A stretch of DNA of 64,000 bases. Source: Methylovulum psychrotolerans (GTDB taxonomy: Bacteria; Pseudomonadota; Gammaproteobacteria; Methylococcales; Methylomonadaceae). The stretch lies in assembly GCF_002923755.1 (NCBI RefSeq), contig NZ_PGFZ01000005.1, forward strand, positions 250,743-314,742, given 5' to 3'. The notes beneath the pieces are model-generated. The model saw only the letters and a list, made by a program, of their open reading frames with translations, did no database searches and was not told the DNA's origin. Every line of letters begins with the position of its first letter. The stretch's first letter is position 1. Below are positions 1 through 64,000 of this stretch, in pieces. Position numbers and translations under genes: made by a program.

Positions 1-493
1 GCACCCAGTTGCTGAATTGCCCGTGCGGTAAGCGGCGTATATGGAATTCTAGGGTATTGTCTGGGCTAGGCGGGTTGGCGATGGAGTAGCTGCGGGTCAG
101 GCCGTCGGCGCGTTGTAGGTTGATAAATTGTCCGGCATAAAAATTCAGGCCGTTGGCCTGTACGGTCAGCTGCATAATATCCGGCGCGAGGCGGCGTTTT
201 TCGGTCACTACGGCGTTAATGCTTTGGCCGTGCTGGTTAGGCAGGGTGATGTGCATGTCTTGTTCGGGATAGCAGCGGCAAGCCAAAAAGTAATTTTGCC
301 GTTGCAGGGTATCCTTAAGGCCGACTTGTGCTAAGGCGGGCGGTTTGGCATCCAAGCTTTGCATGAGGCAGGATTGGCAAATGCCTTGGCGGCAACTGTA
401 AGGGATGCGGAGATTGGCTTGTAGCAAACTGTCCAGCAAGAGGGTCTCGCTAGGGCAGGTGAGTTGGCTTGCGCCTAAGGTAATGTGCGGCAT
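1..493 (-). CDS. Ferredoxin/flavin oxidoreductase, N-terminal part (partial)
   Basis: This is the first 164 codons of a gene that continues past the window start. The N-terminal ~90 residues form a plant-type 2Fe-2S ferredoxin domain: a CxxxxCxxC cluster (CRQGICQSC, first Cys at residue 34) and a later Cys in LACRC. The FAD-binding domain of a ferredoxin-NADP reductase-type flavoprotein follows, shown by the RSYSIANPP motif (RxYS). This order (2Fe-2S, FAD, then presumably NAD) is that of the reductase components of ring hydroxylases and of CDP-6-deoxy-hexulose reductase-like proteins, which pass electrons from NAD(P)H to a partner. The partner cannot be named because the C-terminus is missing. 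The ATG at 493 is the first codon of the open frame that gives a complete ferredoxin domain. The truncated globin lies just upstream on the same strand, 80 bp away, so the two may be co-transcribed. Confidence 0.8.
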   Translation of the reverse strand, partial: MPHITLGASQLTCPSETLLLDSLLQANLRIPYSCRQGICQSCLMQSLDAKPPALAQVGLKDTLQRQNYFLACRCYPEQDMHITLPNQHGQSINAVVTEKRRLAPDIMQLTVQANGLNFYAGQFINLQRADGLTRSYSIANPPSPDNTLEFHIRRLPHGQFSNWV

Positions 494-572
494 AGTGGCA
501 CCTTGTTAAGGGCGGTAAACCGGAACGGGGTTTTAGCCGCCGCTCCGGGGTGGTAGGTGTTAAAGCCAGCGC

Positions 573-959
573 TTATTTGCCCAGTACGTCATTGCGGGTG
601 GTTTCTGCCAGGGCGGCGACTTGCGCAATCAGGTTTTCAGGGACGTTAAGCTCTTGTAAGGTGGCGGTCAGGTTTTCCATCACCGCGTCAAAATGGCTGT
701 CATCCAAGCCCATTTTCACCAAGCGGGCATGGGCATCGCGCATGTCTTGTCCGGTGTAGTTATTGGGGCCGCCAAATGCCATCGTTAAAAAGGCTTTTTG
801 TTTGGCCGCTTGTTGCGCCATGTCGACATTGCTGAAATAGCGGTTGATCCGGTAATCTTCTAGGACTTTGCGGTAAAAAATATCGACGGCGGCATCAACG
901 GCGGCCGCGCCGCCTAGTTGTTCAAATAACGATACGGGGGCTTCGGTGGTTTCGCTCAT
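573..959 (-). CDS. Group I truncated haemoglobin
   Basis: A 128-residue protein with the 2-on-2 globin fold. Visible features are the N-terminal LFEQLGG, a B-helix Tyr in DIFYRK, the FGGPNNYTG turn and the proximal His (about residue 77) in DMRDAHARL. Group I truncated globins bind O2 and NO, and several detoxify NO by dioxygenation, which needs a reductase. The upstream-most possible start adds 30 unlikely residues. The ATG at 959 is chosen because AGGAG sits 6 bases before it and the protein then has normal family length. The gene is divergent from a SufR-like Fe-S regulator and is followed on the same strand by a flavin/ferredoxin reductase, so a nitrosative- or oxygen-response function is plausible but not proven. 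Confidence 0.9.
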   Translation of the reverse strand: MSETTEAPVSLFEQLGGAAAVDAAVDIFYRKVLEDYRINRYFSNVDMAQQAAKQKAFLTMAFGGPNNYTGQDMRDAHARLVKMGLDDSHFDAVMENLTATLQELNVPENLIAQVAALAETTRNDVLGK

Positions 960-1054
960 AATCATCTCCTCTGGTTTTGTTGTTATTAGTGTCAGTAAGC
1001 GGCTTGGCTTACGGGGGGAAAGTGTATAGCAATGTAAAATCTTATGCAATATTT

Positions 1055-1068
1055 AACTTGTAAAAGTT
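1055..1068. promoter_or_regulatory. Short perfect palindrome in the globin/regulator divergent promoter
   Basis: AACTT-N4-AAGTT is a perfect inverted repeat in the 155-bp region between the divergent globin and SufR-like genes. It overlaps a weak promoter candidate for the regulator (TTAACT at 1053, CATAAT at 1077, spacing 18). A regulator binding here could control both genes. The palindrome is short, so chance occurrence is possible. Confidence 0.35.
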
Positions 1069-1114
1069 TTTTATGGCATAATGAACCCTGCTTACCTAAC
1101 AGGACTAATTACCC

Positions 1115-1759
1115 ATGCCACAACACATCAGCCCCCGCCAAGACGAAATCCTCGCCCAGTTACGCGATAATAGGGAGGGCTTAAGCGTCGATAGTTTGGC
1201 GGCACTGCTGGAGATTTCCCGCACCGCCGTACAGCAGCATATTGTGGCTTTAGAGGGCGAGGGCTATATCGGGAAGGTGACTTCGGCTAAGACAGCGGGC
1301 AGGCCCGTGGCTTTATATGGCATTACCGATAAAGGCATTAACCATTTTCCTAAGCAATACGCATGGTTTGCCGGGTTATTGGTGGCGGATTTACAGGAGG
1401 CGATGGGGGAGGAGGCGTTTGCGGCTTATTTGCGGCGCTTGGCCGATAAATTGGTGCGGCAACTGGGCGGGCAGTTTGTCGGCAAATCCCAGGCCGAAAA
1501 GCGGGAACTGTTACAACAGATTATGACGGGTTTGGGTTTTGAGGTGCGGCACAGTCAAGAGGCGGCGACGGGTTTGTCGGTGCTTAAGGCGGTCAATTGT
1601 ATTTATCATGATGTCGCCCAACAGCATCCGGCTCTGTGCGAGTTCGATAAGGCGTTAATGGCGGGGTTATTGGCAACCGATGTGCAGCAGCTTAGCTGTA
1701 TGGCGAAAGGCGATTGTGCCTGCCAATTTAGGTTGGGCGGCTTAGGTGATGGGGGTTAG
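1115..1759 (+). CDS. SufR-like iron-sulfur transcriptional regulator
   Basis: A 214-residue regulator with an N-terminal winged helix-turn-helix (residues ~7-75; SRTAVQQHIVALEGEGYI looks like the recognition region) and a C-terminal sensor domain. The latter carries cysteines at 162, 175, 195, 201 and 203. The C-x12-C spacing followed by further cysteines is that of SufR and related DeoR/ArsR-like repressors that hold a 4Fe-4S cluster and respond to iron, oxidants or NO. No suf genes are adjacent; the divergent neighbour is a truncated globin. The likely role is therefore local control of the globin and flavin reductase through an Fe-S sensor. The family assignment is sound; the ligand and targets are inferred. 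Confidence 0.75.
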   Translation: MPQHISPRQDEILAQLRDNREGLSVDSLAALLEISRTAVQQHIVALEGEGYIGKVTSAKTAGRPVALYGITDKGINHFPKQYAWFAGLLVADLQEAMGEEAFAAYLRRLADKLVRQLGGQFVGKSQAEKRELLQQIMTGLGFEVRHSQEAATGLSVLKAVNCIYHDVAQQHPALCEFDKALMAGLLATDVQQLSCMAKGDCACQFRLGGLGDGG

Positions 1760-1780
1760 GCTGGGGCAGTGCGGACGGGG

Positions 1781-1808
1781 CTTGGGTGCAAGAAATTTTG
1801 CACCCAAG
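1781..1808. terminator. Hairpin between convergent genes
   Basis: CTTGGGTGCAA, a 6-base loop, then the exact complement: an 11-bp stem located between the ends of the SufR-like gene and clpX. It lacks a long T-tract on either side, so termination is inferred from position and could work in both directions. Confidence 0.5.
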
Positions 1809-1823
1809 CACAGGCGAATCGCC

Positions 1824-3086
1824 TTATAGGTCAGAGGCGGCTTTTTTCAGTTCCGTCTCGTACACTAAGTAAGGTTCGGAATGGCCTTGGACGACGCTGT
1901 CATCAATGACGACTTTTGAGATGTTGTCGGTAGACGGCAGTTCGTACATAGTATTGAGCAGGATATTTTCAACGATAGTCCTAAGACCCCGCGCGCCGGT
2001 TTTTCTTTCCATGGCTTTACGCGCAATCGCGCCTAAAGATTCTTCACGGAATTCCAGTTCGGCCCCTTCCATGGCAAACAAATGCTTGTACTGTTTGACC
2101 AAGGCATTTTTAGGCTCGGTGAGGATTTGGATCAAGGCTTTTTCATCCAATTCTTCCAAGGTCGCCACGATAGGCAAGCGGCCAACAAATTCAGGGATCA
2201 GGCCGTATTTGATTAAGTCCTCAGCTTCCACTTCGGCAAACAATTCGCCGACATTTTTGCTGTCATCCTTGCTCTTTACGTCTGCCGAGAAGCCGATGCC
2301 GCCTTTTTCGGTACGCGCCTTAATCACCCGGTCAAGGCCTGCAAACGCGCCGCCGACAATAAACAATATATTGGCGGTGTTGACGTGGACAAACTCTTGG
2401 TTAGGGTGTTTACGCCCGCCTTGCGGCGGCACCGAGGCAATTGTGCCTTCAATCAGTTTCAGCAAAGCCTGTTGTACGCCTTCGCCGGACACGTCGCGGG
2501 TGATCGAAGGGTTTTCGGCCTTTCTGGAAATCTTGTCGATTTCGTCAATGTAGACAATGCCTGTTTCGGCTTTGGCGACATCGTAATCGCATTTTTGCAA
2601 GATTTTTTGGATGATGTTTTCGACATCTTCACCGACATAGCCCGCTTCGGTCAGCGTGGTTGCGTCGGCGATAGTGAACGGCACATCCAATAACCGCGCC
2701 AAGGTTTCCGCTAACAAGGTTTTGCCGGAGCCAGTCGGGCCAATCAGCAAAATATTGCTTTTTGCCAGTTCGACTGTGTCTTTTTTATCTTTGTTGCGCA
2801 ACCGCTTATAGTGGTTATAAACGGCGACCGCCAAAATGCGCTTGGCTTTTTCTTGGCCAATGACATAATTGTCCAACTCGCCTTTGAGCTCTTTCGGCTT
2901 AGGCAATTCGTTACCGTCACCCGTATCGGCCTCATCGGTCAGTTCGTCTTTAATAATATCTTTGCATAGCTCTACGCATTCGTCGCAGATATAGACTGAT
3001 GGGCCGGCAATCAGCTTGCGTACTTCATGCTGGCTTTTGCCGCAAAAAGAGCAATACAACAGCTTGTCGTCATCTTTTTGGCTCAT
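1824..3086 (-). CDS. clpX: ATP-dependent Clp protease ATP-binding subunit ClpX
   Basis: A 420-residue AAA+ unfoldase that recognises tagged proteins and threads them into ClpP. The N-terminal C4 zinc-binding domain has cysteines at about 12, 15, 34 and 37 (CSFC...CDEC). The AAA+ module shows Walker A GPTGSGKT, Walker B YIDEIDKI, the pore motif GYVGEDV and sensor regions ending in TGARGLR. The ATG at 3086 is preceded by GGAG at good spacing; a start 15 bases upstream is possible but less likely. It lies 56 bp downstream of clpP in the usual tig-clpP-clpX order. The lon gene, which often follows, is absent here and a convergent regulator takes its place. Confidence 0.98.
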
Positions 3087-3142
3087 AATTGACTCCCGCA
3101 AGGGTCAGCGCCCAAGGCGCTGGGTATCCAAGTGACCAAGTT

Positions 3143-3790
3143 TTATACCTCTGGTGTAGTGGCGCGGCTGGTCAGGACTTTATCGATCAGGCCATAAGCC
3201 ACGGCATCATTTGCACTTAAAAAGTTGTCCCTGTCGGTGTCTTGAGCCACTTTTTCGATAGGTTGGCCAGTATGGTGCGACAGGACGCGGTTCAGTTTGT
3301 CACGGATAGATAAAATTTCCCGGGCATGGATGTCAAAATCTGACGCTTGCCCCTGAAAACCGCCTAAAGGCTGATGTATCATCATTCTGGAGTGCGGCAA
3401 ACAGTAGCGTTTGCCCGCTGCGCCACCCGTCAATAATAACGCGCCCATGCTGGCGGCTTGGCCGATACACATGGTGCTGACATCGGGCTTGATGAACTGC
3501 ATGGTGTCATAAATTGACATGCCCGCCGTTACTGAACCGCCAGGTGAGTTGATATACAGGTGGATGTCTTTGTCTGGGTTTTCCGATTCCAAAAATAACA
3601 ACTGGGCAACGACCAAATTGGCCATATAGTCTTCGACTTGGCCGACTAGGAAAATAACCCGTTCTTTCAGTAATCTGGAGTAAATATCGAAAGAACGCTC
3701 GCCTCTGGCAGTCTGCTCGATAACCATAGGAACCAATCCGCCCGCCGCTTGTATTTGGCTGGCGGCATTTATTGCATCATGCCTGTACAT
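3143..3790 (-). CDS. clpP: ATP-dependent Clp protease proteolytic subunit ClpP
   Basis: A 215-residue serine peptidase that forms the double-heptamer chamber of the ClpXP protease in the cytoplasm. The catalytic triad is visible: Ser114 in GQAASMGA, His139 in RMMIHQP and Asp188 in TDRDNF. The N-terminus has the short region usually removed by self-processing. Length and motifs are normal for the family. It lies 9 bp after tig and 56 bp before clpX on the same strand, so the three are probably one operon. Confidence 0.98.
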
Positions 3791-3799
3791 AAAGACCCC

Positions 3800-5101
3800 T
3801 TAACGTTGGTGTTTTTCCATGACTTCGGCGAACGGCAGGGTTTCTTCAGAAACTTGCCCTTTTGCCACCAGCCATTCGACTGTTTGGTTTTCCAAGACCA
3901 TTTGCTGGACATCGGCTAAACGGCTCAGGTCGCTATAATACCAGTTGACGACTTCTTCTGGCGACTCATAACTTTTCGCCATGTCTTCAACCGTGCTACG
4001 GACTTTGTTTTCATCAAGCGTGATAGCGTTTTGGCGGATGATGTCACCGAGGATCAAACCTAAGGCGACACGGCGTTTAGCTTGGGCTTCGAAGATGTCA
4101 CGCGGTAACTGTAAGTCTTCTAAGCTGAGTTTTTGCCGTTTTGCCGTTTCGACATAAGGCTTCATCAGATTTTCGACTTCTTCATCAATCAGTCCGGTAG
4201 GGACGCTGATGTCAAGTTGGGCATACAGGGCATCCATCACCGAGTTTTTCAGTCTGGCTAATAAAGCGGTTGCCAGTTCACGTTCCATATTGGTTTTGAC
4301 ATCGCTAAGGAAAGACTCGACAGTGCCGTCTTCAACGCCGTAGCTTTGGATAAATTCAGCGTCAATTTCCGGCAGGGTAGGCTCTTCGACGGTAGTGGCT
4401 TCAGCAGTAAATTCTGCGGTTTTTCCGGCCAGCTTGGTGTTGCCGTAAGCTTCTGGGAAAGTGGCGGTAAAGGTTTTGCTTTCGCCGACCGTTAAGCCGA
4501 TCAGGCTTTCTTCAAAGCCAGGGATCATTTGTTTTGCGCCGATCACAACTTGATAGTTTTCGACGTTACCGTTGGTGAAGTTTTCCCCGTCGGCGATGCC
4601 TGAAAAGGTAATGGTGATGCGGTCTTGGTCTTGGGCGGCACGTTCAACGGTTGTCCAAGTCAGTTTTTGGTTGCGCAATTTATCAATCATCGCATCCACA
4701 TCCGCTTGTTCGACGGTCGCTAAGGTGCGGGTGATTTGCAGTTGGTCTAAGCCGTCTAAAATGATTTCTGGGTAGACTTCAAAGATGGCGGTGTATTTAA
4801 AGCCTTCCGATTCGTCAATCGAATCGATAAAAGGCTGGCCAGCCGGTTTTAAGTCTTCGTTTTTCAGGGCTTCATAATAAGTGGATTGGATCAGGTCGCC
4901 AGCGATTTCGCCACGGACACGGTCGCCAAATAACTTTTTTACCACATGTGGAGGTACTTTGCCTGGGCGGAAGCCGTCGACTTTAACTTCACGGGCCAAT
5001 GACTTGAAGCGTGTCGCCATTTTTTCTTGGACAACGGATTCTGGCACGCTGACGGTCATTTTTCGGCTTAATTCAGATGTCTTCTCGACAGAAACTTGCA
5101 T
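3800..5101 (-). CDS. tig: Trigger factor (ribosome-associated chaperone/prolyl isomerase)
   Basis: A 433-residue trigger factor. The N-terminal ribosome-binding domain contains GFRPGKVPPHVV (near residue 45), which docks on ribosomal protein uL23 at the exit tunnel. The central FKBP-type peptidyl-prolyl isomerase domain covers roughly residues 150-240 (ITITFSGIADGENF...MIPGFEESLIG), and the helical C-terminal domain forms the chaperone cavity. The start MQVSVEKTSELSRKM is typical. It is the first gene of the tig-clpP-clpX operon; tRNA-Leu lies upstream on the same strand, separated by a hairpin. Confidence 0.98.
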   Translation of the reverse strand: MQVSVEKTSELSRKMTVSVPESVVQEKMATRFKSLAREVKVDGFRPGKVPPHVVKKLFGDRVRGEIAGDLIQSTYYEALKNEDLKPAGQPFIDSIDESEGFKYTAIFEVYPEIILDGLDQLQITRTLATVEQADVDAMIDKLRNQKLTWTTVERAAQDQDRITITFSGIADGENFTNGNVENYQVVIGAKQMIPGFEESLIGLTVGESKTFTATFPEAYGNTKLAGKTAEFTAEATTVEEPTLPEIDAEFIQSYGVEDGTVESFLSDVKTNMERELATALLARLKNSVMDALYAQLDISVPTGLIDEEVENLMKPYVETAKRQKLSLEDLQLPRDIFEAQAKRRVALGLILGDIIRQNAITLDENKVRSTVEDMAKSYESPEEVVNWYYSDLSRLADVQQMVLENQTVEWLVAKGQVSEETLPFAEVMEKHQR

Positions 5102-5162
5102 TTCTTTACTCCACGCGTTTGATAAGGATTTTTTAGAGACTGGTAACGGCTCAATAGAACTG

Positions 5163-5196
5163 AAAATGGCGGATTATTGGATCAATCCGCCATTTT
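5163..5196 (-). terminator. Hairpin downstream of tRNA-Leu
   Basis: A 13-bp perfect stem (AAAATGGCGGATT and its complement) with an 8-base loop lies 12 bases after the tRNA 3' end and upstream of tig. The stem ends in A4/T4 tracts, so it can act as an intrinsic terminator for the tRNA transcript and, in principle, in both directions. Confidence 0.7.
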
Positions 5197-5208
5197 TAAG
5201 GAATTAGG

Positions 5209-5293
<85 letters not shown>

Positions 5294-5441
5294 ACTTTGA
5301 ATGAACTTGGCATTATATAGGTTTTACCCTACATATAACAAGCTATTATTTCAAAATCCTTTGTTATTTGCCTTATGCGGGCCTTAATTATGCTATCCTT
5401 AACCGTTTAGAACCGTCATTTTACTCAACGTCGGAGCCGCC

Positions 5442-5915
5442 ATGTCCCTAGAAACTAAACCGCCATTCCCACCTTTTACCCTTGAAACTGCCGGACAAAA
5501 AATCCGTGCCGCCGAAAACGCCTGGAACTCGCGCGATCCCGCCCGCTGTGCGCAGGCCTATACCGTAGATTCTACCTGGCGTAACCGCGCGGAATTTTTT
5601 TCGGGGCGCGAGGCTATCACGGCTTTTCTTGAGCGCAAATGGGCGGCCGAATTGGAATACCGTTTGATTAAGGAGCTATGGGCATTTACCGATGACCGTA
5701 TCGCGGTGCGTTTTGCTTACGAATGGCATGATGCCGCCAGACAATGGTTCCGCTCTTATGGCAATGAAAATTGGCAGTTTGACGAATACGGCCTGATGCG
5801 CCAGCGTTTTGCCAGCATTAACGATCTGGCGATTAGCGAAGCGGATAGGCTGTTCCATTGGCCGCAAGGGCCACGGCCTGACGGGCATCCCTCTTTATCT
5901 GAATTGGGGCTGTAG
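5442..5915 (+). CDS. NTF2-like protein of the DUF1348/SnoaL-like type
   Basis: A 157-residue protein with one NTF2-like alpha+beta cone domain: an N-terminal helix with [26 protein letters not shown], then strands ending in [18 protein letters not shown]1348 proteins are widespread and of unknown function; the fold often binds small hydrophobic ligands. The strand direction and the short gap to dnaB suggest read-through, but no functional link is known. The ATG is preceded by CGGAG. Confidence 0.8.
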
Positions 5916-5947
5916 CCCTGTTGCCTGATCCGAGAAGTAAGCTAAGT

Positions 5948-8779
5948 ATGTCTGATAATTATATGTTCGCCAATGATGACCCTTTGGAATCGCTACGCAT
6001 CCCGCCGCATTCCATACCCGCCGAACAGGCGGTGCTGGGCGGGCTGATGCTGGACAACCAGACGTGGGATTCGGTCGCCGATAAGGTGCAGGAAGTCGAT
6101 TTTTACCGCCGCGACCATCGCCTGATTTTTCGGGTGATCGCCCAGCTTGCCGAAAAGCAGTCACCGTTTGACATTATCACCATTTCCGAAGCCTTAGCGG
6201 GTGAACTGGAAGATACTGGCGGCTTGGCGTATTTAGGTTGGTTGGCGAAAAACACCCCCAGCGCGGCGAATATCGTCACCTACGCCAATATTGTCCGTGA
6301 CCGCTCGGTACTGCGCCAGTTAATCCATGTCGGCACTACCATTGCCGATTCGGCGTTTAATCCCGAAGGCCGTGAAACCGCCGAGTTGTTGGAAAGTGCC
6401 GAACGCGAGGTGTTCAAAATCGCTGAGCAACGCCAGCGCGGGCAGGGCGGTTTTATCCCCATTAAGGCCTTGCTGGCCAAAGCGGTCGACCGTATCGAAA
6501 CTTTATTTGAGCAAGACGGCAATATCACCGGAGCGGCGACCGGGTTTTCGGATTTTGATCAACTTACCTCTGGATTGCAACCTGCTGATTTAATTATTGT
6601 TGCGGGTAGGCCGTCCATGGGCAAGTGTTTCGGCAAAGGTACGCCGATACTGATGTATTCGGGTGCGGTCAAGGCCGTGGAAGATATTCAGGTCGGTGAT
6701 GAGCTGATGGGCGATGACTCCACACCCAGACGGGTGTTGTCTTTGGCGCGTGGCCGTGAGGCCATGTATTGGGTGCGGCAAAATAAAGCGATGGCTTACC
6801 GTGTCAACCAAGCCCATATTTTGTCCTTGAAGCGCAGCCGTAATGACGGCAAGCACAAAAACGGCGATGTCCTGAATGTGCCGTTAACCGATTATCTGGC
6901 AGCTTCGGCCAAATTCCGTTCTAACTACAAAGGCTACAAAGTCGCGGTGGAGTTTACCGAACAGGCGTTGCCGTTTTGCCCGTATTTTCTCGGCTTATGG
7001 TTGGGCGATGGCGTAAGCGCGTCGGTGGATATAGCAACGACTGATGCCGAAGTCGTGGCTTATTTAAGGGACTATGCGGCGCAATTAAACTTGCAGTTGA
7101 CCGAAAAGTTCGCCAAAGATAAAGACGGCAACGATAAATGCCCCTTGTACAGCATTAGTTCACAGCAACGCGGCAACCATCAGAATCAGTTCTCTTTACA
7201 AAAAATACTCCGCGAACAGGGCTTGCTGAATAACAAACACATCCCCCAAGCCTTTTTGCTGAATTCCCGCGCCAACCGTTTAAAGCTGTTGGCAGGTTTG
7301 ATTGATAGCGACGGGCATTATGCCAGCCGCTATAAAATGTATGAGATAACCCAGAAAAACGCCGCCTTAGCGCGGCAAATTAAGTTCTTATGCGATAGTT
7401 TGGGGTATCGGACATCGCTAATCGAAAAACAAGCCAGCATTAAAGCCAGAGATTTTCAGACCACCGTGTATCGGGTGCGCTTTACTGGCGATGTGGACGC
7501 GATTCCGGTCAGGGTTGCCAGGAAAAAAGCCGCCGCTTGGGTATCTAACAGGACGTGGCAACAAACGGGCGTGTCCGTTGAATATGACGGCGTAGATGAT
7601 TATTACGGCTTTGTCTGTGATGGTAACCGATTATTTTTACTGGAAGATATGACGGTCGTGCATAACACGACCATCGCCATGAATATGGCGGAAAATATCG
7701 CCATTAAGAGCGACAAAGCGGTGGCGGTATTCAGTATGGAAATGCCGGGGGATGCCTTGGCGATGCGGATGATGTCGTCTTTAGGGCGTATTGACCAACA
7801 TAAAGTGCGCACGGGCAAGCTGGAGGATGACGAATGGCCCCGGTTGACCTCGGCGATTAACTTGTTGGCGGAAACCAAGCTGTTTATTGATGATACCCCG
7901 GCGCTGTCGCCCACCGAAGTGCGCTCACGCGCCCGGCGCTTGACCCGCGAACATGGGCAACTGGGGCTGATTGTGCTGGATTATTTGCAATTGATGCAAT
8001 CGCCTTCTAGCGGCGAGAACCGCGTCCAGCAAATTTCCGACATTTCGCGGGGCTTAAAGGCTTTGGCGAAAGAATTGAACGTCCCGGTTATTGCTTTGTC
8101 GCAGCTTAACCGGAATTTGGAGCAACGCCCGAACAAGCGGCCTGTTATGTCGGATTTGCGTGAATGTGTAACAGGCGATACCTTGGTGCTGTTGGCCGAT
8201 GGTCGCCGCTTGCCTATCAGCGAACTGGTCGGACAAACGCCAGAAGTGGTGTCGGTCTCGCCGCAAGGGCAGTTGCAAACTGCCGCTACCGATTTGGTTT
8301 GGTCGGTGGGGCGCAAAGAGATTGTTAAAGTTAGCCTTGCCAGTGGCCGCACTATACGTTGCACTAAAGAGCACCGTCTGCGCGGCTTATCGGATTGGCA
8401 GAGGGCAGGGCAGTTGCAGCCGGGTGATAAATTGCATACCTTAGCCGATAACGCTTTGGTTTGGGATAGGGTGGTTGCTATTGAACCCGCAGGTGAAGAA
8501 GAGGTGTTTGATTTGACCGTACCCGGCAATGCCTGTTGGTTGGCGGATGGCATCGTCAGCCATAATTCTGGCGCAATCGAACAGGATGCTGACTTGATTG
8601 TGTTTGTCTATCGTGATGAAGTCTACAACGAAGACAGCCCCGATAAAGGTATCGCCGAGATCATCATCGGCAAACAGCGTAACGGCCCGTTAGGTACGGT
8701 CAGGCTGACCTTTTTAGGTCAATACACTCGTTTTGAAAACTTTTCGGGGCAAAGTTACAGTGCCGAGGATTACGAATGA
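5948..8779 (+). CDS. dnaB: Replicative DNA helicase DnaB interrupted by two inteins
   Basis: A 943-residue precursor. Removing two protein-splicing elements leaves a 462-residue DnaB of normal length. The N-terminal domain runs to about residue 165 (IPPHSIPAEQAVLGGLMLD). The RecA-like helicase domain begins near FSDFDQLTSGLQ and contains Walker A GRPSMGK-TT, split by intein 1 at precursor residue 227, and Walker B IVLDYLQLM. A C-terminal region SDLRE-SGAIEQDADLI is split by intein 2. DnaB unwinds DNA at the replication fork. ATG 5948 is chosen from family alignment; no strong ribosome site is seen. It overlaps alr by 4 bp. The loader is probably DciA, encoded at 50.4-50.9 kb. Splicing is required for function because the first intein breaks the ATP-binding loop. 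Confidence 0.97.
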   Translation: MSDNYMFANDDPLESLRIPPHSIPAEQAVLGGLMLDNQTWDSVADKVQEVDFYRRDHRLIFRVIAQLAEKQSPFDIITISEALAGELEDTGGLAYLGWLAKNTPSAANIVTYANIVRDRSVLRQLIHVGTTIADSAFNPEGRETAELLESAEREVFKIAEQRQRGQGGFIPIKALLAKAVDRIETLFEQDGNITGAATGFSDFDQLTSGLQPADLIIVAGRPSMGKCFGKGTPILMYSGAVKAVEDIQVGDELMGDDSTPRRVLSLARGREAMYWVRQNKAMAYRVNQAHILSLKRSRNDGKHKNGDVLNVPLTDYLAASAKFRSNYKGYKVAVEFTEQALPFCPYFLGLWLGDGVSASVDIATTDAEVVAYLRDYAAQLNLQLTEKFAKDKDGNDKCPLYSISSQQRGNHQNQFSLQKILREQGLLNNKHIPQAFLLNSRANRLKLLAGLIDSDGHYASRYKMYEITQKNAALARQIKFLCDSLGYRTSLIEKQASIKARDFQTTVYRVRFTGDVDAIPVRVARKKAAAWVSNRTWQQTGVSVEYDGVDDYYGFVCDGNRLFLLEDMTVVHNTTIAMNMAENIAIKSDKAVAVFSMEMPGDALAMRMMSSLGRIDQHKVRTGKLEDDEWPRLTSAINLLAETKLFIDDTPALSPTEVRSRARRLTREHGQLGLIVLDYLQLMQSPSSGENRVQQISDISRGLKALAKELNVPVIALSQLNRNLEQRPNKRPVMSDLRECVTGDTLVLLADGRRLPISELVGQTPEVVSVSPQGQLQTAATDLVWSVGRKEIVKVSLASGRTIRCTKEHRLRGLSDWQRAGQLQPGDKLHTLADNALVWDRVVAIEPAGEEEVFDLTVPGNACWLADGIVSHNSGAIEQDADLIVFVYRDEVYNEDSPDKGIAEIIIGKQRNGPLGTVRLTFLGQYTRFENFSGQSYSAEDYE
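6626..7666 (+). mobile_element. DnaB intein 1 with LAGLIDADG homing endonuclease
   Basis: A 347-residue intein inserted in the Walker A loop between Lys and Thr (GRPSMGK|TT). It starts with Cys1, ends VVHN and is followed by Thr as the +1 nucleophile. The Hint splicing blocks are at residues ~1-70 and ~320-347 (FVCDGNRLFLLEDMTVVHN). Between them is a two-motif LAGLIDADG homing endonuclease: FLGLWLGDG at 121-129 and LLAGLIDSDG at 221-230, both keeping the acidic residue. It therefore looks competent for homing as well as splicing. Confidence 0.93.
8165..8566 (+). mobile_element. DnaB intein 2 (mini-intein)
   Basis: A 134-residue mini-intein inserted at SDLRE|SG. It begins CVTGDTLVLLADG, carries the block-B region with TKEH and ends with GIVSHN; the +1 residue is Ser. 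No endonuclease domain is present, so it can splice but should not be able to home by itself. The start and insertion point resemble the Rhodothermus marinus DnaB intein as I remember it. Confidence 0.93.
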
Positions 8780-9864
8780 CCCCAGCAGCTTATGCGGTAT
8801 TGAACTTAACTGCCCTGGCGCACAATTTACGCAAAGTCCGCGAATACGCCCCTGCTGCCAAGATTATGGCGGTCATTAAAGCCAACGGCTACGGGCATGG
8901 CATGTTGCGGGTGGCGGAAACGCTGGCTCAGGCGCAAGCCGATGCGTTTGCCGTGGCGCGGGTGCAAGAAGGCATCCGCTTGCGTAAGGCGGGCTTGCAC
9001 ACCCGGATTGCCGTTTTGGAGGGCTTTACTTGCACCGAAGAGCTGGACGATTTATTGGCCTATCAATTGGATGCGGTGGTGCATACGGCCAGCCAATTGG
9101 CTTTACTGGAGCAGCATGACGGCTCAGCCCAGCTTGCCGTCTGGCTGAAACTGGACACGGGCATGAACCGCTTAGGCTTTAGCGCCGCCGAATTTAACGG
9201 CGTTTACCAGCGCCTAAGCCATTGCGCTTTAGTCCAGCAGCCCATTAACCTGATGACCCATCTGGCGAATGCGGATGATCGGCAAGATGCCATGACCTTG
9301 AAGCAAATAGCCCTATTTCGGCAAACCATCGGCAATGTGCCGGGTGAGCGTAGCATTGCCAATTCCGCCGGGATTTTGGCGTGGACAGCCGCGTTAAACG
9401 ATTGGGTGCGGCCTGGGGTGGTGCTGTACGGCATTTCGCCGTTTCCTGACAGCACGGGCGCACAATTGGCCTTACAGCCAGTCATGAGCCTGCATTCACG
9501 GCTGATTGCCGTTAAGCCCTTGGCGAAAGGCGATACCGTCGGCTATGGTTGCCGCTGGCAATGTCCCGAAGATACCACTCTGGGTGTGGTGGCGATAGGT
9601 TACGGTGACGGTTATCCGCGTTATGCCAAGCCGGGTACACCCGTATTGGTCAACGGCCAGCGGGTGCCGCTGATTGGGCGGGTGTCTATGGATATGATTA
9701 CCGTTGACCTCGCCAGCCAACCCGATGCCAAACCCGGCGATGCCGTGACCTTATGGGGCGAAGGCTTGGCGGTGGAGGAGATTGCCTTGTGTGCGGATAC
9801 CATACCTTATACGTTAGTGTGTGGCGTGACCCAGCGGGTGCGGTTGGTGGAAGCGGAGGGCTGA
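8776..9864 (+). CDS. alr: Alanine racemase
   Basis: A 362-residue PLP enzyme that converts L-alanine to D-alanine for peptidoglycan. The cofactor lysine is K35 in AVIKANGYGHG; the N-terminal TIM barrel continues with KLDTGMNRLGF. The second catalytic base is the Tyr in the VGYGCRW region, and the C-terminal beta domain includes RVSMDMITVDL. The start codon overlaps the dnaB stop (ATGA), so the two are translationally coupled, an arrangement common in gammaproteobacteria. The length is typical. Confidence 0.96.
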   Translation: MTPAAYAVLNLTALAHNLRKVREYAPAAKIMAVIKANGYGHGMLRVAETLAQAQADAFAVARVQEGIRLRKAGLHTRIAVLEGFTCTEELDDLLAYQLDAVVHTASQLALLEQHDGSAQLAVWLKLDTGMNRLGFSAAEFNGVYQRLSHCALVQQPINLMTHLANADDRQDAMTLKQIALFRQTIGNVPGERSIANSAGILAWTAALNDWVRPGVVLYGISPFPDSTGAQLALQPVMSLHSRLIAVKPLAKGDTVGYGCRWQCPEDTTLGVVAIGYGDGYPRYAKPGTPVLVNGQRVPLIGRVSMDMITVDLASQPDAKPGDAVTLWGEGLAVEEIALCADTIPYTLVCGVTQRVRLVEAEG

Positions 9865-9892
9865 GGTTAGCTTGGAAAAATCCCAGCTAACC
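9865..9892. terminator. Hairpin after alr
   Basis: GGTTAGCT, a 12-base loop and AGCTAACC begin right after the alr stop codon. There is no T-tract. It may terminate the dnaB-alr transcript or act as an RNA-processing hairpin. Confidence 0.45.
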
Positions 9893-9935
9893 TAATGGGG
9901 CGTAAACGTTACCGAACCATACGGGAGGATAGCAA

Positions 9936-10274
9936 GTGTCACAAACAGAAGCCTATTCGCTGGGCGTAAAAATTGCCTTTTGGTGCTTATGGTCGCTCTG
10001 TGCCGTATTTTTGCTGCCGTTTGCTTTTATTATCGTTCAATTGATAAATATAGGTTTTGTTAATGATCTCCCCAAGGATTGGGTAGTAATAGGCTGTTGG
10101 TCTTTCTTGGTAATGTCGGTAGGCGGCATTATTCTGTTCAGATTAGCCGACCAATTTTTACGGATGGTTCAACCTGCTTCTTTGCTTATCAGAAATATGG
10201 CTTTCACTGCGTTTGGTATACCTTTTGTCGCGTATGGGGGGTGTATGATAATGATATCGCCTTGGGGTAAATAG
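9936..10274 (+). CDS. Small multi-pass membrane protein, array copy 1
   Basis: A 112-residue protein of unknown function with three hydrophobic spans (about 12-38, 50-68 and 88-107). It shares a clear family pattern with the next three genes: M(S/P)xxExYSxxxKxxFWxxWxxC at the N-terminus, then QFL, SLLI and a C-terminal TFxxPFxAxGGC. Copy 1 has AYSLGVKIAFWCLW and FGIPFVAYGGC. The GGAGG before the ATG is a good ribosome site. The conserved terminal Cys and tryptophans mark a real protein family. It is the first gene of an apparent operon running to the radical SAM gene. Confidence 0.75.
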   Translation: MSQTEAYSLGVKIAFWCLWSLCAVFLLPFAFIIVQLINIGFVNDLPKDWVVIGCWSFLVMSVGGIILFRLADQFLRMVQPASLLIRNMAFTAFGIPFVAYGGCMIMISPWGK

Positions 10275-10303
10275 CCGCTTAAGTAAATGCTCAAGGATAG
10301 CAA

Positions 10304-10639
10304 ATGTCACAAATAGAAGCCTATTCACTAGGCGTAAAAGTTGCTTTTTGGTGCTTATGGTTGCTTTGTGCCGTATTTTTACTGCCGTTTGCTTATGTCA
10401 TGATTTACATGATCTGTGCTTCCCTAATGCCTATAGGTATTAAGTCCGCATTCGCCATAAACTGGCCAATAGGGAGTTGGCCTCTATTTTTGATATTGGC
10501 AGAAATCATTATCCTGTTCAGATCGGCCAGCCAATTTTTAAATAAGGCTAAACCCGCTTCTTTGCTTATCAAAAATATGGCTTTAACGGCGTTTGGTGCG
10601 CCTTTTATCGCCTTTGGGGGGTGCATAATAGCGGGGTAG
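10304..10639 (+). CDS. Small multi-pass membrane protein, array copy 2
   Basis: A 111-residue paralogue of the preceding protein, nearly identical to it in the first 30 residues (SQIEAYSLGVKVAFWCLW) and in the C-terminal block (PASLLIKNMALTAFG...GGC), but different in the central loop and second span. The leader AAGGATAGCAAATG resembles the leader of copy 1, so the unit of duplication included the ribosome-binding region. Function unknown. Confidence 0.75.
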   Translation: MSQIEAYSLGVKVAFWCLWLLCAVFLLPFAYVMIYMICASLMPIGIKSAFAINWPIGSWPLFLILAEIIILFRSASQFLNKAKPASLLIKNMALTAFGAPFIAFGGCIIAG

Positions 10640-10672
10640 GTAGCAAATTAAGTAAATGCCTGAGGATGGCAA

Positions 10673-11008
10673 ATGTCACCAATAGAAATCTATTCAATAG
10701 GGGAGAAAATTACTTTTTGGGTCGTGTGGCTTATCTGTCTTGGCTCTTTGTTGTTATTTTTGTTTGTCTTTTTTCCTATGATCCGTATAGGTTATCTGCC
10801 AATAGATTTCTGCGGTGTGATTATAGCCGGATGGAATGTAATGGGCATATTGGCGCAAAGCATTATCCTATTAAACTCGGCCAAGCAATTTTTTCTGAAA
10901 GCTAAGCCTGTTTCCATGCTTATTCAAAGGCTGGCGTTCATTACGTTTGGTATGCCTTTTCTTGCTTATGGTGGCTGCACATTGGTTACATTGGCCCGTT
11001 TTTGGTGA
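10673..11008 (+). CDS. Small multi-pass membrane protein, array copy 3
   Basis: A 111-residue, more divergent paralogue that keeps the family pattern: EIYSIGEKITFWVVWLIC, KQFFLKAKPVSMLI and TFGMPFLAYGGC. Three hydrophobic spans are predicted by eye. The leader GAGGATGGCAAATG again matches the earlier copies. Greater divergence from copies 1 and 2 suggests an older duplication. Function unknown. Confidence 0.72.
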   Translation: MSPIEIYSIGEKITFWVVWLICLGSLLLFLFVFFPMIRIGYLPIDFCGVIIAGWNVMGILAQSIILLNSAKQFFLKAKPVSMLIQRLAFITFGMPFLAYGGCTLVTLARFW

Positions 11009-11054
11009 ATACAACACGGGTAACGATATTTAGATAATAGACGAGGATAACGCT

Positions 11055-11378
11055 ATGCCACCCCTAGAACCCTATTCAATCGCCACAAAAATTGCGTTTT
11101 GGTTTTTGTGGCTTATCTGTGCCGCTTTTTTGTTGCTGGTTGTTCGTATGGCTCCTATGCTTAATATAGCGTTTTGGTCGATGCCTAAAGGGGGGGCGAT
11201 ACTATGGTTTTCATTGGTCATATTAGGGCAAGGCGGCATCCTGTTTAAGCTGACTAAGCAATTTTTGTGTAGGACGCTCGCCGCTTCTTTACTCATTAAT
11301 CGGCTGGCACTTACAACCTTTGCCCTGCCATTTGTTGCCGTCGGTGGCTGTAGCCTATTCATGATGTCTTTGAGCTAG
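11055..11378 (+). CDS. Small multi-pass membrane protein, array copy 4
   Basis: A 107-residue paralogue: LEPYSIATKIAFWFLWLIC, KQFLCRTLAASLLI and TFALPFVAVGGC. A strong GAGGATAACGCT leader precedes the ATG. Its stop codon is immediately followed by the ATG of the Lgt-like gene with no gap, which ties the array to the downstream enzyme genes by translational coupling. Function unknown; a partner or substrate role for the downstream membrane enzyme is a guess. Confidence 0.72.
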   Translation: MPPLEPYSIATKIAFWFLWLICAAFLLLVVRMAPMLNIAFWSMPKGGAILWFSLVILGQGGILFKLTKQFLCRTLAASLLINRLALTTFALPFVAVGGCSLFMMSLS

Positions 11379-12080
11379 ATGGCTATCCATATCCTGTTCG
11401 ACCTCTTGGCACTGGGCAGTGGCGTGTTCATCAGCCTCTGGTTTCGCCGCCAATATGGCTTAGTGCGTCCGGCGGGCATTACCCACGCGGCGCAGTACCA
11501 TTATTATTCAATCGCCCTGATGATGGGGCTAATTATCGGTAGTCTGTTGTTTGGTACGCTTAACCTGCATCTTGCCGGACAGGGCGGGGTGGCAAAAAGC
11601 ATGTTAGGGGGCGTATTTGGGGCGATTGTCGCGGCGGAGGCGTTTAAATATGTTGCCGTAATCCGCCAGTCTACCGGACTGTATTTTGTGCCGGGACTGA
11701 TTATGCTGATTTCGGTAGGGCGGGTAGGTTGTTTTTTGGCGGGTTTGCCGGATTTTACCTATGGTGTGCCGACGGCCTTGCCGTGGGGCGTGGATTTTGG
11801 TGATGGCATCCGCCGCCATCCGGTACAGTTGTATGAGTCTGTGGCTATGTTGGCGGCGTTAGCGGTTTTATTGCTGAACTATCCTAAGCATCCGGTATTT
11901 TGGCAGCGGCAAGGTTTTTATCTGTTTGTGCTGGTGTATGCCGGACAACGTTTTGTCTGGGAGTTTATCAAGCCTTATCCGCCCGTGTTGGCGGGGCTTA
12001 ACCTGTTCCATTGGTTAAGCTTGCTATTGGTGGGTTACGCGCTATTTATGCTGAATCGGGAGCAAACTCATGGCGAATAA
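11379..12080 (+). CDS. Lgt-like membrane protein (divergent prolipoprotein diacylglyceryl transferase family)
   Basis: A 233-residue polytopic protein with the Lgt layout: ISVGRVGCFLAGLPDFTYG (~111-129) followed by the Lgt signature GIRRHPVQLYES (~143-154). Canonical Lgt moves diacylglycerol from phosphatidylglycerol onto the lipobox cysteine. Here residues that I recall as essential are changed: the HGG motif reads LGG (L76), the Asn of GRxGN is Cys (C118), and the C-terminal Arg-x-Pro region reads KP (K198). A changed substrate is therefore likely and it should not be taken as the housekeeping lgt. It starts directly after the small-protein array and overlaps the radical SAM gene by 11 bp, so the genes are probably co-translated. 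Confidence 0.8.
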   Translation: MAIHILFDLLALGSGVFISLWFRRQYGLVRPAGITHAAQYHYYSIALMMGLIIGSLLFGTLNLHLAGQGGVAKSMLGGVFGAIVAAEAFKYVAVIRQSTGLYFVPGLIMLISVGRVGCFLAGLPDFTYGVPTALPWGVDFGDGIRRHPVQLYESVAMLAALAVLLLNYPKHPVFWQRQGFYLFVLVYAGQRFVWEFIKPYPPVLAGLNLFHWLSLLLVGYALFMLNREQTHGE

Positions 12081-13452
12081 AGCCCGCCCTTATCTGTTCT
12101 ATGGGCAGACGCAATCGCTATGCGAGGTCTGTCTTGCCGTTGTGCCTGCGAAAATTATTTTTCAACAGGGCAATGTCTATTATCAGAAGCGTTGCCTTGA
12201 GCACGGTGTCCAGAAAACCCTGGTGTCCACTGATATTGCCTATTTCAAACGCTGCAAGGAGTATCTGAAACCCGGCGACATGCCCGGCAAATTCCAAACG
12301 GCAATCCAGCACGGCTGTCCGCACGACTGTGGTTTATGCCCCGACCATGAGCAACATTCCTGCTTAGCTTTGTTCGACATTATTGACGAATGCAATATGT
12401 ATTGCCCGGTTTGTTTCGCTAATTCCGCACCCGGCAAAGGCAATCCCCGCAGCCTTGAAGATATTGAAAAAATGCTGCAAACGCTGTTGGCGAGCGAACA
12501 AGAGCCGGATTTGGTGCAGGTGTCCGGCGGTGAGCCGACCTTGCATCCGCACTTGCTGACGATTTTGCGCCGCCTGAAAGCCAGCCCGATTCGCCATCTG
12601 ATGCTCAACACTAACGGCATCCGTATCGCGCGTGATCCTGAACTGGTTGCCGGGCTGGCAAGCCTGATGCCGGGCTTTGAGGTTTATCTGCAATTTGATT
12701 CGCTAAAAGCGTCCGCTTTGCAGAACATACGCGGCCAGGATATGCGCAACATCCGCATTAAGGCTTTGGAAAACTTGGAGCGGCACAATATATCCACCAC
12801 CTTGGTGTGTGTCATCCGCAAAGGCGTGAACGATGATGAAATTGGCGAGCTGATCCAGTTTGCCCAGCAATGGCGGTGTGTGCGTGGCGTTACCTTCCAG
12901 CCTGTGCAAGATGCCGGGCGCAACGAAATGGACGCGGACACGGCGGAGGGCAACCGGGGCGGACGTATAACCTTAAGCGAAATCCGTACCCGCATCATTG
13001 AGGCGGACAACCCGTTTGGCGATGCTGATATGATCCCTCTGCCTTGCCATCCCGAAAATATTGCCATCGGTTACGGCATCAAATCGGCTGGAACTATTGT
13101 GCCAGTGACGGGCTTATTGCCGCGTGAAGAGCTGCTCCAAGGTGTGACCAACACCATTACCTTTGAAAAAAGCGCGGGCTTGCGTGAGGCGTTTTTAAAG
13201 CTGTTTTCGCTGGATATGTGCAGTGAAAAAACCGCTGAAAATCTCAATACTCTGTTGTGTTGCCTGCCGCGTATCCAAGGTGGTGGGCTCACGTATGAAA
13301 ACGTCTTTCGGGTGGTCATTATCGCCTTTATGGACAAATACAGTTTTGACATCGGCTCAGTCAAACGCTCCTGTATCCACTTTGTCGAGCCGGACGGGAA
13401 AATTTACCCGTTTGACACTTGGAATTTATTTTATCGGGATAAACGCCCTTAG
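12070..13452 (+). CDS. Radical SAM protein resembling tetraether/membrane-spanning lipid synthases
   Basis: A 460-residue radical SAM enzyme. The N-terminus has a metal-site pattern C18-x2-C21 ... C42-x2-H45 (KRCLEHG). Next comes HGCPHDCGLCPDH (C83, C87, C90) and then the SAM-cluster motif CNMYCPVC (C108, C112, C115). SGGEPTLHP is the SAM-binding GGE region. This succession, CxxC/CxEHG/CPxDCGLC/CNxxCPxC, matches the MJ0619-type family that contains archaeal tetraether lipid synthase (Tes), which couples lipid tails through C-C bonds. The C-terminal ~150 residues hold more cysteines. It overlaps the Lgt-like gene, which also suggests a lipid substrate. The exact reaction here is unknown. Confidence 0.8.
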   Translation: MANKARPYLFYGQTQSLCEVCLAVVPAKIIFQQGNVYYQKRCLEHGVQKTLVSTDIAYFKRCKEYLKPGDMPGKFQTAIQHGCPHDCGLCPDHEQHSCLALFDIIDECNMYCPVCFANSAPGKGNPRSLEDIEKMLQTLLASEQEPDLVQVSGGEPTLHPHLLTILRRLKASPIRHLMLNTNGIRIARDPELVAGLASLMPGFEVYLQFDSLKASALQNIRGQDMRNIRIKALENLERHNISTTLVCVIRKGVNDDEIGELIQFAQQWRCVRGVTFQPVQDAGRNEMDADTAEGNRGGRITLSEIRTRIIEADNPFGDADMIPLPCHPENIAIGYGIKSAGTIVPVTGLLPREELLQGVTNTITFEKSAGLREAFLKLFSLDMCSEKTAENLNTLLCCLPRIQGGGLTYENVFRVVIIAFMDKYSFDIGSVKRSCIHFVEPDGKIYPFDTWNLFYRDKRP

Positions 13453-13463
13453 TGTGCATCCTC

Positions 13464-13505
13464 AGGCCTGTTAGCTTGTCATAAAAATGACAAGCTAACA
13501 GGCCT
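13464..13505. terminator. Perfect 18-bp hairpin ending the membrane-protein/radical-SAM operon
   Basis: AGGCCTGTTAGCTTGTCA, loop TAAAAA, then the perfect complement. It lies between the convergent radical SAM and ModC-like genes. There is no T-tract; symmetry and position suggest bidirectional termination. Confidence 0.65.
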
Positions 13506-13577
13506 TGTCAGGATAGCGACATCGAAAAACTTAGGCCAAACTTGTCCGGTACAGGCAAAGCTAGCACCATTAGGCTA

Positions 13578-14696
13578 CTATTGGCTCTTATCGAAAAGCT
13601 GGTTAAAGGTGCTGGGTTCGGCATTGGAGCGGTATGAGAAAGATTGGGTTTTTGCCAGACAATAGACCCTGTCGCCTTCTTTTAAGTCCATGTCGCGGCA
13701 GGCTTTTAAGGTAATCCCCGCCAACCAGACCGTGCCGCAGTCTATTTGCACCAATACCCCGTTATCACGCCGGATTAACGCGCAAATTTCGCCGTTGATT
13801 TGGTTTTGGATGGAAATGCCGGGGATATAATGCCGCGATAGCGCGATCTCGTTGGCGGGGATGCTGATGGTCACCCATGACCCTAACGGCAGTTCGGGGC
13901 GTAACGGCAGCACCAGTCCGATGCCGTAGCTTTGTGCCAAGGTGCAGCCGTCGGCAAGGTCGTGCTGGGTGACGAGGGCGGGAATTCGGTTGTCAATTTG
14001 GCTTAGGCCGATTTTTTGTAGTAAATCGGCATCTTGCAGCAGATCATTAATTAAGCCGACACGGATGATGCGGCCTTCGGCGAGTACCGCCGCCTTAGCA
14101 CTGAATTCGCTGATGTTGCCTAAGGTGTGGCTGGCGTAAAACAGCGGCAAAGCCAATTCAGTTTGCAGGCGTTTCAGCAGGGGTGTCACCGCGTGGGCAA
14201 AATGCCCCATCGTCGCTAAAGGATCATCTAATAACAATAGCTTAGGCGATTTTAGCAAAGCTTTTGCCAATAAGACCCGTTGCCGCTCGCCTGTCGATAA
14301 ATGCCGCATCGGCTGTTTCAGCAACGCGCCGATGTCCAAAAATTCAATCAAGCTGGCGGGCTTTAAGTTGCGCCGTTGTTTGGGTGTCCGCTCATACACC
14401 GCAAACAGCCCGTCCTGCACGGTCTCTTCGGCAGGCAATTGGTCGTATTGCAGCACCGCCCCGATAGGCCGCTGTTCGCGCGGCACCATAATGCCTTTGC
14501 CGCTATCGAACAGCAGCTTGCCGTCTAAAGCAATCCGCCCCGATTCAGGCAGTAAGGTCCCCGCCAATAAGCCCAAGACGGTGCTTTTACCTGCCCCGGA
14601 GCGGCCCAGTAAGCCCATGTTTTCGTCTTGTACGGATAAGTCGGTGGTTAAGTCGAAATTGCCGCGCCGTAGCGTGACCTTCATTTCTAGCCGCAT
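13578..14696 (-). CDS. Orphan ModC-like molybdate ABC transporter ATPase (degenerate)
   Basis: A 372-residue protein with an ABC ATPase domain and a C-terminal Mop/TOBE-type domain (~290-360), the ModC architecture. Walker A is GRSGAGKST (31-39), the Q-loop is VLQYDQ, the signature is LSTGERQ (133-139, usually LSGGERQ), and the H-loop His is H190. Two odd points: the Walker B catalytic Glu is Asp (LLLLDDPLA, D158), and the D-loop normally SLD reads TMG. No modA or modB is adjacent; both neighbours are unrelated. It may serve a distant permease, or be a weakly hydrolysing, molybdate-sensing ATPase. The family call is firm, transporter function is not. Confidence 0.75.
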   Translation of the reverse strand: MRLEMKVTLRRGNFDLTTDLSVQDENMGLLGRSGAGKSTVLGLLAGTLLPESGRIALDGKLLFDSGKGIMVPREQRPIGAVLQYDQLPAEETVQDGLFAVYERTPKQRRNLKPASLIEFLDIGALLKQPMRHLSTGERQRVLLAKALLKSPKLLLLDDPLATMGHFAHAVTPLLKRLQTELALPLFYASHTLGNISEFSAKAAVLAEGRIIRVGLINDLLQDADLLQKIGLSQIDNRIPALVTQHDLADGCTLAQSYGIGLVLPLRPELPLGSWVTISIPANEIALSRHYIPGISIQNQINGEICALIRRDNGVLVQIDCGTVWLAGITLKACRDMDLKEGDRVYCLAKTQSFSYRSNAEPSTFNQLFDKSQ

Positions 14697-14903
14697 GGTA
14701 AGCTCCTTTCGTTATGTTGTTTAGTATATAACGATAGCAAGCAGATAACGCGCCAAGTTGGGAGGGTGTGGCGAGCTATGAAATACTGTTTGCTGCAAGG
14801 GTCTTAGGCGATATAGAGTCCGGTGTTAAGCAAGCGACGGGCTAAATATTGATACACGGTTTATAGGCCATCGTGCAAAGGCTAAAGACCTTTGCACTCC
14901 ACG

Positions 14904-15845
14904 CTATTTCGTGGTCATCGCCCCCATTTTTACCACTTCAAAATCGGTGTTATGCACTTGCTTTAAGGTGTTGAGGATGTTGTCGTCCCAGCGGTCATCG
15001 GCGGTGCCGGAGATGTACATATTGCTGCCGTTATCGGCGACCATCATGCCGTATTTCTTTAAGGCTTTTAGGATAACTTGGGCGGGCGGCGAGAATTGGC
15101 TGATGTCGTAACTGGCTTTTAGGCGTAGCCGTGCGCCCATGGGCAATAGGTTGGTGCTGGTGTTGCTGCTGGCAAAATGCCGTGCCGGGGCGATGTAGGC
15201 TTTGCGGGTTTGCGCGACGGTAAAGCGGATGGCGTGGTTAATGGCTTTGTGCAGGTAGACTTCATCATAGCGCACCAGGCCGGGCAGGATCGGTAGGCCT
15301 GCGGCATCGGCGGATGTCCAGCCGGCGGGACGTAAGGCGTTGGAGCTTAGGTCAAAAATGGCACCGGAGCCGACATCCCAACTGCCGTTGGCTTGCGGGT
15401 AAGAATTCCAGGTTTCATACAGTTTCCAATGATCCTGATCGACCACTAAAACATGGCGGTCGCTGCCAGATTCTATAGGGGCATTGGCCGGAATGGGATA
15501 AGGGCCGGGGTCGCTTTCGCTGCTGTAAGTGAAGCTGACGGGGACTTTCGGGGTAGTGCCGGAAACGACGACGTAGGGTATGCCGAAGGGTTTGCCGTCC
15601 GCCCAATAGGCATTGGCGCCAAAATCAGGGTGTAACGCTACCCCGCTGCCCATTTGGTTAATCAAAACCGTTGAGTTGGGGTCAATAGGTTTGGTGTCTA
15701 TCGGCTGGTTCCAGGCGTTGTCGGCAGGAAAAAAGCGGTTGCCATGCAGGTCGGCGTTAAGCCCCAGCCCCGTATCGCAAGCTAAGCTTTGGGTGGCCAT
15801 GCCGCCGATTAAAAGCGCTAAAAAGCCCAGTTTTGTTGTTTGCAT
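14904..15845 (-). CDS. Secreted protein of unknown function
   Basis: A 313-residue protein with a Sec signal peptide (MQTTKLGFLALLIGGMATQSLA, likely cleaved before CDTGLG). The mature part has a conserved-looking start (FFPADNAWNQPID), GIPYVVVSG, DRHVLVVDQDHWKLYETW and a Trp/Asp/Asn-rich end (DDRWDDNILNTL). I have seen similar all-beta secreted proteins in many bacteria but cannot name a characterised family. No catalytic motif is obvious. A clear GAGGAA ribosome site precedes the ATG. It stands alone between a ModC-like gene and ypjD. Confidence 0.7.
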   Translation of the reverse strand: MQTTKLGFLALLIGGMATQSLACDTGLGLNADLHGNRFFPADNAWNQPIDTKPIDPNSTVLINQMGSGVALHPDFGANAYWADGKPFGIPYVVVSGTTPKVPVSFTYSSESDPGPYPIPANAPIESGSDRHVLVVDQDHWKLYETWNSYPQANGSWDVGSGAIFDLSSNALRPAGWTSADAAGLPILPGLVRYDEVYLHKAINHAIRFTVAQTRKAYIAPARHFASSNTSTNLLPMGARLRLKASYDISQFSPPAQVILKALKKYGMMVADNGSNMYISGTADDRWDDNILNTLKQVHNTDFEVVKMGAMTTK

Positions 15846-15968
15846 TTTGGTGTTCCTCTGTGTCCGTTGCCGTTAGGGGTGTGCTTGCAAGTAGGATAGC
15901 AAAGCCCGGCAAAGGCAGCTGTGACATTTGCACCAAGGCTTTGGGTGAAATGCGCATAGCGGATTGGC

Positions 15969-16763
15969 TTAGCGGTGCAAAATCAACTCCAATACCAATT
16001 TACTGCCAAAGTATGCCAACAGCAGCAGGACAAAACCGCTGACAGTGCACTGAATGGCGGTTTTGCCGCGCCAGCCATAGCATTTTCTGCCGAGTAACAG
16101 GCTGGTGAAAATCAGCCACGCCACTATCGACAGCACGGTTTTATGTACCAGATGCTGGGCAAACAGGTCTTCGACAAAAGCAAAACCACTGATGAGTGAG
16201 AGGGTCAGGAAAAAGACCCCGGTGGCGATCATTTGGAACAGCAGCGACTCCATCGCCTGCAATGAGGGCAGAGCTTGGATGAAGCGTTTGGGCGGATGGC
16301 TTTTCAGTTGCTGGTCTTGGATATAGAGCAGTAGGGCTTGTAAGGCGGCGATATTCAGCAGGCTAAAGGCAATGATGGAGGTCAGGATGTGGCTGGTCAT
16401 GCCCCAGCTGTAGTGGGAAAGGTGCTGGCTGGGGTCGGCAAAATTAATGTCCAGCCCTAGCATGGTGGCGGCGATGGGAAACAGCACGGCTCCGAGTTTT
16501 TCGACTGGCTTGTTGAGGGCGGCGAGCAGCAGCACCAAGGCGACAATCATGGCGACCAGCGAGGCGGTGCTGAAAAAATTAAAGCTAAAGCTATGGTAGC
16601 GGGTAAATTCGCTGGCGACAAAGGCGATATGTGCGCACACGGCGACCCACGCCAGATAAATCGGTGCGTATCGGCGCTGGTTTTCGCGCATCTGCCGGAA
16701 GATTAACGCGGTGCTTGCCAGATAGGCAAAGATTGCAAAAGTAGCGAGGGCGATGGAAATCAT
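15969..16763 (-). CDS. ypjD: Inner membrane protein YpjD (cytochrome c assembly family)
   Basis: A 264-residue polytopic protein with about eight membrane spans. It contains the CcsA/CcmC-like region HYSWGMTSHILTSIIAFSLLNIAALQALLL and the later HKTVLSIVAWLIFTSLLLGRKCYGWRG, which carry the conserved histidines and the Trp-Arg-Gly. YpjD/CorE proteins sit next to ffh in many gammaproteobacteria, as here, where the genes are divergent. Start 16763 is chosen because it gives the usual family length; an in-frame start 81 bases upstream would add a basic, non-membrane extension. Precise function is not known; a link to cytochrome c assembly is by fold only. Confidence 0.8.
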   Translation of the reverse strand: MISIALATFAIFAYLASTALIFRQMRENQRRYAPIYLAWVAVCAHIAFVASEFTRYHSFSFNFFSTASLVAMIVALVLLLAALNKPVEKLGAVLFPIAATMLGLDINFADPSQHLSHYSWGMTSHILTSIIAFSLLNIAALQALLLYIQDQQLKSHPPKRFIQALPSLQAMESLLFQMIATGVFFLTLSLISGFAFVEDLFAQHLVHKTVLSIVAWLIFTSLLLGRKCYGWRGKTAIQCTVSGFVLLLLAYFGSKLVLELILHR

Positions 16764-16935
16764 TGGCTTATTTTTAGCGCGGCGATGACGGTAGAGGGTA
16801 AGCAGGATGGGTTTGGCAATGACTGCTAAGTGCAAAGGTCTCATTGGCTATGTTAATATAACAGGTTAAATAGTCCTAGTGCATTTATGCCTACGGATAG
16901 CTTCTTTGTCTTTTAAGAATAATAACAACGCCGAT

Positions 16936-18291
16936 ATGTTTGATACTTTAACCGACCGCTTAAGCGACACACTGAAAAAACTCAAGGGTCAGGCCCGCCT
17001 GACCGAAGACAACATCAAGGATACCTTGCGCGAAGTGCGTATGGCGTTGCTGGAGGCAGATGTCGCGCTGCCTGTTGTCACCGATTTTATCGAACAAGTC
17101 AAGCTTGGCGCATTAGGGCAGGATGTCCAGTCCAGCCTGACTCCCGGCCAGTCGATGATTAAGCTGGTGCAGGCCGAATTGATTAAGGTCATGGGTGAGG
17201 CGAACGAAAGCCTTAACCTTAAGGCTGTGCCGCCTGCGGTAATTTTGTTGGCGGGCTTGCAAGGGGCGGGTAAAACCACCACGGTCGCCAAGCTGGGCCG
17301 TTGGCTGAAAGAAAACCATAAGAAAAAAGTCGGCGTAGTCAGTGTTGACGTGTACCGCCCGGCGGCGATCAAGCAGTTGGAAACCTTGGCGGCGGATTTG
17401 TCGTTGGATTTCTTCCCTAGCGACATTTCGCAAGATCCGGTCGAGATCGCCAAAAACGCCATCGACGCGGCAAAGCGCAAATTCTTGGATGTAATTATCA
17501 TCGATACCGCAGGCCGTCTGCATGTCGATGATGAGATGATGGTCGAAATTAAGGCCTTGCACGCCGCCATTAAGCCGATTGAAACCCTGTTTGTGGTCGA
17601 TAGCATGACCGGACAGGATGCCGCGATAACCGCAAAGGCATTTAACGATGCCCTGCCGCTGACCGGGGTGATTTTGACCAAGGCCGACGGCGATGCCCGG
17701 GGCGGGGCGGCGTTGTCTATCCGCCATATCACCGGCAAGCCGATTAAGTTTATCGGTGTCGGTGAAAAGACCTCGGAACTGGAGCCGTTTTATCCTGACC
17801 GTATCGCCTCGCGCATTTTGGGCATGGGTGACATTCTTGGCCTGATTGAAGAGATTGAGAAAAAGGTCGATAAGGAAAAGGCCGAAAAATTTGCCCGCAA
17901 AATGCAAAAAGGCAAAGGCTTTGATATGGAAGACCTGCGCGAGCAGCTCCAACAAATGCAAAGCATGGGCGGTATCGGTTCGATGATGGAAAAAATGCCC
18001 GGCATGAATAAAGTGCCGCAAGAAGTCAAAGAAAAGATGAACGACAAGATGTTGGCGCGGCAAATTGCGGTGATTAACTCCATGACCATGCAGGAGCGCC
18101 GTTTCCCTGATTTGATTAAGGGCAACCGCAAAAAGCGTATCGCGGTCGGCTGTGGTCAGGAATTACAAGATGTTAACCGGATTTTAAAGCAGTATCAGAT
18201 GATGCAAAAGGTCATGAAGAAAATGAAAAACGGTAACATGGCGAATATGATGCGCGGCCTGAAAAGCAACGCCAAGAATCTGAGAAGATAG
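16936..18291 (+). CDS. ffh: Signal recognition particle protein Ffh (SRP54)
   Basis: A 451-residue SRP GTPase that binds 4.5S RNA and delivers nascent membrane proteins to FtsY. The N domain starts MFDTLTDRLSD. The G domain has GLQGAGKTTT (G1), DVYRPAAIKQL, DTAGRLHVD (G3) and TKADGDARGG (G4). The Met-rich M domain at the C-terminus (MQSMGGIGSMMEKMPG, QMMQKVMKKM) binds RNA and signal peptides. Start 16936 matches the family start. It heads the ffh-rpsP-rimM-trmD-rplS block. Confidence 0.98.
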   Translation: MFDTLTDRLSDTLKKLKGQARLTEDNIKDTLREVRMALLEADVALPVVTDFIEQVKLGALGQDVQSSLTPGQSMIKLVQAELIKVMGEANESLNLKAVPPAVILLAGLQGAGKTTTVAKLGRWLKENHKKKVGVVSVDVYRPAAIKQLETLAADLSLDFFPSDISQDPVEIAKNAIDAAKRKFLDVIIIDTAGRLHVDDEMMVEIKALHAAIKPIETLFVVDSMTGQDAAITAKAFNDALPLTGVILTKADGDARGGAALSIRHITGKPIKFIGVGEKTSELEPFYPDRIASRILGMGDILGLIEEIEKKVDKEKAEKFARKMQKGKGFDMEDLREQLQQMQSMGGIGSMMEKMPGMNKVPQEVKEKMNDKMLARQIAVINSMTMQERRFPDLIKGNRKKRIAVGCGQELQDVNRILKQYQMMQKVMKKMKNGNMANMMRGLKSNAKNLRR

Positions 18292-18310
18292 TTCCTAGGG
18301 AAGAAAATCT

Positions 18311-18341
18311 GCCGATTGCCTGAAGTCGGCATTAATTTTTC
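18311..18341 (+). terminator. Weak hairpin plus T-rich tail after ffh
   Basis: TGCCGA, a 10-base loop and TCGGCA are followed by TTAATTTTTC. The 6-bp stem is short, so it may attenuate rather than stop transcription between ffh and rpsP. The 120-bp gap may also hold an rpsP promoter (TAAAAT at 18364 is a possible -10). Confidence 0.4.
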
Positions 18342-18411
18342 TTCACTTATCAGTAAATTCGCGTAAAATAGGCGGATTAACAATTATTAAATGTTTTTTT
18401 GAGGAAATTAG

Positions 18412-18663
18412 ATGGTAACCATTCGTCTTTCAAGAGGTGGTGCAAAAAACCGCCCTTTTTACCACGTCGTTGTCACCGATAGCAGAAGCGGTCGTGATGG
18501 CCGTTATATCGAACGCGTCGGTTTTTTTAACCCATTAGCGCGTGGCAATGAAGAAAGATTACGTTTAGACGGCGACCGCGTCGCTTACTGGCAGGCCACA
18601 GGCGCACAGCCTTCTGACCGCGTCGCCAAATTGATTAAAGACGCTGCTAAGGCAGCCGCTTAA
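18412..18663 (+). CDS. rpsP: 30S ribosomal protein S16
   Basis: An 83-residue S16 protein of the small subunit: [34 protein letters not shown] and the C-terminal [12 protein letters not shown] are typical. A GAGG ribosome site precedes the ATG. It is first in the rpsP-rimM-trmD-rplS operon, and rimM starts 5 bases after its stop. Confidence 0.98.
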
Positions 18664-18668
18664 TCCGC

Positions 18669-19175
18669 TTGGCAGATAAAGGGCTGGTTAACGTTGGCGA
18701 AGTGTCCGGCGTTTTCGGTATCAAAGGCTGGGTAAAAGTTTTTTCGTTTACCGACCCGCGCGACAATATCCTAAGCTATTCGCCTTGGCTGCTGAGCAAA
18801 GGCAATGAGACGAAAACCGTTAAGGTGATTGAAGGGGCGTTACAAGGCGGGGCGGTGGTGGCCAAGCTGGTGGGGATAGACGATAGGGATCAGGCGGCTG
18901 CATTAATGGGCTGGACGATTTTTATCACCCCTGAACAATTGCCAAAAACGGCTGCTGATGAATATTATTGGTCGGACTTGCTCGGTTTAAACGTTGAAAC
19001 GACCGACGGCGTATCGTTAGGCGTTGTTGATAGCCTACTGGAAACAGGGGCTAACGATGTCGTCGTAGTGAGCGGCGAGCGTCCTAGGGCTATCCCGTTC
19101 TTGCAGGGGCAAACCATTATCCGTATTGATTTGGCGGCGCAACTGATGGTTGTCGACTGGGACCCGGAATTTTAA
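18669..19175 (+). CDS. rimM: Ribosome maturation factor RimM
   Basis: A 168-residue 30S maturation factor with an N-terminal RimM barrel ([22 protein letters not shown]) and a C-terminal PRC-barrel-like domain with [11 protein letters not shown]. The start is TTG at 18669: no ATG or GTG lies between the preceding stop and the conserved VNVGEVSG, and the frame needs this codon to be complete. Translation is probably coupled to rpsP. The stop overlaps the trmD start (TAATG). Confidence 0.93.
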
Positions 19176-19936
19176 TGGTTCTGACCCGTTTTGATGTTGT
19201 CACCTTGTTTCCTGAAATGGTTACTGCCGCTGCCGCCTATGGCGTAACAGGCCGTGCCATTGAGCGTAACATCGTCAGCCTGTCGGTTTGGAACCCTAGG
19301 GATTATACCCAAGACCGGCATAAAACGGTCGATGACCGACCTTATGGCGGTGGCCCTGGCATGGTGATGAAATACCAACCCTTGCATGATGCCGTATCGG
19401 CAGCGCAGCAAGCCGCCACTCCGGCGGGCGGGCGCAAGGTGGTTTGTTTAAGTCCGCAAGGAAAACCGATAACCCAGGCATTGCTCAAGGATGCCAGCCA
19501 ACTGGCGCAATTGGTGTTGGTGGCGGGGCGTTATGAAGGCATAGACGAACGTTTTGTTGATCTGGATTGTGATGAAGAATGGTCGATAGGCGATTACGTC
19601 ATCAGCGGCGGTGAACTTGCCGCGCTGATAGTGATTGATGCCATCACCCGTTTGTTGCCGGGTGTGCTCGGTGATGCCGATTCGGCAGTGCAGGACTCCC
19701 ATGCCGCTGGCCTTTTGGATTGTCCGCATTACACGCGGCCTGAACAGATTAATGACCGTGCAGTACCCGACGTGTTAATGGGCGGAAACCATGCGGAAAT
19801 AGCGCGTTGGCGGATGAAGCAAGCACTGGGGAGAACCTGGCAAAGACGGCCAGATTTATTAAAAAATAATAATTTGGATGCAGAACAGGACAAGCTGCTG
19901 AAAGAATTTATAGTAGAATTGAATAAAAAGGTGTAG
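19175..19936 (+). CDS. trmD: tRNA (guanine37-N1)-methyltransferase TrmD
   Basis: A 253-residue SPOUT methyltransferase that makes m1G37 in tRNAs and so limits +1 frameshifting. Visible are the start [24 protein letters not shown], the knot region [12 protein letters not shown] and [16 protein letters not shown], and the C-terminal [19 protein letters not shown]. It overlaps rimM by one base and is followed by rplS within 3 bases. Confidence 0.98.
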
Positions 19937-19938
19937 TG

Positions 19939-20280
19939 ATGAGCAATATTATTGATGAATTGGAAGCGCGGCAGTTAAAACAAATCCCTGAATTTAGCTC
20001 AGGCGACACTGTTGTGGTACAAGTAAAAGTAAAAGAAGGCGAGCGTGAGCGGATTCAGGCGTTTGAAGGCATTGTTATCGCTAAGCGTAACCGTGGCTTA
20101 AACTCGGCGTTTACCGTCAGAAAAATTTCCCACGGTACAGGCGTTGAGCGGGTTTTCCAAACCCACAGCCCTATGATCAGTGAAATTATTGTTAAGCGCC
20201 GTGGCGATGTCCGCCGCGCCAAACTGTACTATCTGCGTGATCTTACCGGTAAAGCGGCGCGTATTAAAGAAAAACTGTAA
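19939..20280 (+). CDS. rplS: 50S ribosomal protein L19
   Basis: A 113-residue L19 protein: [46 protein letters not shown] and [22 protein letters not shown] are the family blocks. A GTG three bases upstream could also start it, but ATG 19939 gives the normal N-terminus. It is the last gene of the operon, followed by a strong terminator. Confidence 0.98.
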
Positions 20281-20305
20281 GCGGTTATTTTTAATCCGTG
20301 CAGTG

Positions 20306-20333
20306 AAAAAGGCAGCTTAGGCTGCCTTTTTTT
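20306..20333 (+). terminator. Intrinsic terminator after rplS
   Basis: AAAAAGGCAGC, loop TTAG and GCTGCCTTTTTTT: an 11-bp stem (6 bp of it GGCAGC/GCTGCC) followed by a T-tract, 26 bases after the rplS stop. Confidence 0.95.
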
Positions 20334-20636
20334 ATGTTTGTTGAACTGCCTTGCTTTTATAGGCTCTCTAAGAATAGGTTCCTGCCCTTGTTGGGGGATG
20401 ATGGCTCGGTTCGGTTGCATTTTGCGGGCGACCGCCCATTTTTTACACGCGCTATCGGCTTAACGCTTGCTTTGATAGCGCTTGCATACCTAACGGTGAG
20501 GGCATTAAGTACCTCAGCCTGTCTATATGCGTTATTTCCGACGTTACAGTGAACAGGCTGAACGGGCATTGGATTCCCAACAGCGGTCAGGGCGGCAATG
20601 CCATTCGATCAATAAAAGATGGAGGAGGGGATAACA
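20334..20636. other. Gene-free stretch between rplS terminator and crystallin-like gene
   Basis: I see no supportable gene here. Short open frames on both strands have no ribosome site or recognisable protein pattern. The region just before 20637 carries the very strong GGAGGAGGGG ribosome site of the next gene and probably its promoter. Confidence 0.6.
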
Positions 20637-21086
20637 ATGAACAGCATCCGATTATTCAGCGGCATTAAAATGTGTTGCGTTACGGCATTATTATTAGGCA
20701 CGGTAGCTACGGCTTATGCCGGGGACGAAGCCTGTTGGGCCGAGTTTTTTCATGGCACTAACTATACGGGCGAGCATGTCCGGCTGAACGGGCCGGTGCA
20801 ACTGGACAATTTACATAACGTCAATGGCGAAAATTGGGATTTGCGCATTGACAGCATTAAAGTCGGGCCTAAGGCGAAAGTGACGGTTTTTGAAAATCTC
20901 AACTTTAAACTCACGTTAAAGGAAATGGCAAAATATCCAGATTTAATGCGTTCTTTAGGGGTTACGGAACAGGACATCAAAGAAGATTCCGAGCTGATTT
21001 TTGGTGCCAAAGCGACAATACACGACCTTAGCGATTTTAATTTCCATGATAAAACCCGTTCATTGAAGATTGATTGTCTTGAATGA
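20637..21086 (+). CDS. Secreted beta/gamma-crystallin-like protein
   Basis: A 149-residue protein with a signal peptide (MNSIRLFSGIKMCCVTALLLGTVATAYA, cleavage likely before GDEA). The mature start ACWAEFFHGTNYTGEHVRLNG has the aromatic-x4-Phe-x-Gly pattern of a crystallin Greek-key motif, and NWDLRIDSIKVGPKAKVTVFENLNF gives the second strand set with the RI-DSIKVG core. Many bacterial members bind Ca2+ and are extracytoplasmic. Two cysteines, near the mature start and at the end (KIDCLE), may form a disulfide. The GGAGGAGGGG site decides the start at 20637. Its role is unknown. Confidence 0.7.
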   Translation: MNSIRLFSGIKMCCVTALLLGTVATAYAGDEACWAEFFHGTNYTGEHVRLNGPVQLDNLHNVNGENWDLRIDSIKVGPKAKVTVFENLNFKLTLKEMAKYPDLMRSLGVTEQDIKEDSELIFGAKATIHDLSDFNFHDKTRSLKIDCLE

Positions 21087-21219
21087 ACCTTTAGGGCAGG
21101 ACATATATGCCAAGTCATACTATGTGGGGTTGGGTTAAAAATACAGCCCCTCACTATGCGAGTAGGTTAAAAAATTTGTACGGCTATTTGGCGTAATGAT
21201 CAGCTACAGGAGAATGCAG

Positions 21220-21426
21220 ATGAACGAAGATATCTTTAACATCGAAATCAGAAAGTTTTTGAAAACGGTCGGCATCACCTCGCAACGGGAAATCGAACAT
21301 GCTATTTTAAAGGCTGTTGAAGCAGGGCAATTGAGCGGTACAGAAACGGTTGCGGTCAGTATGACGCTGGAAGTTCCGGCTGTCGGCATTAGCCATTGTA
21401 TTGAGGGCACGATAGCGCTTGAGTAA
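21220..21426 (+). CDS. DUF6494 family small protein
   Basis: A 68-residue cytoplasmic protein. MNEDIFNIEIRKFLKTVGI, TSQREIEHAI and the ending SHCIEGTIALE fit DUF6494, a small family found in proteobacteria with no known function. AGGAG lies 7 bases before the ATG at 21220, so the upstream in-frame ATG (21196) is rejected. Confidence 0.8.
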   Translation: MNEDIFNIEIRKFLKTVGITSQREIEHAILKAVEAGQLSGTETVAVSMTLEVPAVGISHCIEGTIALE

Positions 21427-21460
21427 CGGCTAATGGCTGGAAGAGCCGTATTGCTGGCTT

Positions 21461-22600
21461 TTAACTTGGCAATAGCCCCCTTAATTCCGGTTGGTTAAGT
21501 TTGGCGATGGCAAAGCCGGCGTTTGCGCGGATACGCGGCCAGTGTTCGGCGGGGATACGCTTATCGGCCAGCAGTTGCTGGCAAGCGGCCAACGACTCTT
21601 GGTAATGCCCCGCCCAATACGCGGTGATAGCGAATTCATCCAATAAGCCGTAGTCATACAACCACTGTTTGGCAAACAAGGCATCGGGCGGGTTGCTCAG
21701 GGTCAGGGCGTGTTTGCCGAACACATAGCCTTGCTGGTATTTACCCAAGGTGTGGCAAAGCCGCATTACGCCATGTAAGGCTTCGGCGCGGTTTGGGCAG
21801 GCCTCAAAGGCACGAAGATACAGTGTCAATAATTCTTCAGGCGGATGGCCTAGCACTTCTTTCAGGTGCGCGGCATTGTAGAGGCTGACAGTCACTTCTT
21901 GTTGCCAAAAGCCTTGTTGCGCCCGGCGTAAATAAGTCTCTACTGCCCGTTCCAACTCGCCAATATCCCAGTAGCTTTGCGCCAGATAAAAAGTATAGCG
22001 CGAGATTAAAAACGGGTCGGTTTCGGTTTGTAACGCTTGCTCTAACAGGGTTGCATCGGCCCGGAATTTATCGGGGTTTTGGCTTCTTACCCCGTCTGTA
22101 GTGGGCTGGTTAAAAAAGCCGCCCACTAGGGCGCGGCTAAGATCGGCACAGTCCAGATATTCGTGCAACACGGCTTTATAAACCAGCGGCAGGCGGTTGC
22201 TGAACAGTTGTGGGCGGTTGTAGATCAGGCCGTTAAAGTGCGTGGGGATGTCATAGACAGGCGCGGACAGGCTGTTTTTGAAGGCCATGCAGTCAAAGTC
22301 AGGGGCAAACACCAATACTTCATCGGCATCAATCATCAGCGCATAATCTATCTCGGTGCGCCCACGCAGTTTGGCCAGTACCGAATTGCGGTTCGCGGCA
22401 AAATTTTGCCACGGTTCGTCAAGTACTTGGCCGGGCAATTGCTGCTCACGCAAAAAGGCGCGGATGAGGTCTTGCGTACCGTCAGTGGAGCCGGTATCCG
22501 CAATTAACACATAATCTAGCAAGGGTAACACGCTGCTTAGGCAGCGGCGGATGACCTTGGCCTCGTTTTTAACGATCATCACTAAGCCTATGCTAGCCAT
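21461..22600 (-). CDS. Family 2 glycosyltransferase with TPR-like C-terminus
   Basis: A 379-residue protein. The N-terminal GT-A domain begins ASIGLVMIVKNEAKVIRRCL, with ADTGSTDGTQD and the metal-binding DAD (91-93, MIDADEVL). The C-terminal half is helical with TPR-like repeats (YLAQSYWDIGELERAVETYLRR, HALTLSNPPDALF), as in SunS-like peptide glycosyltransferases. It would transfer a sugar from a nucleotide sugar to an acceptor in the cytoplasm. It is the last of the minus-strand genes that begin with the collagen-like protein, 9 bp after the sulfotransferase, so it may modify the same product. AAAGGA precedes the ATG. Confidence 0.85.
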   Translation of the reverse strand: MASIGLVMIVKNEAKVIRRCLSSVLPLLDYVLIADTGSTDGTQDLIRAFLREQQLPGQVLDEPWQNFAANRNSVLAKLRGRTEIDYALMIDADEVLVFAPDFDCMAFKNSLSAPVYDIPTHFNGLIYNRPQLFSNRLPLVYKAVLHEYLDCADLSRALVGGFFNQPTTDGVRSQNPDKFRADATLLEQALQTETDPFLISRYTFYLAQSYWDIGELERAVETYLRRAQQGFWQQEVTVSLYNAAHLKEVLGHPPEELLTLYLRAFEACPNRAEALHGVMRLCHTLGKYQQGYVFGKHALTLSNPPDALFAKQWLYDYGLLDEFAITAYWAGHYQESLAACQQLLADKRIPAEHWPRIRANAGFAIAKLNQPELRGLLPS

Positions 22601-22609
22601 ACCTGTCCT

Positions 22610-23593
22610 TTAGTTTATCAGGCCTGTCAGCCGTTCCAAGCGCATTTGCTCCAATACGGCATAAGGCGTGTCTAACCAGCGCGCGGCGATGGCGCGTATC
22701 GCCTCATCGGCGTCGCGCTGTTTATCGGCGGCATCGGCGGTAAAAGTCTGCTGGGGATTTTTAGAGTGGCGGGCTGTGGTCTGTTGCCAAGCGGTAAGGT
22801 CAGAGCCGTTCAGGTGCAGCTTAAAATGTGGGGCAAGGCGGGTTGTCAAGGCCGTCGGCAATTCGCTGTAATTGACCAGTAAGCCGCCCGGATAAGTTTG
22901 CAGGGCTTGGATAGCCGCGTTCAGGATATGGGAAAGCACCCACGCGCCGTGCTCTAAGGGTTGGTTAAAGAGCTGTTCGGGCGGATAAAGGCCGTGCGCT
23001 ATCATTGAGCCGGGGATCAGATACGATGAAGGCATACGCGCTTGCGAAACCAGCACTTCCAGTGGGTCGCGGTAGAGGAATAGCCACGGCGTACCGGGAA
23101 AAGCGCTCAGAATCCGCCCGATATGGCAGATATGCCAGCAATCGGTTTTTAGGAATAAACGTTGGTCTTGGGCGCGGCGCGGTTGCCCCAGTGCGGCAGT
23201 GAGGTCATGCAGTAAGGCTTCGCCTGCCTGTTTGTCAAAATCCGGGGAGGCGGTTAGCCATTGCAAAAAAGTATCAATAGCAGGCGGTTCCGATAGCACG
23301 ACGCTATCGGATAAGGCGGCGAGGGCTTGCGCGGCCAAGGTTGAGCCGCAACGGCTGCTATGGAAAATGATACCTTGTAAGGGCAAGCCCGGATGGCTAA
23401 GGGCGCGTTCGGTTAATACCGATAACTCGGTGCGTTGGCGGAACAATTGGTTAAAGGGTTTGACCGCGAGTTTTTGTAAGGTGTCTTGGCAAAACGGTTC
23501 GACAAAACGCTCTTGCCCCATATAACACCAATGGACATGGCCGCGTTGCAGATATAAGGGTATCCAGTCCGTTAAAGCATCGGTTGTGGTCAT
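22610..23593 (-). CDS. PAPS-dependent sulfotransferase family protein
   Basis: A 327-residue protein with the two PAPS-binding signatures: the 5'-phosphosulfate loop IIFHSSRCGSTL (75-86) and the 3'-phosphate motif LFLYRDPLEVLVSQ (171-184). These enzymes move sulfate from PAPS to hydroxyl or amine groups of sugars, peptides or lipids. Its start overlaps the stop of the aspartyl-hydroxylase-like gene (ATGA) and AAGGAA lies inside that gene, so the two are translationally coupled. The acceptor is unknown; a hydroxyl created by the neighbour is an attractive guess. Confidence 0.85.
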   Translation of the reverse strand: MTTTDALTDWIPLYLQRGHVHWCYMGQERFVEPFCQDTLQKLAVKPFNQLFRQRTELSVLTERALSHPGLPLQGIIFHSSRCGSTLAAQALAALSDSVVLSEPPAIDTFLQWLTASPDFDKQAGEALLHDLTAALGQPRRAQDQRLFLKTDCWHICHIGRILSAFPGTPWLFLYRDPLEVLVSQARMPSSYLIPGSMIAHGLYPPEQLFNQPLEHGAWVLSHILNAAIQALQTYPGGLLVNYSELPTALTTRLAPHFKLHLNGSDLTAWQQTTARHSKNPQQTFTADAADKQRDADEAIRAIAARWLDTPYAVLEQMRLERLTGLIN

Positions 23594-24393
23594 GGCAAGT
23601 TCCTTTCAATCCAAGCACGGTGGTTTTGGCGCATTATCTGCCTTAATTCCGGTTCGTCCAAGCTATGCCCGGAACGTGTGGCCACATTGGCCAAGGCGGC
23701 GATAAAGGCATCGCTGGTGTTAATGGCAAATAACTGCCTGTGCAGTTCAGGGTTATCTTGCATTTGTTGGTGCAACCAAGCAACTGTCAGTGGTGGCAGG
23801 GAAGGCGCATTGGGCGTGGCCTGTTCGGCAGCGGCTAAGAGCGCCAAAAGCCAGTCATTGACTTTGCAGTCGAGTACCAGATGGACGCGCTCAGTGTCGC
23901 CCCGGTTGGCAAAAAAATGCGGCAGGCTAAAATCGGCATACCAGCATTCCCCCGCCGCCCAATGGTAAGGCTTGCCGTCGATACGGCATTCGACATCGGG
24001 GTTGGTGCTGATAACCAGATGGATACGGACTTCGCCGACATCCAAGCCTAAGCCATGATCGCGGTGTTCGTTGATAACGGCGCTAGGCGCGAGCCGTAAA
24101 AGCCGCACCGACAACAACGGGCAGGCAAACTGGCTAAGGGCGGCTTGCAGATGTGGGCAACGCGCCAACAGTTCGGTATCCGCCCAAGTTTCGGCGTTAG
24201 GATCGGAATAAATCGCGTTATGGCTGCCCGGAACGGCGCGTAAGGCGGCGGCGCTCCAATCGCCTTGATAAATGCTGTTATTGAAATGGGCTTGCCAGTC
24301 GGTAGGAGCTAACGTTGCCACATCGGCTTGGAGTTGGGCGGCATTGAACGCGAGCGGTAAACGGCAGGCAGAAATAGGTGTTTGTGCTGGCAT
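23590..24393 (-). CDS. Aspartyl/asparaginyl beta-hydroxylase-like oxygenase
   Basis: A 267-residue 2-oxoglutarate/Fe(II) oxygenase-like protein. The double-stranded beta-helix core has the HxD motif H110-R-D112 (INEHRDHGLG), RIHLVISTNP, the tryptophan strand GECWYADFSLPHFFAN with H159, and RVHLVLDCKV (a typical 2OG-binding end). H110 and H159 correspond to the iron-binding histidines of AspH-type enzymes. A ~75-residue helical C-terminal extension follows. It probably hydroxylates a side chain of a protein or peptide. It is coupled to the sulfotransferase and lies 8 bp after the GNAT gene. Confidence 0.85.
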   Translation of the reverse strand: MPAQTPISACRLPLAFNAAQLQADVATLAPTDWQAHFNNSIYQGDWSAAALRAVPGSHNAIYSDPNAETWADTELLARCPHLQAALSQFACPLLSVRLLRLAPSAVINEHRDHGLGLDVGEVRIHLVISTNPDVECRIDGKPYHWAAGECWYADFSLPHFFANRGDTERVHLVLDCKVNDWLLALLAAAEQATPNAPSLPPLTVAWLHQQMQDNPELHRQLFAINTSDAFIAALANVATRSGHSLDEPELRQIMRQNHRAWIERNLP

Positions 24394-24401
24394 GGTTTTT
24401 T

Positions 24402-24884
24402 TTAAGGATTACTGGCTTGTGGCCGCCATTGCATCAGGCGGTGTACGCCTTTATCTTCGATGACAGAAAAGCCCAGTTTTAGGTAAAGGTGTTGCGCGGG
24501 ATTGAACTGCTCCACATGCAGTTGCACGGGTTTGTTAAACTCTTCGGCTTCTGCCAATAGGTTGTACAACAGCAAGCTACCGATGCCTTGCCTACGGTAA
24601 GGGGGCAATAAGGCAATGTCTATCAACAGCAAGTCGGTTTCGCCACGATGCAGATAATAACGTCCGATAGGCTTGTCCGCTTGGCTGACGATAAGGAAAT
24701 CGGCATTCGGATAATGTTGCCGATAATGGCTGCGTTGCAAATCGAATTGCATGGCTAGGAAGGCACTTTTCTGTGCGTCTGTCCAAGGTACGGAGGCCAG
24801 TTCTTCGTTACGGCTAGCTGCGTAAATTTGCCGCAGTAACAGCTCGTCAGCCGCCGTTTCGGGGCGTAGGGTAATCGCCTGCAT
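24402..24884 (-). CDS. GNAT family N-acetyltransferase
   Basis: A 160-residue acetyltransferase. Motif A is visible as LLLIDIALLPPYRRQGIGSLLL, with the pyrophosphate-binding RRQGIG, and motif B as HLYLKLGFSVIEDKGVHRLMQW. The substrate is unknown. It lies between the first tail-collar gene and the aspartyl-hydroxylase-like gene on the same strand. A hairpin upstream (24981-25020) may separate it from the tail-collar gene. Confidence 0.85.
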   Translation of the reverse strand: MQAITLRPETAADELLLRQIYAASRNEELASVPWTDAQKSAFLAMQFDLQRSHYRQHYPNADFLIVSQADKPIGRYYLHRGETDLLLIDIALLPPYRRQGIGSLLLYNLLAEAEEFNKPVQLHVEQFNPAQHLYLKLGFSVIEDKGVHRLMQWRPQASNP

Positions 24885-24980
24885 GGTGGTAGGGGTGTTG
24901 GCTAAAAGAAAAAATGGTAACAGAAAGGCGTAGCCTCGGCTAGGGTAACGAGTGCCGGACAGGCAACTTACTGCTTAAGG

Positions 24981-25020
24981 CCTTGCAGATTTGTGCTTTA
25001 AGAGGCATAAATCTGCAAGG
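24981..25020. terminator. Hairpin between tail-collar and GNAT genes
   Basis: CCTTGCAGATTT and its perfect 12-bp complement enclose a 16-base loop, 60 bp downstream of the first tail-collar gene. There is no T-tract. It is a possible terminator or transcript-stabilising hairpin. Confidence 0.5.
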
Positions 25021-25079
25021 TTTGGCGGAGCTAATGCCTTAATCGTTTTTAGTGGCCGAGGCTATGGCAAAAACAGCCC

Positions 25080-25619
25080 TTAGTTTCTGCTTGGGAAAAT
25101 GCCCTCTAAGGCAATGATAAAGTTTACGCACAAATAAGGCTGTAAGTTGGGGTGCGCCTGACCGCTGTTAGGTATTCCGCTAACCGCTGTTGGGTTCATG
25201 ATGGAATTAGGTGCACTGGCAAAATCCTGCATATCCGCGTTGCCGAGCTTATCAATAGGTTTAGCCAAAAACTCACCGACGGGTGTCGGTAAAGTCCCGT
25301 CTGCGCTAGACACGTTTAAAGCGTGGCTGTGGCTGGGCAAAGAAGCATAAGATAAGGTTACCGATTCTATGCCGCTCCGTTGGCCTAACAGATACGAGCT
25401 TAACCCAGGGGCACTACCTTCATTTACCGGAACTCGGCTGCGTAAGTCGGGCAAGGCAAAGGTGTTTTGGCCGTCACCGCCGTAAGTTATACCGATTAGG
25501 GCAAACAGTGCTGGGTTTTGGGAAATGGCTAGCACTCTGCCATCACATAAAGCCCAGCCGGGTTGCGGGGCATAACTAAAACCTGCCATACGGATTTCAC
25601 CGATAAAAGGTGCTGACAT
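25080..25619 (-). CDS. Phage tail-collar domain protein (microcystin-dependent-protein-like), copy 1
   Basis: A 179-residue protein with a tail-collar fold: FIGEIRMAGFSYAPQPGWALCDGRVL, ALFALIGITYGGDGQNTFALPDLRSRVPVNEG, then a Ser/Gly/Pro-rich middle with SHSHAL and the end QPYLCVNFIIALEGIFPSRN. Related domains form trimeric caps on phage short tail fibres, and many bacteria encode them outside prophages. No signal peptide is seen and no phage structural genes are nearby. GAGGAG precedes the ATG. It is paralogous to the gene at 25841-26374. Confidence 0.88.
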   Translation of the reverse strand: MSAPFIGEIRMAGFSYAPQPGWALCDGRVLAISQNPALFALIGITYGGDGQNTFALPDLRSRVPVNEGSAPGLSSYLLGQRSGIESVTLSYASLPSHSHALNVSSADGTLPTPVGEFLAKPIDKLGNADMQDFASAPNSIMNPTAVSGIPNSGQAHPNLQPYLCVNFIIALEGIFPSRN

Positions 25620-25736
25620 AATGAACTCCTCAATAATAATTAGTATCCGCCGTTTAAAGTAAATGGCCGCTTAACTGTATGGCGAATCAGGTTAAGACGG
25701 TAAAATAGGCTCGGAAAATCATTCCGTCAGCGCCGA

Positions 25737-25783
25737 CCAGACCTTTCAATGCCTTATTGCGTAAAAAAGCCTGAAAGGTCTGG
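25737..25783. terminator. Hairpin between the two tail-collar genes
   Basis: CCAGACCTTTCA and its perfect complement (12 bp) enclose a 23-base loop containing GTAAAAAA. Located downstream of the second tail-collar gene on the minus strand; termination is inferred from position only. Confidence 0.45.
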
Positions 25784-25840
25784 CGGATATTCGCTATGTC
25801 ATGCCCATTTTTATAAGCCGAGTGTTGGCAAGGCCCGCCC

Positions 25841-26374
25841 TTAGTTTCTGCTTGGGAAGATACCGTTTAAGGCAATAATAAAGTTTACACACAAATACGG
25901 CTGTATGTTGGTGTGGGCTTGGTTGCCACCCGTTGCACCAATTGCCGCCGCATTCATGGTTGCATTAGCCAAACCGGCAAAATCCTGCATATCGGCGGCA
26001 CCATTATTATCGATAGGTACAGCTAAAAAGTTGTTGACAGGGGTCGCGAGATTGCCGTGACCACTGGAAACGTTCAAGCCATGGGTATGGTTAGGTATTT
26101 GGGCGCTGGTTAAGGTAACTGTTTCACTACCTGCTTTTTGGCCCATCGTATAGGTGCTTAAGCCAGGGCCGGCGCCTTGGTTTACTGGCACCCGCCCGCG
26201 TAAATCAGGTAAGCCAAAGGTAGTGCGTCCGTCGCCGCCGTAGGTTACGCCGAGTAAGGCAAACAGAGCTTGGTATTGGGCAACGGGAAGTGTATGGCCA
26301 TCGCACAAAGCCCAGCCGCGTGGGGCATAATTAAAGCCGACCATACGGATTTCGCCGACAAAAGGTTCTGACAT
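25841..26374 (-). CDS. Phage tail-collar domain protein, copy 2
   Basis: A 177-residue paralogue of copy 1 with the same blocks: FVGEIRMVGFNYAPRGWALCDGHTL, YGGDGRTTFGLPDLRGRVPVNQG, HTHGLNV and QPYLCVNFIIALNGIFPSRN. GAGGAG 6 bases before ATG 26374 fixes the start; the longer frame would add an unlikely leader. The 5' leaders of the two copies are almost the same (TGAGGAGTTCATTATG), which shows tandem duplication including the translation signal. It lies downstream of the collagen-like gene. Confidence 0.88.
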   Translation of the reverse strand: MSEPFVGEIRMVGFNYAPRGWALCDGHTLPVAQYQALFALLGVTYGGDGRTTFGLPDLRGRVPVNQGAGPGLSTYTMGQKAGSETVTLTSAQIPNHTHGLNVSSGHGNLATPVNNFLAVPIDNNGAADMQDFAGLANATMNAAAIGATGGNQAHTNIQPYLCVNFIIALNGIFPSRN

Positions 26375-26477
26375 AATGAACTCCTCAATAATAATAGTAT
26401 TCGCCATTCAATAAAATCCGCTTAACCGTATGGCGGTTATGGCTAAACGGAGGGTAAGGTTTAATGTTTTATAGCTT

Positions 26478-27977
26478 TTAATTGCTTATACAATGATAAG
26501 AGACATCTAGAGCATTAACTGTATTGGTGTTGGATACGCTAAGGCTTGTTGTGGTGGTTGATATTCTTGGTGGGCTACTGACGGTGCCAGCAGAAGTCAA
26601 AGGTGTTACCACACAAATTGGGGCATTACCAACAAAAACGGCGTTGCTGCTAAAAGTGACCGAGCCTGAGCTGCTGGCACCTATTCCTGTGATTTTGCCA
26701 GTAACGATGTGCACATTTGAAATGGCTGTGCCGCTGTTGTCATAAACAGGGATGCTGGAACCCGAAGCAGGGGTTACCCATTGGGTGTTGTAGTTAGTGC
26801 CGTCAATCTTAGATAGCACCTGATTGGCGGTGCCGCCTGTAGGTACGCCTGGACCAGTGGCGCCCGTCGCTCCGGTAGAGCCTGTCGCTCCCGTAGCGCC
26901 TGTTGAACCGGTAGGGCCTTGAGGGCCGGTTGAGCCAGTCGCTCCGGTTGCCCCTGTAGCGCCAGTTGATCCCGTCGGGCCTTGCGGGCCGGTCGAGCCA
27001 GTGGCTCCCGTTGGGCCTTGTGGGCCGGTTGAACCCGTGGCTCCCGTCGGGCCTTGCGGGCCGGTCGAGCCAGTCGATCCTGTAGGGCCTTGCGGGCCGG
27101 TTGAACCAGTCGCTCCGGTCGAGCCAGTCGATCCTGTAGGGCCTTGTGGGCCGGTTGCCCCTGTAGAGCCAGTCGATCCTGTAGGGCCTTGTGGGCCGGT
27201 TGCTCCGGTCGAGCCAGTCGATCCTGTAGGCCCTTGTGGGCCGGTTGCCCCTGTAGCGCCAGTCGATCCTGTAGGGCCTTGCGGGCCGGTTGCCCCTGTA
27301 GCGCCAGTCGATCCTGTAGGGCCTTGCGGGCCGGTTGCCCCTGTAGCGCCAGTCGATCCTGTGGGGCCTTGCGGGCCGGTTGCCCCTGTCGCTCCGGTCG
27401 CACCCGTAGCACCAACCGCTCCCGCCGGCCCTTTTAATGAAATTTCAAGATAAGCCGGATGGCTAGTTTGCAGGGCTTCTTTACTGTCTATAGTGATGGA
27501 TGTGTTGGTTGTTGAAGCATCAGGTTCCAAAACTAAGCCGTTGTTATTGGCAGGATTGTCAACCCAATCCAGAACCAAGTTGGTGACGTCAACAGCAAAA
27601 TAGCTATTGGCACGGCTAATGGTCGCGCTGCTGGCCGCTGCCGCACCTTGGGTGGGGGCGGTAGTGACAGTCCCTTCGCTCCATGCTTGGGTGATAGGGC
27701 TCGCTTGGATTTTGCCGCTGCTGGGAATGGTTTTTACATAAAAGACCAGGGTGGCTTTGGCAACATCACTGGAGGTGATGCCGCTAGGCAATGCCGATAA
27801 ATCAAAATTGAACAGGGCTTTGCTGCTGGAAACAATATTAATGGCTACTGCACCGCCCGTATTGGTCGCTGCTGAATTAACATCAGCGATAAGCGGGGCA
27901 ACCACGGCATGGGCAGTGATTGGGTTAAGGCACGCTAAGGCGATAGCGGCGTGTAGGGGTGTGAAAGATAAGCGCAT
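26478..27977 (-). CDS. Secreted collagen-like protein with DNRLRE-type N-terminal domain
   Basis: A 499-residue protein in four parts. A signal peptide ([24 protein letters not shown]) comes first. A DNRLRE/disaggregatase-like beta domain follows (~25-180: [47 protein letters not shown]). Then there is a long Gly-x-y region of about 190 residues built from [13 protein letters not shown] and GSTGST units, and last a ~110-residue globular end. The G-P-x and G-x-T rich repeat should form a collagen triple helix stabilised by threonines. Such proteins act as surface fibres or adhesins. It is the first of a series of minus-strand genes with tail-collar, hydroxylase, sulfotransferase and glycosyltransferase products that could decorate it. 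Confidence 0.9.
26852..27431 (-). repeat. Collagen Gly-x-y coding tandem repeat
   Basis: About 580 bp coding for some 64 Gly-x-y triplets, arranged as nested DNA repeats in multiples of 9 bp; a common higher unit encodes [15 protein letters not shown]. Near-identical copies at the DNA level imply recent slippage or unequal recombination, so length polymorphism between strains is expected. Confidence 0.9.
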
Positions 27978-28058
27978 GGCAACTCCAAAAAATATTTTAT
28001 CGATGATGGAGTTACCCTAACCTGAACGGCTGGCAACTCCTAGACAAACGGTTACGGC

Positions 28059-28688
28059 TTAAGCAGCGGTTGTGGTACGGATTTTTTTTGCTACTTTGCT
28101 GGCTTGCCAGCCCAGTAGGCCAATCAGCGTCAGGGGTAAGGCCGCTGGGGCAGGTACTGGCGATGATGGGTAGGTATCAGCCGCGCTGACATTTTTGATG
28201 TCAACCGCCCATTGGCCACTACCGCCGCCGCCGTTAGTGGTGAACGGGGTAGGAGAAAAGCTGGTTAGGCCCAAATCGAATGCAAAGCCGTCCGTCAAAT
28301 AGTCGCCTGCCCGGAAATTGTCGGTTTGGGTCAATGCTAATAGGTAGTTGCCGGCAAATAACAGGCTGCTAGAAATAATGGCTTCATCACCGGCATTTTT
28401 GATTTCGGTGGAATAGAACCATTGGCCATCGGACTCTTTAAAAATGGCAAGATAAGGGTCAAAGCCCCCCGCACCAATAGTTGCACCTGCGGCATTTGTT
28501 CCGCCGTTCAAAGACAAGGTGTCGATAATAAAAGATGAAGAGTCTGAGGCTAGGGAAAAACTAAACAGCTGGACATCGCTGTCTTGAGTGAAGTTGCCTG
28601 TAAAGCTGAAATCTGCCGCCATTACGGACTGGCTAGCCAGCAGCAAGAAGGCGAGTTTCAATGTGGTAAAGCGGTGTTTTGCTATCAT
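28059..28688 (-). CDS. Exported protein with PEP-CTERM-like C-terminal sorting signal
   Basis: A 209-residue protein with a signal peptide (ends QSVMA|ADFSFTGNF). The beta-rich body resembles DVUA0089-type proteins (FTQDSDVQLFSFSL, GGFDPYLAIFKESDGQW, GNYLLALTQTDNF, DGFAFDLG). The C-terminus carries VPAPAALPLTLIGLLGW followed by KVAKKIR, i.e. a short motif, hydrophobic span and basic tail, the layout of PEP-CTERM/exosortase substrates. The motif is VPAPA rather than VPEPA. No exosortase is encoded in the window. It is probably linked to exopolysaccharide or surface display. Confidence 0.78.
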   Translation of the reverse strand: MIAKHRFTTLKLAFLLLASQSVMAADFSFTGNFTQDSDVQLFSFSLASDSSSFIIDTLSLNGGTNAAGATIGAGGFDPYLAIFKESDGQWFYSTEIKNAGDEAIISSSLLFAGNYLLALTQTDNFRAGDYLTDGFAFDLGLTSFSPTPFTTNGGGGSGQWAVDIKNVSAADTYPSSPVPAPAALPLTLIGLLGWQASKVAKKIRTTTAA

Positions 28689-29166
28689 ACTTATTACCCG
28701 ATTGCTAGATTAATACTTGAAAAGTGTGAACTCCATCAAAAAACGGACGGATTTTAACAAGACTTCTTTAGAATTCCGAGGTAATTTCTCACATTTTTTA
28801 AAAAAATATGTGATTTTGTTTGATTATAAAAAGCAGGAAATTTTGTGATGCAAATTAAATAAGGTAGTTTTTCACATTTTCAAAAATTATATGTTTGTTC
28901 GCGGCATTGTTGTTTTCCTGGTAATGATTGAAAATACAGGGATATAAGTAATTTTATCTGACCGGTATAATTAAGGGGATGCTGGAGCAGGCACAGACCA
29001 TAATTCAAGCATTTTTGCGGCTGTGGCCGCTTGGTTGTGGCAGGGGGATTTAAAAAAAAGTGGGTGCGGCGATCAGAAGCCGCAAGTTTTGCGGGTAAAA
29101 AAAGCGGATTTAAGATTTTGTTAAGGCAATTGTAGGCAAAATAGGCAAAAATTTTGGAGCTTGCCA
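28689..29166. other. AT-rich gene-free promoter region
   Basis: 478 bp between divergent genes with no supportable gene. It is AT-rich and contains an inverted pair TCACAT (28789) / ATGTGA (28808) and a further TCACAT at 28872, which may be regulator sites. The ribosome site GGAG at 29156 belongs to the next gene. Confidence 0.5.
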
Positions 29167-29751
29167 ATGAACCGACCTCATGACACCGACACGGCGCAAC
29201 CGCCCGTGCTGACCAAACGCCGTTTTTTAAAGCAGTTAGTCTGTGGTTCCCTATTAGCGGCCACTACCCCTTCGATTGCCAAAGCCGCCCTCCGCCACTA
29301 TGCCCCACCGCCCCGAACACTCGCCTTACTGCGTCCGCACACGGGCGATGCCATCCAAGTCACTTATTTTGACCAAGGCCGTTATCTTGATAATGCTTTA
29401 AGCGAAGTGGATTATTTGCTACGCGATAGCCATACTGATGAGTTGCACCCGATTGATCCGGCGTTGCTTGACCAGTTGTATGATTTGAGCCAGTGGCTAG
29501 GTATCAGCCAGCCCATCGAAGTGGTGTCCGGGTACCGTTCGCCGTTTACGAATGCGCAACTGCGCCGCCAAAGCCATGGGGTCGCCAAGCACAGCTTGCA
29601 TATGGAGGGTAGGGCGATTGATATCCGTATTGAGGGTGTGCCGACCGCCGTCATTAGGCAAGCGGCGGTGGCGATGCAGCGGGGTGGGGTCGGCTATTAT
29701 CCCCATGCCGATTTTGTCCATCTGGACACGGGGGATATTAGGTTGTGGTGA
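29167..29751 (+). CDS. DUF882/YcbK-type murein DD-endopeptidase (MepK-like)
   Basis: A 194-residue exported M15-type peptidase. The N-terminal signal reads TKRRFLKQL followed by a hydrophobic stretch and SIAKA, a Tat-like signal with Lys-Arg in place of the twin Arg. The peptidase domain has PIEVVSGYRSPFTNAQLR, the zinc-site strands SLHMEGRAIDIRI and, at the end, HADFVHLDTG. E. coli YcbK/MepK cleaves mDAP-mDAP (3-3) crosslinks. The neighbouring convergent gene is an L,D-transpeptidase that makes such crosslinks; the homologous genes are also adjacent in E. coli. GGAG at 7 bases fixes the ATG at 29167. Confidence 0.88.
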   Translation: MNRPHDTDTAQPPVLTKRRFLKQLVCGSLLAATTPSIAKAALRHYAPPPRTLALLRPHTGDAIQVTYFDQGRYLDNALSEVDYLLRDSHTDELHPIDPALLDQLYDLSQWLGISQPIEVVSGYRSPFTNAQLRRQSHGVAKHSLHMEGRAIDIRIEGVPTAVIRQAAVAMQRGGVGYYPHADFVHLDTGDIRLW

Positions 29752-29754
29752 AGG

Positions 29755-31665
29755 CTATTTGTTAATATCGACGGTTTTTAGGGCATCGGTGCCGATGTCG
29801 GGCAGAACCGCGTCGTCTTTTACCTTAATTGGATCGTTGGCTTGGACAAAGAGCATTTGATCGGACAGTTCGCCAGGATTTTTTAACGCCTCCAGTAAGA
29901 CCGTGTCATGGTCGTAGATATCGGGATAAAACACTAATTGGTTATGCTCATCGAAAAAGGCCGTGGTGTAAAAAAACAGTACCGGAATGGGTTTGGCCAA
30001 AACGACCCGCTGCATTTTTACCGATTTCATGGCCTGTTGTATCTTAGCCTTGTCCCAGCCTTTTTGGTTTTTCAAGACAAATTCCGCTAAAGCTTGGGGA
30101 TCGTCGACGCGGACACAGCCGTGGCTAAAATCCCGCCGTGAACGGCTAAATAAAGCATCAGCGGGGGTGTCATGTAAGTACACATCATCTTTGTTAGGGA
30201 AAAGGAATTTAACCCGTCCTAACGCATTTCTCGTTCCCGGTTTTTGCCGGACTCTTAGCGTCCCTTGTTTTAATTGCGCCAGTGCCGCACCCGAAAAACC
30301 GACCGCTCCGCTTTTGCCGACCAGTTCCATATTTTGTGAGTTTAGATAGCCTGGGCCATTGGCCAATTTGGGCAATATCTCATTTTTGACGATATTGTAA
30401 GGCACGTTCCAATAAGGGGAAAATTCAATAAAGCTCATGCTCGCCATCAGTACCGGTGTTTGGGCTTTCATGGCTTTGCCGACCACTACCCGCATTTGCG
30501 TGGTGGTGGTTTGTAAATCATTAATGTCATCAAGTGCCCAGAGTTGGAACGCGGGGATATTGACGACAATGGAAGGGCCGCTGCCCAGTTCCGGCAACCA
30601 CCGCAGGCGCTCCATCGCCAAGCTAATTTGGGTTACCCGTTTTTCCAAGCCCGCATTAAGTTCCGTTACAGTGGATTTGCCGATCACCCCGTCACCTGAT
30701 AAACCATGCCGCCGCTGGAAGCTTTTCATGGCGGTCACGGTGTCATCACTATAGCGGGTCGCTTTGCCATTGCTTTGGCTGCTGGGCAAATCGCCTAAGG
30801 TATGCAGTAAATCCCGCAGATCCGCCAATTCGGGTAAGTTTTCGCCAGGGCGGATGGGTTTTTTAAACGTCATGGCGAAAGGTTTGGCCTGTTGCGCCAA
30901 GGCGTGGTAATGTTCTAAGGCGGTTTTTAACAGTTGGTATTGCTTCAGTTGCGGCTCGACCATGCTAGGCAGGCTGGCGACGGTTTGCTGTTCGGTGCTG
31001 GCCTTGATGAGGGCAGGCAGGTCGATGGTTTTTTTGTCGCGGAGCTTGAGGTTAAAGTTAATGACCTGGGGGCTGATACGGCCATAATGCAAGTCGTGTA
31101 AAAAACGCAACAGCGACAGGCTCAAGGCGGTGTCGTAACTGGCCTGTTCCCGGTAGGCATCCGCATCCAAATGCAGCATGGCGGGCATTTTTTTCTGCAA
31201 GGTGTCGAGATTGTAATGACTGGTTTGTAAGCCATTTACTGCCGCATTGGCTAATAGCTCCAGTAACGCCGTGATATTCTTTTCCGATGTCTCTGTGCCC
31301 AGCCAGAGCGGTTGGTAGTTAGCCATTTTATAGAGGGCATCCAAATCGTCGGCGCGACTGGCAAAGCCGCCGGGTAACAGCAAAGGATGTTGTTTAGCAG
31401 TAATGATTGCGGTGATTTCTTGGCTGACAGGCGCAAGAGCCGGAACTGCTGGTGTCGGATTTAAGATGGGGTCGTTGGCCAATAGCGGCGGAGCCATTAA
31501 CGTCAGGCAGGCGTACATGAACCAACGGGGAGCTTGGCGGCTTAGCCAGCTACCTGAGAGAGCGGTGGGGCGGGAAGCCAAAACACGCGCAGGCTGTAGC
31601 CTTACCCTAGCGGAATTATTAAATCCATCAAAACGCTTAAAACTTGCCAATATATTCAGGTGCAT
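29755..31665 (-). CDS. ldtD: L,D-transpeptidase, YcbB/LdtD type
   Basis: A 636-residue periplasmic enzyme that forms 3-3 crosslinks in peptidoglycan. The long N-terminal part includes a scaffold domain (DDLDALYKMANYQPLWLG) and a peptidoglycan-binding domain (MKSFQRRHGLSGDGVIGKSTVTELN). The YkuD catalytic domain has MELVGKSGAVGFSGAALAQ and the active-site motif SHGCVRVDDP with Cys517. The start is uncertain: GTG at 31713 is also open; ATG 31665 is preferred for its GGA site, and the hydrophobic signal then lies about 50 residues in (MYACLTLMAPPLLA). It converges with the MepK-like gene with only 3 bp between them. Confidence 0.92.
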   Translation of the reverse strand: MHLNILASFKRFDGFNNSARVRLQPARVLASRPTALSGSWLSRQAPRWFMYACLTLMAPPLLANDPILNPTPAVPALAPVSQEITAIITAKQHPLLLPGGFASRADDLDALYKMANYQPLWLGTETSEKNITALLELLANAAVNGLQTSHYNLDTLQKKMPAMLHLDADAYREQASYDTALSLSLLRFLHDLHYGRISPQVINFNLKLRDKKTIDLPALIKASTEQQTVASLPSMVEPQLKQYQLLKTALEHYHALAQQAKPFAMTFKKPIRPGENLPELADLRDLLHTLGDLPSSQSNGKATRYSDDTVTAMKSFQRRHGLSGDGVIGKSTVTELNAGLEKRVTQISLAMERLRWLPELGSGPSIVVNIPAFQLWALDDINDLQTTTTQMRVVVGKAMKAQTPVLMASMSFIEFSPYWNVPYNIVKNEILPKLANGPGYLNSQNMELVGKSGAVGFSGAALAQLKQGTLRVRQKPGTRNALGRVKFLFPNKDDVYLHDTPADALFSRSRRDFSHGCVRVDDPQALAEFVLKNQKGWDKAKIQQAMKSVKMQRVVLAKPIPVLFFYTTAFFDEHNQLVFYPDIYDHDTVLLEALKNPGELSDQMLFVQANDPIKVKDDAVLPDIGTDALKTVDINK

Positions 31666-31990
31666 AAAATATCCAGATGTTAGCTTAACTGCCGATTGTG
31701 CCAATATTACCACTAACAGGCTGTTTCTTAGGATGATATGAAACCAGGATAAGCTGTTATGTCGCTAGGCTTGGTTTATTTTACACTAAGTTAACGGCCA
31801 ACATGGACGACAAAGGTAATTCGTTGCTGCAAATCCCTCTTTCTTGCTTGGCAATGCGGCGTTTACGGTAAGGCGGCGGCATATAAGGCCGCTTTGGAAA
31901 GCGCTTAGCTATCCGAAGCGGTGGCGAGCCTAGCCGGGGTAACTCCCGACAAGTTAGGGTGATATTATTGTTTGGCCGGGCCAGCAGAGC
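31666..31990. other. Gene-free stretch between proS and ldtD
   Basis: No gene is supportable here. It separates two genes on the same strand and presumably contains the ldtD promoter. No clear intrinsic terminator for proS was found. Confidence 0.5.
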
Positions 31991-33697
31991 TTATGCCAAT
32001 TTAGCCTGAAGAAACGCCAGTACGTCGGTAAGCGGCAATTCTTCATTGTCGCGCGAGGTTCTGGCCTTATATTCTACCGTGCCGTTATCCAGGCTTTTGT
32101 CACCGACGATAATGCAGTGCGGGATACCGATCAGTTCCATATCTGAGAACATAAAGCCGGCGCGGACTTTGCGGTCATCAAACAGCACGTCAATGCCCGC
32201 CGCTTGCAGGTCTTGGTAGAGCTGTTCGGCCAAGGCTTTCAGGCGCTCCGATTTGTGCATGTTCATAGGCAGCAGGGCGACTTGGAACGGGGCGAGGTTG
32301 GTCGGCCAGATAATGCCTCGGCCATCGTGGTTCTGTTCGATAGCCGCCGCGACGACGCGGGAAATGCCGATGCCGTAACAGCCCATCAGCATGATTTGGT
32401 GCTTGCCGGCTTCGTTAATGATGCCCGCCTTCATTGCGCCGCTGTATTTGGTGCCGAGCTGGAAGATGTGGCCGACTTCAATACCCCGCGCTAAAGTGAT
32501 ATGGCCTTGGCCATCTGGGCTAGGGTCACCTTCGACGACAGTGCGCAGGTCGGCAAGTTCGGGTAAGGGCAGGTCGCGTCCCCAATTGACACCTTGATAA
32601 TGTTTGCCGTCTTGGTTAGCGCCACAGACAAAGTCCGCCATTAAGGCGATGCTACGGTCGGCAATAATCGGCATGGTCAGGCCGATAGGGCCAATAGAGC
32701 CGGGCTTACAGGCACAGGCGGCAATAATGTCGGCTTCGCTGGCGAAAGTCAGCGGCGCGGCGACACCGGCCAGTTTTTCCGCCTTGATTTTGTTCAGTTC
32801 GTGGTCGCCCCGTAACAGCAGTGCCACCAAACCCTCTTCTTCACCTTTGACAATAAGGGTTTTCAGGCATTGGGTTGGGGCAATGGTCAAAAAGGTGCAA
32901 ACTTCTTCAATGCTGTGTTGGGCAGGGGTGTCAACCAGAACCATCGGTGTGCTGGCGGCAGGGCGTTCGCCCGTAGGGGCCAAGGCTTCGGCTTTTTCGA
33001 CATTGGCCGCATAATCGCTGGCGCTGGAAAAGGCGATGGCATCTTCGCCGGAATCCGCCAAAACATGGAACTCATGCGAAATGGCGCCGCCAATAGAGCC
33101 GGAGTCGGCGATCACCGCGCGGAACTTTAAGCCCAGATGGTTAAAGATATTGCTGTAGGCGCGGTACATCACCTCATAAGATTCTTGCAAGGACGCTTGG
33201 TCAAGATGGAAAGAATAGGCATCTTTCATGATGAATTCGCGCGAGCGCATGACCCCGAAACGCGGACGTATCTCGTCGCGGATCTTCGTTTGTATCTGAT
33301 AAAAGGTAATCGGCAGTTGCTTATAGCTTTTCAGTTCGTTACGCGCCAAATCAGTGATGATCTCTTCGTGCGTGGGCCCTAAGCAAAAGTCGCGGTCATG
33401 GCGGTCTTTCAGGCGTGCCAATTCGGGGCCGTATTGTTCCCAGCGTCCGGTTTCTTGCCAGAGTTCGGCAGGTTGCAAGGTCGGCATCAACACTTCCAGT
33501 GCCCCGGCTTTTTCCATTTCGTCACGGGTGATTTTTTCGACTTTGCGCAACACCCGCAAACCTAACGGCAGCCAGCTATACAGCCCGGCGGCCAGTTTAC
33601 GGATGAGGCCGGCGCGGATCATGAGCTGATGGCTGATAATTTCGGCATCGGCAGGCGTTTCTTTGACGGTATTGAGGGGGAACTGAGTTGTACGCAT
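31991..33697 (-). CDS. proS: Prolyl-tRNA synthetase
   Basis: A 568-residue class II synthetase of the bacterial type with an editing insertion. Motif 1 lies around [14 protein letters not shown], motif 2 around [24 protein letters not shown], and motif 3 around [17 protein letters not shown]. The YbaK-like editing domain (~220-400) removes mischarged Ala-tRNA-Pro ([28 protein letters not shown]). The C-terminal anticodon-binding domain begins near [11 protein letters not shown]. Normal length. Confidence 0.98.
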
Positions 33698-34754
33698 AAT
33701 AAGGCAGGGTTAAAATAAAAGTACCTATTTTACAGCTTTTTCGCGGGTTCCCAAGCGTTTGCGGGTTTAAATCGCCACTGTTGTGTGAAGAGCCAACCCA
33801 AACCGGAGGCTGTAGGCCGTTAACGTCGGGTTGTCTACGTTTAAATCCGTAACGTAGGAAGCAATACGGCAGCGGAGATTGGCCGTGGCTGCCGATAAAG
33901 CCGCAATAATGATGGCCTATAGACGTAGAGGCAAAAAAAACCTTCTGCTTGCCTATCAAGATAGTAAATCCTATCTTGATAGGCAAGCAGAAGGTTAGAG
34001 GGGCTTCGATGAAAAATAAACATGAATCGGCAGGCACATTAGCGTTCAGCGTCAGACGAACCATGCTCTGTTAAACCATCGTTTTGCGGTAAAGTTCCCA
34101 ACACGGTATTAAATTTTGCGGACAGGCGTTGGTAGGCAAAAGTACCGCCAAGCTCCGTCGGTCTATTTGCGTAAAACGGCCATTTCCATTGCTTTAGTCG
34201 GAAGAGCAACAGATTTCTTACGCACAATGGCAGAAAAATTTCTGTCATGGCGTAAAAACGTATCCGCTTATGCCCATATCGGCATTGTGTATTGTGTAAT
34301 GTTGAAAATTTGCAAAAGCCGCCTGTCTTTTTGCTTTTGATGTTGTAGTTTAGGTGTGCTTTTGTTCTTTTCGATTATTAATTTTTATATAAAAATCATT
34401 ATTATATAATGTGTTTCGGGTATTTCCCCAAGTGCTTGCCTAACCGCCATTTAATTATGTCTAGGTATTGTTGCAAATAGGGTGGCAAAATATTTTTGTT
34501 CCCACTCGCTCTGTTATATATGGCTAAGGGTAAGCTATAAATTCACTCACCAGCAAATACCGTAAGGCTTGCGATTTTATGCAGGTTTTTCGTATTTAAC
34601 GCAGTACAATGAACTTAAAGGCGGAAAAGCCATAGCAATCGGCGGACAAGTTTGGGTCTGGCACTGGTTTTTTGCCAGGGCTATTAATCTCCGCCAGCCT
34701 ACGCCATGCGCCAATACAGAATCAATTTAGCTACATTTTAAAGGATAATAGGCA
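33698..34754. other. Gene-free kilobase upstream of proS and the chemosensory operon
   Basis: About 1.06 kb with no convincing coding region on either strand. It holds a very strong minus-strand hairpin (33933-33996), an AT-rich stretch near 34340-34420 with TATAAT-like sequences suitable for promoters, and the ribosome site AAGGA before 34755. A short regulatory RNA on the minus strand ending at the hairpin is possible. Confidence 0.5.
33933..33996 (-). terminator. 26-bp perfect hairpin followed by eight T on the minus strand
   Basis: Arms at 33939-33964 and 33971-33996 are perfect complements (26 bp) with a 6-base loop. Read on the minus strand, the stem is followed by TTTTTTTT (33940-33933), the form of an intrinsic terminator. 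No recognisable gene lies just upstream on that strand, so the transcript it ends is unknown; it may be a small RNA. Confidence 0.75.
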
Positions 34755-35558
34755 ATGAAAATAAGCACCTTAGGATTTCCTTCAACAGAAGAGGCCAAGC
34801 TTGGAAAAATTTTGCCCCTGGCGAAAAACGCGGCTTACACATTACAGGCTTTTGATGCTTCGGGTGTGCCGGATGTGCTGTTGGTCTTTGGTGAGGTCGG
34901 TGCGTATCAAGCGCAGTTGACGGGTTTGTCTGGATTACCCGTGCAAATCGGCGTGGTTGCCAAACAGCCGCCCGAACAGGCCGGGTATTTTCACTTGCCT
35001 TTTCCGTTAGTGGCATCACGGGTGTTACGGGTTTTAGATGGCCTATCGGGGGTAGGGGGCATAGAGCCGCCGTCCACACCCGCCCAACCCGAACACACAG
35101 CCATAACAGTCACGGCCGAACCCGCTGCCATAGCCGCTCCTATTGAGGGCGACACCGCCTTGCAATACCGCGTGTTGGTGGTGGACGATAGCTTACCGAT
35201 GCAAAAGGCTTTGGCGTTGGAACTGGAGAAATTGCCGGCCACTGTGCATATCGACTTTGCGGGCAGCGGCGAAGAAGCCTTAACCATGACCGAGGAACAG
35301 CGCTACGACTTTATTTTCCTTGACATTATGATGCCCGGCATTGATGGGTTTGAGGCTTGCACCCAGATGCGTAAACGCCCGGCCATGAAAAAAACCCCGA
35401 TTATTATGTTGACGGCAAAAACCTCGCCGATGGATGAAGTCAAAGGCGTTATTGCCGGCTGTTCAACTTATTTGACCAAACCTATTGTCCATGAAGACTT
35501 TCAAAAAGTGATGCAGCGCATTACCAAATGGGTGGACAATTTTAGTGTCCGCGACTAA
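34755..35558 (+). CDS. PilG-like response regulator with extra N-terminal domain
   Basis: A 267-residue protein. The C-terminal ~125 residues are a receiver domain: VLVVDDSLPMQKAL, phospho-acceptor D190 in FIFLDIMMPG, and KTSPMDEVKGVIAGCSTYLTKP. The first ~100 residues are an unknown domain (KISTLGFPSTEEAKLGKILPLA, DVLLVFGEVGAYQAQL), joined by a Pro/Ala-rich linker. It is the first gene of a Pil-Chp type locus, in the position of PilG, which controls type IV pilus extension. The N-terminal domain is not in standard PilG and may target it to the pilus machinery. Confidence 0.82.
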   Translation: MKISTLGFPSTEEAKLGKILPLAKNAAYTLQAFDASGVPDVLLVFGEVGAYQAQLTGLSGLPVQIGVVAKQPPEQAGYFHLPFPLVASRVLRVLDGLSGVGGIEPPSTPAQPEHTAITVTAEPAAIAAPIEGDTALQYRVLVVDDSLPMQKALALELEKLPATVHIDFAGSGEEALTMTEEQRYDFIFLDIMMPGIDGFEACTQMRKRPAMKKTPIIMLTAKTSPMDEVKGVIAGCSTYLTKPIVHEDFQKVMQRITKWVDNFSVRD

Positions 35559-35599
35559 AACAAAAACTCCAACAGCAAATATGCTTAAAGGTGGCGGCA

Positions 35600-35974
35600 A
35601 TGGCTTCGACAAAAAAAATCTTGGTAGTGGATGATGCCCTTATTGACCGGCAACGGCTGTGCGCCGTACTGGCTAAAGCGAACGTGAACGCGACCGTGTC
35701 ATTGGCACAAAATGGCCGGGAAGGGGTAGAGAAAGCCCGCATCGAACACCCTGACCTGATTTTTATGGATATTCTGATGCCCGAATTGGACGGCTATTCG
35801 GCGTGTCGGCAGCTTACCACCGCCGCCGACACCAAAGGCATTCCGATTGTTATCGTGTCCATAAAACACCAGCCTGCCGATAAAGTATGGGCTACCTTGC
35901 AAGGGGCCGTGGCGCTGGTCGCCAAACCTTACACCGATGACCAGATACTCGAACAGGTCGCCCATTTCATTTAG
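35600..35974 (+). CDS. PilH-like single-domain response regulator
   Basis: A 124-residue receiver-only protein: ILVVDDALIDRQRL, phospho-acceptor D57 in LIFMDILMPELDG, and KPYTDDQILEQVAHF at the end. By position it corresponds to PilH, which opposes PilG in twitching control. ATG 35600 is chosen; AAAGGTGG lies just upstream. It is followed 8 bp later by the CheW-like gene. Confidence 0.88.
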   Translation: MASTKKILVVDDALIDRQRLCAVLAKANVNATVSLAQNGREGVEKARIEHPDLIFMDILMPELDGYSACRQLTTAADTKGIPIVIVSIKHQPADKVWATLQGAVALVAKPYTDDQILEQVAHFI

Positions 35975-35982
35975 GTATTGTT

Positions 35983-36504
35983 ATGAACGGTACGCCGACC
36001 GCCCCGCCAGCCGCTAGACAACAAGACGCTACAGATAATAGCGTTATCCGCCATGGCTTTAGTGTCGGGCAACTGCATTTGTTAATACCGTCTGGAATCC
36101 CAGTGCAATTGCTTGACGTTCCCAGAATTTCGCCGCTACCCTTAGCGCCGCCGTGGTGTAAAGGCATGGCTAACCATCGTGGTGATGTCATTGCGGTATT
36201 TTCCGTTCCCGAATTGCTCTTGCCGCCAGCACCGCAAACCACCGCCAAACACCCGCATTGGCTGTTGGTGATCGATAGCCCACCGAACATGTGCGGCCTG
36301 CTGATCGATAGCTACCCGCAATTGCTTAACGCTTTACAGGAAGCCGATTTGGATAGTGTCGCCAATATCCCTGAGCAGATACGGCCATTTGTTTATGCGG
36401 CGTATACGGGTAGCGGCAAAACGTGGTTGGATTGCCGCTACGATGCTTGGCTGTTATCGGTAAAAGCGCTGTTCCAAGACTACCAATCATCACTCCTGAG
36501 TTAG
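35983..36504 (+). CDS. CheW-like coupling protein (PilI-like)
   Basis: A 173-residue CheW-fold adaptor: GFSVGQLHLLIPSGIPVQLLDVPRI, a middle with GMANHRGDVIAVFSVPELL and the end PFVYAAYTGSGKTWLDCRYDAWLLS. It would couple the chemoreceptor to the ChpA-like kinase in the membrane-bound array. It lies between the PilH-like and PilJ-like genes as in Pil-Chp loci of other proteobacteria. Sequence conservation in the family is low, so the call rests on fold pattern plus context. Confidence 0.82.
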   Translation: MNGTPTAPPAARQQDATDNSVIRHGFSVGQLHLLIPSGIPVQLLDVPRISPLPLAPPWCKGMANHRGDVIAVFSVPELLLPPAPQTTAKHPHWLLVIDSPPNMCGLLIDSYPQLLNALQEADLDSVANIPEQIRPFVYAAYTGSGKTWLDCRYDAWLLSVKALFQDYQSSLLS

Positions 36505-36540
36505 CCGTGTCTGCGCTAATTTGACTTGCGAGGAAACACT

Positions 36541-38334
36541 ATGCAGTTATTGAAACCCTTTAGAAACCTAAAACTGCCGATAAAATTCCTTATCGTGACG
36601 GGTTTTTTGGCTATGGGCTTGTTATCCTTAGGGCTTAACTATTATCAGACCATCCAGCTTGAAGAAGGTACGTTGGAGAGAAACCAGCAGCTTAGCACCT
36701 TATCGAGCTTAGTCGATTCGGTGACGATTGACGTGTTGGAAGCGCGGGGGTATCAAAAAGACTACCAGTTCCAACAACAAGCGGCCATGGTGGACAATTT
36801 TGATGAAAGCATGTCTTTGGCGGACGATGCCATTATTGCCGTCGAGTATTTTTTGCGCACCGATGACGACAGAAAATTGGTCGATGCCATCCAGCAGCGG
36901 TTATTGGATTATCAGGACGAATTTCATAAGTTGGTTGATCTGAAAGCTTCCCAGGCCGATAAAAAACAGGCCGTCAGTGAGCATATCGAAACCCTGATCA
37001 AAGCAATGGAGCCGCTCATGGGGCGGTTTTTTGCAATTAAGCAAGATTATCAGGCTAAGGACAAATTGATTTTTGACGCGGAAAAAAGCATTAAGTTACG
37101 GTTATTTTTAGGTTCCGTAACGGTCATGGTGATCGCTTTGGTGGCGACTTTTTTCATTCTGCAATTTGGGGTGTTAAGGCCGGTGGCGGTGATCCAAAAT
37201 ACCGTCCGTAAAATTTCGGCGGGGGACACCGAGGTCAGAAGCCGCCTTAGCAGTTCTGATGAATTGGGCGAGTTGGCGACTACCCTGGATAATTTGTTGG
37301 ATGAAAGAATACAGGCCCTCATCCAGAAACAGCGCGAAAATGATGCTATCAATACTTCTATCATCCGCATGATCCAAAACGTGTTCATGCTCAGCCAACG
37401 GGATTTGACGGTGATTTTGCCCGTTGAAGAAGATGTTACCGGAGCCATTGCCGACTCGATTAACCAATTGACCGAATCCATTAAAGCCGTTTTGGAAAAT
37501 GTCCGGGTTGTTGCCGAAAAAGTTGTGGACACGTCCAACCAAGTGAAAGAGCAATCCAGCTCTGTTACCCAATCGGCTAGTGAAGAGCAACAAGAGATTG
37601 AAGAGACTTTAGCGGAATTGGAGCAGGCGATAGAGACCATGCAATTGATTTCGGAATTGGCGCAAGTGACCAATGAAACCTCCCTCAAAGCCATCAACAC
37701 CACCGAAAATGCCGAGGAATCGGTCTCGCAGACCATTGCCAGTATTAACAAAATCCGCACGACCATTAACGATGCCGAGAAAAAAATCAAACGCTTGGGC
37801 GAACGTTCGCAGGAGATTGGCGGTATCGTCAAGCTGTTGGACAGCTTTTCTTCGCGGACCCATTTATTGGCGATGAACGCCAGTATGCATGCCGCTTCGG
37901 CGGGCGTGGCGGGTAAAGGCCTGATGGTGGTGGTGGAAGAAGTGCAGCGTTTGGCGGAAAACTCCAGCGAAGCGGCGGCGGAAATCGAGGAGTTGGTGAA
38001 TAATATCCAACAGGAAACCGCCGATACCGTCAGTGCCATGAATGCCGTTATCACCAATGTGGTCGAAGGCACGCAATTGGCGGGGCAGGCGGGCGAGCGG
38101 ATGCAGCAGACGCGTCTGAGCACCGAATTGCTGGTGGACTCGATACAGCGTATCGCCCGCTACTCGGTCGCCCAAACCGCCGTGGCCGAACAGTTGCGTT
38201 TCCGCGCCGTCAGCATCGATGCGAGCGCCCATTCCACTTACGAAAAAATGTCCGAGCAGACCAGTTTGTCGGCTGATTTGGTCTGGGCGGCGGAAGAGCT
38301 GCAAGCGGCGATTGGTGTGTTTAAATTGTCATAA
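36541..38334 (+). CDS. Methyl-accepting chemotaxis protein (PilJ-like)
   Basis: A 597-residue transmembrane receptor. TM1 is at ~17-40 (IKFLIVTGFLAMGLLSLGL), followed by a helical periplasmic sensor, TM2 at ~190-215 (LFLGSVTVMVIALVATFFIL), a HAMP domain (RPVAVIQNTVRKISAGDTEV) and a long signalling coiled coil. The hairpin tip reads LLDSFSSRTHLLAMNASMHAASAG, close to the PilJ consensus. AGGA 7 bases before the ATG fixes the start. It presumably senses surface contact or pilus state and controls the ChpA-like kinase. Confidence 0.92.
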   Translation: MQLLKPFRNLKLPIKFLIVTGFLAMGLLSLGLNYYQTIQLEEGTLERNQQLSTLSSLVDSVTIDVLEARGYQKDYQFQQQAAMVDNFDESMSLADDAIIAVEYFLRTDDDRKLVDAIQQRLLDYQDEFHKLVDLKASQADKKQAVSEHIETLIKAMEPLMGRFFAIKQDYQAKDKLIFDAEKSIKLRLFLGSVTVMVIALVATFFILQFGVLRPVAVIQNTVRKISAGDTEVRSRLSSSDELGELATTLDNLLDERIQALIQKQRENDAINTSIIRMIQNVFMLSQRDLTVILPVEEDVTGAIADSINQLTESIKAVLENVRVVAEKVVDTSNQVKEQSSSVTQSASEEQQEIEETLAELEQAIETMQLISELAQVTNETSLKAINTTENAEESVSQTIASINKIRTTINDAEKKIKRLGERSQEIGGIVKLLDSFSSRTHLLAMNASMHAASAGVAGKGLMVVVEEVQRLAENSSEAAAEIEELVNNIQQETADTVSAMNAVITNVVEGTQLAGQAGERMQQTRLSTELLVDSIQRIARYSVAQTAVAEQLRFRAVSIDASAHSTYEKMSEQTSLSADLVWAAEELQAAIGVFKLS

Positions 38335-38388
38335 GGGGTCGGCTTTTGCCTGCCGCACCCATCCCCTAAACAGTCCTTAGGAACACCC

Positions 38389-41300
38389 ATGTGTGTCGAA
38401 TTTGTTGAACAGATTATTGTGGCATTGGCTGATGAGCAGGCTTATCTGGAGGCGCGGCCTGATAAAGACGGCTTGCTGGAACGGCTGGCGGTGCAATGGC
38501 AAAACCTGATGATAGCCGCCGCCGAAGAAAATTGCTTAGGACTGGTGGATTTATTCGGTTTTTATATCGAGTTGCAAGAGCAATTGTTGGCTGACCAAGA
38601 CGCTTTGGGCGAAGCCGAAACCGTTTTTTTGTTGGCGGGCATTAGCCAATTGGATGATTTTTTCCAGATACCCACACCTGAAGCCATGCTGGCAGTATTA
38701 GATTTTCTGCAAGCCCCGCAATGGCCTAGCCCGCTTAGCGATGAAGATAGGGGTTATTTTCAGGAACTGCTGGAGGCGGATAGGCTGCGTTTGTTAGGTG
38801 TGGACGATAATGCCCAAGACGAAGAAGACTCAGCGCTAAGCGAAGAAGTGCCCGCTGTTGCCAATAGTGCTGAAGACGGCGGTTTTGCCTACCTGGACTA
38901 TGTTTTACTGGCGGAGGGGCCGATCAGCGTTGACCCGCAACTGATCGCCATGATCGGCGGGCAATGCGTCTTATTGCAGGAATGCTGGCAAAGCTCCGCC
39001 ACGCTGCCGGAACGGCTAAGTTTAGTGCTGGAAGCTGTGGAGCCGATTGTCCGTGCTACGGCGGGTATCCGCTTATGGGCTGGGCATTTTGTCTTGACCG
39101 GGCTGATGAAAAACCTGCACGGCTATCAGGATGATCCTGACTTGTTGGGCGATGACACGCCAATGCTGATAAACAACGCCTTGGCCGCTATCACCCACTA
39201 TTGCCAAGATACCCAAAACCTATCTGTCCAGCAAGCGTTGGACGAATTGTTCGCCAACCCGGAATGGCCGTATTGCTTAAGTAGCGACGATAGCCATTTC
39301 TTACGGCAACTGTTCGCCCAATTAAAGTTGCAAACCGCCGCCGTATTGGTCGCTGAGGTGGTATCTGCTGATGACATCAGTTTAATTATTCCTGATGATG
39401 TCGATCCGCAATTGTTGGATATGGCCTTTAATGATTTACCGCAACTGACCGAAGACTTTGCCAAGCATTTACAGGCTTTTCTTAACCGCCAAGACCGTGA
39501 GGCGTTGCGCACCGCGCAACGGGTCGCGCATACTCTAAAAGGCTTGGCGAATATGCTGGGGGTGAAGGGGATTGCCAACTTAACCCACCGTTTAGAAGAT
39601 ATATTGGAATTTTTGCATACCCAAGCGCAATCCCCCGATGCCGGTTTGGTTGAGGCGCTGATGGAGGCGGCGGACATGTTGGCGGTGCTGGGCGAAGCGC
39701 TGTTAGCGCGGCGTGCGCCCCCTCCGCAAGCCCTCAGTGTTCTCCAACAATTAGCCGATGGACATTATCGGTTACAGACCGGAGAGGCGGCAACGCCGGT
39801 TGCGGCTAACCCTAGCCCCGCTGCGGAGCCGTTGCCTGACGAGCAGGAAGCGGCTGGCCGTGAAGATACTTTTGTCCGCGTCCCTAAAGCCTTGCTTGAC
39901 CAATTATTCCGTGTGGCGGGCGAGGTGAAAATTTCCGATACCCAATTGGACGAACAGCTTAAGCAAATTAAAGCCCTACTGAAAACAGGCGGCGAACGTT
40001 ACCGCACCTTACAGCGGGTACTGGCTGACTTGGAGCAGTTACTCGCCACCACACTGAATAACCCGTCAGTCACTGCCGTCCACGATGGCTTTGACCCCTT
40101 GGAAATGAACCGCCTCAATGAAATGCACAGCAGCATTTCTAAGCTCTATGAAGCCGCCGCCGACAGCCGTGAAATCGAACGGACAGTGGAGGGCTATGCG
40201 CGGAAAATGTCCGATACTTTGCTTAATTTGGCGCATTTGCATAAAGACAGTTTAGAGAATGTCCTCGCTACCCGCTTACTGGCGGTCGAGTCTATGGTGC
40301 CGCGCTTACAGCGTACCCTCCGGCAAGCCTGCCGCGTTGCGGGTAAGCAAGCCGAGTTGGTGGTGACGGGCGGGCAGACGCTGATAGACAGCCAGATACT
40401 TAATCAACTGGCCGACCCATTAATGCACATTCTCCGTAACGCCGTCGATCATGGTCTGGAACCCCCTGCCCAAAGGTTAGCGGTCGGCAAGCCGGAACAT
40501 GGCCTGATCCAACTCAGTTTTGTTGAAGAAACCGATAGGATTGCCGTGGTGTGCGAAGATGACGGGCGCGGTATTAACCGTGCCGCCATCCGGCAAATCG
40601 CCGAGGCCAAGGGCCTGATCGACAGCACCGCGTCCTTAAGCGAGCAGGATATAGACCGCCTGATTTTAATTCCGGGGTTTTCTACGCGTAGCGAGGTCAG
40701 CCAATTATCCGGGCGGGGCATCGGTATGGATGTGGTGTATCAGGAAGTGATCCGCCTGAAAGGTAAGCTGGAGATTGCCTCAACTCCAGGCCAAGGCTGC
40801 CGTTTTACCCTGTCTATTCCTGCCAGTGCCTTGTTATTGAAAGCCCAAGTGGCGCGTTGTGGTCCTTATGCCTTATCGCTGATCCAATACGGTATTGAAA
40901 AAGTCCTGTTATCATCCGACGGGCAATTACAGGCAGACGGTAACGGATTCTGGTTCAGTTATCAAGACCAACGCTACCCGGCTTACAGCATGGAAAACCT
41001 GATTGGCCTGCCCAGTGCCGATTATGGGCAGCTGCCGGATTTTCATTTATTACGCGTCAATTTGGGGCAGGGCGAAAAAGTCGTGGTAATGGTGACGGAA
41101 TTGCTAGACAGCCGCGAACTGGTATTTAAGGATTTGGGCAGTTATGTGCCGCATAATCCGGCCATGCCGGGCGTGACTGTGTTGGCGGATGGACAAATTT
41201 CGCCTGTTATTGACCTGCCTGAAGCCCTTAAGCATAAAAGTGCCTATAACCAGCGCGTTATGGATTATGTGGCGCATACCGTGGCGGTTAAGCTGCCAAG

Positions 41301-41652
41301 GGTGTTAGTGGTGGACGATTCGTTAAGTGCGCGTAAATCCTTGGCGCTGCTGTTAAAAGACAGCGGCTATGACGTGGCGACCGCCATTGATGGCTTGGAT
41401 GCCTTGGCGCAGATTGGCCAACACGCCCCTGATTTGGTCATCACTGATATGGAAATGCCGCGCATGGACGGCGTGGCCTTAACACGGGCATTGAAACAAC
41501 AGGCGGAAACCGCGCCGCTGCCCGTGCTGATGATCACCTCCCGCTCCACCGACAAACACCGCCAAGAAGCCAAAAACGCCGGGGTTGATGCGTATCTGAC
41601 TAAGCCGTGGACGGAAACCCAGTTATTGCAGGCGCTTGAGGGTTTGCTTTAG
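38389..41652 (+). CDS. ChpA/PilL-like hybrid CheA histidine kinase
   Basis: A 1087-residue chemosensory kinase. The N-terminal part holds degenerate HPt-like helices. A true HPt domain has phospho-acceptor H381 in AHTLKGLANMLG. Dimerisation and CheA ATPase domains follow, with HILRNAVDHGLE, CEDDGRGI and SGRGIGMDVVYQEV. Next is a CheW-like domain (~830-960), and last a receiver with D1020 in LVITDMEMPRMDG. This architecture is that of ChpA/PilL, which governs type IV pilus motility. Only one clear HPt with His is visible, fewer than in Pseudomonas ChpA. It ends the operon; no cheB or cheR homologue follows. Confidence 0.92.
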   Translation: MCVEFVEQIIVALADEQAYLEARPDKDGLLERLAVQWQNLMIAAAEENCLGLVDLFGFYIELQEQLLADQDALGEAETVFLLAGISQLDDFFQIPTPEAMLAVLDFLQAPQWPSPLSDEDRGYFQELLEADRLRLLGVDDNAQDEEDSALSEEVPAVANSAEDGGFAYLDYVLLAEGPISVDPQLIAMIGGQCVLLQECWQSSATLPERLSLVLEAVEPIVRATAGIRLWAGHFVLTGLMKNLHGYQDDPDLLGDDTPMLINNALAAITHYCQDTQNLSVQQALDELFANPEWPYCLSSDDSHFLRQLFAQLKLQTAAVLVAEVVSADDISLIIPDDVDPQLLDMAFNDLPQLTEDFAKHLQAFLNRQDREALRTAQRVAHTLKGLANMLGVKGIANLTHRLEDILEFLHTQAQSPDAGLVEALMEAADMLAVLGEALLARRAPPPQALSVLQQLADGHYRLQTGEAATPVAANPSPAAEPLPDEQEAAGREDTFVRVPKALLDQLFRVAGEVKISDTQLDEQLKQIKALLKTGGERYRTLQRVLADLEQLLATTLNNPSVTAVHDGFDPLEMNRLNEMHSSISKLYEAAADSREIERTVEGYARKMSDTLLNLAHLHKDSLENVLATRLLAVESMVPRLQRTLRQACRVAGKQAELVVTGGQTLIDSQILNQLADPLMHILRNAVDHGLEPPAQRLAVGKPEHGLIQLSFVEETDRIAVVCEDDGRGINRAAIRQIAEAKGLIDSTASLSEQDIDRLILIPGFSTRSEVSQLSGRGIGMDVVYQEVIRLKGKLEIASTPGQGCRFTLSIPASALLLKAQVARCGPYALSLIQYGIEKVLLSSDGQLQADGNGFWFSYQDQRYPAYSMENLIGLPSADYGQLPDFHLLRVNLGQGEKVVVMVTELLDSRELVFKDLGSYVPHNPAMPGVTVLADGQISPVIDLPEALKHKSAYNQRVMDYVAHTVAVKLPRVLVVDDSLSARKSLALLLKDSGYDVATAIDGLDALAQIGQHAPDLVITDMEMPRMDGVALTRALKQQAETAPLPVLMITSRSTDKHRQEAKNAGVDAYLTKPWTETQLLQALEGLL

Positions 41653-41663
41653 TTACTGGCGGC

Positions 41664-43478
41664 TTATTTAACCGAAAAAACGTCTCCCCGTGCAGTGAAA
41701 GGTAAGCGTTTGCCTTCGGGTAGCAGGTAGGCATGTGAAAAAGAGATGTCCAAATGGTTTTCACAGCCGCCGTCGGTAATGATCAGCACCGGGCCGAGGC
41801 GGGGGAAATCGCCTTTGCTGGCCAAGTCGCGCAATGCGTCCACACCCGGTTGTAAAGCCGTGCCGCCGCGCCCTTTGACCATAAACCTGTCCAATAGGCG
41901 TTCCGGTTCTATCCAGCCGCTGTCGTAAGCAGCGGCATCACAACAAATCAGGCGCACGGCAAAGACTTCGCGGGCAATGGCGTAACTGGCGATAGCACCT
42001 AAAGCCTTGCCTAATAGTTGCGGTTCCATAGAGCCTGACGTGTCCAGCACGACTCCGAACACCCGGCTTTTACGTTGTTCTTCAGGGGGCGGGCAAGTGG
42101 ACGGGCGCGGGATGGTGGGCGTGGCTGCTTGGCGGCGTGATGGTCTGGCATAACTGCGGCGGTATTCGGGCGCGGGGAAATGGCGGTCGAACCAGTCGGC
42201 TAACTGTACGTCCCAAGGGATAGGTGGTTGGTTGAGGGAACGGATGGCTTCGACCAATCCAGCGGGTAGCAAGCCGCGCCCACTGTTCTGGCAACGCTCT
42301 AAGCCTTGTGCCAAGGCTCGGCGGCAATAACTTTCCGCATCGGTAAACGCTGGCTGTTGGGTTTCGCCAAAAAAATCACATTGCCCTAGTCCGCGTAGGG
42401 TGGCAAGCTTACGCGCCCGGCGGATGTCTTGTGCCAGACGGTCATAAATCTCTTCTGCCGAGCAATTGCTGAATTCTGGATCATATAACATCCCTATAGT
42501 CGGCGGCGTACCCAAATTCATCGCCTTGAGCCAGCCGTTAATGACAAAATCGCAAGCGGCATTCCATAGGAAAGCGTCACGTCCGCGTCGGCGTGACGCA
42601 TGGTTCAGGCCGGCATGAAGGAGTTCATGGGCGAACACGAACAAGGCTTCGTTAGGGCTTAAGCGTACCGCCGCATTCATCCAGATTTTGCGGGCACCGA
42701 CATCAATCGCCGCGACTTGAATATCGTAACGGCGGCATTCGGCAATGCTTTCTTCCACATCAAAGCCTGCCGCTAATGCGCCTAATAAGGGATGGTGGTC
42801 AATCAGGCGGCGCTTGGCTTTTCGTGCGGGGCTGTTAGGATTAGGCCGATTAGTAGTGGTGTTAGCGTTACCTGAGGCGAGTTCCAAAGCCTGTCCGGCT
42901 CCTTGGGCAATACCTTCGGCTAGCAGGCTTTGCCAAGTGAATTGGCTAGGCGATCTGTAGTCGGGCTTCTCGTCAAGCCCGCAAAATACCATACGGCCTG
43001 CACCGCAATAATTATCCCGAAAGCTGAGGGTTTGCGGATGAGTTTTTTCTACACATAAGATCCGAAATAAGGTTTCTTCGCCGCCTGCGGGGATGGTCGG
43101 TAAAGGCACATTGAAGGCTTCGGGGAGGCGGCCAATTTTTAGGTCATCGCAAAAGCGGTTCGCTACCAAGAGTGCGGCCAATTCCCAAATGGCTTGCGGG
43201 TCGCGCCGCCGTACCACGCTAAAACCGAGGCATACGGCGGCGATGGCGATAAGCCGCGCCCATTCTTCCGGTGCGGCACGGCGTTTGGGGTGTAGGTAAA
43301 TATGGCCGTTTGGCGAGAGGGCCAGCCAGCCTGTTTCTGCCACAAATTGGTGGCGCATATCGATGCCGATGCAAAGATGCCGCACCAACGGTATCAGCAC
43401 CGGGCAATTGCGGATAGTGCCGATAGCGGTTTCCCGTGCGGTTTTTGCACTATCCGCGGGGTCTGGTTTTTTGCTCAT
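41664..43478 (-). CDS. vWA-domain protein with HExxH metallopeptidase-like domain (DUF2201 type)
   Basis: A 604-residue protein. A central domain has the zinc-peptidase motif HELLH (284-288) in FAHELLHAGLNHASRRRGRD, and a C-terminal von Willebrand A-like domain has the MIDAS motif DTSGS (479-483), KGRGGT and ITDGG. This is the DUF2201 arrangement found with MoxR-type AAA ATPases. Such pairs are thought to remodel or mature partner proteins, but no substrate is known. Its start overlaps the end of the MoxR gene by 4 bp. The N-terminal ~170 residues match no family I recognise. Confidence 0.85.
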   Translation of the reverse strand: MSKKPDPADSAKTARETAIGTIRNCPVLIPLVRHLCIGIDMRHQFVAETGWLALSPNGHIYLHPKRRAAPEEWARLIAIAAVCLGFSVVRRRDPQAIWELAALLVANRFCDDLKIGRLPEAFNVPLPTIPAGGEETLFRILCVEKTHPQTLSFRDNYCGAGRMVFCGLDEKPDYRSPSQFTWQSLLAEGIAQGAGQALELASGNANTTTNRPNPNSPARKAKRRLIDHHPLLGALAAGFDVEESIAECRRYDIQVAAIDVGARKIWMNAAVRLSPNEALFVFAHELLHAGLNHASRRRGRDAFLWNAACDFVINGWLKAMNLGTPPTIGMLYDPEFSNCSAEEIYDRLAQDIRRARKLATLRGLGQCDFFGETQQPAFTDAESYCRRALAQGLERCQNSGRGLLPAGLVEAIRSLNQPPIPWDVQLADWFDRHFPAPEYRRSYARPSRRQAATPTIPRPSTCPPPEEQRKSRVFGVVLDTSGSMEPQLLGKALGAIASYAIAREVFAVRLICCDAAAYDSGWIEPERLLDRFMVKGRGGTALQPGVDALRDLASKGDFPRLGPVLIITDGGCENHLDISFSHAYLLPEGKRLPFTARGDVFSVK

Positions 43479-44545
43479 GGCTTAAATTTGTCCCGCGCCG
43501 CCAAACGCGGCAAATCACGGGCGACTTCCACCAAAAACCAAGCAGGCAGGCGGTTGCCTTCGTCGTCTTCGGCCAACACCGATTGGGCTATTTCCACGCT
43601 GATGCGTGCCAGTTCGCGTAACCTGTCTTTGGCGCGTACAGCCAATTGCTTATGTTCGCTACGCACCGAGGCCTCGTCATCAGGAAGTTCTTTGCGTAGT
43701 AAGCCCCGAAATGATTGTGCCAAAAAATATAAGACATCGCGGTCAGCCGGTTCGGCAGGCCACTGGGCATCGCCTTTGAGAATGCTATGGAGGGTGTGCT
43801 TTTGGCGGATTTGTTTGACAAAGCCCTTAAAATGGCCGGCATGGGCCGGGCTAAGCAGCCCAAAAGCTAAGGCTTCCAACATGATGTCATCTAGGTTGTC
43901 GCCAAAGGAATGTAAGGCATCCGAGAGTATATGCCAGCTGCGCGGTGTCGAAAACGGCTCTTCATGTTTGGGGGGTTCATTCCATAAATGATCGGGGCGC
44001 AAGCGGATGTAGTCCAGCACCCACGCGTGGATGCCGCCTTCGGCCACCGCCCAATCCAACCATTGCCGATGGTCGGCCCGCAAATGGATATGGGCAAGGC
44101 GGTTGATAAGGGCGGATGGCATGGGTTTGACAATAGCGGCATCTTTGGCGCGGTTACCCGCGCCAATAACAATGGTATCGGCAGGTAAATGATATTCCCC
44201 CACTCGCCTGTCCAAAATCAAGGAGTAGAAGGCTTTTTGGATTTCATGACTGGAGGCGTTGAGCTCATCTAAGAATAGGACAAAAGCTTCTTGGCGCACG
44301 ATGTTGGCGGGCGGGAAAAAGCGCGAACAATTGCCGTCGATTTGCGGGACACCCAGCAGATCCTCCGGTGCCAATTGGCTGCCTAATAAAGAGACGCATT
44401 CCATGCCTACGGTATCGGCAAACTTGCGTATTAACGCGCTTTTGCCGATACCGGGTGCACCCCAAAGAAACACAGGACGGGTTACGGCGACATTGAGCAG
44501 AAAATCAAAGGCTTGGGAGGGCGTAAGCTGGATGGCTGAGTGCAT
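43475..44545 (-). CDS. MoxR-family AAA+ ATPase
   Basis: A 356-residue AAA+ protein: Walker A GAPGIGKS (29-36), Walker B VLFLDELN (89-96), and the sensor region VIGAGNRAKDAAIVKPMPSALINRLAHIHL. MoxR ATPases work with vWA proteins as chaperone-like machines, and the next gene overlaps it by 4 bp. Start ATG 44545 is preferred to TTG 44551; no good ribosome site is visible for either, which suggests a weakly translated or leaderless message. Confidence 0.88.
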   Translation of the reverse strand: MHSAIQLTPSQAFDFLLNVAVTRPVFLWGAPGIGKSALIRKFADTVGMECVSLLGSQLAPEDLLGVPQIDGNCSRFFPPANIVRQEAFVLFLDELNASSHEIQKAFYSLILDRRVGEYHLPADTIVIGAGNRAKDAAIVKPMPSALINRLAHIHLRADHRQWLDWAVAEGGIHAWVLDYIRLRPDHLWNEPPKHEEPFSTPRSWHILSDALHSFGDNLDDIMLEALAFGLLSPAHAGHFKGFVKQIRQKHTLHSILKGDAQWPAEPADRDVLYFLAQSFRGLLRKELPDDEASVRSEHKQLAVRAKDRLRELARISVEIAQSVLAEDDEGNRLPAWFLVEVARDLPRLAARDKFKP

Positions 44546-44641
44546 TAGCAATGGTAAGGGGAGGTTTGACGTGGAATAATGAGTCGTTAGATTGCTAAAA
44601 AGTTTAAAAAATAAAATTTATTGTAAAGATTTAGCGTCATC

Positions 44642-44893
44642 CTAGCCCGTCAACCGCTCCCACTCCGCCAATATCGCCAAAGCCTCCGCATCGGTACTGC
44701 CGCAGGCATCCTCAGTAGGTTGAAAACCGCTACAGACAGCCGGGCGACTGGGGTGCAGGAAAATAGTGCATTTATTGCCCGCATCCAGATGCAGGCACCG
44801 TACCCCGGCGGGTTTGCCGTTGGGGTGTAAGGGCAGGGCGGAGGAAATGGAGGGGGCTATGCAGCACGCGCCGCAGCCGATCCGGCATTGCAT
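44642..44893 (-). CDS. YkgJ-family Cys-cluster protein
   Basis: An 83-residue cysteine-rich protein: MQCRIGCGACCIAPSIS with CxxxCxxCC, then GVRCLHLD, NKCTIFLHPSRPAVCSGFQPT. The spacing is that of the YkgJ/UPF0153 family, thought to bind zinc or an Fe-S cluster. Function unknown. GAGG upstream supports ATG 44893; a longer frame exists but lacks a ribosome site. Confidence 0.85.
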   Translation of the reverse strand: MQCRIGCGACCIAPSISSALPLHPNGKPAGVRCLHLDAGNKCTIFLHPSRPAVCSGFQPTEDACGSTDAEALAILAEWERLTG

Positions 44894-44953
44894 GGAATGG
44901 CCTCGCTTAGGAATGGGTAGGAAATAATTCAGACAAACTAAAGGACACTGGTC

Positions 44954-45006
44954 TTGGAGCGCGGGCATCTTGCCCGCAAGGAGCGGGCAAGATGCCCGCG
45001 CTCCAA
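44954..45006. repeat. GC-rich perfect inverted repeat, REP-like
   Basis: Two 24-base perfect arms (starting TTGGAGCGCGGGCATC) around the loop AAGGA, between gpsA and the YkgJ-family gene. This kind of GC-rich palindrome looks like a dispersed repetitive extragenic element. It could also end the gpsA transcript. Confidence 0.7.
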
Positions 45007-45029
45007 AGAGAAAACCGCCTTAGCCGTGC

Positions 45030-46043
45030 TCAGGTGGGCGAATCCGGCGATTCGGCTTTGACTTCCCGCGACAGCAGGTTTTCGACAGCGGCCTGTGGCG
45101 CAAGGCCTTCGTATAGCACTTTGTAGGTCTGTTCAGTGATGGGCATGTCGATACCGTATTTTTGCGCCAACAAATAGGTTTGTTTGGCGGCAGAAACGCC
45201 TTCGATTTCTTGGCCGATTTCTTCAATGGCTTGCGCGCGATTTTTGCCGCGCCCTAAGGCCAAGCCAAAGCGGCGGTTTCGGGATTGGTCGTCGGTGCAG
45301 GTCAGCACCAAATCGCCTAAGCCTGCCAAACCCATCAGGGTTTCCGGTTTACCGCCCAGTTGGATGCCTAAGCGCATAATTTCGGTCAGGCCACGGGTGA
45401 TTAAGGCTGAGCGGGTATTGGCGCCGAAGCCTAGGCCGTCAGCAATCCCGGCGGCAATCGCTAAGACATTTTTGACTGCGCCACCGACTTCCACGCCGAT
45501 CAGATCGGAACTGGTGTAAGTGCGGAAACGCCCGCTGTGGAAAATCTCCGCCAGTTGGTTGGCAAAATCGGTTTGCAAGGAGGCGATGGTGATGGCGGTG
45601 GGCAAGTCGGCGGCAACTTCGGCGGCAAATGATGGGCCGGAAATGATGGCCGCTGGGGTGTCGGGGGAAAAGATGGCCGCGACGGTTTCATGTAATAAGG
45701 CGCCGTTGTCGGCATTAAAGCCTTTGGTTGCCCAGGCGATTTTGACATCGGCAGGCAGATGGGGCTTGAGCGCGAGGAGCGTGGCTTTAAAGGCATGGCT
45801 AGGCACGCAGACCATCAGGACATTGCCAAAACTGCCGACTTCGGGCAGATGGGCAGTCACGGTCAGCAGAGCCGGAAAATCGATGTTGGGCAGGTAGCGG
45901 TGGTTTTGCCGCGTTTGGGCTAATGCCGCGACATGCGCGGCATTATGCCCCCATAGTAGGGTTTGGCAGCCATTTCTGGCGGCGAGGATAGCGAGGGCGG
46001 TCCCCCACGACCCGGCCCCCAGAATGGCGATGCGGTTATCCAT
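45030..46043 (-). CDS. gpsA: NAD(P)-dependent glycerol-3-phosphate dehydrogenase
   Basis: A 337-residue enzyme reducing dihydroxyacetone phosphate to sn-glycerol-3-phosphate for phospholipid synthesis. The Rossmann motif is ILGAGSWGTALA at the N-terminus. Catalytic and substrate regions include WATKGF, SGPSFAAEVA, EVGGAVKNVLAIAAGIADGLGFGANTRSALITRG and the signature GLAGLGDLVLTCT. It follows secB by 5 bp, the standard secB-gpsA pairing. Confidence 0.98.
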   Translation of the reverse strand: MDNRIAILGAGSWGTALAILAARNGCQTLLWGHNAAHVAALAQTRQNHRYLPNIDFPALLTVTAHLPEVGSFGNVLMVCVPSHAFKATLLALKPHLPADVKIAWATKGFNADNGALLHETVAAIFSPDTPAAIISGPSFAAEVAADLPTAITIASLQTDFANQLAEIFHSGRFRTYTSSDLIGVEVGGAVKNVLAIAAGIADGLGFGANTRSALITRGLTEIMRLGIQLGGKPETLMGLAGLGDLVLTCTDDQSRNRRFGLALGRGKNRAQAIEEIGQEIEGVSAAKQTYLLAQKYGIDMPITEQTYKVLYEGLAPQAAVENLLSREVKAESPDSPT

Positions 46044-46048
46044 TAAGC

Positions 46049-46516
46049 TTAGTTCAATGTGCCTGTGCCGGGGGCTTGTTGCATTTGTTGCACATGTTGT
46101 GCATATAAGGCATCGAAGTTGACGGGAGCCAGTAACAGTTGCGGGAAGCCGCCACGGGTGACCAGATCAGAAATGGCTTCTCTGGCATAAGGGAACAGGA
46201 TATTGGGGCAGAAGCTGCCCATCATAGGGCCCATTTCTTGGTCGTTGAAGCCGCCTAAGGCGAAAATGCCCGCTTGGTTGACTTCGACCAGATACGCAGT
46301 GACATCGCCGCATTTGACGGTGATGGTGACTTTTAAGGACACTTCAAACAGGTTAGGTTCTAAGTTATTGACATTGGTCGCCAAGTTGAAATCAACAGCG
46401 GGTTCCCATTTGGCGGTGAAGACGGCAGGGGTATTAGGGGTTTCAAAAGACAGGTCTTTTGTGTAAATTTTTTGGATAGAAAATTGTTTTTCTACGTTGT
46501 TAGTGTCTTCGGCCAT
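46049..46516 (-). CDS. secB: Protein-export chaperone SecB
   Basis: A 155-residue SecB that keeps exported precursors unfolded and hands them to SecA. Typical blocks: FSIQKIYTKDLSFETPNTPAVF, VSLKVTITVKCGDVTAYLVEVNQAGIFALGGF, CPNILFPYAREAISDLVTRGGFPQLLLAPVNFDALY. It lies in the rhodanese-secB-gpsA order; the glutaredoxin gene often found before secB is missing. Confidence 0.98.
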   Translation of the reverse strand: MAEDTNNVEKQFSIQKIYTKDLSFETPNTPAVFTAKWEPAVDFNLATNVNNLEPNLFEVSLKVTITVKCGDVTAYLVEVNQAGIFALGGFNDQEMGPMMGSFCPNILFPYAREAISDLVTRGGFPQLLLAPVNFDALYAQHVQQMQQAPGTGTLN

Positions 46517-46558
46517 AATTCAAGTTGGTTGTGGTTGAGTGATAAAAGGAGGGGATGA

Positions 46559-47011
46559 TTAAGCTTTCTTCTTATTTTTGCTGATTTTCACCGGCAATTT
46601 GTAGTCGTTTTCCCACGCTGCCATACCGCCGGTGATGACAAACACTTGTTCAAAACCGGCTTTAGTAAGCATTTTTGCGGCGGTGGCGGAACGGGTGCCC
46701 GTTTGGCAGGCGACCAGCAACGGGGTTTTTTTGTAGGTTTCTAAGCCGGGCAGGTAGTCCACGAATTTGCTTAGGGGCGTGTTTTTGGCATCTTCGATGT
46801 GGCTTTCGGTAAATTCTAAAGGTTCGCGCACGTCAATAATGACGACTTGCTCATTGTTCATTTTGGCGACGGCCAGCAAGGGTGACAGGGCGGCGAATTT
46901 TTTAAAGGCGGTATCGAACAGCTCTTGGATCAACAAATAAGTCACTACCGCTAAGGCTAGCGATAAAATATAGTGGTTGAGGGCGAATTCTAGGTAACGG
47001 TTATAGTCCAT
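46559..47011 (-). CDS. Membrane-anchored rhodanese (YibN-like)
   Basis: A 150-residue single-domain rhodanese with an N-terminal membrane anchor (~10-28, ALNHYILSLALAVVTYLL). The catalytic loop is ACQTGTRSA with the persulfide-forming Cys, after VIIDVREPLEFTESHI (a CDC25/rhodanese signature). The Lys-rich C-terminus is usual for YibN. Its upstream neighbour is an ArsR protein with the cysteine spacing of persulfide sensors, which suggests this rhodanese responds to sulfide or persulfide. Confidence 0.9.
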   Translation of the reverse strand: MDYNRYLEFALNHYILSLALAVVTYLLIQELFDTAFKKFAALSPLLAVAKMNNEQVVIIDVREPLEFTESHIEDAKNTPLSKFVDYLPGLETYKKTPLLVACQTGTRSATAAKMLTKAGFEQVFVITGGMAAWENDYKLPVKISKNKKKA

Positions 47012-47041
47012 GGGGTTTGGCTTGGTCAGGTGTTAAGGTGG

Positions 47042-47362
47042 TCAATGGGGCTTAGCGGAGCAAAATACATCCCGCATCATGTCGATAAGCTGGCTCATGC
47101 GCGGATCGTCGATATAATAATAGACGCGGTTGGCCTCTTTTTTTGAGCCCAAGATGTTTTTTTCTCTAAGTATCGACAAATGTTGGGAAATGTTGCTTTG
47201 GCTAGTGCCTACTTGCTCGACAATATCTTGAACGCTGATGGAGTCTTTCCCCAAAATGCACAAGATTTTCAGCCGTAAAGGGTGGGACATGGCTTTTAGG
47301 CAACGCGCCGCTTTGATGATGTCGTTTTCATCGTATAAAATGGGGTCTGTATTTGTGTCCAT
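47042..47362 (-). CDS. ArsR-family repressor of the BigR/SqrR persulfide-sensor type
   Basis: A 106-residue ArsR-type winged-helix protein: LKAMSHPLRLKILCIL, HTH VQDIVEQVGTSQSNISQHLSILRE and the wing KEANRVYYYI. The metal-site sequence ELCVCDL is absent. Cysteines lie at 21, 35 and 101. C35 and C101 are 66 residues apart, the spacing I recall for the redox pair of SqrR (41/107) and BigR (42/108), which form a tetrasulfide bridge with persulfides and release DNA. The next gene is a rhodanese, as expected for this regulon. Sensing is inferred; the family is clear. Confidence 0.85.
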   Translation of the reverse strand: MDTNTDPILYDENDIIKAARCLKAMSHPLRLKILCILGKDSISVQDIVEQVGTSQSNISQHLSILREKNILGSKKEANRVYYYIDDPRMSQLIDMMRDVFCSAKPH

Positions 47363-47429
47363 ACTGTTAGTTCAAGGTCGGGGAAGATGATTTCCGTTTA
47401 GAAAAGAAGTCATTGGCAAGCCTCATACG

Positions 47430-47444
47430 GGATTAATATTATCC
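47430..47444. promoter_or_regulatory. Candidate operator upstream of the SqrR-like gene
   Basis: GGATTAATATTATCC is an AT-centred imperfect palindrome with perfect GGAT/ATCC ends, 68 bp upstream of the regulator start. A similar ATTAATAT core recurs at about 47462. It could be the repressor's own operator. Confidence 0.3.
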
Positions 47445-47656
47445 AAAGGCCCGCAAGGTGTATTAATATAGCAATTACTTGATCATGTTGCCTGTGATTG
47501 TCTGGCGACAGCGTCTGAATCAATTACAATATCCGTCAATACACAAAATGATACCTTACTTTTTTACATTATGGGTAACGGATAATGTCAGAGTTTTTGT
47601 CTGGGGTGAGATTTTTTCACAATTACCGATTTTTAGCGTCAGGAGATAAATAAACT

Positions 47657-47776
47657 ATGTTGAACCGACCGCAGCCTTTAGCGTTACGGATTCTGGCGGC
47701 AGTAGAGGCGGTTGCCCGTGCTTTGCCACGGATTATGGCGGCAGTGGCTGACCAATCTTTACTTAAGGCAGCATAA
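47657..47776 (+). CDS. Small open frame upstream of envC (39 residues)
   Basis: MLNRPQPLALRILAAVEAV... is a 39-residue Ala/Arg/Leu-rich amphipathic peptide ending 7 bases before the envC ATG. AGGAG lies 11 bases before its start. No family is recognised. Because envC itself has its only SD-like sequence almost touching the start codon, this frame may act as a leader that couples translation into envC. It could also be chance. Confidence 0.4.
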   Translation: MLNRPQPLALRILAAVEAVARALPRIMAAVADQSLLKAA

Positions 47777-47783
47777 GCGGAGA

Positions 47784-48995
47784 ATGGCAAACAAACGGCT
47801 CTTAGGTCTGCTGCTTTGCGTTTGTGTGCGGCAGGCAGCGGCGCTCGAAGGTGATGGCCTGCAAGCTAGCGAAGCGGAATCGGGGCAAGCGCTTGAAGCC
47901 GAAATGCTGCCGGACGCTGACGTGGCGGCGGGGAGTAATACCGCTACTGTGCCGTTACCCCAAGATAATCTGGAACAATTGTTGGCGGATGTCGAAAAGC
48001 GTTATGGGGAGATTGCGGCGGCGCTGCATTCCCTTTATAAGCAGATTGAGCAAAAACGCCAAAATATAGAGAAAATCGAGCTGGAGATAGCCGTCTGCCA
48101 ACGGGCTATCGCCAAAGAGCGCAAAGATTTGGCAGGGCAGGTCAAAGCCGCTTATGAAATGGGTGAGCAGGAAGAATTAAAATTGTTGCTCAATCAGCAA
48201 GATCCCGCCTTGTCCAGCCGAATGATGATATATTACAGCTACATCAATAAGGCGCGGATGGCAAAAATTGCCCAATTAGAAAAATCCATCGCTGATTTGG
48301 AGCAATTAGACCAGCAAAAACAAACTGAAACCCAGCAATTGGAGTTGGATTTACGGCAAAAGCAAGCGCAGCAAGCCGCGCTGAATACGGTCAGGCAACA
48401 GCGCAAAACGTTATTGGCGGATATTGCCGCGACGTCTTATGAAGAGCAGCTCCGTTATCAGGCCGAAAGCGAGCAAAAGTTGCGCGGCTTGATTGCCTCG
48501 TTACCTCAAGAATTGGGCATTAAGGCAGCCCTTGCCGAGAATGCCCCCCCTGTTGCAGCCGATGCGGGGGAAAGCACCTCCCCAAGCGCCGACTTTACCG
48601 AACCGCTAGGTGACTTTACCGATTTTAAAGGTAAATTGTCTTGGCCTGTGCAAGGTCGGGTGGTGCGTAACGCCGGTCATGTCGGTGTGGAAGGCGGGGT
48701 GTTGATCGAGGCGAAAGAAGGTGTGGATGTCCGTGCCGTTGCGGCGGGCAAGGTCACGTTTGCCGATTGGTTGCGCAGTTATGGTTACTTGGTGATTATC
48801 GACCACGGCGGTGGCTATATGACCTTGTACGCCTTCAATCAGAGCCTTTACAAGCAGGTTAACGATACGGTAAAACCGGGTGATGTGATCGCCAGTGTCG
48901 GACAAAGTGGTGGACGTAGCCAGCCTGGTTTGTATTTTGGCATACGCAAAAATGCTATGCCGATTGATCCATTGGTATGGTGTCAAAGCTATTAG
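47784..48995 (+). CDS. envC: Murein hydrolase activator EnvC-like (degenerate M23)
   Basis: A 403-residue exported protein with an N-terminal signal (MANKRLLGLLLCVCVRQAAA), a long coiled coil (~55-240, rich in Gln, Glu, Lys and Leu) and a C-terminal LytM/M23 domain. Zinc ligands of active M23 peptidases are replaced: GVEGGVLIEA lacks the His-x3-Asp and the last motif reads LYFGIR instead of HxH. Hence it should not cut murein but activate amidases at the septum, as EnvC does. Start 47784 is chosen for the signal peptide; the GGAG there is unusually close to the start. ctpA follows 60 bp later, a common order. Confidence 0.87.
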   Translation: MANKRLLGLLLCVCVRQAAALEGDGLQASEAESGQALEAEMLPDADVAAGSNTATVPLPQDNLEQLLADVEKRYGEIAAALHSLYKQIEQKRQNIEKIELEIAVCQRAIAKERKDLAGQVKAAYEMGEQEELKLLLNQQDPALSSRMMIYYSYINKARMAKIAQLEKSIADLEQLDQQKQTETQQLELDLRQKQAQQAALNTVRQQRKTLLADIAATSYEEQLRYQAESEQKLRGLIASLPQELGIKAALAENAPPVAADAGESTSPSADFTEPLGDFTDFKGKLSWPVQGRVVRNAGHVGVEGGVLIEAKEGVDVRAVAAGKVTFADWLRSYGYLVIIDHGGGYMTLYAFNQSLYKQVNDTVKPGDVIASVGQSGGRSQPGLYFGIRKNAMPIDPLVWCQSY

Positions 48996-49055
48996 CAGCA
49001 AATAATCGCTCATTCATGAGAATAGACAATTAGAGGATTTGGAGTTTTAAGACAC

Positions 49056-50366
49056 ATGCTAAAAAAGAAAAATATATTGATCTTGTCGTTGGGTGTGATA
49101 TTGGGTGTGGCTGTCGGTAACTGTGGCAGTGTCTTAGCCGATAAGGATAACCAGCCGGTATCCGACACCTTGCCGTTTGAGGATTTACGGACGTTTACGG
49201 AGATTTTCGGGCGTATCAAACGCGATTATGTCGAACCCGTATCCGATAAGAAATTGCTCGAAGATGCCATTCGGGGCATGTTAAGCGGCCTTGATCCGCA
49301 TTCCGCTTATTTGGTGGCCGATGAATACCAAGAGCTGAAAGAAGGCACGACCGGACAGTTCGGCGGCTTGGGCATTGAAGTCACGATGGAAAATGGCTTT
49401 ATCAAAGTCGTTTCGCCAATTGATGATACGCCTGCCCAAAAAGCCGGCTTAAAAGCGGGCGATTTGATCGTTAAGCTGGATGATAAACCCGTTAAGGGCA
49501 TGTCCTTGGCGGATGCGGTCAAAACCATGCGCGGCGAGCCTGGCAGTAAGATTTTACTGACGGTGGTACGCGAAGGTGCAGAAACGCCGCTGAAGTTTTC
49601 GATAGCGCGTGACATCATCAAAGTGAAAAGCGTCAAAAACCGTTTGTTGGAAAAAGGCTATGGTTATGTGCGCATCAGCAGCTTCCAATCAGGCACGGGC
49701 GATAACCTGACCGAATCGTTGGCGGCGTTAAAGAAAGAAAACGGCGGCAACCTGAAAGGTCTGGTGCTGGATTTGCGCAATAACCCAGGTGGTGTGTTGG
49801 ATGCGGCGGTAAAAGTCAGTGACGCATTTTTGACTAGCGGCCTGATCGTTTATACCGAAGGCCGTATTGAAAATTCCGAAATGCGCTTTAGTGCCGCCCC
49901 TGACGATTTGATTGACGGTGCGCCTATTGTGGTGTTGATTAACTCCGGTTCCGCCTCAGCTTCGGAAATTGTCGCAGGTGCTTTGCAAGACCAAAAACGC
50001 GCCATTATTATGGGCGAGAAATCGTTTGGTAAAGGTTCGGTGCAAACTATCTTGCCGACCACCAATGGTGCGGCGATTAAGCTGACCACGGCACGCTATT
50101 TCACGCCGTCTGGACGCTCCATCCAAGCCGAAGGTATTGAACCTGATATTGCCTTGGCGCGGGTTAAGCTGGAAACGCTCGACAAGTCGGATTTTACCCC
50201 CGTTAAAGAAGCGGATTTGTCAGGGCATTTGCAAAATAACAAAGGCAAGGCGGCGGGTGCGGCGGCAACTGATGATAAGGCCAAAGACGATTTGGAAGTG
50301 AAAGATTACGCCTTATCCGAAGCACTGAACCTGCTCAAAGGCATCAGTATTATGAAGACTAAGTAA
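49056..50366 (+). CDS. ctpA: C-terminal processing serine peptidase (S41, CtpA)
   Basis: A 436-residue exported protease. It has an uncleaved-anchor or signal-like N-terminus (ILILSLGVILGVAVGNCGSVLA) and a PDZ domain at about 95-180 (GGLGIEVTMENGFIKVVSPIDDTPAQKAGLKAGD). The S41 catalytic dyad is Ser301 in GSASASE and Lys326 in EKSFGKGSVQ, 25 residues apart as in the family. CtpA-type enzymes degrade or process periplasmic proteins and control murein hydrolases. It pairs with envC upstream. Confidence 0.95.
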   Translation: MLKKKNILILSLGVILGVAVGNCGSVLADKDNQPVSDTLPFEDLRTFTEIFGRIKRDYVEPVSDKKLLEDAIRGMLSGLDPHSAYLVADEYQELKEGTTGQFGGLGIEVTMENGFIKVVSPIDDTPAQKAGLKAGDLIVKLDDKPVKGMSLADAVKTMRGEPGSKILLTVVREGAETPLKFSIARDIIKVKSVKNRLLEKGYGYVRISSFQSGTGDNLTESLAALKKENGGNLKGLVLDLRNNPGGVLDAAVKVSDAFLTSGLIVYTEGRIENSEMRFSAAPDDLIDGAPIVVLINSGSASASEIVAGALQDQKRAIIMGEKSFGKGSVQTILPTTNGAAIKLTTARYFTPSGRSIQAEGIEPDIALARVKLETLDKSDFTPVKEADLSGHLQNNKGKAAGAAATDDKAKDDLEVKDYALSEALNLLKGISIMKTK

Positions 50367-50378
50367 TTCGCCTTAAGA

Positions 50379-50409
50379 AGCCTTTCAGGTTATTGAAGCC
50401 TGAAAGGCT
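50379..50409. terminator. Hairpin between convergent ctpA and dciA
   Basis: AGCCTTTCAGG and its perfect complement (11 bp) around a 9-base loop, 12 bases after the ctpA stop and 11 bases after dciA on the other strand. It probably serves both. Confidence 0.6.
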
Positions 50410-50420
50410 ATAAGCCCACC

Positions 50421-50894
50421 TTAACTGCGTTCAGCACGCTTTTTTAAGGTGGCGTTGAGGCGTTGTAAGGCTTGTTGTAAAGTAGGGTCACTGATGCTGG
50501 CGCTTTGTTTTTGCATCAGGTCTATGGTGTCGGCAGAAGGGATGTTGACGTGTGGCTTTTTGCCGCCTTGTTGGCTAGTTGCCCCAGTGGTTTCGGTCAT
50601 CACTTTAATATTTACTTTCTGTACGGCTGGGCTAGGGGGGGCGGCGGCACTGACCATTGCCGCTAACAAGGTCTGGTTGTAAAAACGTAACTGCGATGCC
50701 CAAATTGCCGAATCGGTATATACCAGCAGAGTGTTATTGCTGGCCAGACAATGGCAAACATGTTTTGCCAGATTTTCGGGTAAACTTTGCCGGACGTGTT
50801 GCAATAGCCGCCGTTGCTGTTCGATTTGGCCGAGATAATAGCCAAACATACGGTTTTGATAGGCAAGCGGAATGTGGAATGCGGTTTTAGCCAT
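50421..50894 (-). CDS. dciA: DciA-like DUF721 protein (DnaB loader family)
   Basis: A 157-residue DUF721 protein. The N-terminal KH-like domain is visible as LQHVRQSLPENLAKHVCHCLASNNTLLVYTDSAIWASQLRFYNQTLLA. The C-terminal half is polar and low in complexity, with a basic end (LNATLKKRAERS). DciA is the ancestral bacterial loader of DnaB in species that lack DnaC/DnaI. The dnaB gene is elsewhere in this window (5.9-8.8 kb). Weak conservation is usual for the family. Confidence 0.8.
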   Translation of the reverse strand: MAKTAFHIPLAYQNRMFGYYLGQIEQQRRLLQHVRQSLPENLAKHVCHCLASNNTLLVYTDSAIWASQLRFYNQTLLAAMVSAAAPPSPAVQKVNIKVMTETTGATSQQGGKKPHVNIPSADTIDLMQKQSASISDPTLQQALQRLNATLKKRAERS

Positions 50895-51160
50895 AAATTA
50901 CTCCATCCTAAAGCGTTAGGTATCTATAAAATAAGCTGATGCTGCTATTTGCCGTGCTGAGAGGGCCTATTCCCTTGTCTAAAGTCTCTTATTTTGTTGC
51001 CATTGTTGACGCTTATAATAAAATTGTCAATTAATTCAGTTTTTTATAGGGTTTAGGCGGCATCTGGCACTGTGGCAAGCTGGGCTAAACCAAGCTGGTG
51101 ACTGGCAAGGCCTGCCCAAACACTATTTTTTACGTTCTCTTTATTGAAAAAGGTTAGTCC

Positions 51161-51652
51161 ATGAATTATAAACTTATTCTCCCTATCGTCGCTTATTTGG
51201 CTGTGGTGGGTTGCGCGACTACGCCCGACCCGTGGGCGATGGTGCCCAGCCAAAATGTTGGCTTATGGCAATCCTTAGGGGTTAGCCCGGCGGTGGCGAT
51301 GGGTTATACAACCAACGGCTTTGAGCCAGCCGATGCGAAGCCTTGGATACAGGCAGGCATTGATGACCCTAAACAGGCGTCGTTATGGCATCGCGGTGGG
51401 GTTACCCCGACCGAAGCCAGTAAATGGTTGGCGATGGGGGTGTCCCCAGAAATGGCGATCAGCTATGCAACCAATGGCTTTGATCCCGCAGACGCTAAAC
51501 CTTGGATACAGGCGGGTATTGATGATCCCGACCAAGTTATGCTGTGGAGCCGGGAGGGCTTTAACCCCAGCCAAGCCAAGAAATGGCTGGCAAAAGGCTT
51601 CAGCGTCGAACAAGCCTTGGATTATAAGAGAAAAGGCCTTACCGTCGAATAG
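51161..51652 (+). CDS. Lipoprotein with 53-residue internal repeats
   Basis: A 163-residue protein with a lipoprotein signal ending LAVVGC; Cys18 would be lipidated. The rest is built of 53-residue repeats: GFEPADAKPWIQAGIDDP at 53-70 recurs as GFDPADAKPWIQAGIDDP at 106-123, and GVSP at 40 recurs at 93. Each repeat has shorter modules of the form G-(F/I/V)-x-P-x-x-A-x-x-W. The repeats are also similar in DNA, so the duplication is recent. Function unknown; a helical solenoid on the inner face of the outer membrane is plausible. AAGG precedes the ATG. Confidence 0.8.
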   Translation: MNYKLILPIVAYLAVVGCATTPDPWAMVPSQNVGLWQSLGVSPAVAMGYTTNGFEPADAKPWIQAGIDDPKQASLWHRGGVTPTEASKWLAMGVSPEMAISYATNGFDPADAKPWIQAGIDDPDQVMLWSREGFNPSQAKKWLAKGFSVEQALDYKRKGLTVE

Positions 51653-51695
51653 CTTAGCGTAGAGGCCGTCATGTTACGGCTTTGGCAAGCACACC

Positions 51696-51734
51696 TGAAG
51701 GGATAATGTCCTGTCTAGGGACATTATCCCTTCA
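51696..51734. terminator. Hairpin after the repeat lipoprotein gene
   Basis: TGAAGGGATAATGTCC and its perfect 16-bp complement with a 7-base loop, 30 bp before mtaB. There is no T-tract beyond the stem. Since mtaB starts just after, it may also affect mtaB translation. Confidence 0.6.
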
Positions 51735-51763
51735 CCGTTTTTACCCGTTTTTATATCCCCCAC

Positions 51764-53053
51764 ATGCTAGTACATCTTAAAACGCTGGGCTGCCGCCTGA
51801 ATGAGGCGGAACTGGAAACATGGGCGCAGGCCTTCCAAAAATCCGGCCATCAAATCACCCGCCAAGCCGAAGCCGCCAATTTGGTAGTGATTAATTCCTG
51901 TGCCGTCACCCAGGATGCGGCGCGGAAATCACGCAATCTGATACGGCGCATCCACCGCGACAATCCGCAAGCCAAGCTGGTGGTCAGCGGCTGTTATGCG
52001 ACCCTAAATCCTGATGAGGCCGCCGCCTTGATGGGCGTTGATCTGGTGGTCAGTAACAAGGATAAAGACCAATTGGTCACGAAGGCTTTGACGGAATTGG
52101 CGATGGAAACTATGCCCGCCATGTCGACCGAACCCGGAGAAATCTCCCTGTTCACCCGGGGCCGCCAACGCGCTTTTGTTAAAGTGCAAGACGGTTGCCG
52201 TTACCGCTGCACTTTTTGTATCGTCACCGTCGCCAGAGGTGAAGAATCCAGCCGTACCATTAGTGATGTAGTGGCGGAAATTAATGTCCTCCATGCCCAA
52301 GGCATTACCGAGGTGATCCTGACTGGAGTGCATTTAGGCGGCTATGGCAGTGATTTAGGGCTTAATTTGGTGGCCTTGCTTAAAGCCATACTGGCCGAAA
52401 CTGCTATTCCCCGCTTGCGTCTGGGGTCGTTAGAGCCTTGGGAATTTGATGAGGAGTTCTTCGGGCTATTCCAAAATCCGCGCCTGATGCCGCATTTACA
52501 TTTGCCGCTGCAAAGCGGTTCCGACAGCGTCTTAAGGCGTATGGCCCGGCGCTGTAAAACCGCAGAGTTTGCCGAGATCGTCGGACAATTACGCGCCCAA
52601 GTGCCGCATTTTAATGTCACCACCGATATTATCGTCGGCTTCCCCGGCGAGACCGAACAGGAATGGCAAGACAGCATCGATTTTATCCGGCAATTGGGCT
52701 TTGGCCATATCCACATCTTTACCTATTCTAAACGCGAAGGCACCAAAGCCGCCACTTTGCCACATCAGGTCGCTAATGAGGTCAAAAAACAGCGTAGCCA
52801 ACAATTGCATGGTTTGGCAGAAGAGCTGAAACAAGCTTTTTGGCGGGCTAATTTGGGTGAAGTATTTCCGGTGTTATGGGAAGCGTACAGCGAACCTGTT
52901 GATGCCGAACGGCAACGGGTTTTTGGCTATACGCCGAATTATTTGCGGGTCGGCTGCGTGATAAGCAATAGCGATTCTTTGGAAAATACCACGGGTGATG
53001 CCCGTTTGACTGGGCTTAGCGGGCAGTATGTGCTGGCTGATTATGTTGATTAA
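51764..53053 (+). CDS. mtaB: tRNA threonylcarbamoyladenosine methylthiotransferase MtaB
   Basis: A 429-residue radical SAM methylthiotransferase that converts t6A37 to ms2t6A37. The N-terminal MTTase domain starts LVHLKTLGCRLNEAELE and has the other cluster cysteines in VINSCAVT and VVSGCYA. The radical SAM motif is CRYRCTFC, with GVHLGGYG and LRLGSLEPWEFDEEF as in MtaB. The C-terminal TRAM-like region follows (~370-429). Confidence 0.95.
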   Translation: MLVHLKTLGCRLNEAELETWAQAFQKSGHQITRQAEAANLVVINSCAVTQDAARKSRNLIRRIHRDNPQAKLVVSGCYATLNPDEAAALMGVDLVVSNKDKDQLVTKALTELAMETMPAMSTEPGEISLFTRGRQRAFVKVQDGCRYRCTFCIVTVARGEESSRTISDVVAEINVLHAQGITEVILTGVHLGGYGSDLGLNLVALLKAILAETAIPRLRLGSLEPWEFDEEFFGLFQNPRLMPHLHLPLQSGSDSVLRRMARRCKTAEFAEIVGQLRAQVPHFNVTTDIIVGFPGETEQEWQDSIDFIRQLGFGHIHIFTYSKREGTKAATLPHQVANEVKKQRSQQLHGLAEELKQAFWRANLGEVFPVLWEAYSEPVDAERQRVFGYTPNYLRVGCVISNSDSLENTTGDARLTGLSGQYVLADYVD

Positions 53054-53120
53054 GAAAGGGGGGATTCATCTGCTGACGCTGGCAAATATTTCGGGTTTTT
53101 GGCATTAAAAACACGTTTGC

Positions 53121-54479
53121 TTAGAATGCTACGTTCACCTGACTTCTAAGGTAATCAGTATCATGTCCACCCGCTTCGGTAATCACTTGTCCGGCAAAAA
53201 AATGGCTGTAACTAAAACCGAGTGAAACGTATTTGTTGATTTCCCAATCGACATTTCCAGAAAAGGCGTGGGTAACAAATTGCCCGTTAACGCCTAAAGT
53301 TTGTGGCAGGGGATTAAGTCCGCGCACATACACAGCATCATTTTTTGACAGCCGCCAATAAAAATTCCAATCAACGGACACGCGGACGTTTGTTAACGGT
53401 TGTATGGCGAGATTAGGCATTATGTTAAAGAAATTCTGGGGAGCTAGCATAGCCGCTTCCTCAAAATAGGATAGATTGGGATATAAAGGGTTAAAGGTAT
53501 TTAGCTGCTTATCTTTGGCATTATCATCGCCGCTAGCGATGTTAGCGCTTAAACCTAGGCGCGGCCGCCATTTTAGGCTGTTAAAAGTATAACCTGTGAG
53601 TGAGGCGAGAGTCCAGGCATTGATGGTCAACGATCCGTAGCGGCCTGTTTGATAAATGCCTTCGTGATTCCAATCCCAGCCTGACTGCTTACCGAACATC
53701 CGGGTGCCGAACGAATGCCTTGTTTCATCGGCCATCATAGCTTGATATTTGGCTGCTTGGCGTTGTAAGCCTATATAGTAAAATTCTGCTTTAGTCGGTT
53801 TAAAAGCCCATTTGCTGTTCAGCCCCCACAGTTTTTCTTGTGTATTGCCCTGATCATCGAAACTTGCCGGCTTTACTTCAACCTCTTCAAAACCAAACGC
53901 TTCCACGTCCAGATAAGTATTTTTTAAGCGGACATGTACGCCATCAAACGCCCGGCGGACATTCTGGCCTTCGCGTACGCTGATGAGGCGTGACGAACCC
54001 AAAGCAAACTCCTGTCTGCCGACACGGGCAGTCACCGTTTGAAAATGCAGGTCAACAAAACCTTGTTGCAAATCCGCGCTGTTGTTATCCAGTGATCCTT
54101 TATTAAGGCCGACAGTATCCGACAAATAACTGCTTAGCTGGATAAACGCCCTAACCTGTTCGGAGACGTGTAAATCGGCATGGACTAAAAAGCGATGCAG
54201 AAATACTTGGCCATCATTGTGCGGTTTCAAGCCAAATAAATCGTTGTTGTAGCTATTCAGGCGTTCCCGAAAATTGCCGCCTAATGATAAATAAACATCA
54301 TCCCGGTCAGACAACAACGGCAGATATTTGAAGTTGTCATAAACATTTTTTCGGGGTTGCTTGGCGAGATATTGATAGTTTTCTTGCCAGCGGTTGCTAT
54401 TAAATGCGGGTTCGGATTCTTGTGCCGAACCCGCCGGGCTAAGCAGCAATGAGGCAAGAAGCAGCAGGGCTGGTTTCAT
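53121..54479 (-). CDS. Alginate-export-family outer membrane porin
   Basis: A 452-residue outer membrane protein with a signal peptide (MKPALLLLASLLLSPAGSA) and a beta-barrel typical of the alginate_exp family: YLPLLSDRDDVYLSLGGNFRERLNSYNND, HRFLVHADLHVSEQVRAFIQL, TARVGRQEFALGSSRLISVREGQNVRRAFDGV, ending with an aromatic residue (QVNVAF), as barrels do. Substrates in this family vary and no alginate synthesis genes are nearby. Start 54479 gives a clean signal peptide; upstream ATGs are open. It lies 26 bp after the amidohydrolase stop on the same strand, so it may bring that enzyme's substrate across the outer membrane. Confidence 0.82.
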   Translation of the reverse strand: MKPALLLLASLLLSPAGSAQESEPAFNSNRWQENYQYLAKQPRKNVYDNFKYLPLLSDRDDVYLSLGGNFRERLNSYNNDLFGLKPHNDGQVFLHRFLVHADLHVSEQVRAFIQLSSYLSDTVGLNKGSLDNNSADLQQGFVDLHFQTVTARVGRQEFALGSSRLISVREGQNVRRAFDGVHVRLKNTYLDVEAFGFEEVEVKPASFDDQGNTQEKLWGLNSKWAFKPTKAEFYYIGLQRQAAKYQAMMADETRHSFGTRMFGKQSGWDWNHEGIYQTGRYGSLTINAWTLASLTGYTFNSLKWRPRLGLSANIASGDDNAKDKQLNTFNPLYPNLSYFEEAAMLAPQNFFNIMPNLAIQPLTNVRVSVDWNFYWRLSKNDAVYVRGLNPLPQTLGVNGQFVTHAFSGNVDWEINKYVSLGFSYSHFFAGQVITEAGGHDTDYLRSQVNVAF

Positions 54480-54505
54480 TGGCTTTGTATGAGGATTTAG
54501 CATGC

Positions 54506-56383
54506 TTAATAAGCAAAACACCCGCAGCCCATGGCCCATGGGTTTTCAAACTGAGGCTGTTTTTCTGTGCTATCAAGACCTAACCACCGGGAGAGTTTGC
54601 CGTCATGCCCCTTATGGTTACCATGAACGGCACAGGAAGATGCTATGCAGGCATTTGCGTGCAGGGCATAATGTGTTTCCGGCGATTGATAACCGCCAAA
54701 ATGGTGTACAGGTGACCAATCGGGGCTGATAGGGGGGAGGGGGGCATCAAACTGACTAAACGCATCGGCAGCATAGACAATCTTACCGTTTACCATTGTC
54801 AGCACCGAGGTCAGGGCTTTGATGGCGGCATCGGGGACGGTCATAAAGTCACTGGAAGTCACCACCAGATCGGCATACATACCAGGCGATAGCGTGCCTT
54901 TTACCGTTTCTTCATTCGATTTGTAGGCGCTGCCTGCTGTCCATAACCGTAAGGCTTCTTCGCGTTCCAGACAATTGTTTTCGCTATAGAGCGACAACCC
55001 GCCAACCGTTTTGCCTGTTACCAACCAATACAACGAAACCCACGGATTAAAGCTGGCAACACGGGTGGCATCAGTACCGCCGCCAACCGGAATACCCATT
55101 TCTAACATTTTACGGATAGGCGGAGACTGTTCAGCGGCCTTTTTACCGTAGCGGTCAACGAAATATTCGCCTTGAAAAGCCATGCGGTGCTGTACGGCAA
55201 TGCCGCCACCGAGTTTTTTAATGCGTGCCATGTTTTTTTCGCTGACGGTTTCGGCATGGTCGAAAAACCAACGCAAATCATCAAAACGGGTGTCTTGGTT
55301 AATTGACTCGAATACGTCCAGTGCCCGCCCTATGGTTTCGTCATAAGTCGCATGTAATCGGAATGGCCAACGGTTTTCCACCAGAAAGCGGACGACATCG
55401 CCCAAGTCTTTTTCCATTCTTGCCGCCATATCGGGGCGGGGTTGTAAAAAATCCTCGAAATCGGCGGCAGAAAATGCCAGCATCTCACCCGCACCATTTT
55501 GGCGAAAATAACCGTCGCCGCTATAGGGTTTAACGATACCGGCCCATTTTTGAAAATCTGCCAATTCATTGCCCATGTTTTGGGTAAACAAGTTATAAGC
55601 GATACGCACGGTCATTTGGCCATCGTCATGCAGTTTTTCGATGACTTGATAGTCTTCCGGGTAATTCTGGAAACCACCGCCCGCATCAATGCAACTGGTT
55701 ACGCCTAAGCGATTGAGCTCGCGCATAAAATGGCGGGTGGAATTGATTTGGTCGCTTAGCGGTAACTTTGGGCCTTTGGCGAGTGTTGAGTACAAAATCA
55801 TGGCATTGGGTTCGGCAATCAACATACCCGTGGGATTGCCGTTTGTATCGCGCTGAATTTTGCCGCCGACGGGATCAGGCGTGTCTTTGGTGATGCCTGC
55901 GGCACGCAATGCCGCGCCATTCAATAAAGCCCGGTCATAAAGATGTAAGATAAACACCGGGGTGTCAGGCGAAACGGCATTGATTTCTGCCAAAGTCGGC
56001 ATTCGCCTTTCTTTAAACTGGAATTCGCTCCAGCCGCCGACTACCCGTACCCATTGTGGCGCAGGCGTTCTTGCCGCTTGCAATTGCAGCATCGCCAGCG
56101 CGTCGGCGACGCTGCCGACACCTTCCCAACGCAGTTCCATGTTGTAATTCAGGCCACCGCGAATCAAATGCAGATGCGAGTCATTTAAGCCGGGAACAAC
56201 ACGTTTACCCTGCAAGTCAATTGCGAGGGTCAACTCTGTGGCTAAAGCCTGAATATCCAGATCAGATCCTATCGCAATGATTTTTCCTGCGGCTATGGCA
56301 AGTGCGGTGACTTCCGGTTGCTGAGCATCCAGCGTGGTGATTTTGCCATTAAATAAAATGGTTTCTGGGCTTGTGAGTTTCAT
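54506..56383 (-). CDS. Amidohydrolase of the YtcJ type with Cys/His-rich tail
   Basis: A 625-residue metal-dependent amidohydrolase. It has a split beta-sandwich start (ETILFNGKITTLDAQQPEVTALAIAAGKIIAIGSD), metal-site NDSHLH, later DHAETVS and HRMAFQGEY, GGGTDATRVASFNPW and a return to the sandwich (SPGMYADLVVTSSDFMTV). The substrate is unknown. The C-terminal ~70 residues are unusual, with many His and Cys (ACIASSCAVHGNHKGH, then MGCGCFAY at the end), and could bind an extra metal. It lies in a same-strand group with the porin downstream and an isochorismatase-like hydrolase upstream. Confidence 0.88.
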   Translation of the reverse strand: MKLTSPETILFNGKITTLDAQQPEVTALAIAAGKIIAIGSDLDIQALATELTLAIDLQGKRVVPGLNDSHLHLIRGGLNYNMELRWEGVGSVADALAMLQLQAARTPAPQWVRVVGGWSEFQFKERRMPTLAEINAVSPDTPVFILHLYDRALLNGAALRAAGITKDTPDPVGGKIQRDTNGNPTGMLIAEPNAMILYSTLAKGPKLPLSDQINSTRHFMRELNRLGVTSCIDAGGGFQNYPEDYQVIEKLHDDGQMTVRIAYNLFTQNMGNELADFQKWAGIVKPYSGDGYFRQNGAGEMLAFSAADFEDFLQPRPDMAARMEKDLGDVVRFLVENRWPFRLHATYDETIGRALDVFESINQDTRFDDLRWFFDHAETVSEKNMARIKKLGGGIAVQHRMAFQGEYFVDRYGKKAAEQSPPIRKMLEMGIPVGGGTDATRVASFNPWVSLYWLVTGKTVGGLSLYSENNCLEREEALRLWTAGSAYKSNEETVKGTLSPGMYADLVVTSSDFMTVPDAAIKALTSVLTMVNGKIVYAADAFSQFDAPLPPISPDWSPVHHFGGYQSPETHYALHANACIASSCAVHGNHKGHDGKLSRWLGLDSTEKQPQFENPWAMGCGCFAY

Positions 56384-56443
56384 CTGCTAGATACCTCAAT
56401 GGTTTACGGCTATGTCATTCAATATAAGTGCCTAGCTATTTTT

Positions 56444-56471
56444 AGGCGTACAAACCGAGGTTTGTACGCCT
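56444..56471. terminator. Hairpin between isochorismatase-like and amidohydrolase genes
   Basis: AGGCGTACAAAC and its complement form a 12-bp stem with a 4-base loop (CGAG). It sits between two same-strand genes; no T-tract follows on the minus strand. Possibly a processing or attenuation site. Confidence 0.45.
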
Positions 56472-56554
56472 GTCTGATTTAAACAAATCGGAACATAGGT
56501 AGCATGGGTACTTATGTGGCATTCATAAAAGAAAGGTTGCCTTCCCGACGCGCT

Positions 56555-57220
56555 TTACTTATTGACTTTATGAAGGTATTTCGCACGTTGGCCATAGTCA
56601 TGCACCATGCTGGCCGCATAGTCGATACCCATGCCATAAGCGCCAAAATGTTCACGCGCAATATCAGTCGTGCCGACATAGGTTTCTGTCCGGCTCCAAT
56701 CGCGTTGCAGTTCCAGAAGGACTTGCAGTGAGGTAATGGATTCGGCGCCATGTTGTTCGCCCCGTCTAATCGCGGCGTTATGCGCTTCTACAGAAGTGCC
56801 GCCGGAAGCATCCGTATTCATAATGACTTCATAGCCTTCGGCAAGTGCGCAGATGGTGGGGAAGATGAGGCAAGCTTCTGTCCATAACGCGGCGATGACC
56901 AGTTTTTTACGTCCGGTTTGTTTAACGGCGGCAACAAAAGCTTCATCTTCCCAGCTATTCATGCTGGTGCGCTCAATCGGGTCTTGTTGCAACACATCCA
57001 TTAATTCCGGCCAGATATAGCCACTGAAAGATTCGGTTTCGACGGCGGTCAAAATAGTCGGAATATTGAACAGCTTAGCCGTTTTTGCCATGGCAATCGT
57101 GTTATTTTTGAGTAATTGGCGGTCGATATTGGTCACGCCAAAAGCCATTTGTGGCTGGTGGTCGATAAACAAAAATGCACAATTATCGGGGGTAATCAGT
57201 TTTTCGGTTGCTGCGCTCAT
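56555..57220 (-). CDS. Isochorismatase-family hydrolase (YcaC-like)
   Basis: A 221-residue cysteine hydrolase of the YcaC subfamily. NCAFLFIDHQPQMAFGV carries the catalytic Asp, RTSMNSWEDEAF is the subfamily signature, and the nucleophile Cys lies in ALWTEACLIFPTICALAEGYEV, followed by DASGGTSVEAHNAAIRRGEQHGA and ELQRDW. Substrates of YcaC-like proteins are poorly known. It neighbours an amidohydrolase, so the two may act in succession on an amide or imide compound. Confidence 0.88.
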   Translation of the reverse strand: MSAATEKLITPDNCAFLFIDHQPQMAFGVTNIDRQLLKNNTIAMAKTAKLFNIPTILTAVETESFSGYIWPELMDVLQQDPIERTSMNSWEDEAFVAAVKQTGRKKLVIAALWTEACLIFPTICALAEGYEVIMNTDASGGTSVEAHNAAIRRGEQHGAESITSLQVLLELQRDWSRTETYVGTTDIAREHFGAYGMGIDYAASMVHDYGQRAKYLHKVNK

Positions 57221-57368
57221 TGTCTTTTCCTGTGAATTACGGTTAGTAAGTCAGTAACAATTACTGAACTTCATTAAAGCAGGTTGGCTTGCTTGCGTAT
57301 TGAACAATATTGACTTTATTTAAATAGCTATATATTTCAGTAAATTAAATTTTATTGGCCAAGCGGCA

Positions 57369-58190
57369 TTAAATGATTACAAATTGGCCTGGCGTTACGC
57401 CGACTTTTCTTTTAAATACACGGGTCAGGTGGCTCTGATCGGAAAAACCGCATAACATGGCGACATCCGTTAAGGCAATGCCAATTGAAATGAATTTTCT
57501 CGCTTGAATGATCCGATACGCTTGCAGATATTCATGGGGGGTAACTCCTAAGCTTTTCTGAAAATTTCTCAACAGTACAAAAGGGTTGGTTTCTGTTATT
57601 TCTGAAAGTTCTGTCAGTGAGATATTTTTACCGTAGGAAGTCCGCAAATACTCAATGGCGACCTTGACTTTAGAAGGGGCCAGTTGATAGGGGCAATTCA
57701 ATGTTCTCGCTGTGACATGCTGAAAAAATTGATTTAAAAATAGGGCCAAGCAAGTTGTTTTTTCGAGGTTGCAATGGCTAGTTTCTATCGTGCCATGCAT
57801 ATAAGCAAATTGATTGCGTAAAGGTAAGTTATCGATAATGGGATTTTTAAAATCCAAAAAACACTTATTTATCTGATAGTGTTGGCATAATTCTTTAAGG
57901 CGGGGCGGACTAACTTTAATTTCCCGGCAGGTTGCTCCGTCCGCGCTGATAAAAGCCGATGCTAAAGAAAATATTTGTCCGGCATCGCGCATCACGAGAT
58001 AATTGGGCGTTTCAAGATAGTTTTGACCATTTTGGTGGCTTTTCCAAACGGCTCCTGAAAAGCCAATAATGACCATTTCATCATGAAAGATTTTTTCTAA
58101 TAAAACGGGCTTATCAGGCGATATGTCAAACCGTGAAAAATGGCAGCCATCAATTTGCCAGTTTACAATTTTACTGCTAGCTTGTCCCAT
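57369..58190 (-). CDS. AraC-family transcriptional regulator
   Basis: A 273-residue regulator. The C-terminal ~100 residues are an AraC double HTH: AIEYLRTSYGKNISLTELSEITETNPFVLLRNFQKSLGVTPHEYLQAYRIIQARKF, then ALTDVAMLCGFSDQSHLTRVFKRKVGVTPGQF. The N-terminal part resembles the AraC ligand-binding cupin. It lies upstream of and on the same strand as the isochorismatase/amidohydrolase/porin genes, and probably controls them. The effector is unknown. Confidence 0.92.
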   Translation of the reverse strand: MGQASSKIVNWQIDGCHFSRFDISPDKPVLLEKIFHDEMVIIGFSGAVWKSHQNGQNYLETPNYLVMRDAGQIFSLASAFISADGATCREIKVSPPRLKELCQHYQINKCFLDFKNPIIDNLPLRNQFAYMHGTIETSHCNLEKTTCLALFLNQFFQHVTARTLNCPYQLAPSKVKVAIEYLRTSYGKNISLTELSEITETNPFVLLRNFQKSLGVTPHEYLQAYRIIQARKFISIGIALTDVAMLCGFSDQSHLTRVFKRKVGVTPGQFVII

Positions 58191-58300
58191 GTTGGTTAGC
58201 CTATGCCGGGTCGTTTAAGGATTGATGAAGTGATTCATTGGTTTATCGTTGTGAAAAGGCCTCACCATTAGGTGGCAAGGTAGGGCGTATGGGACTGCTT

Positions 58301-58879
58301 TTAGCTTTTAAAAAACCATTTGGCAATCAGCCGGACATAGATCGGCATGATGATGTAAACCACCAAGCCGACAATCACTAAAGCCAATACGCCTTGACGT
58401 GTGCCAAATTCACCTAACTGCGGATACTTTACAAACAAAGGTTCCATTGCTGGCGGCACATACATCGTCAAAGGCCAGATCACCGAAGTCGTTACCAGCC
58501 ACTGTTTCCAACGGCGCGGATGTCTGCCGACCGTCGGCGGGGTGAACCAGTAATCAATGCCGGTTTTTATATCAATCGCCTCTTCACTATCCAAAATAGC
58601 GGCGATTTCCTTAATCAAGGCCTTGCGTTCTGGTGATTGCTGCCAGAATTGCAGATCATGAATGCTGGCAAAACGCACCACAATTAGGTATTCATTGTGC
58701 CCTTCCGGCGGACGGACGATTTGCACCCCTAAATGTCCGGGAAATGTCGCCGCCTTAGGGACGATTTTCGTTAACCAGTCCTCATATTTTTCGAGTTTGC
58801 CTTTGCCTTTTTTCAGCCGATGGCGGATGACAAAAAACACTTGTTCATTGTTGGGCGTGGCTTGAGTTGACGTGTCCAT
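58301..58879 (-). CDS. Antibiotic-biosynthesis-monooxygenase-domain membrane protein
   Basis: A 192-residue protein. The N-terminal ~95 residues have an ABM (ferredoxin-like alpha+beta) domain: VFFVIRHRLKKGKGKLEKYEDWLTKI, FPGHLGVQIVRPPEGHNEYLIVVRFASIHDLQFW. Two C-terminal membrane spans follow (~125-143, ~162-185). This ABM plus two-span form is common in uncharacterised proteobacterial genes, often next to pirins, as here (6 bp from the pirin stop). Its reaction is unknown. Confidence 0.85.
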   Translation of the reverse strand: MDTSTQATPNNEQVFFVIRHRLKKGKGKLEKYEDWLTKIVPKAATFPGHLGVQIVRPPEGHNEYLIVVRFASIHDLQFWQQSPERKALIKEIAAILDSEEAIDIKTGIDYWFTPPTVGRHPRRWKQWLVTTSVIWPLTMYVPPAMEPLFVKYPQLGEFGTRQGVLALVIVGLVVYIIMPIYVRLIAKWFFKS

Positions 58880-58885
58880 AATGGG

Positions 58886-59605
58886 CTAGCGACCAGGTTG
58901 TTCTTGTGGGCGTAAATCAAACACCAGGACTTCGGCATTATGACCTTGTTGTAGGTCAATTTGGCTTTCATTGCGTATACGCGCACCATCGCCAGCGTTT
59001 AGTGCTGTGCCATTCACCGTCAACGAACCCCGTACGACATGGACATAGGCATAGCGGTCATCCGCCAACGTTAACTGTGCCTGTTCGCCGTCACCGAAAC
59101 ACCCCGCATAGACCCGGACATCTTGATAAACGGCTAACGCCTCTGCATCACCGTCGGGTGACATTAGCAAACGTAACTGGCCTTGTTTATAGGCACGGCT
59201 AAAATGGCGTTGCTGATAACGTGGCTGAACGCTTTTTTTATTAGGCACTAGCCAAATTTGCAGGAAATGGACTAACTCGGTTGGCGAATGGTTAAATTCG
59301 CTATGGGCAACACCCGTTCCGGCGGTCATGAGCTGGACATCACCCACTTCGATGATTGAGCCGGTACCCATCGAATCTTTATGTTCCAGCGCACCATCGA
59401 TCACATAAGTGAAGATTTCCATATCGCGGTGTCTATGGGTGTCAAAACCTTTGCCGGCTTGGACAATGTCTTCATTAATCACCAACAAATCGGAAAAACC
59501 GCTTTGTTTAGGATCGTAATAGTTGCCAAAAGAAAAGGTGTGCCGCGAGAACAGCCAGTCAAAACGGGCGATACCTCGGTGTTGGGCGGGGCGGACTTCA
59601 ATCAT
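58886..59605 (-). CDS. Pirin-family bicupin protein
   Basis: A 239-residue pirin: FSFGNYYDPKQSGFSDLLVINEDIVQAGKGF, and the metal-binding HRHRDMEIFTYVIDGALEHKDSMG with two His and the Glu, followed by GTGVAHSEFN. The C-terminal cupin is degenerate. Pirins bind iron; YhhW-type members act as quercetin dioxygenases. It is divergent from a LysR regulator and is followed by an ABM-domain gene, a common module for response to aromatic or quinone-type compounds. Confidence 0.93.
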   Translation of the reverse strand: MIEVRPAQHRGIARFDWLFSRHTFSFGNYYDPKQSGFSDLLVINEDIVQAGKGFDTHRHRDMEIFTYVIDGALEHKDSMGTGSIIEVGDVQLMTAGTGVAHSEFNHSPTELVHFLQIWLVPNKKSVQPRYQQRHFSRAYKQGQLRLLMSPDGDAEALAVYQDVRVYAGCFGDGEQAQLTLADDRYAYVHVVRGSLTVNGTALNAGDGARIRNESQIDLQQGHNAEVLVFDLRPQEQPGR

Positions 59606-59737
59606 GGTCTGATTCCTTGTAAATTATCGAATGAATGTTTGCAGGTCTTTTGCTTTACAATGTTCTGCTTTTAAGCGAGTGAATATAGGATAATCCTTAG
59701 TTCGTGTTATTTATAACGAGTTAATTCGCTTTTTATA

Positions 59738-59752
59738 TTCGATTTTTTCGAA
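59738..59752. promoter_or_regulatory. Palindrome between pirin and LysR genes
   Basis: TTCGA-N5-TCGAA is a perfect inverted repeat 19 bp upstream of the LysR-type gene and 133 bp from the divergent pirin start. LysR proteins often bind interrupted palindromes in such spacers (T-N11-A), and this site fits autoregulation. Confidence 0.45.
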
Positions 59753-59770
59753 AGTAGATTTGAGGCCATT

Positions 59771-60652
59771 ATGAAATTATCGCTGGAAGCTATTCAGGTT
59801 ATTGATGCGATTGACCGTACCGGTTCGATGTCGGGTGCGGCGGATTTGTTGCATCGCGTACCGTCTACAATTTCCTATGCGGTCGGCAAGTTGGAAGAGC
59901 AACTGAACCTTAAGCTCTTTGACCGCAACGGCCCTAAAGTGACGTTAACGGCGGCGGGTATCGAGCTATTGCAAGAAGGGCGTTGGCTATTGCGGGCGGT
60001 TGCCGATTTGGAAAACAGGCTTTATAAAATAGCCTCAGGGTTTGAATCCGAACTGAGAATTGTCTATGACTCACTGTTGCCCAGTACGCTCTTGATTGAC
60101 GATTTACAGGCTTTTGCCGCGCTGGAATGCGGAACTAGGTTGCGGATTACTTCGGAAGAGATGACCGGAGTTTGGGAAGCTTTACGCGAAGGGCGTGCTG
60201 ATTTGATTATTGCTGTCGGTGATTGTCCGAGTTGGGGCGGTTACCAAATCAAACAGATTGACACTGTGGAATTTATTTTTTGTGTCGCGCCCAACCACCC
60301 GTTGGCGCATACCAAACAACCGGTTTCGCAAGATGCCTTACACGCCTTTACCGCCATTGCCGTTGCCGATAGTGCACGGTCATTACCCGCCAAAACTATC
60401 GGGTTGTTGTCAGGGCAACAGCGGATTACCGTGGCAAACATCGAAATGAAACGGCAGTTCCAACGCGCCGGATTGGGCGTGGGGTTTTTGCCCAAAGTGC
60501 TGGTTGCGCAAGACCTGCAAGACGGTACGCTGGTTGCCGTGACGCTTGAAGAACCACGGCAACCGGAATCTTTGTGGTTGGCTACGCGCTCCGGCGATAA
60601 CGGCGAAGCCGCCAATTGGTGGTATAAAACATTAAATCGCCCATTACTGTAA
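59771..60652 (+). CDS. LysR-family transcriptional regulator
   Basis: A 293-residue LysR regulator. The N-terminal HTH is LSLEAIQVIDAIDRTGSMSGAADLLHRVPSTISYAVGKLEEQLNLKLFDRNGPKVTLT. The C-terminal effector domain has two lobes (ELRIVYDSLLPSTLLIDDL, FIFCVAPNHPLA, ...RAGLGVGFLPKVLV). It is divergent from pirin and probably regulates the pirin-ABM pair; such LysR-pirin pairs respond to quinone-like or oxidative inducers, though the effector cannot be told from sequence. Confidence 0.93.
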   Translation: MKLSLEAIQVIDAIDRTGSMSGAADLLHRVPSTISYAVGKLEEQLNLKLFDRNGPKVTLTAAGIELLQEGRWLLRAVADLENRLYKIASGFESELRIVYDSLLPSTLLIDDLQAFAALECGTRLRITSEEMTGVWEALREGRADLIIAVGDCPSWGGYQIKQIDTVEFIFCVAPNHPLAHTKQPVSQDALHAFTAIAVADSARSLPAKTIGLLSGQQRITVANIEMKRQFQRAGLGVGFLPKVLVAQDLQDGTLVAVTLEEPRQPESLWLATRSGDNGEAANWWYKTLNRPLL

Positions 60653-60893
60653 TGGTCACTGATGTTACGCCGTTATTTTTGCAATATTGAAAAATGTGGC
60701 AATAGGTTGCTATGGCGACAGTTTTTTTAATCGGAGAATATGTTTGAGTAACATCAGTTAGGAGTCAACTGCGTGAATCTCAAGTGCGGTATCCGTCTGA
60801 TCTGTTTACTTAGGAAAAGCGGCACATAAAAAATCCTGTTATAATTACCTGACGTTCGTGTAATTTTATTTTAAGAATATCTTGAGAGAAGTG

Positions 60894-62018
60894 ATGCTAA
60901 CAATGAAACGATATGGCTGGTTTGAGTACGGCGAAACGCCAATCGAAATAACAAACTACCTTACGGGTCAGAGATTGGCTGTTATATCTGGATATAGCTT
61001 AACGCCAAACTTGGACTTGAAATGCGTCTACTCCGATGCCGAGCTACAGCAACCCGTACATATTTCGATTTTTCGCGAAAACTGTTCTTCTGGTGGCCGT
61101 ATTGAGATGGACTATGGGGACGTATTTTCGGTGCCACCGGCTTACAGCCATTGGCGCCGCTTAGACGATTTCTTGCTTGATGCCCTTTCATGCTGGCCTG
61201 AATTTGTGCTCAATGCGCTTTGGGGGTCTTTGATCATAACGGGTGGTTGGCGTAGCGGCTGTTGGGAGCCGAAGTTAAAACGTCTTTTTCTCGCTGGGAA
61301 AAGCAAGACTCCCGAACAATTAAAAAATTATCCGATTGCTGAGCCGTACGTTTATCCCCTTGACAAAACGACACCTGGGCGTTGGCGTTATTCGGATGTC
61401 GAATTACCTGCCGTCAAGGCGGAACTGATGTTTGAGAGGGACGCGCCTTTATTCATTCCTTATTTGAGCGCCAAAGCGCCTATTTGCGGATTTCAAGGAT
61501 CGGTGCCGTTTCTCGAACGGGAAGATAAAGGCGCTTACCTATTTCCGGCAAAACTTGAACCGGCTTCAGATCGGGGCGAAGACCCGATGACATATCTCTG
61601 GTACACATATGTGGATGAGAATGTGTTTTTTACGTTCCGTACTACACCCTGGCAAAATGTAGAGTTGTTTTACTGCAAAGACTATGGGTTCAGGCGCTTC
61701 CCGCCCGAAAAAGAGTTTTGGGTTACTGATGCTATGGGGAACCTTATTCCAGGAAACACACCCAGAAATCCAGAAAATATACACGCCCGCTCATCTTACC
61801 TGTCATATCGGGCTTGGTTGCAGGTGATGACCAGTATTAACGACGCTTGGCCGATGTGGCGAAACCCACCCCGCAAAATGGAGATTGATGCTTCTGTGAT
61901 CCTTCGGAAATACTACGGTAGAACTGCTTATGTTGGGGAATACGGGTCAGCAATCCGCTATGGATTTAGTGCGGGCATGAGAAACACGGATTTTAGGCTG
62001 CAATTTAAAAATAAGTAA
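60894..62018 (+). CDS. Protein of unknown function
   Basis: A 374-residue protein that I do not recognise. It is rich in aromatic residues (Trp, Tyr, Phe), with no signal peptide or membrane span. Motif-like stretches: GWRSGCWEPKLKRLF, MTYLWYTYVDENVFFTFRTTPWQNVELFY, YRAWLQVMTSINDAWPMW. The start is uncertain among TTG 60882, ATG 60894 and ATG 60903; GAGAGAAG before 60894 is a weak ribosome site. It is a single gene in its own spacer between the LysR gene and an IS element, a typical place for recently acquired cargo. Confidence 0.6.
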   Translation: MLTMKRYGWFEYGETPIEITNYLTGQRLAVISGYSLTPNLDLKCVYSDAELQQPVHISIFRENCSSGGRIEMDYGDVFSVPPAYSHWRRLDDFLLDALSCWPEFVLNALWGSLIITGGWRSGCWEPKLKRLFLAGKSKTPEQLKNYPIAEPYVYPLDKTTPGRWRYSDVELPAVKAELMFERDAPLFIPYLSAKAPICGFQGSVPFLEREDKGAYLFPAKLEPASDRGEDPMTYLWYTYVDENVFFTFRTTPWQNVELFYCKDYGFRRFPPEKEFWVTDAMGNLIPGNTPRNPENIHARSSYLSYRAWLQVMTSINDAWPMWRNPPRKMEIDASVILRKYYGRTAYVGEYGSAIRYGFSAGMRNTDFRLQFKNK

Positions 62019-62120
62019 GTCCTGTGTATGCCAAAATACCGTGAAAGCACTGCATCAATGGCAAGATAACGCTAAATGCCGCGCTTAATTAATCACGGGT
62101 AAACCCCCGGCTCTGCCGGC

Positions 62121-63439
62121 TTACAAGTGTAGGTTTTCTTACCCTCCACCCCCTTCTGCGTAAACAGCCAAAGTCACGCCGTTGATTTCCGTCAAACCGG
62201 GCCATGCCTCAGGCCGCCCCGGTTTGACGGGCAGGAGTTGGTGGTTCAGCAAGGCGGCGACAATCAAAGACCAACCGTGTTGGAAAATGCCGACCATCCG
62301 CCAGCGCTTCCCTTGTCGCCGTGCCGCACCCGGCACTGATGGTTCCTTGATGTCCAACGGCGTGTCGGCTCCGGCCTCGGCTTCGCCACCGACGGAAAGC
62401 AGCCACCAGGTGGCGATGGCAATGGCCATCCACAGCCGCTCCGCCCGCGCCGGATCATCCATGCGCGTATGTTGCCATTGCCAACCGCCCCGCTTGCTGT
62501 GCTTGAAGCCCTGTTCTATCCATGCCCTCAAACCGTACCAGCAGGCGTCGGCGCATTCGGGCGCCAGATCGGTCAGCACCAGCCACGGGCCGTTGTGCCC
62601 TTCGCCCCAACAGCCCAACAACGTGCAGGGCAACTGTGTCTTTTTGCCGCTGAACGCGGTGCCGCGCCCCTGCCAACGGCGGCCTTCCGCAGGCACCAAA
62701 CTGCAAAAGGGATGCCAGCGGCACCAGCCTTCGGGACGGAACGAACCTTGGACATTGACGCGCAGGAACGGATGCCATTTCAGTTCCACGATGGCCCCGA
62801 ACAGCCATTTCGCGTATAAGCCCCGGTCGGCCAGCACGATGACCGTCCAGCCCTCCGGCAACAGTCCCCGGAAACGCCCCAACAACGCCAGCCATTCCGG
62901 TTTCCAGGCGTGTTTCTCCGTGGCTTTCAGCACCTTCCAGGCGACCGGCACGGCACAGCCACGGTACACGACACTGATGGCCAGCACGGTGAACCGATCC
63001 CCCAGGCTCGTCGCATCCATGGCGATGGCGAGCTGGCGGCCTGCCCAGCCGTCCAATACCCAGGCCAGCCACGGCGCCCAACACTCGGTGACGCAAAGGT
63101 CGGCACGCCGCCGCCCCGATTTCGCGCCCGCTTCCCGATAGGTGTCACGCAACCTTTCACGCAGCGTGTTGTACTTTTGCCCCAGCAGCGGCGACAACAC
63201 GTCGGCCACGGCGGTCAGGCTGCATGAACGCGCGACGACCATGCCAAAACTCCACAACGCCAAGCCCAATGCCTGTGGCTTGCTGAGGGACGGAAAATGC
63301 ATGGCAATCGTGTCGATCCATTGGTATAGTTCTGGATGGCGGGGCATGGCGGCACCTTCGGTAAACGGATGTTGATGACACTCATCAATTTACTCTCAAC
63401 GCTTTGCCCCGTCACTTTTTAAAAACCTACACTTGTAAG
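62121..63439 (-). mobile_element. IS4-family insertion sequence, 1319 bp
   Basis: Terminal inverted repeats are perfect over 18 bp (CTTACAAGTGTAGGTTTT at 62121-62138 and its complement at 63422-63439) and enclose a single transposase gene. No direct target repeat is evident next to the ends. The element is clearly richer in G+C than the genes to its left, as is the fragment to its right. The downstream radical SAM frame has no start on this side, so the element appears to have interrupted it. Confidence 0.88.
62139..63347 (-). CDS. IS4-family DDE transposase
   Basis: A 402-residue transposase. The DDE acidic residues are visible as IAMDATSLGDRF, VIVLADRGLYAKW and the C-terminal IS4 YREK signature: Y-x2-R-x3-E-x6-K in YGLRAWIEQGFKHSK, followed by GGWQW. 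The gene fills the element, with the stop adjoining one inverted repeat, and looks intact. Confidence 0.9.
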   Translation of the reverse strand: MPRHPELYQWIDTIAMHFPSLSKPQALGLALWSFGMVVARSCSLTAVADVLSPLLGQKYNTLRERLRDTYREAGAKSGRRRADLCVTECWAPWLAWVLDGWAGRQLAIAMDATSLGDRFTVLAISVVYRGCAVPVAWKVLKATEKHAWKPEWLALLGRFRGLLPEGWTVIVLADRGLYAKWLFGAIVELKWHPFLRVNVQGSFRPEGWCRWHPFCSLVPAEGRRWQGRGTAFSGKKTQLPCTLLGCWGEGHNGPWLVLTDLAPECADACWYGLRAWIEQGFKHSKRGGWQWQHTRMDDPARAERLWMAIAIATWWLLSVGGEAEAGADTPLDIKEPSVPGAARRQGKRWRMVGIFQHGWSLIVAALLNHQLLPVKPGRPEAWPGLTEINGVTLAVYAEGGGG

Positions 63440-63440
63440 G

Positions 63441-64000
63441 GGTGCCCCCACCCCGCTCTTTTATGCCGAGGTGGCGGCGGCAGGGATTTCCGATGCCGGT
63501 TACTTCCATATGTATTTCCCGACCCTGGCGCGGAGCAAAGGGCGGCTGTTGGCACTCACCATTGCCTCGCCCGATGCCAACCCCGGCGATGCCGTGACCG
63601 CTTGGCTGGTGCGCACCGCCCAGCGGATTCCCGGCCATGTCCGCTGCCACGCGTCCGCGCCCATTGAAGAGGGTTTTGGCTTGCAGGCCAACCTCATCAC
63701 CAGCAACCCCGAAGCCGACATCACCTATCCAAAGGGGCTGCTCTACAGCCCGCTGTCGTCCTGCAACATGAACTGCATCCATTGCATTTCCCGCGCGACC
63801 CGCCCCCGCGCCATCCGCCTGTCCGAGCGTATCCGCCAGGACATCAAAGCCCATGCTCAAGAACAACAGCTCAACTGGATGTTCACCGACTACAGCGGTG
63901 ACATCTTCTTTGCCGAACACAAGCAACCGGGGGAGCTGGATTTTATTTTCAGCTTAGGGATAGCCATCCACATCGACACCAACGCCGCCTATCTGGATGC
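63441..64000 (+). pseudogene. Radical SAM protein, 5'-truncated by the IS and cut by the window end
   Basis: An open frame runs from the IS end to the window end (~186 codons): PLFYAEVAAAGISDAGYFHMYF, then the radical SAM motif CNMNCIHC in SPLSSCNMNCIHCISRATRPR and WMFTDYSGDIFF. The N-terminal ~90 residues before the cluster motif are unlike MtaB or the Tes-like protein. No start codon or ribosome site is seen at its 5' side, so the IS likely removed the beginning. If an ATG inside is used (e.g. at HMYF) the core could still be made. Codons are GC-rich compared with the rest of the window. Confidence 0.65.

Follow-up and report, generated by a model that had tools for sequence, protein, structure and literature searches.

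In E. coli, the catalytic His103 residue of Lgt (phosphatidylglycerol-prolipoprotein diacylglyceryl transferase), within its HGGL motif, is essential (PMC4728403), and the mutant Asn146Ala, altered in the signature motif, is inactive (PMC8689077). The roles of the pocket residues are known from the same two studies, and the lipobox consensus of lipoproteins is [LV][ASTVI][GAS]C (PMC8689077). A second system, the tetraether lipid synthase Tes (GDGT-MAS; model NF045702; MJ0619, structure 7TOL), is a radical SAM enzyme that joins sp3 carbons of archaeal lipid tails. Tyr459 and Met439 are completely conserved among 1,000 archaeal Tes sequences (PMC9433317). Bacterial "Tes homologues" have been taken as hints of producers of membrane-spanning lipids (PMC8941075, PMC11868695). 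No description of a combination of a Lgt-like protein, a radical SAM enzyme and small Cys-containing proteins was found in the literature, among open-licence papers.

The window analysed here, a stretch of 64,000 nucleotides from Methylovulum psychrotolerans, carries such a combination. At positions 9936-13452, six genes on one strand (+) encode four paralogous small proteins, each with three predicted transmembrane (TM) helices, a Lgt-family protein and a radical SAM enzyme of the Tes superfamily (rSAM). The small proteins correspond to open reading frames at 9936..10274 (protein 1, 112 aa, GTG start), 10304..10639 (protein 2, 111 aa), 10673..11008 (protein 3, 111 aa) and 11055..11378 (protein 4, 107 aa). 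They are followed by the Lgt paralogue (11379..12080, 233 aa, assigned by the PF01790 profile, with seven helices predicted in an AF2 model) and by rSAM (12070..13452, 460 aa, assigned by profile matches and cysteine motifs). Successive small-protein genes are 29, 33 and 46 bp apart, the fourth abuts the Lgt-like gene (0 bp), and the Lgt-like and rSAM genes overlap by 11 bp; the order, gaps and overlap that a preliminary description of this DNA had reported were recovered exactly. Spacing and conservation lead us to infer that the six genes would be co-transcribed. A promoter scan gave a signal no higher than chance. The rSAM gene and an ABC-transporter gene converge on a hairpin (13464..13505, +; RNA fold z = -9.2), the only one of its kind within the window. 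It is perfect, as first reported, with a stem of 19 rather than 18 bp, and since it lacks a U-tract its role as a terminator is unproven.

The pair formed by the last two genes was searched for in 644 genomes from four phyla. A Lgt-like gene was present in 34 of the 37 genomes with this rSAM, and within 3 kb in 32. Counted by phylum, it accompanied rSAM in 7/7 carriers in the Pseudomonadota, 10/10 in the Acidobacteriota, 6/7 in the Cyanobacteriota and 11/13 in the Planctomycetota. When loci were collected by Lgt similarity, the two genes were adjacent in 77 out of 80. As the pair recurs across phyla, the gene arrangement is far beyond chance. The preliminary description had proposed a system of these parts, to be doubted if the neighbourhood was not conserved elsewhere; the three parts do co-occur, and the neighbourhood is conserved. 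Three rSAM loci (G363, G636 and G679) are devoid of the Lgt-like gene, and adjoin a lipoprotein-like gene instead. One genome with a mid-scoring rSAM that was left out of the tree described below (G625) has both the Lgt and small-Cys partners, and neither partner was seen in the examined flanks of sister rSAM groups (loci L096, L097, L116, L129 and L130).

The cysteine motifs initially reported for rSAM (CxxC, CxEHG, CPxDCGLC, CNxxCPxC) are all present. They form a rubredoxin-type site (C18-C21-C42-H45, where H45 is replaced by Cys in 6 of 71 sequences), an N-terminal cluster (C83-C87-C90, plus H93/H96) and the RS cluster (C108-C112-C115), while C326, C397, C398 and C435 are invariant cysteines of the C-terminal part. 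The closest solved relative is Tes 7TOL, with which rSAM has in common the order of its domains, the rubredoxin site, the RS motif and the ligands of the N-terminal 4Fe-4S cluster. rSAM differs from Tes by being bacterial and adjoining a Lgt paralogue, by its C-terminal Cys set, and by an Asp that usually takes the place of the Cys in the Tes "PFC" motif. The position of Tes Tyr459 is occupied by F/I/M in 71/71 sequences, and that of Met439 by V/M/S/I/L. Its score against NF045702 was 267.5 bits, under the cut-off of 450. The best NCBIfam model was that of the radical SAM (seleno)protein TrsS (NF045646), with a full-length alignment and 287.6 bits, again under the cut-off (490). In the phylogeny, rSAM sequences form a clade of their own (support 100/100), and Tes, including 7TOL, lie across a branch supported at 100/99. 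Two TrsS-scoring sequences (L101, L117) group with Tes, outside the rSAM clade.

Score, clade and key residues lead us to reject that rSAM is Tes, and score and separate branching that it is TrsS. A PADLOC match to the anti-phage protein pVip was weak (45 bits), covered the radical SAM core only and was discarded. The phylogeny had been called for in case rSAM grouped with a non-lipid family: its closest relatives include Tes, a lipid enzyme, together with TrsS, and the clade is neither. The label "Tes-like", in the sense of a coupler of lipid tails, did not survive, and with a separate clade in which Tyr459 and Met439 are missing, such coupling cannot be assumed. It is nonetheless what one would expect if rSAM were a bacterial Tes joining the tails of free phospholipids into membrane-spanning lipids (brGDGT), the Lgt-like protein presenting lipids and the small proteins being accessory. 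Such coupling has been put forward as the general role of bacterial Tes homologues (PMC8941075), and the rubredoxin, N-terminal and RS ligands match. We find this improbable, given the scores and residues above, given that Acidobacteriota carry true Tes as separate proteins, and given that the invariant cysteine of the small proteins, described below, would be left unexplained.

The Lgt-like protein matches PF01790 with 62.2 bits (E 6e-17, curated cut-off 24.9) and, by profile, the structure 5AZB (E 1.2e-11). It falls below the equivalog cut-offs of NF000778 (43.4 versus 334), NF000775 (29.3 versus 428) and TIGR00544 (15.2 versus 118.9). Its AF2 model has seven helices and a pLDDT of 92.7; a Foldseek search with this model, run without a positive control, returned no significant match among solved structures, Lgt included. 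Family profile, helix order and pocket residues are those of E. coli Lgt (5AZB/5AZC), whereas the head domain is smaller and the position of Y26 is D/E. Conservation was counted over 73 sequences. The lipid-head pocket residues R143, E202, Y235 and R239 of E. coli Lgt (R115, E153, Y187 and R191 here) are each kept in 73/73, as is G154, while E243 is found as E/D and R246 as K/R. The position of His103, Leu76 in this protein, is V/L/E/A/I/T and never His. The position of Asn146 is Cys in 73/73 (C118 here, codon 11730-11732). E87, K90, T99 and G100 are invariant, and new relative to Lgt. The protein is thus an altered Lgt-like one, as first surmised. With both His103 and Asn146 absent from all sequences, its activity and its choice of acceptor may differ, or it may bind lipid without catalysis.

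The four small proteins are about 42-59% identical to each other (tblastn), and had no family match in PHROGs or Pfam; AF2 helices of protein 1 span residues 9-43, 47-76 and 81-107. Each carries, in its third TM helix, the motif A[YFV]GGC. The cysteine is Cys103 in protein 1 (codon 10242-10244, +, in "...AFGIPFVAYGGC", close to the end of TM3), Cys107 in protein 2 (10622-10624, +, PFIAFGGC), Cys102 in protein 3 (10976-10978, +, PFLAYGGC) and Cys99 in protein 4 (11349-11351, +, PFVAVGGC). Beyond what the preliminary description had noticed, small Cys proteins were found at nearly every such locus, as one to four tiny membrane proteins of highly divergent sequence; at a few loci, such as L027, L064 and L092, no small Cys gene was seen nearby. 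All share a single feature, an invariant Cys placed where a helix running from the inside to the outside ends. Among 129 operon small proteins, the Cys column was 100% conserved in all 11 multi-member clusters, and in the three largest (50, 19 and 15 proteins) it was always among the only 3-4 columns conserved at 95% or more. The nearest charge upstream was K/R in 115 of 127, the spacer from charge to Cys had a median of 19, and G or A stood at position -2 in 101 of 127. The resulting motif, K/R, about 19 uncharged residues and [GA][GAL]C, was present in 107/129 operon small proteins, against 1/39 control small TM ORFs drawn from locus flanks, and the single positive control was itself an operon gene. 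An orphan small protein of the type found in the window has lost the Cys (VISGW); its genome had no group I rSAM match, and no pair gene was present on the 5.4-kb contig fragment that carries it.

This motif is an embedded look-alike of a lipoprotein signal, with its positive charge, its hydrophobic helix free of charges, its small residues and its Cys at the outer membrane face. Unlike in a signal peptide, the Cys lies within a multi-pass protein, in its first (TM1) or last TM helix, or else in a tiny single-TM protein, and the consensus differs from that of the lipobox. No strict lipobox following an N-terminal signal peptide was found in the four small proteins of the window. Leu at -1 is common, among others in many alphaproteobacterial members, and makes LspA cleavage unlikely in many of the small proteins. 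In some loci the slot is filled by lipoprotein-like proteins ("GLGALVYGWACNPY", "IVAWFASEACSLYPP"), and in L078 by a minimal single-TM protein ending in LVFGACFPRLR. A lipobox-like Cys common to every lineage makes the small proteins likely substrates, one of the roles first envisaged for the array.

The same cysteines could serve other ends. Invariant Cys residues on both partners, each predicted at a periplasmic helix end, would suit membrane-complex subunits with a structural or redox role, exchanging for instance a disulfide with Cys118 and accepting no lipid. A subunit, however, would be expected in fixed number rather than in 1 to 4 copies, and neither the lipoprotein-signal geometry nor the replacement by lipoprotein-like genes fits this role, which we consider doubtful. 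Peptides are frequent substrates of radical SAM enzymes that carry auxiliary clusters, and rSAM could mature the Cys or nearby residues directly, as in RiPP pathways, with the Lgt-like protein, deprived of His103 and Asn146, as an inactive helix-holding scaffold. We give little credit to this scheme: there is no conserved core around the Cys, which disfavours RiPP precursors, the tail beyond it can be as short as 2 or as long as about 60 residues, the Cys is predicted on the outer side of the membrane but rSAM in the cytoplasm, and the polar Lgt pocket is kept throughout. Nor is it likely that the canonical Lgt also encoded in the genome lipidates the small proteins while the paralogue and rSAM produce a special lipid donor that serves some other purpose, despite the rSAM loci that lack the paralogue, because paralogue, rSAM and Cys proteins are tightly linked and the Cys is mostly in multi-pass proteins, unusual as Lgt substrates.

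From the established linkage of the parts, residue patterns and invariant embedded Cys motif, we propose a three-part protein-lipidation system, to which we give an even chance. The lipoprotein-like genes at some loci and the lost Cys of the orphan protein also speak for it; the loss of His103 and Asn146, the departure from the strict lipobox and the loci without a small Cys gene speak against it. Small membrane proteins would carry a Cys exposed on the outer side of the inner membrane, where a segment of the form cation-helix-[GA][GAL]C ends. This segment imitates a lipoprotein signal peptide but belongs to a multi-pass or tiny single-pass protein that is mostly left uncleaved. Through its conserved Arg/Tyr/Glu pocket, the Lgt paralogue would bind a phospholipid, whose (di)acylglyceryl part it would transfer onto this Cys, an internal acceptor where Lgt uses N-terminal lipoboxes, by a route independent of His103 and involving Cys118. 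rSAM would then act on a C-H position of the attached lipid, functionalising or coupling tails, for instance. That the paralogue is active seems probable, and the small-protein Cys is reasonably likely to serve as its acceptor. The action of rSAM on the attached lipid is more tentative, at slightly less than even chances. rSAM is predicted to be cytoplasmic and the Cys periplasmic, which leaves the access of the enzyme to the lipid unaccounted for. A more specific version, rather unlikely in our view, is that rSAM modifies or couples tails across the bilayer mid-plane on uncleaved multi-pass proteins lipidated by the paralogue at an internal, outer-face Cys, giving a protein-anchored, unusual and possibly membrane-spanning lipid; such proteins would form a new class of membrane lipoproteins. 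The lipid or lipoprotein theme of the preliminary description is supported.

For lipid geochemistry, it matters that every bacterial "Tes homologue" found among the 200 Pseudomonadota genomes sampled falls in this distinct clade linked to Lgt. The hypothesis is open to direct test in culturable Thiothrix, Bradyrhizobium, Dyella and Rhodanobacter. If it is true, lipid attachment to bacterial membrane proteins would extend beyond N-terminal lipoboxes, Lgt would have an undescribed paralogue whose active site has been rebuilt, and protein lipidation would involve a radical SAM enzyme.

The operon (9936-13452, + strand) comprises four small paralogues with three transmembrane (TM) segments, an Lgt-family paralogue (233 aa) and a radical SAM enzyme (rSAM, 460 aa). 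As the preliminary description had it, the six ORFs are separated by 29, 33, 46 and 0 bp and end in an 11-bp overlap, and the rSAM carries the cysteine motifs listed there. The 3' hairpin (13464-13505) is indeed perfect, with an AAAA loop and a stem of 19 bp rather than the 18 bp first given; it is much more stable than shuffled sequences (z -9.2). It has no U-tract, occurs once within the window and lies between convergent genes, where it may be a terminator, an mRNA end or a mobile-element scar. The small-protein array (9936-11378) is locally AT-rich (GC ~41-44%, versus 51-56% around). Also in the window, a DnaB helicase gene (5921-8779, + strand; 952-aa frame) contains two inteins that split it. 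A LAGLIDADG homing endonuclease is part of one (residues ~236-524); the other is a mini-intein without endonuclease and ends near residue 882. Since a canonical lgt stands elsewhere in the genome (G000:C23, 274 bits), the Lgt-like protein of the operon is a paralogue rather than the housekeeping Lgt.

Among 80 loci gathered by similarity to the Lgt-like protein, one genome per species, the rSAM gene adjoins or stands close to the Lgt-like gene in 77. The pair is carried by Thiothrix, Gallionella, many Alphaproteobacteria (including Bradyrhizobium), Campylobacterota, Rhodanobacter/Dyella, Acidobacteriota, Cyanobacteriota and Planctomycetota. Linkage was also counted in whole genomes, free of selection by Lgt similarity. 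In 200 Pseudomonadota, the Lgt-like gene (matches of at least 224 bits, the next best being 87 bits) was found in 7 genomes, and the rSAM in the identical 7. All 10 rSAM carriers among 149 Acidobacteriota have the Lgt-like gene; one extra genome has it alone, on a contig that stops directly behind the gene. The corresponding figures were 6/7 for 146 Cyanobacteriota, with one pair split over contig ends, and 11/13 for 149 Planctomycetota, including one diverged adjacent copy. Overall, 34 of the 37 rSAM carriers have the Lgt-like gene, and in 32 the two genes share a contig and are no more than 3 kb apart. The rSAM is absent from all 19 other sampled genomes of the window's genus, and Thiothrix and Gallionella hold the nearest relatives of the operon proteins; horizontal transfer into this genome therefore seems likely.

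The rSAM family profile aligns over its full length with tetraether lipid synthase (Tes, 7TOL), and the rubredoxin-site, N-terminal-cluster and RS-cluster ligands are retained. Nevertheless, the enzyme stays below both cut-offs, scoring 267 where Tes requires 450 and 288 where the radical SAM (seleno)protein TrsS requires 490. All 26 Lgt-linked rSAMs in the tree form one 100/100 clade, while Tes, represented by 7TOL and by acidobacterial proteins that exceed the Tes cut-off, falls together with TrsS across a 100/99 branch. Tyr459 and Met439, reported not to vary among 1,000 archaeal Tes (PMC9433317), are replaced in Lgt-linked rSAMs by F/I/M and V/M/S/I/L, respectively. This loss marks a different family while still being compatible with tail chemistry, because the Tes variants Y459F and M439A remain active (PMC9433317). 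Of the invariant C-terminal cysteines C326, C397, C398 and C435, only the last aligns with a Tes cysteine. A sister rSAM group in Acidobacteriota (loci L129, L130 and L116, rSAM near 6000-7700) scores ~400 bits with the Lgt-linked profile; its neighbours, named by eye, are methyltransferase-like and NAD-linked disulfide oxidoreductase-like genes, and beside these rSAMs Lgt and the small Cys proteins are absent.

In the Lgt paralogue, E. coli Lgt residues R143, G154, E202, Y235 and R239 are retained in 73/73 sequences, with E/D at E243 and K/R at R246. In contrast, the position of His103 is never His, that of Asn146 is always Cys, and that of Tyr26, where aligned, is D or E. The residues kept belong to the phospholipid-head and C3 pocket, and those lost include the His that activates the thiol and an Asn of the pocket (PMC4728403, PMC8689077). 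A near-invariant His4 and a D/E at position 8 might take the place of the lost base. New invariant residues E87, K90, T99 and G100 are placed at the cytoplasmic side by predicted helices and the positive-inside rule, and could form a docking face for the rSAM. A Foldseek search with the predicted paralogue fold, which had no canonical Lgt model to calibrate it, gave no significant structure match.

The small proteins match no Pfam, NCBIfam or PHROG family beyond weak sub-threshold hits, the NCBIfam and PHROGs runs covering those of the window. At least one small TM protein occupies the operon slots of 80/101 loci, some of which repeat the same locus. The 129 proteins form 33 BLAST clusters, of which 11 have more than one member, and each of these 11 has a 100% Cys column; in the three largest, only 3-4 columns are conserved at 95% or above, Cys always being one. 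Window-type proteins have invariant M1, F15, W16, W19, L27 and Cys. The Cys lies in TM1 in alphaproteobacteria and some acidobacteria; most of the rest have it in the last TM, followed by a tail of 2-15 residues. Either way, the helix starts on a K/R-rich side and leads to the Cys. K/R is the closest charge before the Cys in 115/127 (median spacer 19), position -2 is G/A in 101/127 and position -1 is L/G/A in 103/127. This charge-helix-Cys motif is found in 107/129 operon proteins and 15/218 of all TM ORFs. Among small TM control ORFs of the same loci it occurs in 1/39, and this one positive is an operon gene that the gap rule had overlooked. As the proteins are related and not independent, p-values for the motif come out too strong, and the number of separate clusters is a safer measure. 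Downstream of the system, several alphaproteobacteria have an intramembrane protease of the rhomboid type (recognised by eye from a GASG motif; L021:5243-5821, L023:8482-9072, L034:6268-6849), which could be a chance neighbour or process the Cys-helix proteins.

Natural variants of the locus point the same way as the conserved Cys. In a Holophagaceae locus (L078), three tiny single-TM proteins end just past the Cys ('..LLVFGACFPRLR', '..ALLAFGACSLPH'), and lipoprotein-like single-TM proteins fill the slot in G403, G377 and G369 ('MKARIVAFLGLGALVYGWACNPY', 'LLIVAWFASEACSLYPP', 'ALVGWFATQACFPIL'). Where the rSAM has no nearby Lgt-like gene, it adjoins a lipoprotein-like gene in G363, G636 and G679; that of G636 is a DUF547 protein. 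At L162:5227-6126, in a planctomycete without the Lgt-like gene, a DUF547 lipoprotein-like protein overlaps the rSAM gene end. The DUF547-like neighbour in G576 starts less clearly and sits on a short contig, and G696, near a contig end, shows no lipoprotein-like neighbour; in G679 and G696 the search for the Lgt-like gene covered the rSAM flank alone. One window-type protein (G675) reads SGW where others have GGC; that genome has no group I rSAM match, and the 5.4-kb fragment carries no pair gene. In a planctomycete locus (L163, G625 C10:3731000-3743000), a second version of the system combines a mid-scoring rSAM and a diverged Lgt-like gene with three small TM proteins of zinc-ribbon type whose Cys lies near the C-terminus.

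Linkage, invariance and geometry were observed; from them we infer the activity of the paralogue, lipid attachment to the Cys and the substrate of the rSAM. On the simplest reading, the Cys would be the lipid acceptor: the Lgt paralogue would place a lipid on it, and the rSAM would act on that lipid. A cytoplasmic rSAM could meet an outer-face lipid where the tails end, at the bilayer centre, or modification could precede transfer. Cleavage by LspA seems unlikely where position -1 is Leu.

No description of the Lgt-rSAM-Cys-protein set was found in the open-licence literature. Bacterial Tes homologues were proposed by Zeng et al. for brGDGT synthesis (PMC8941075), a role that is unconfirmed (PMC11868695). 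In our Pseudomonadota sample, every Tes-superfamily match at E 1e-30 or better belongs to the Lgt-linked clade, and thus the brGDGT proposal should not be extended to this clade.
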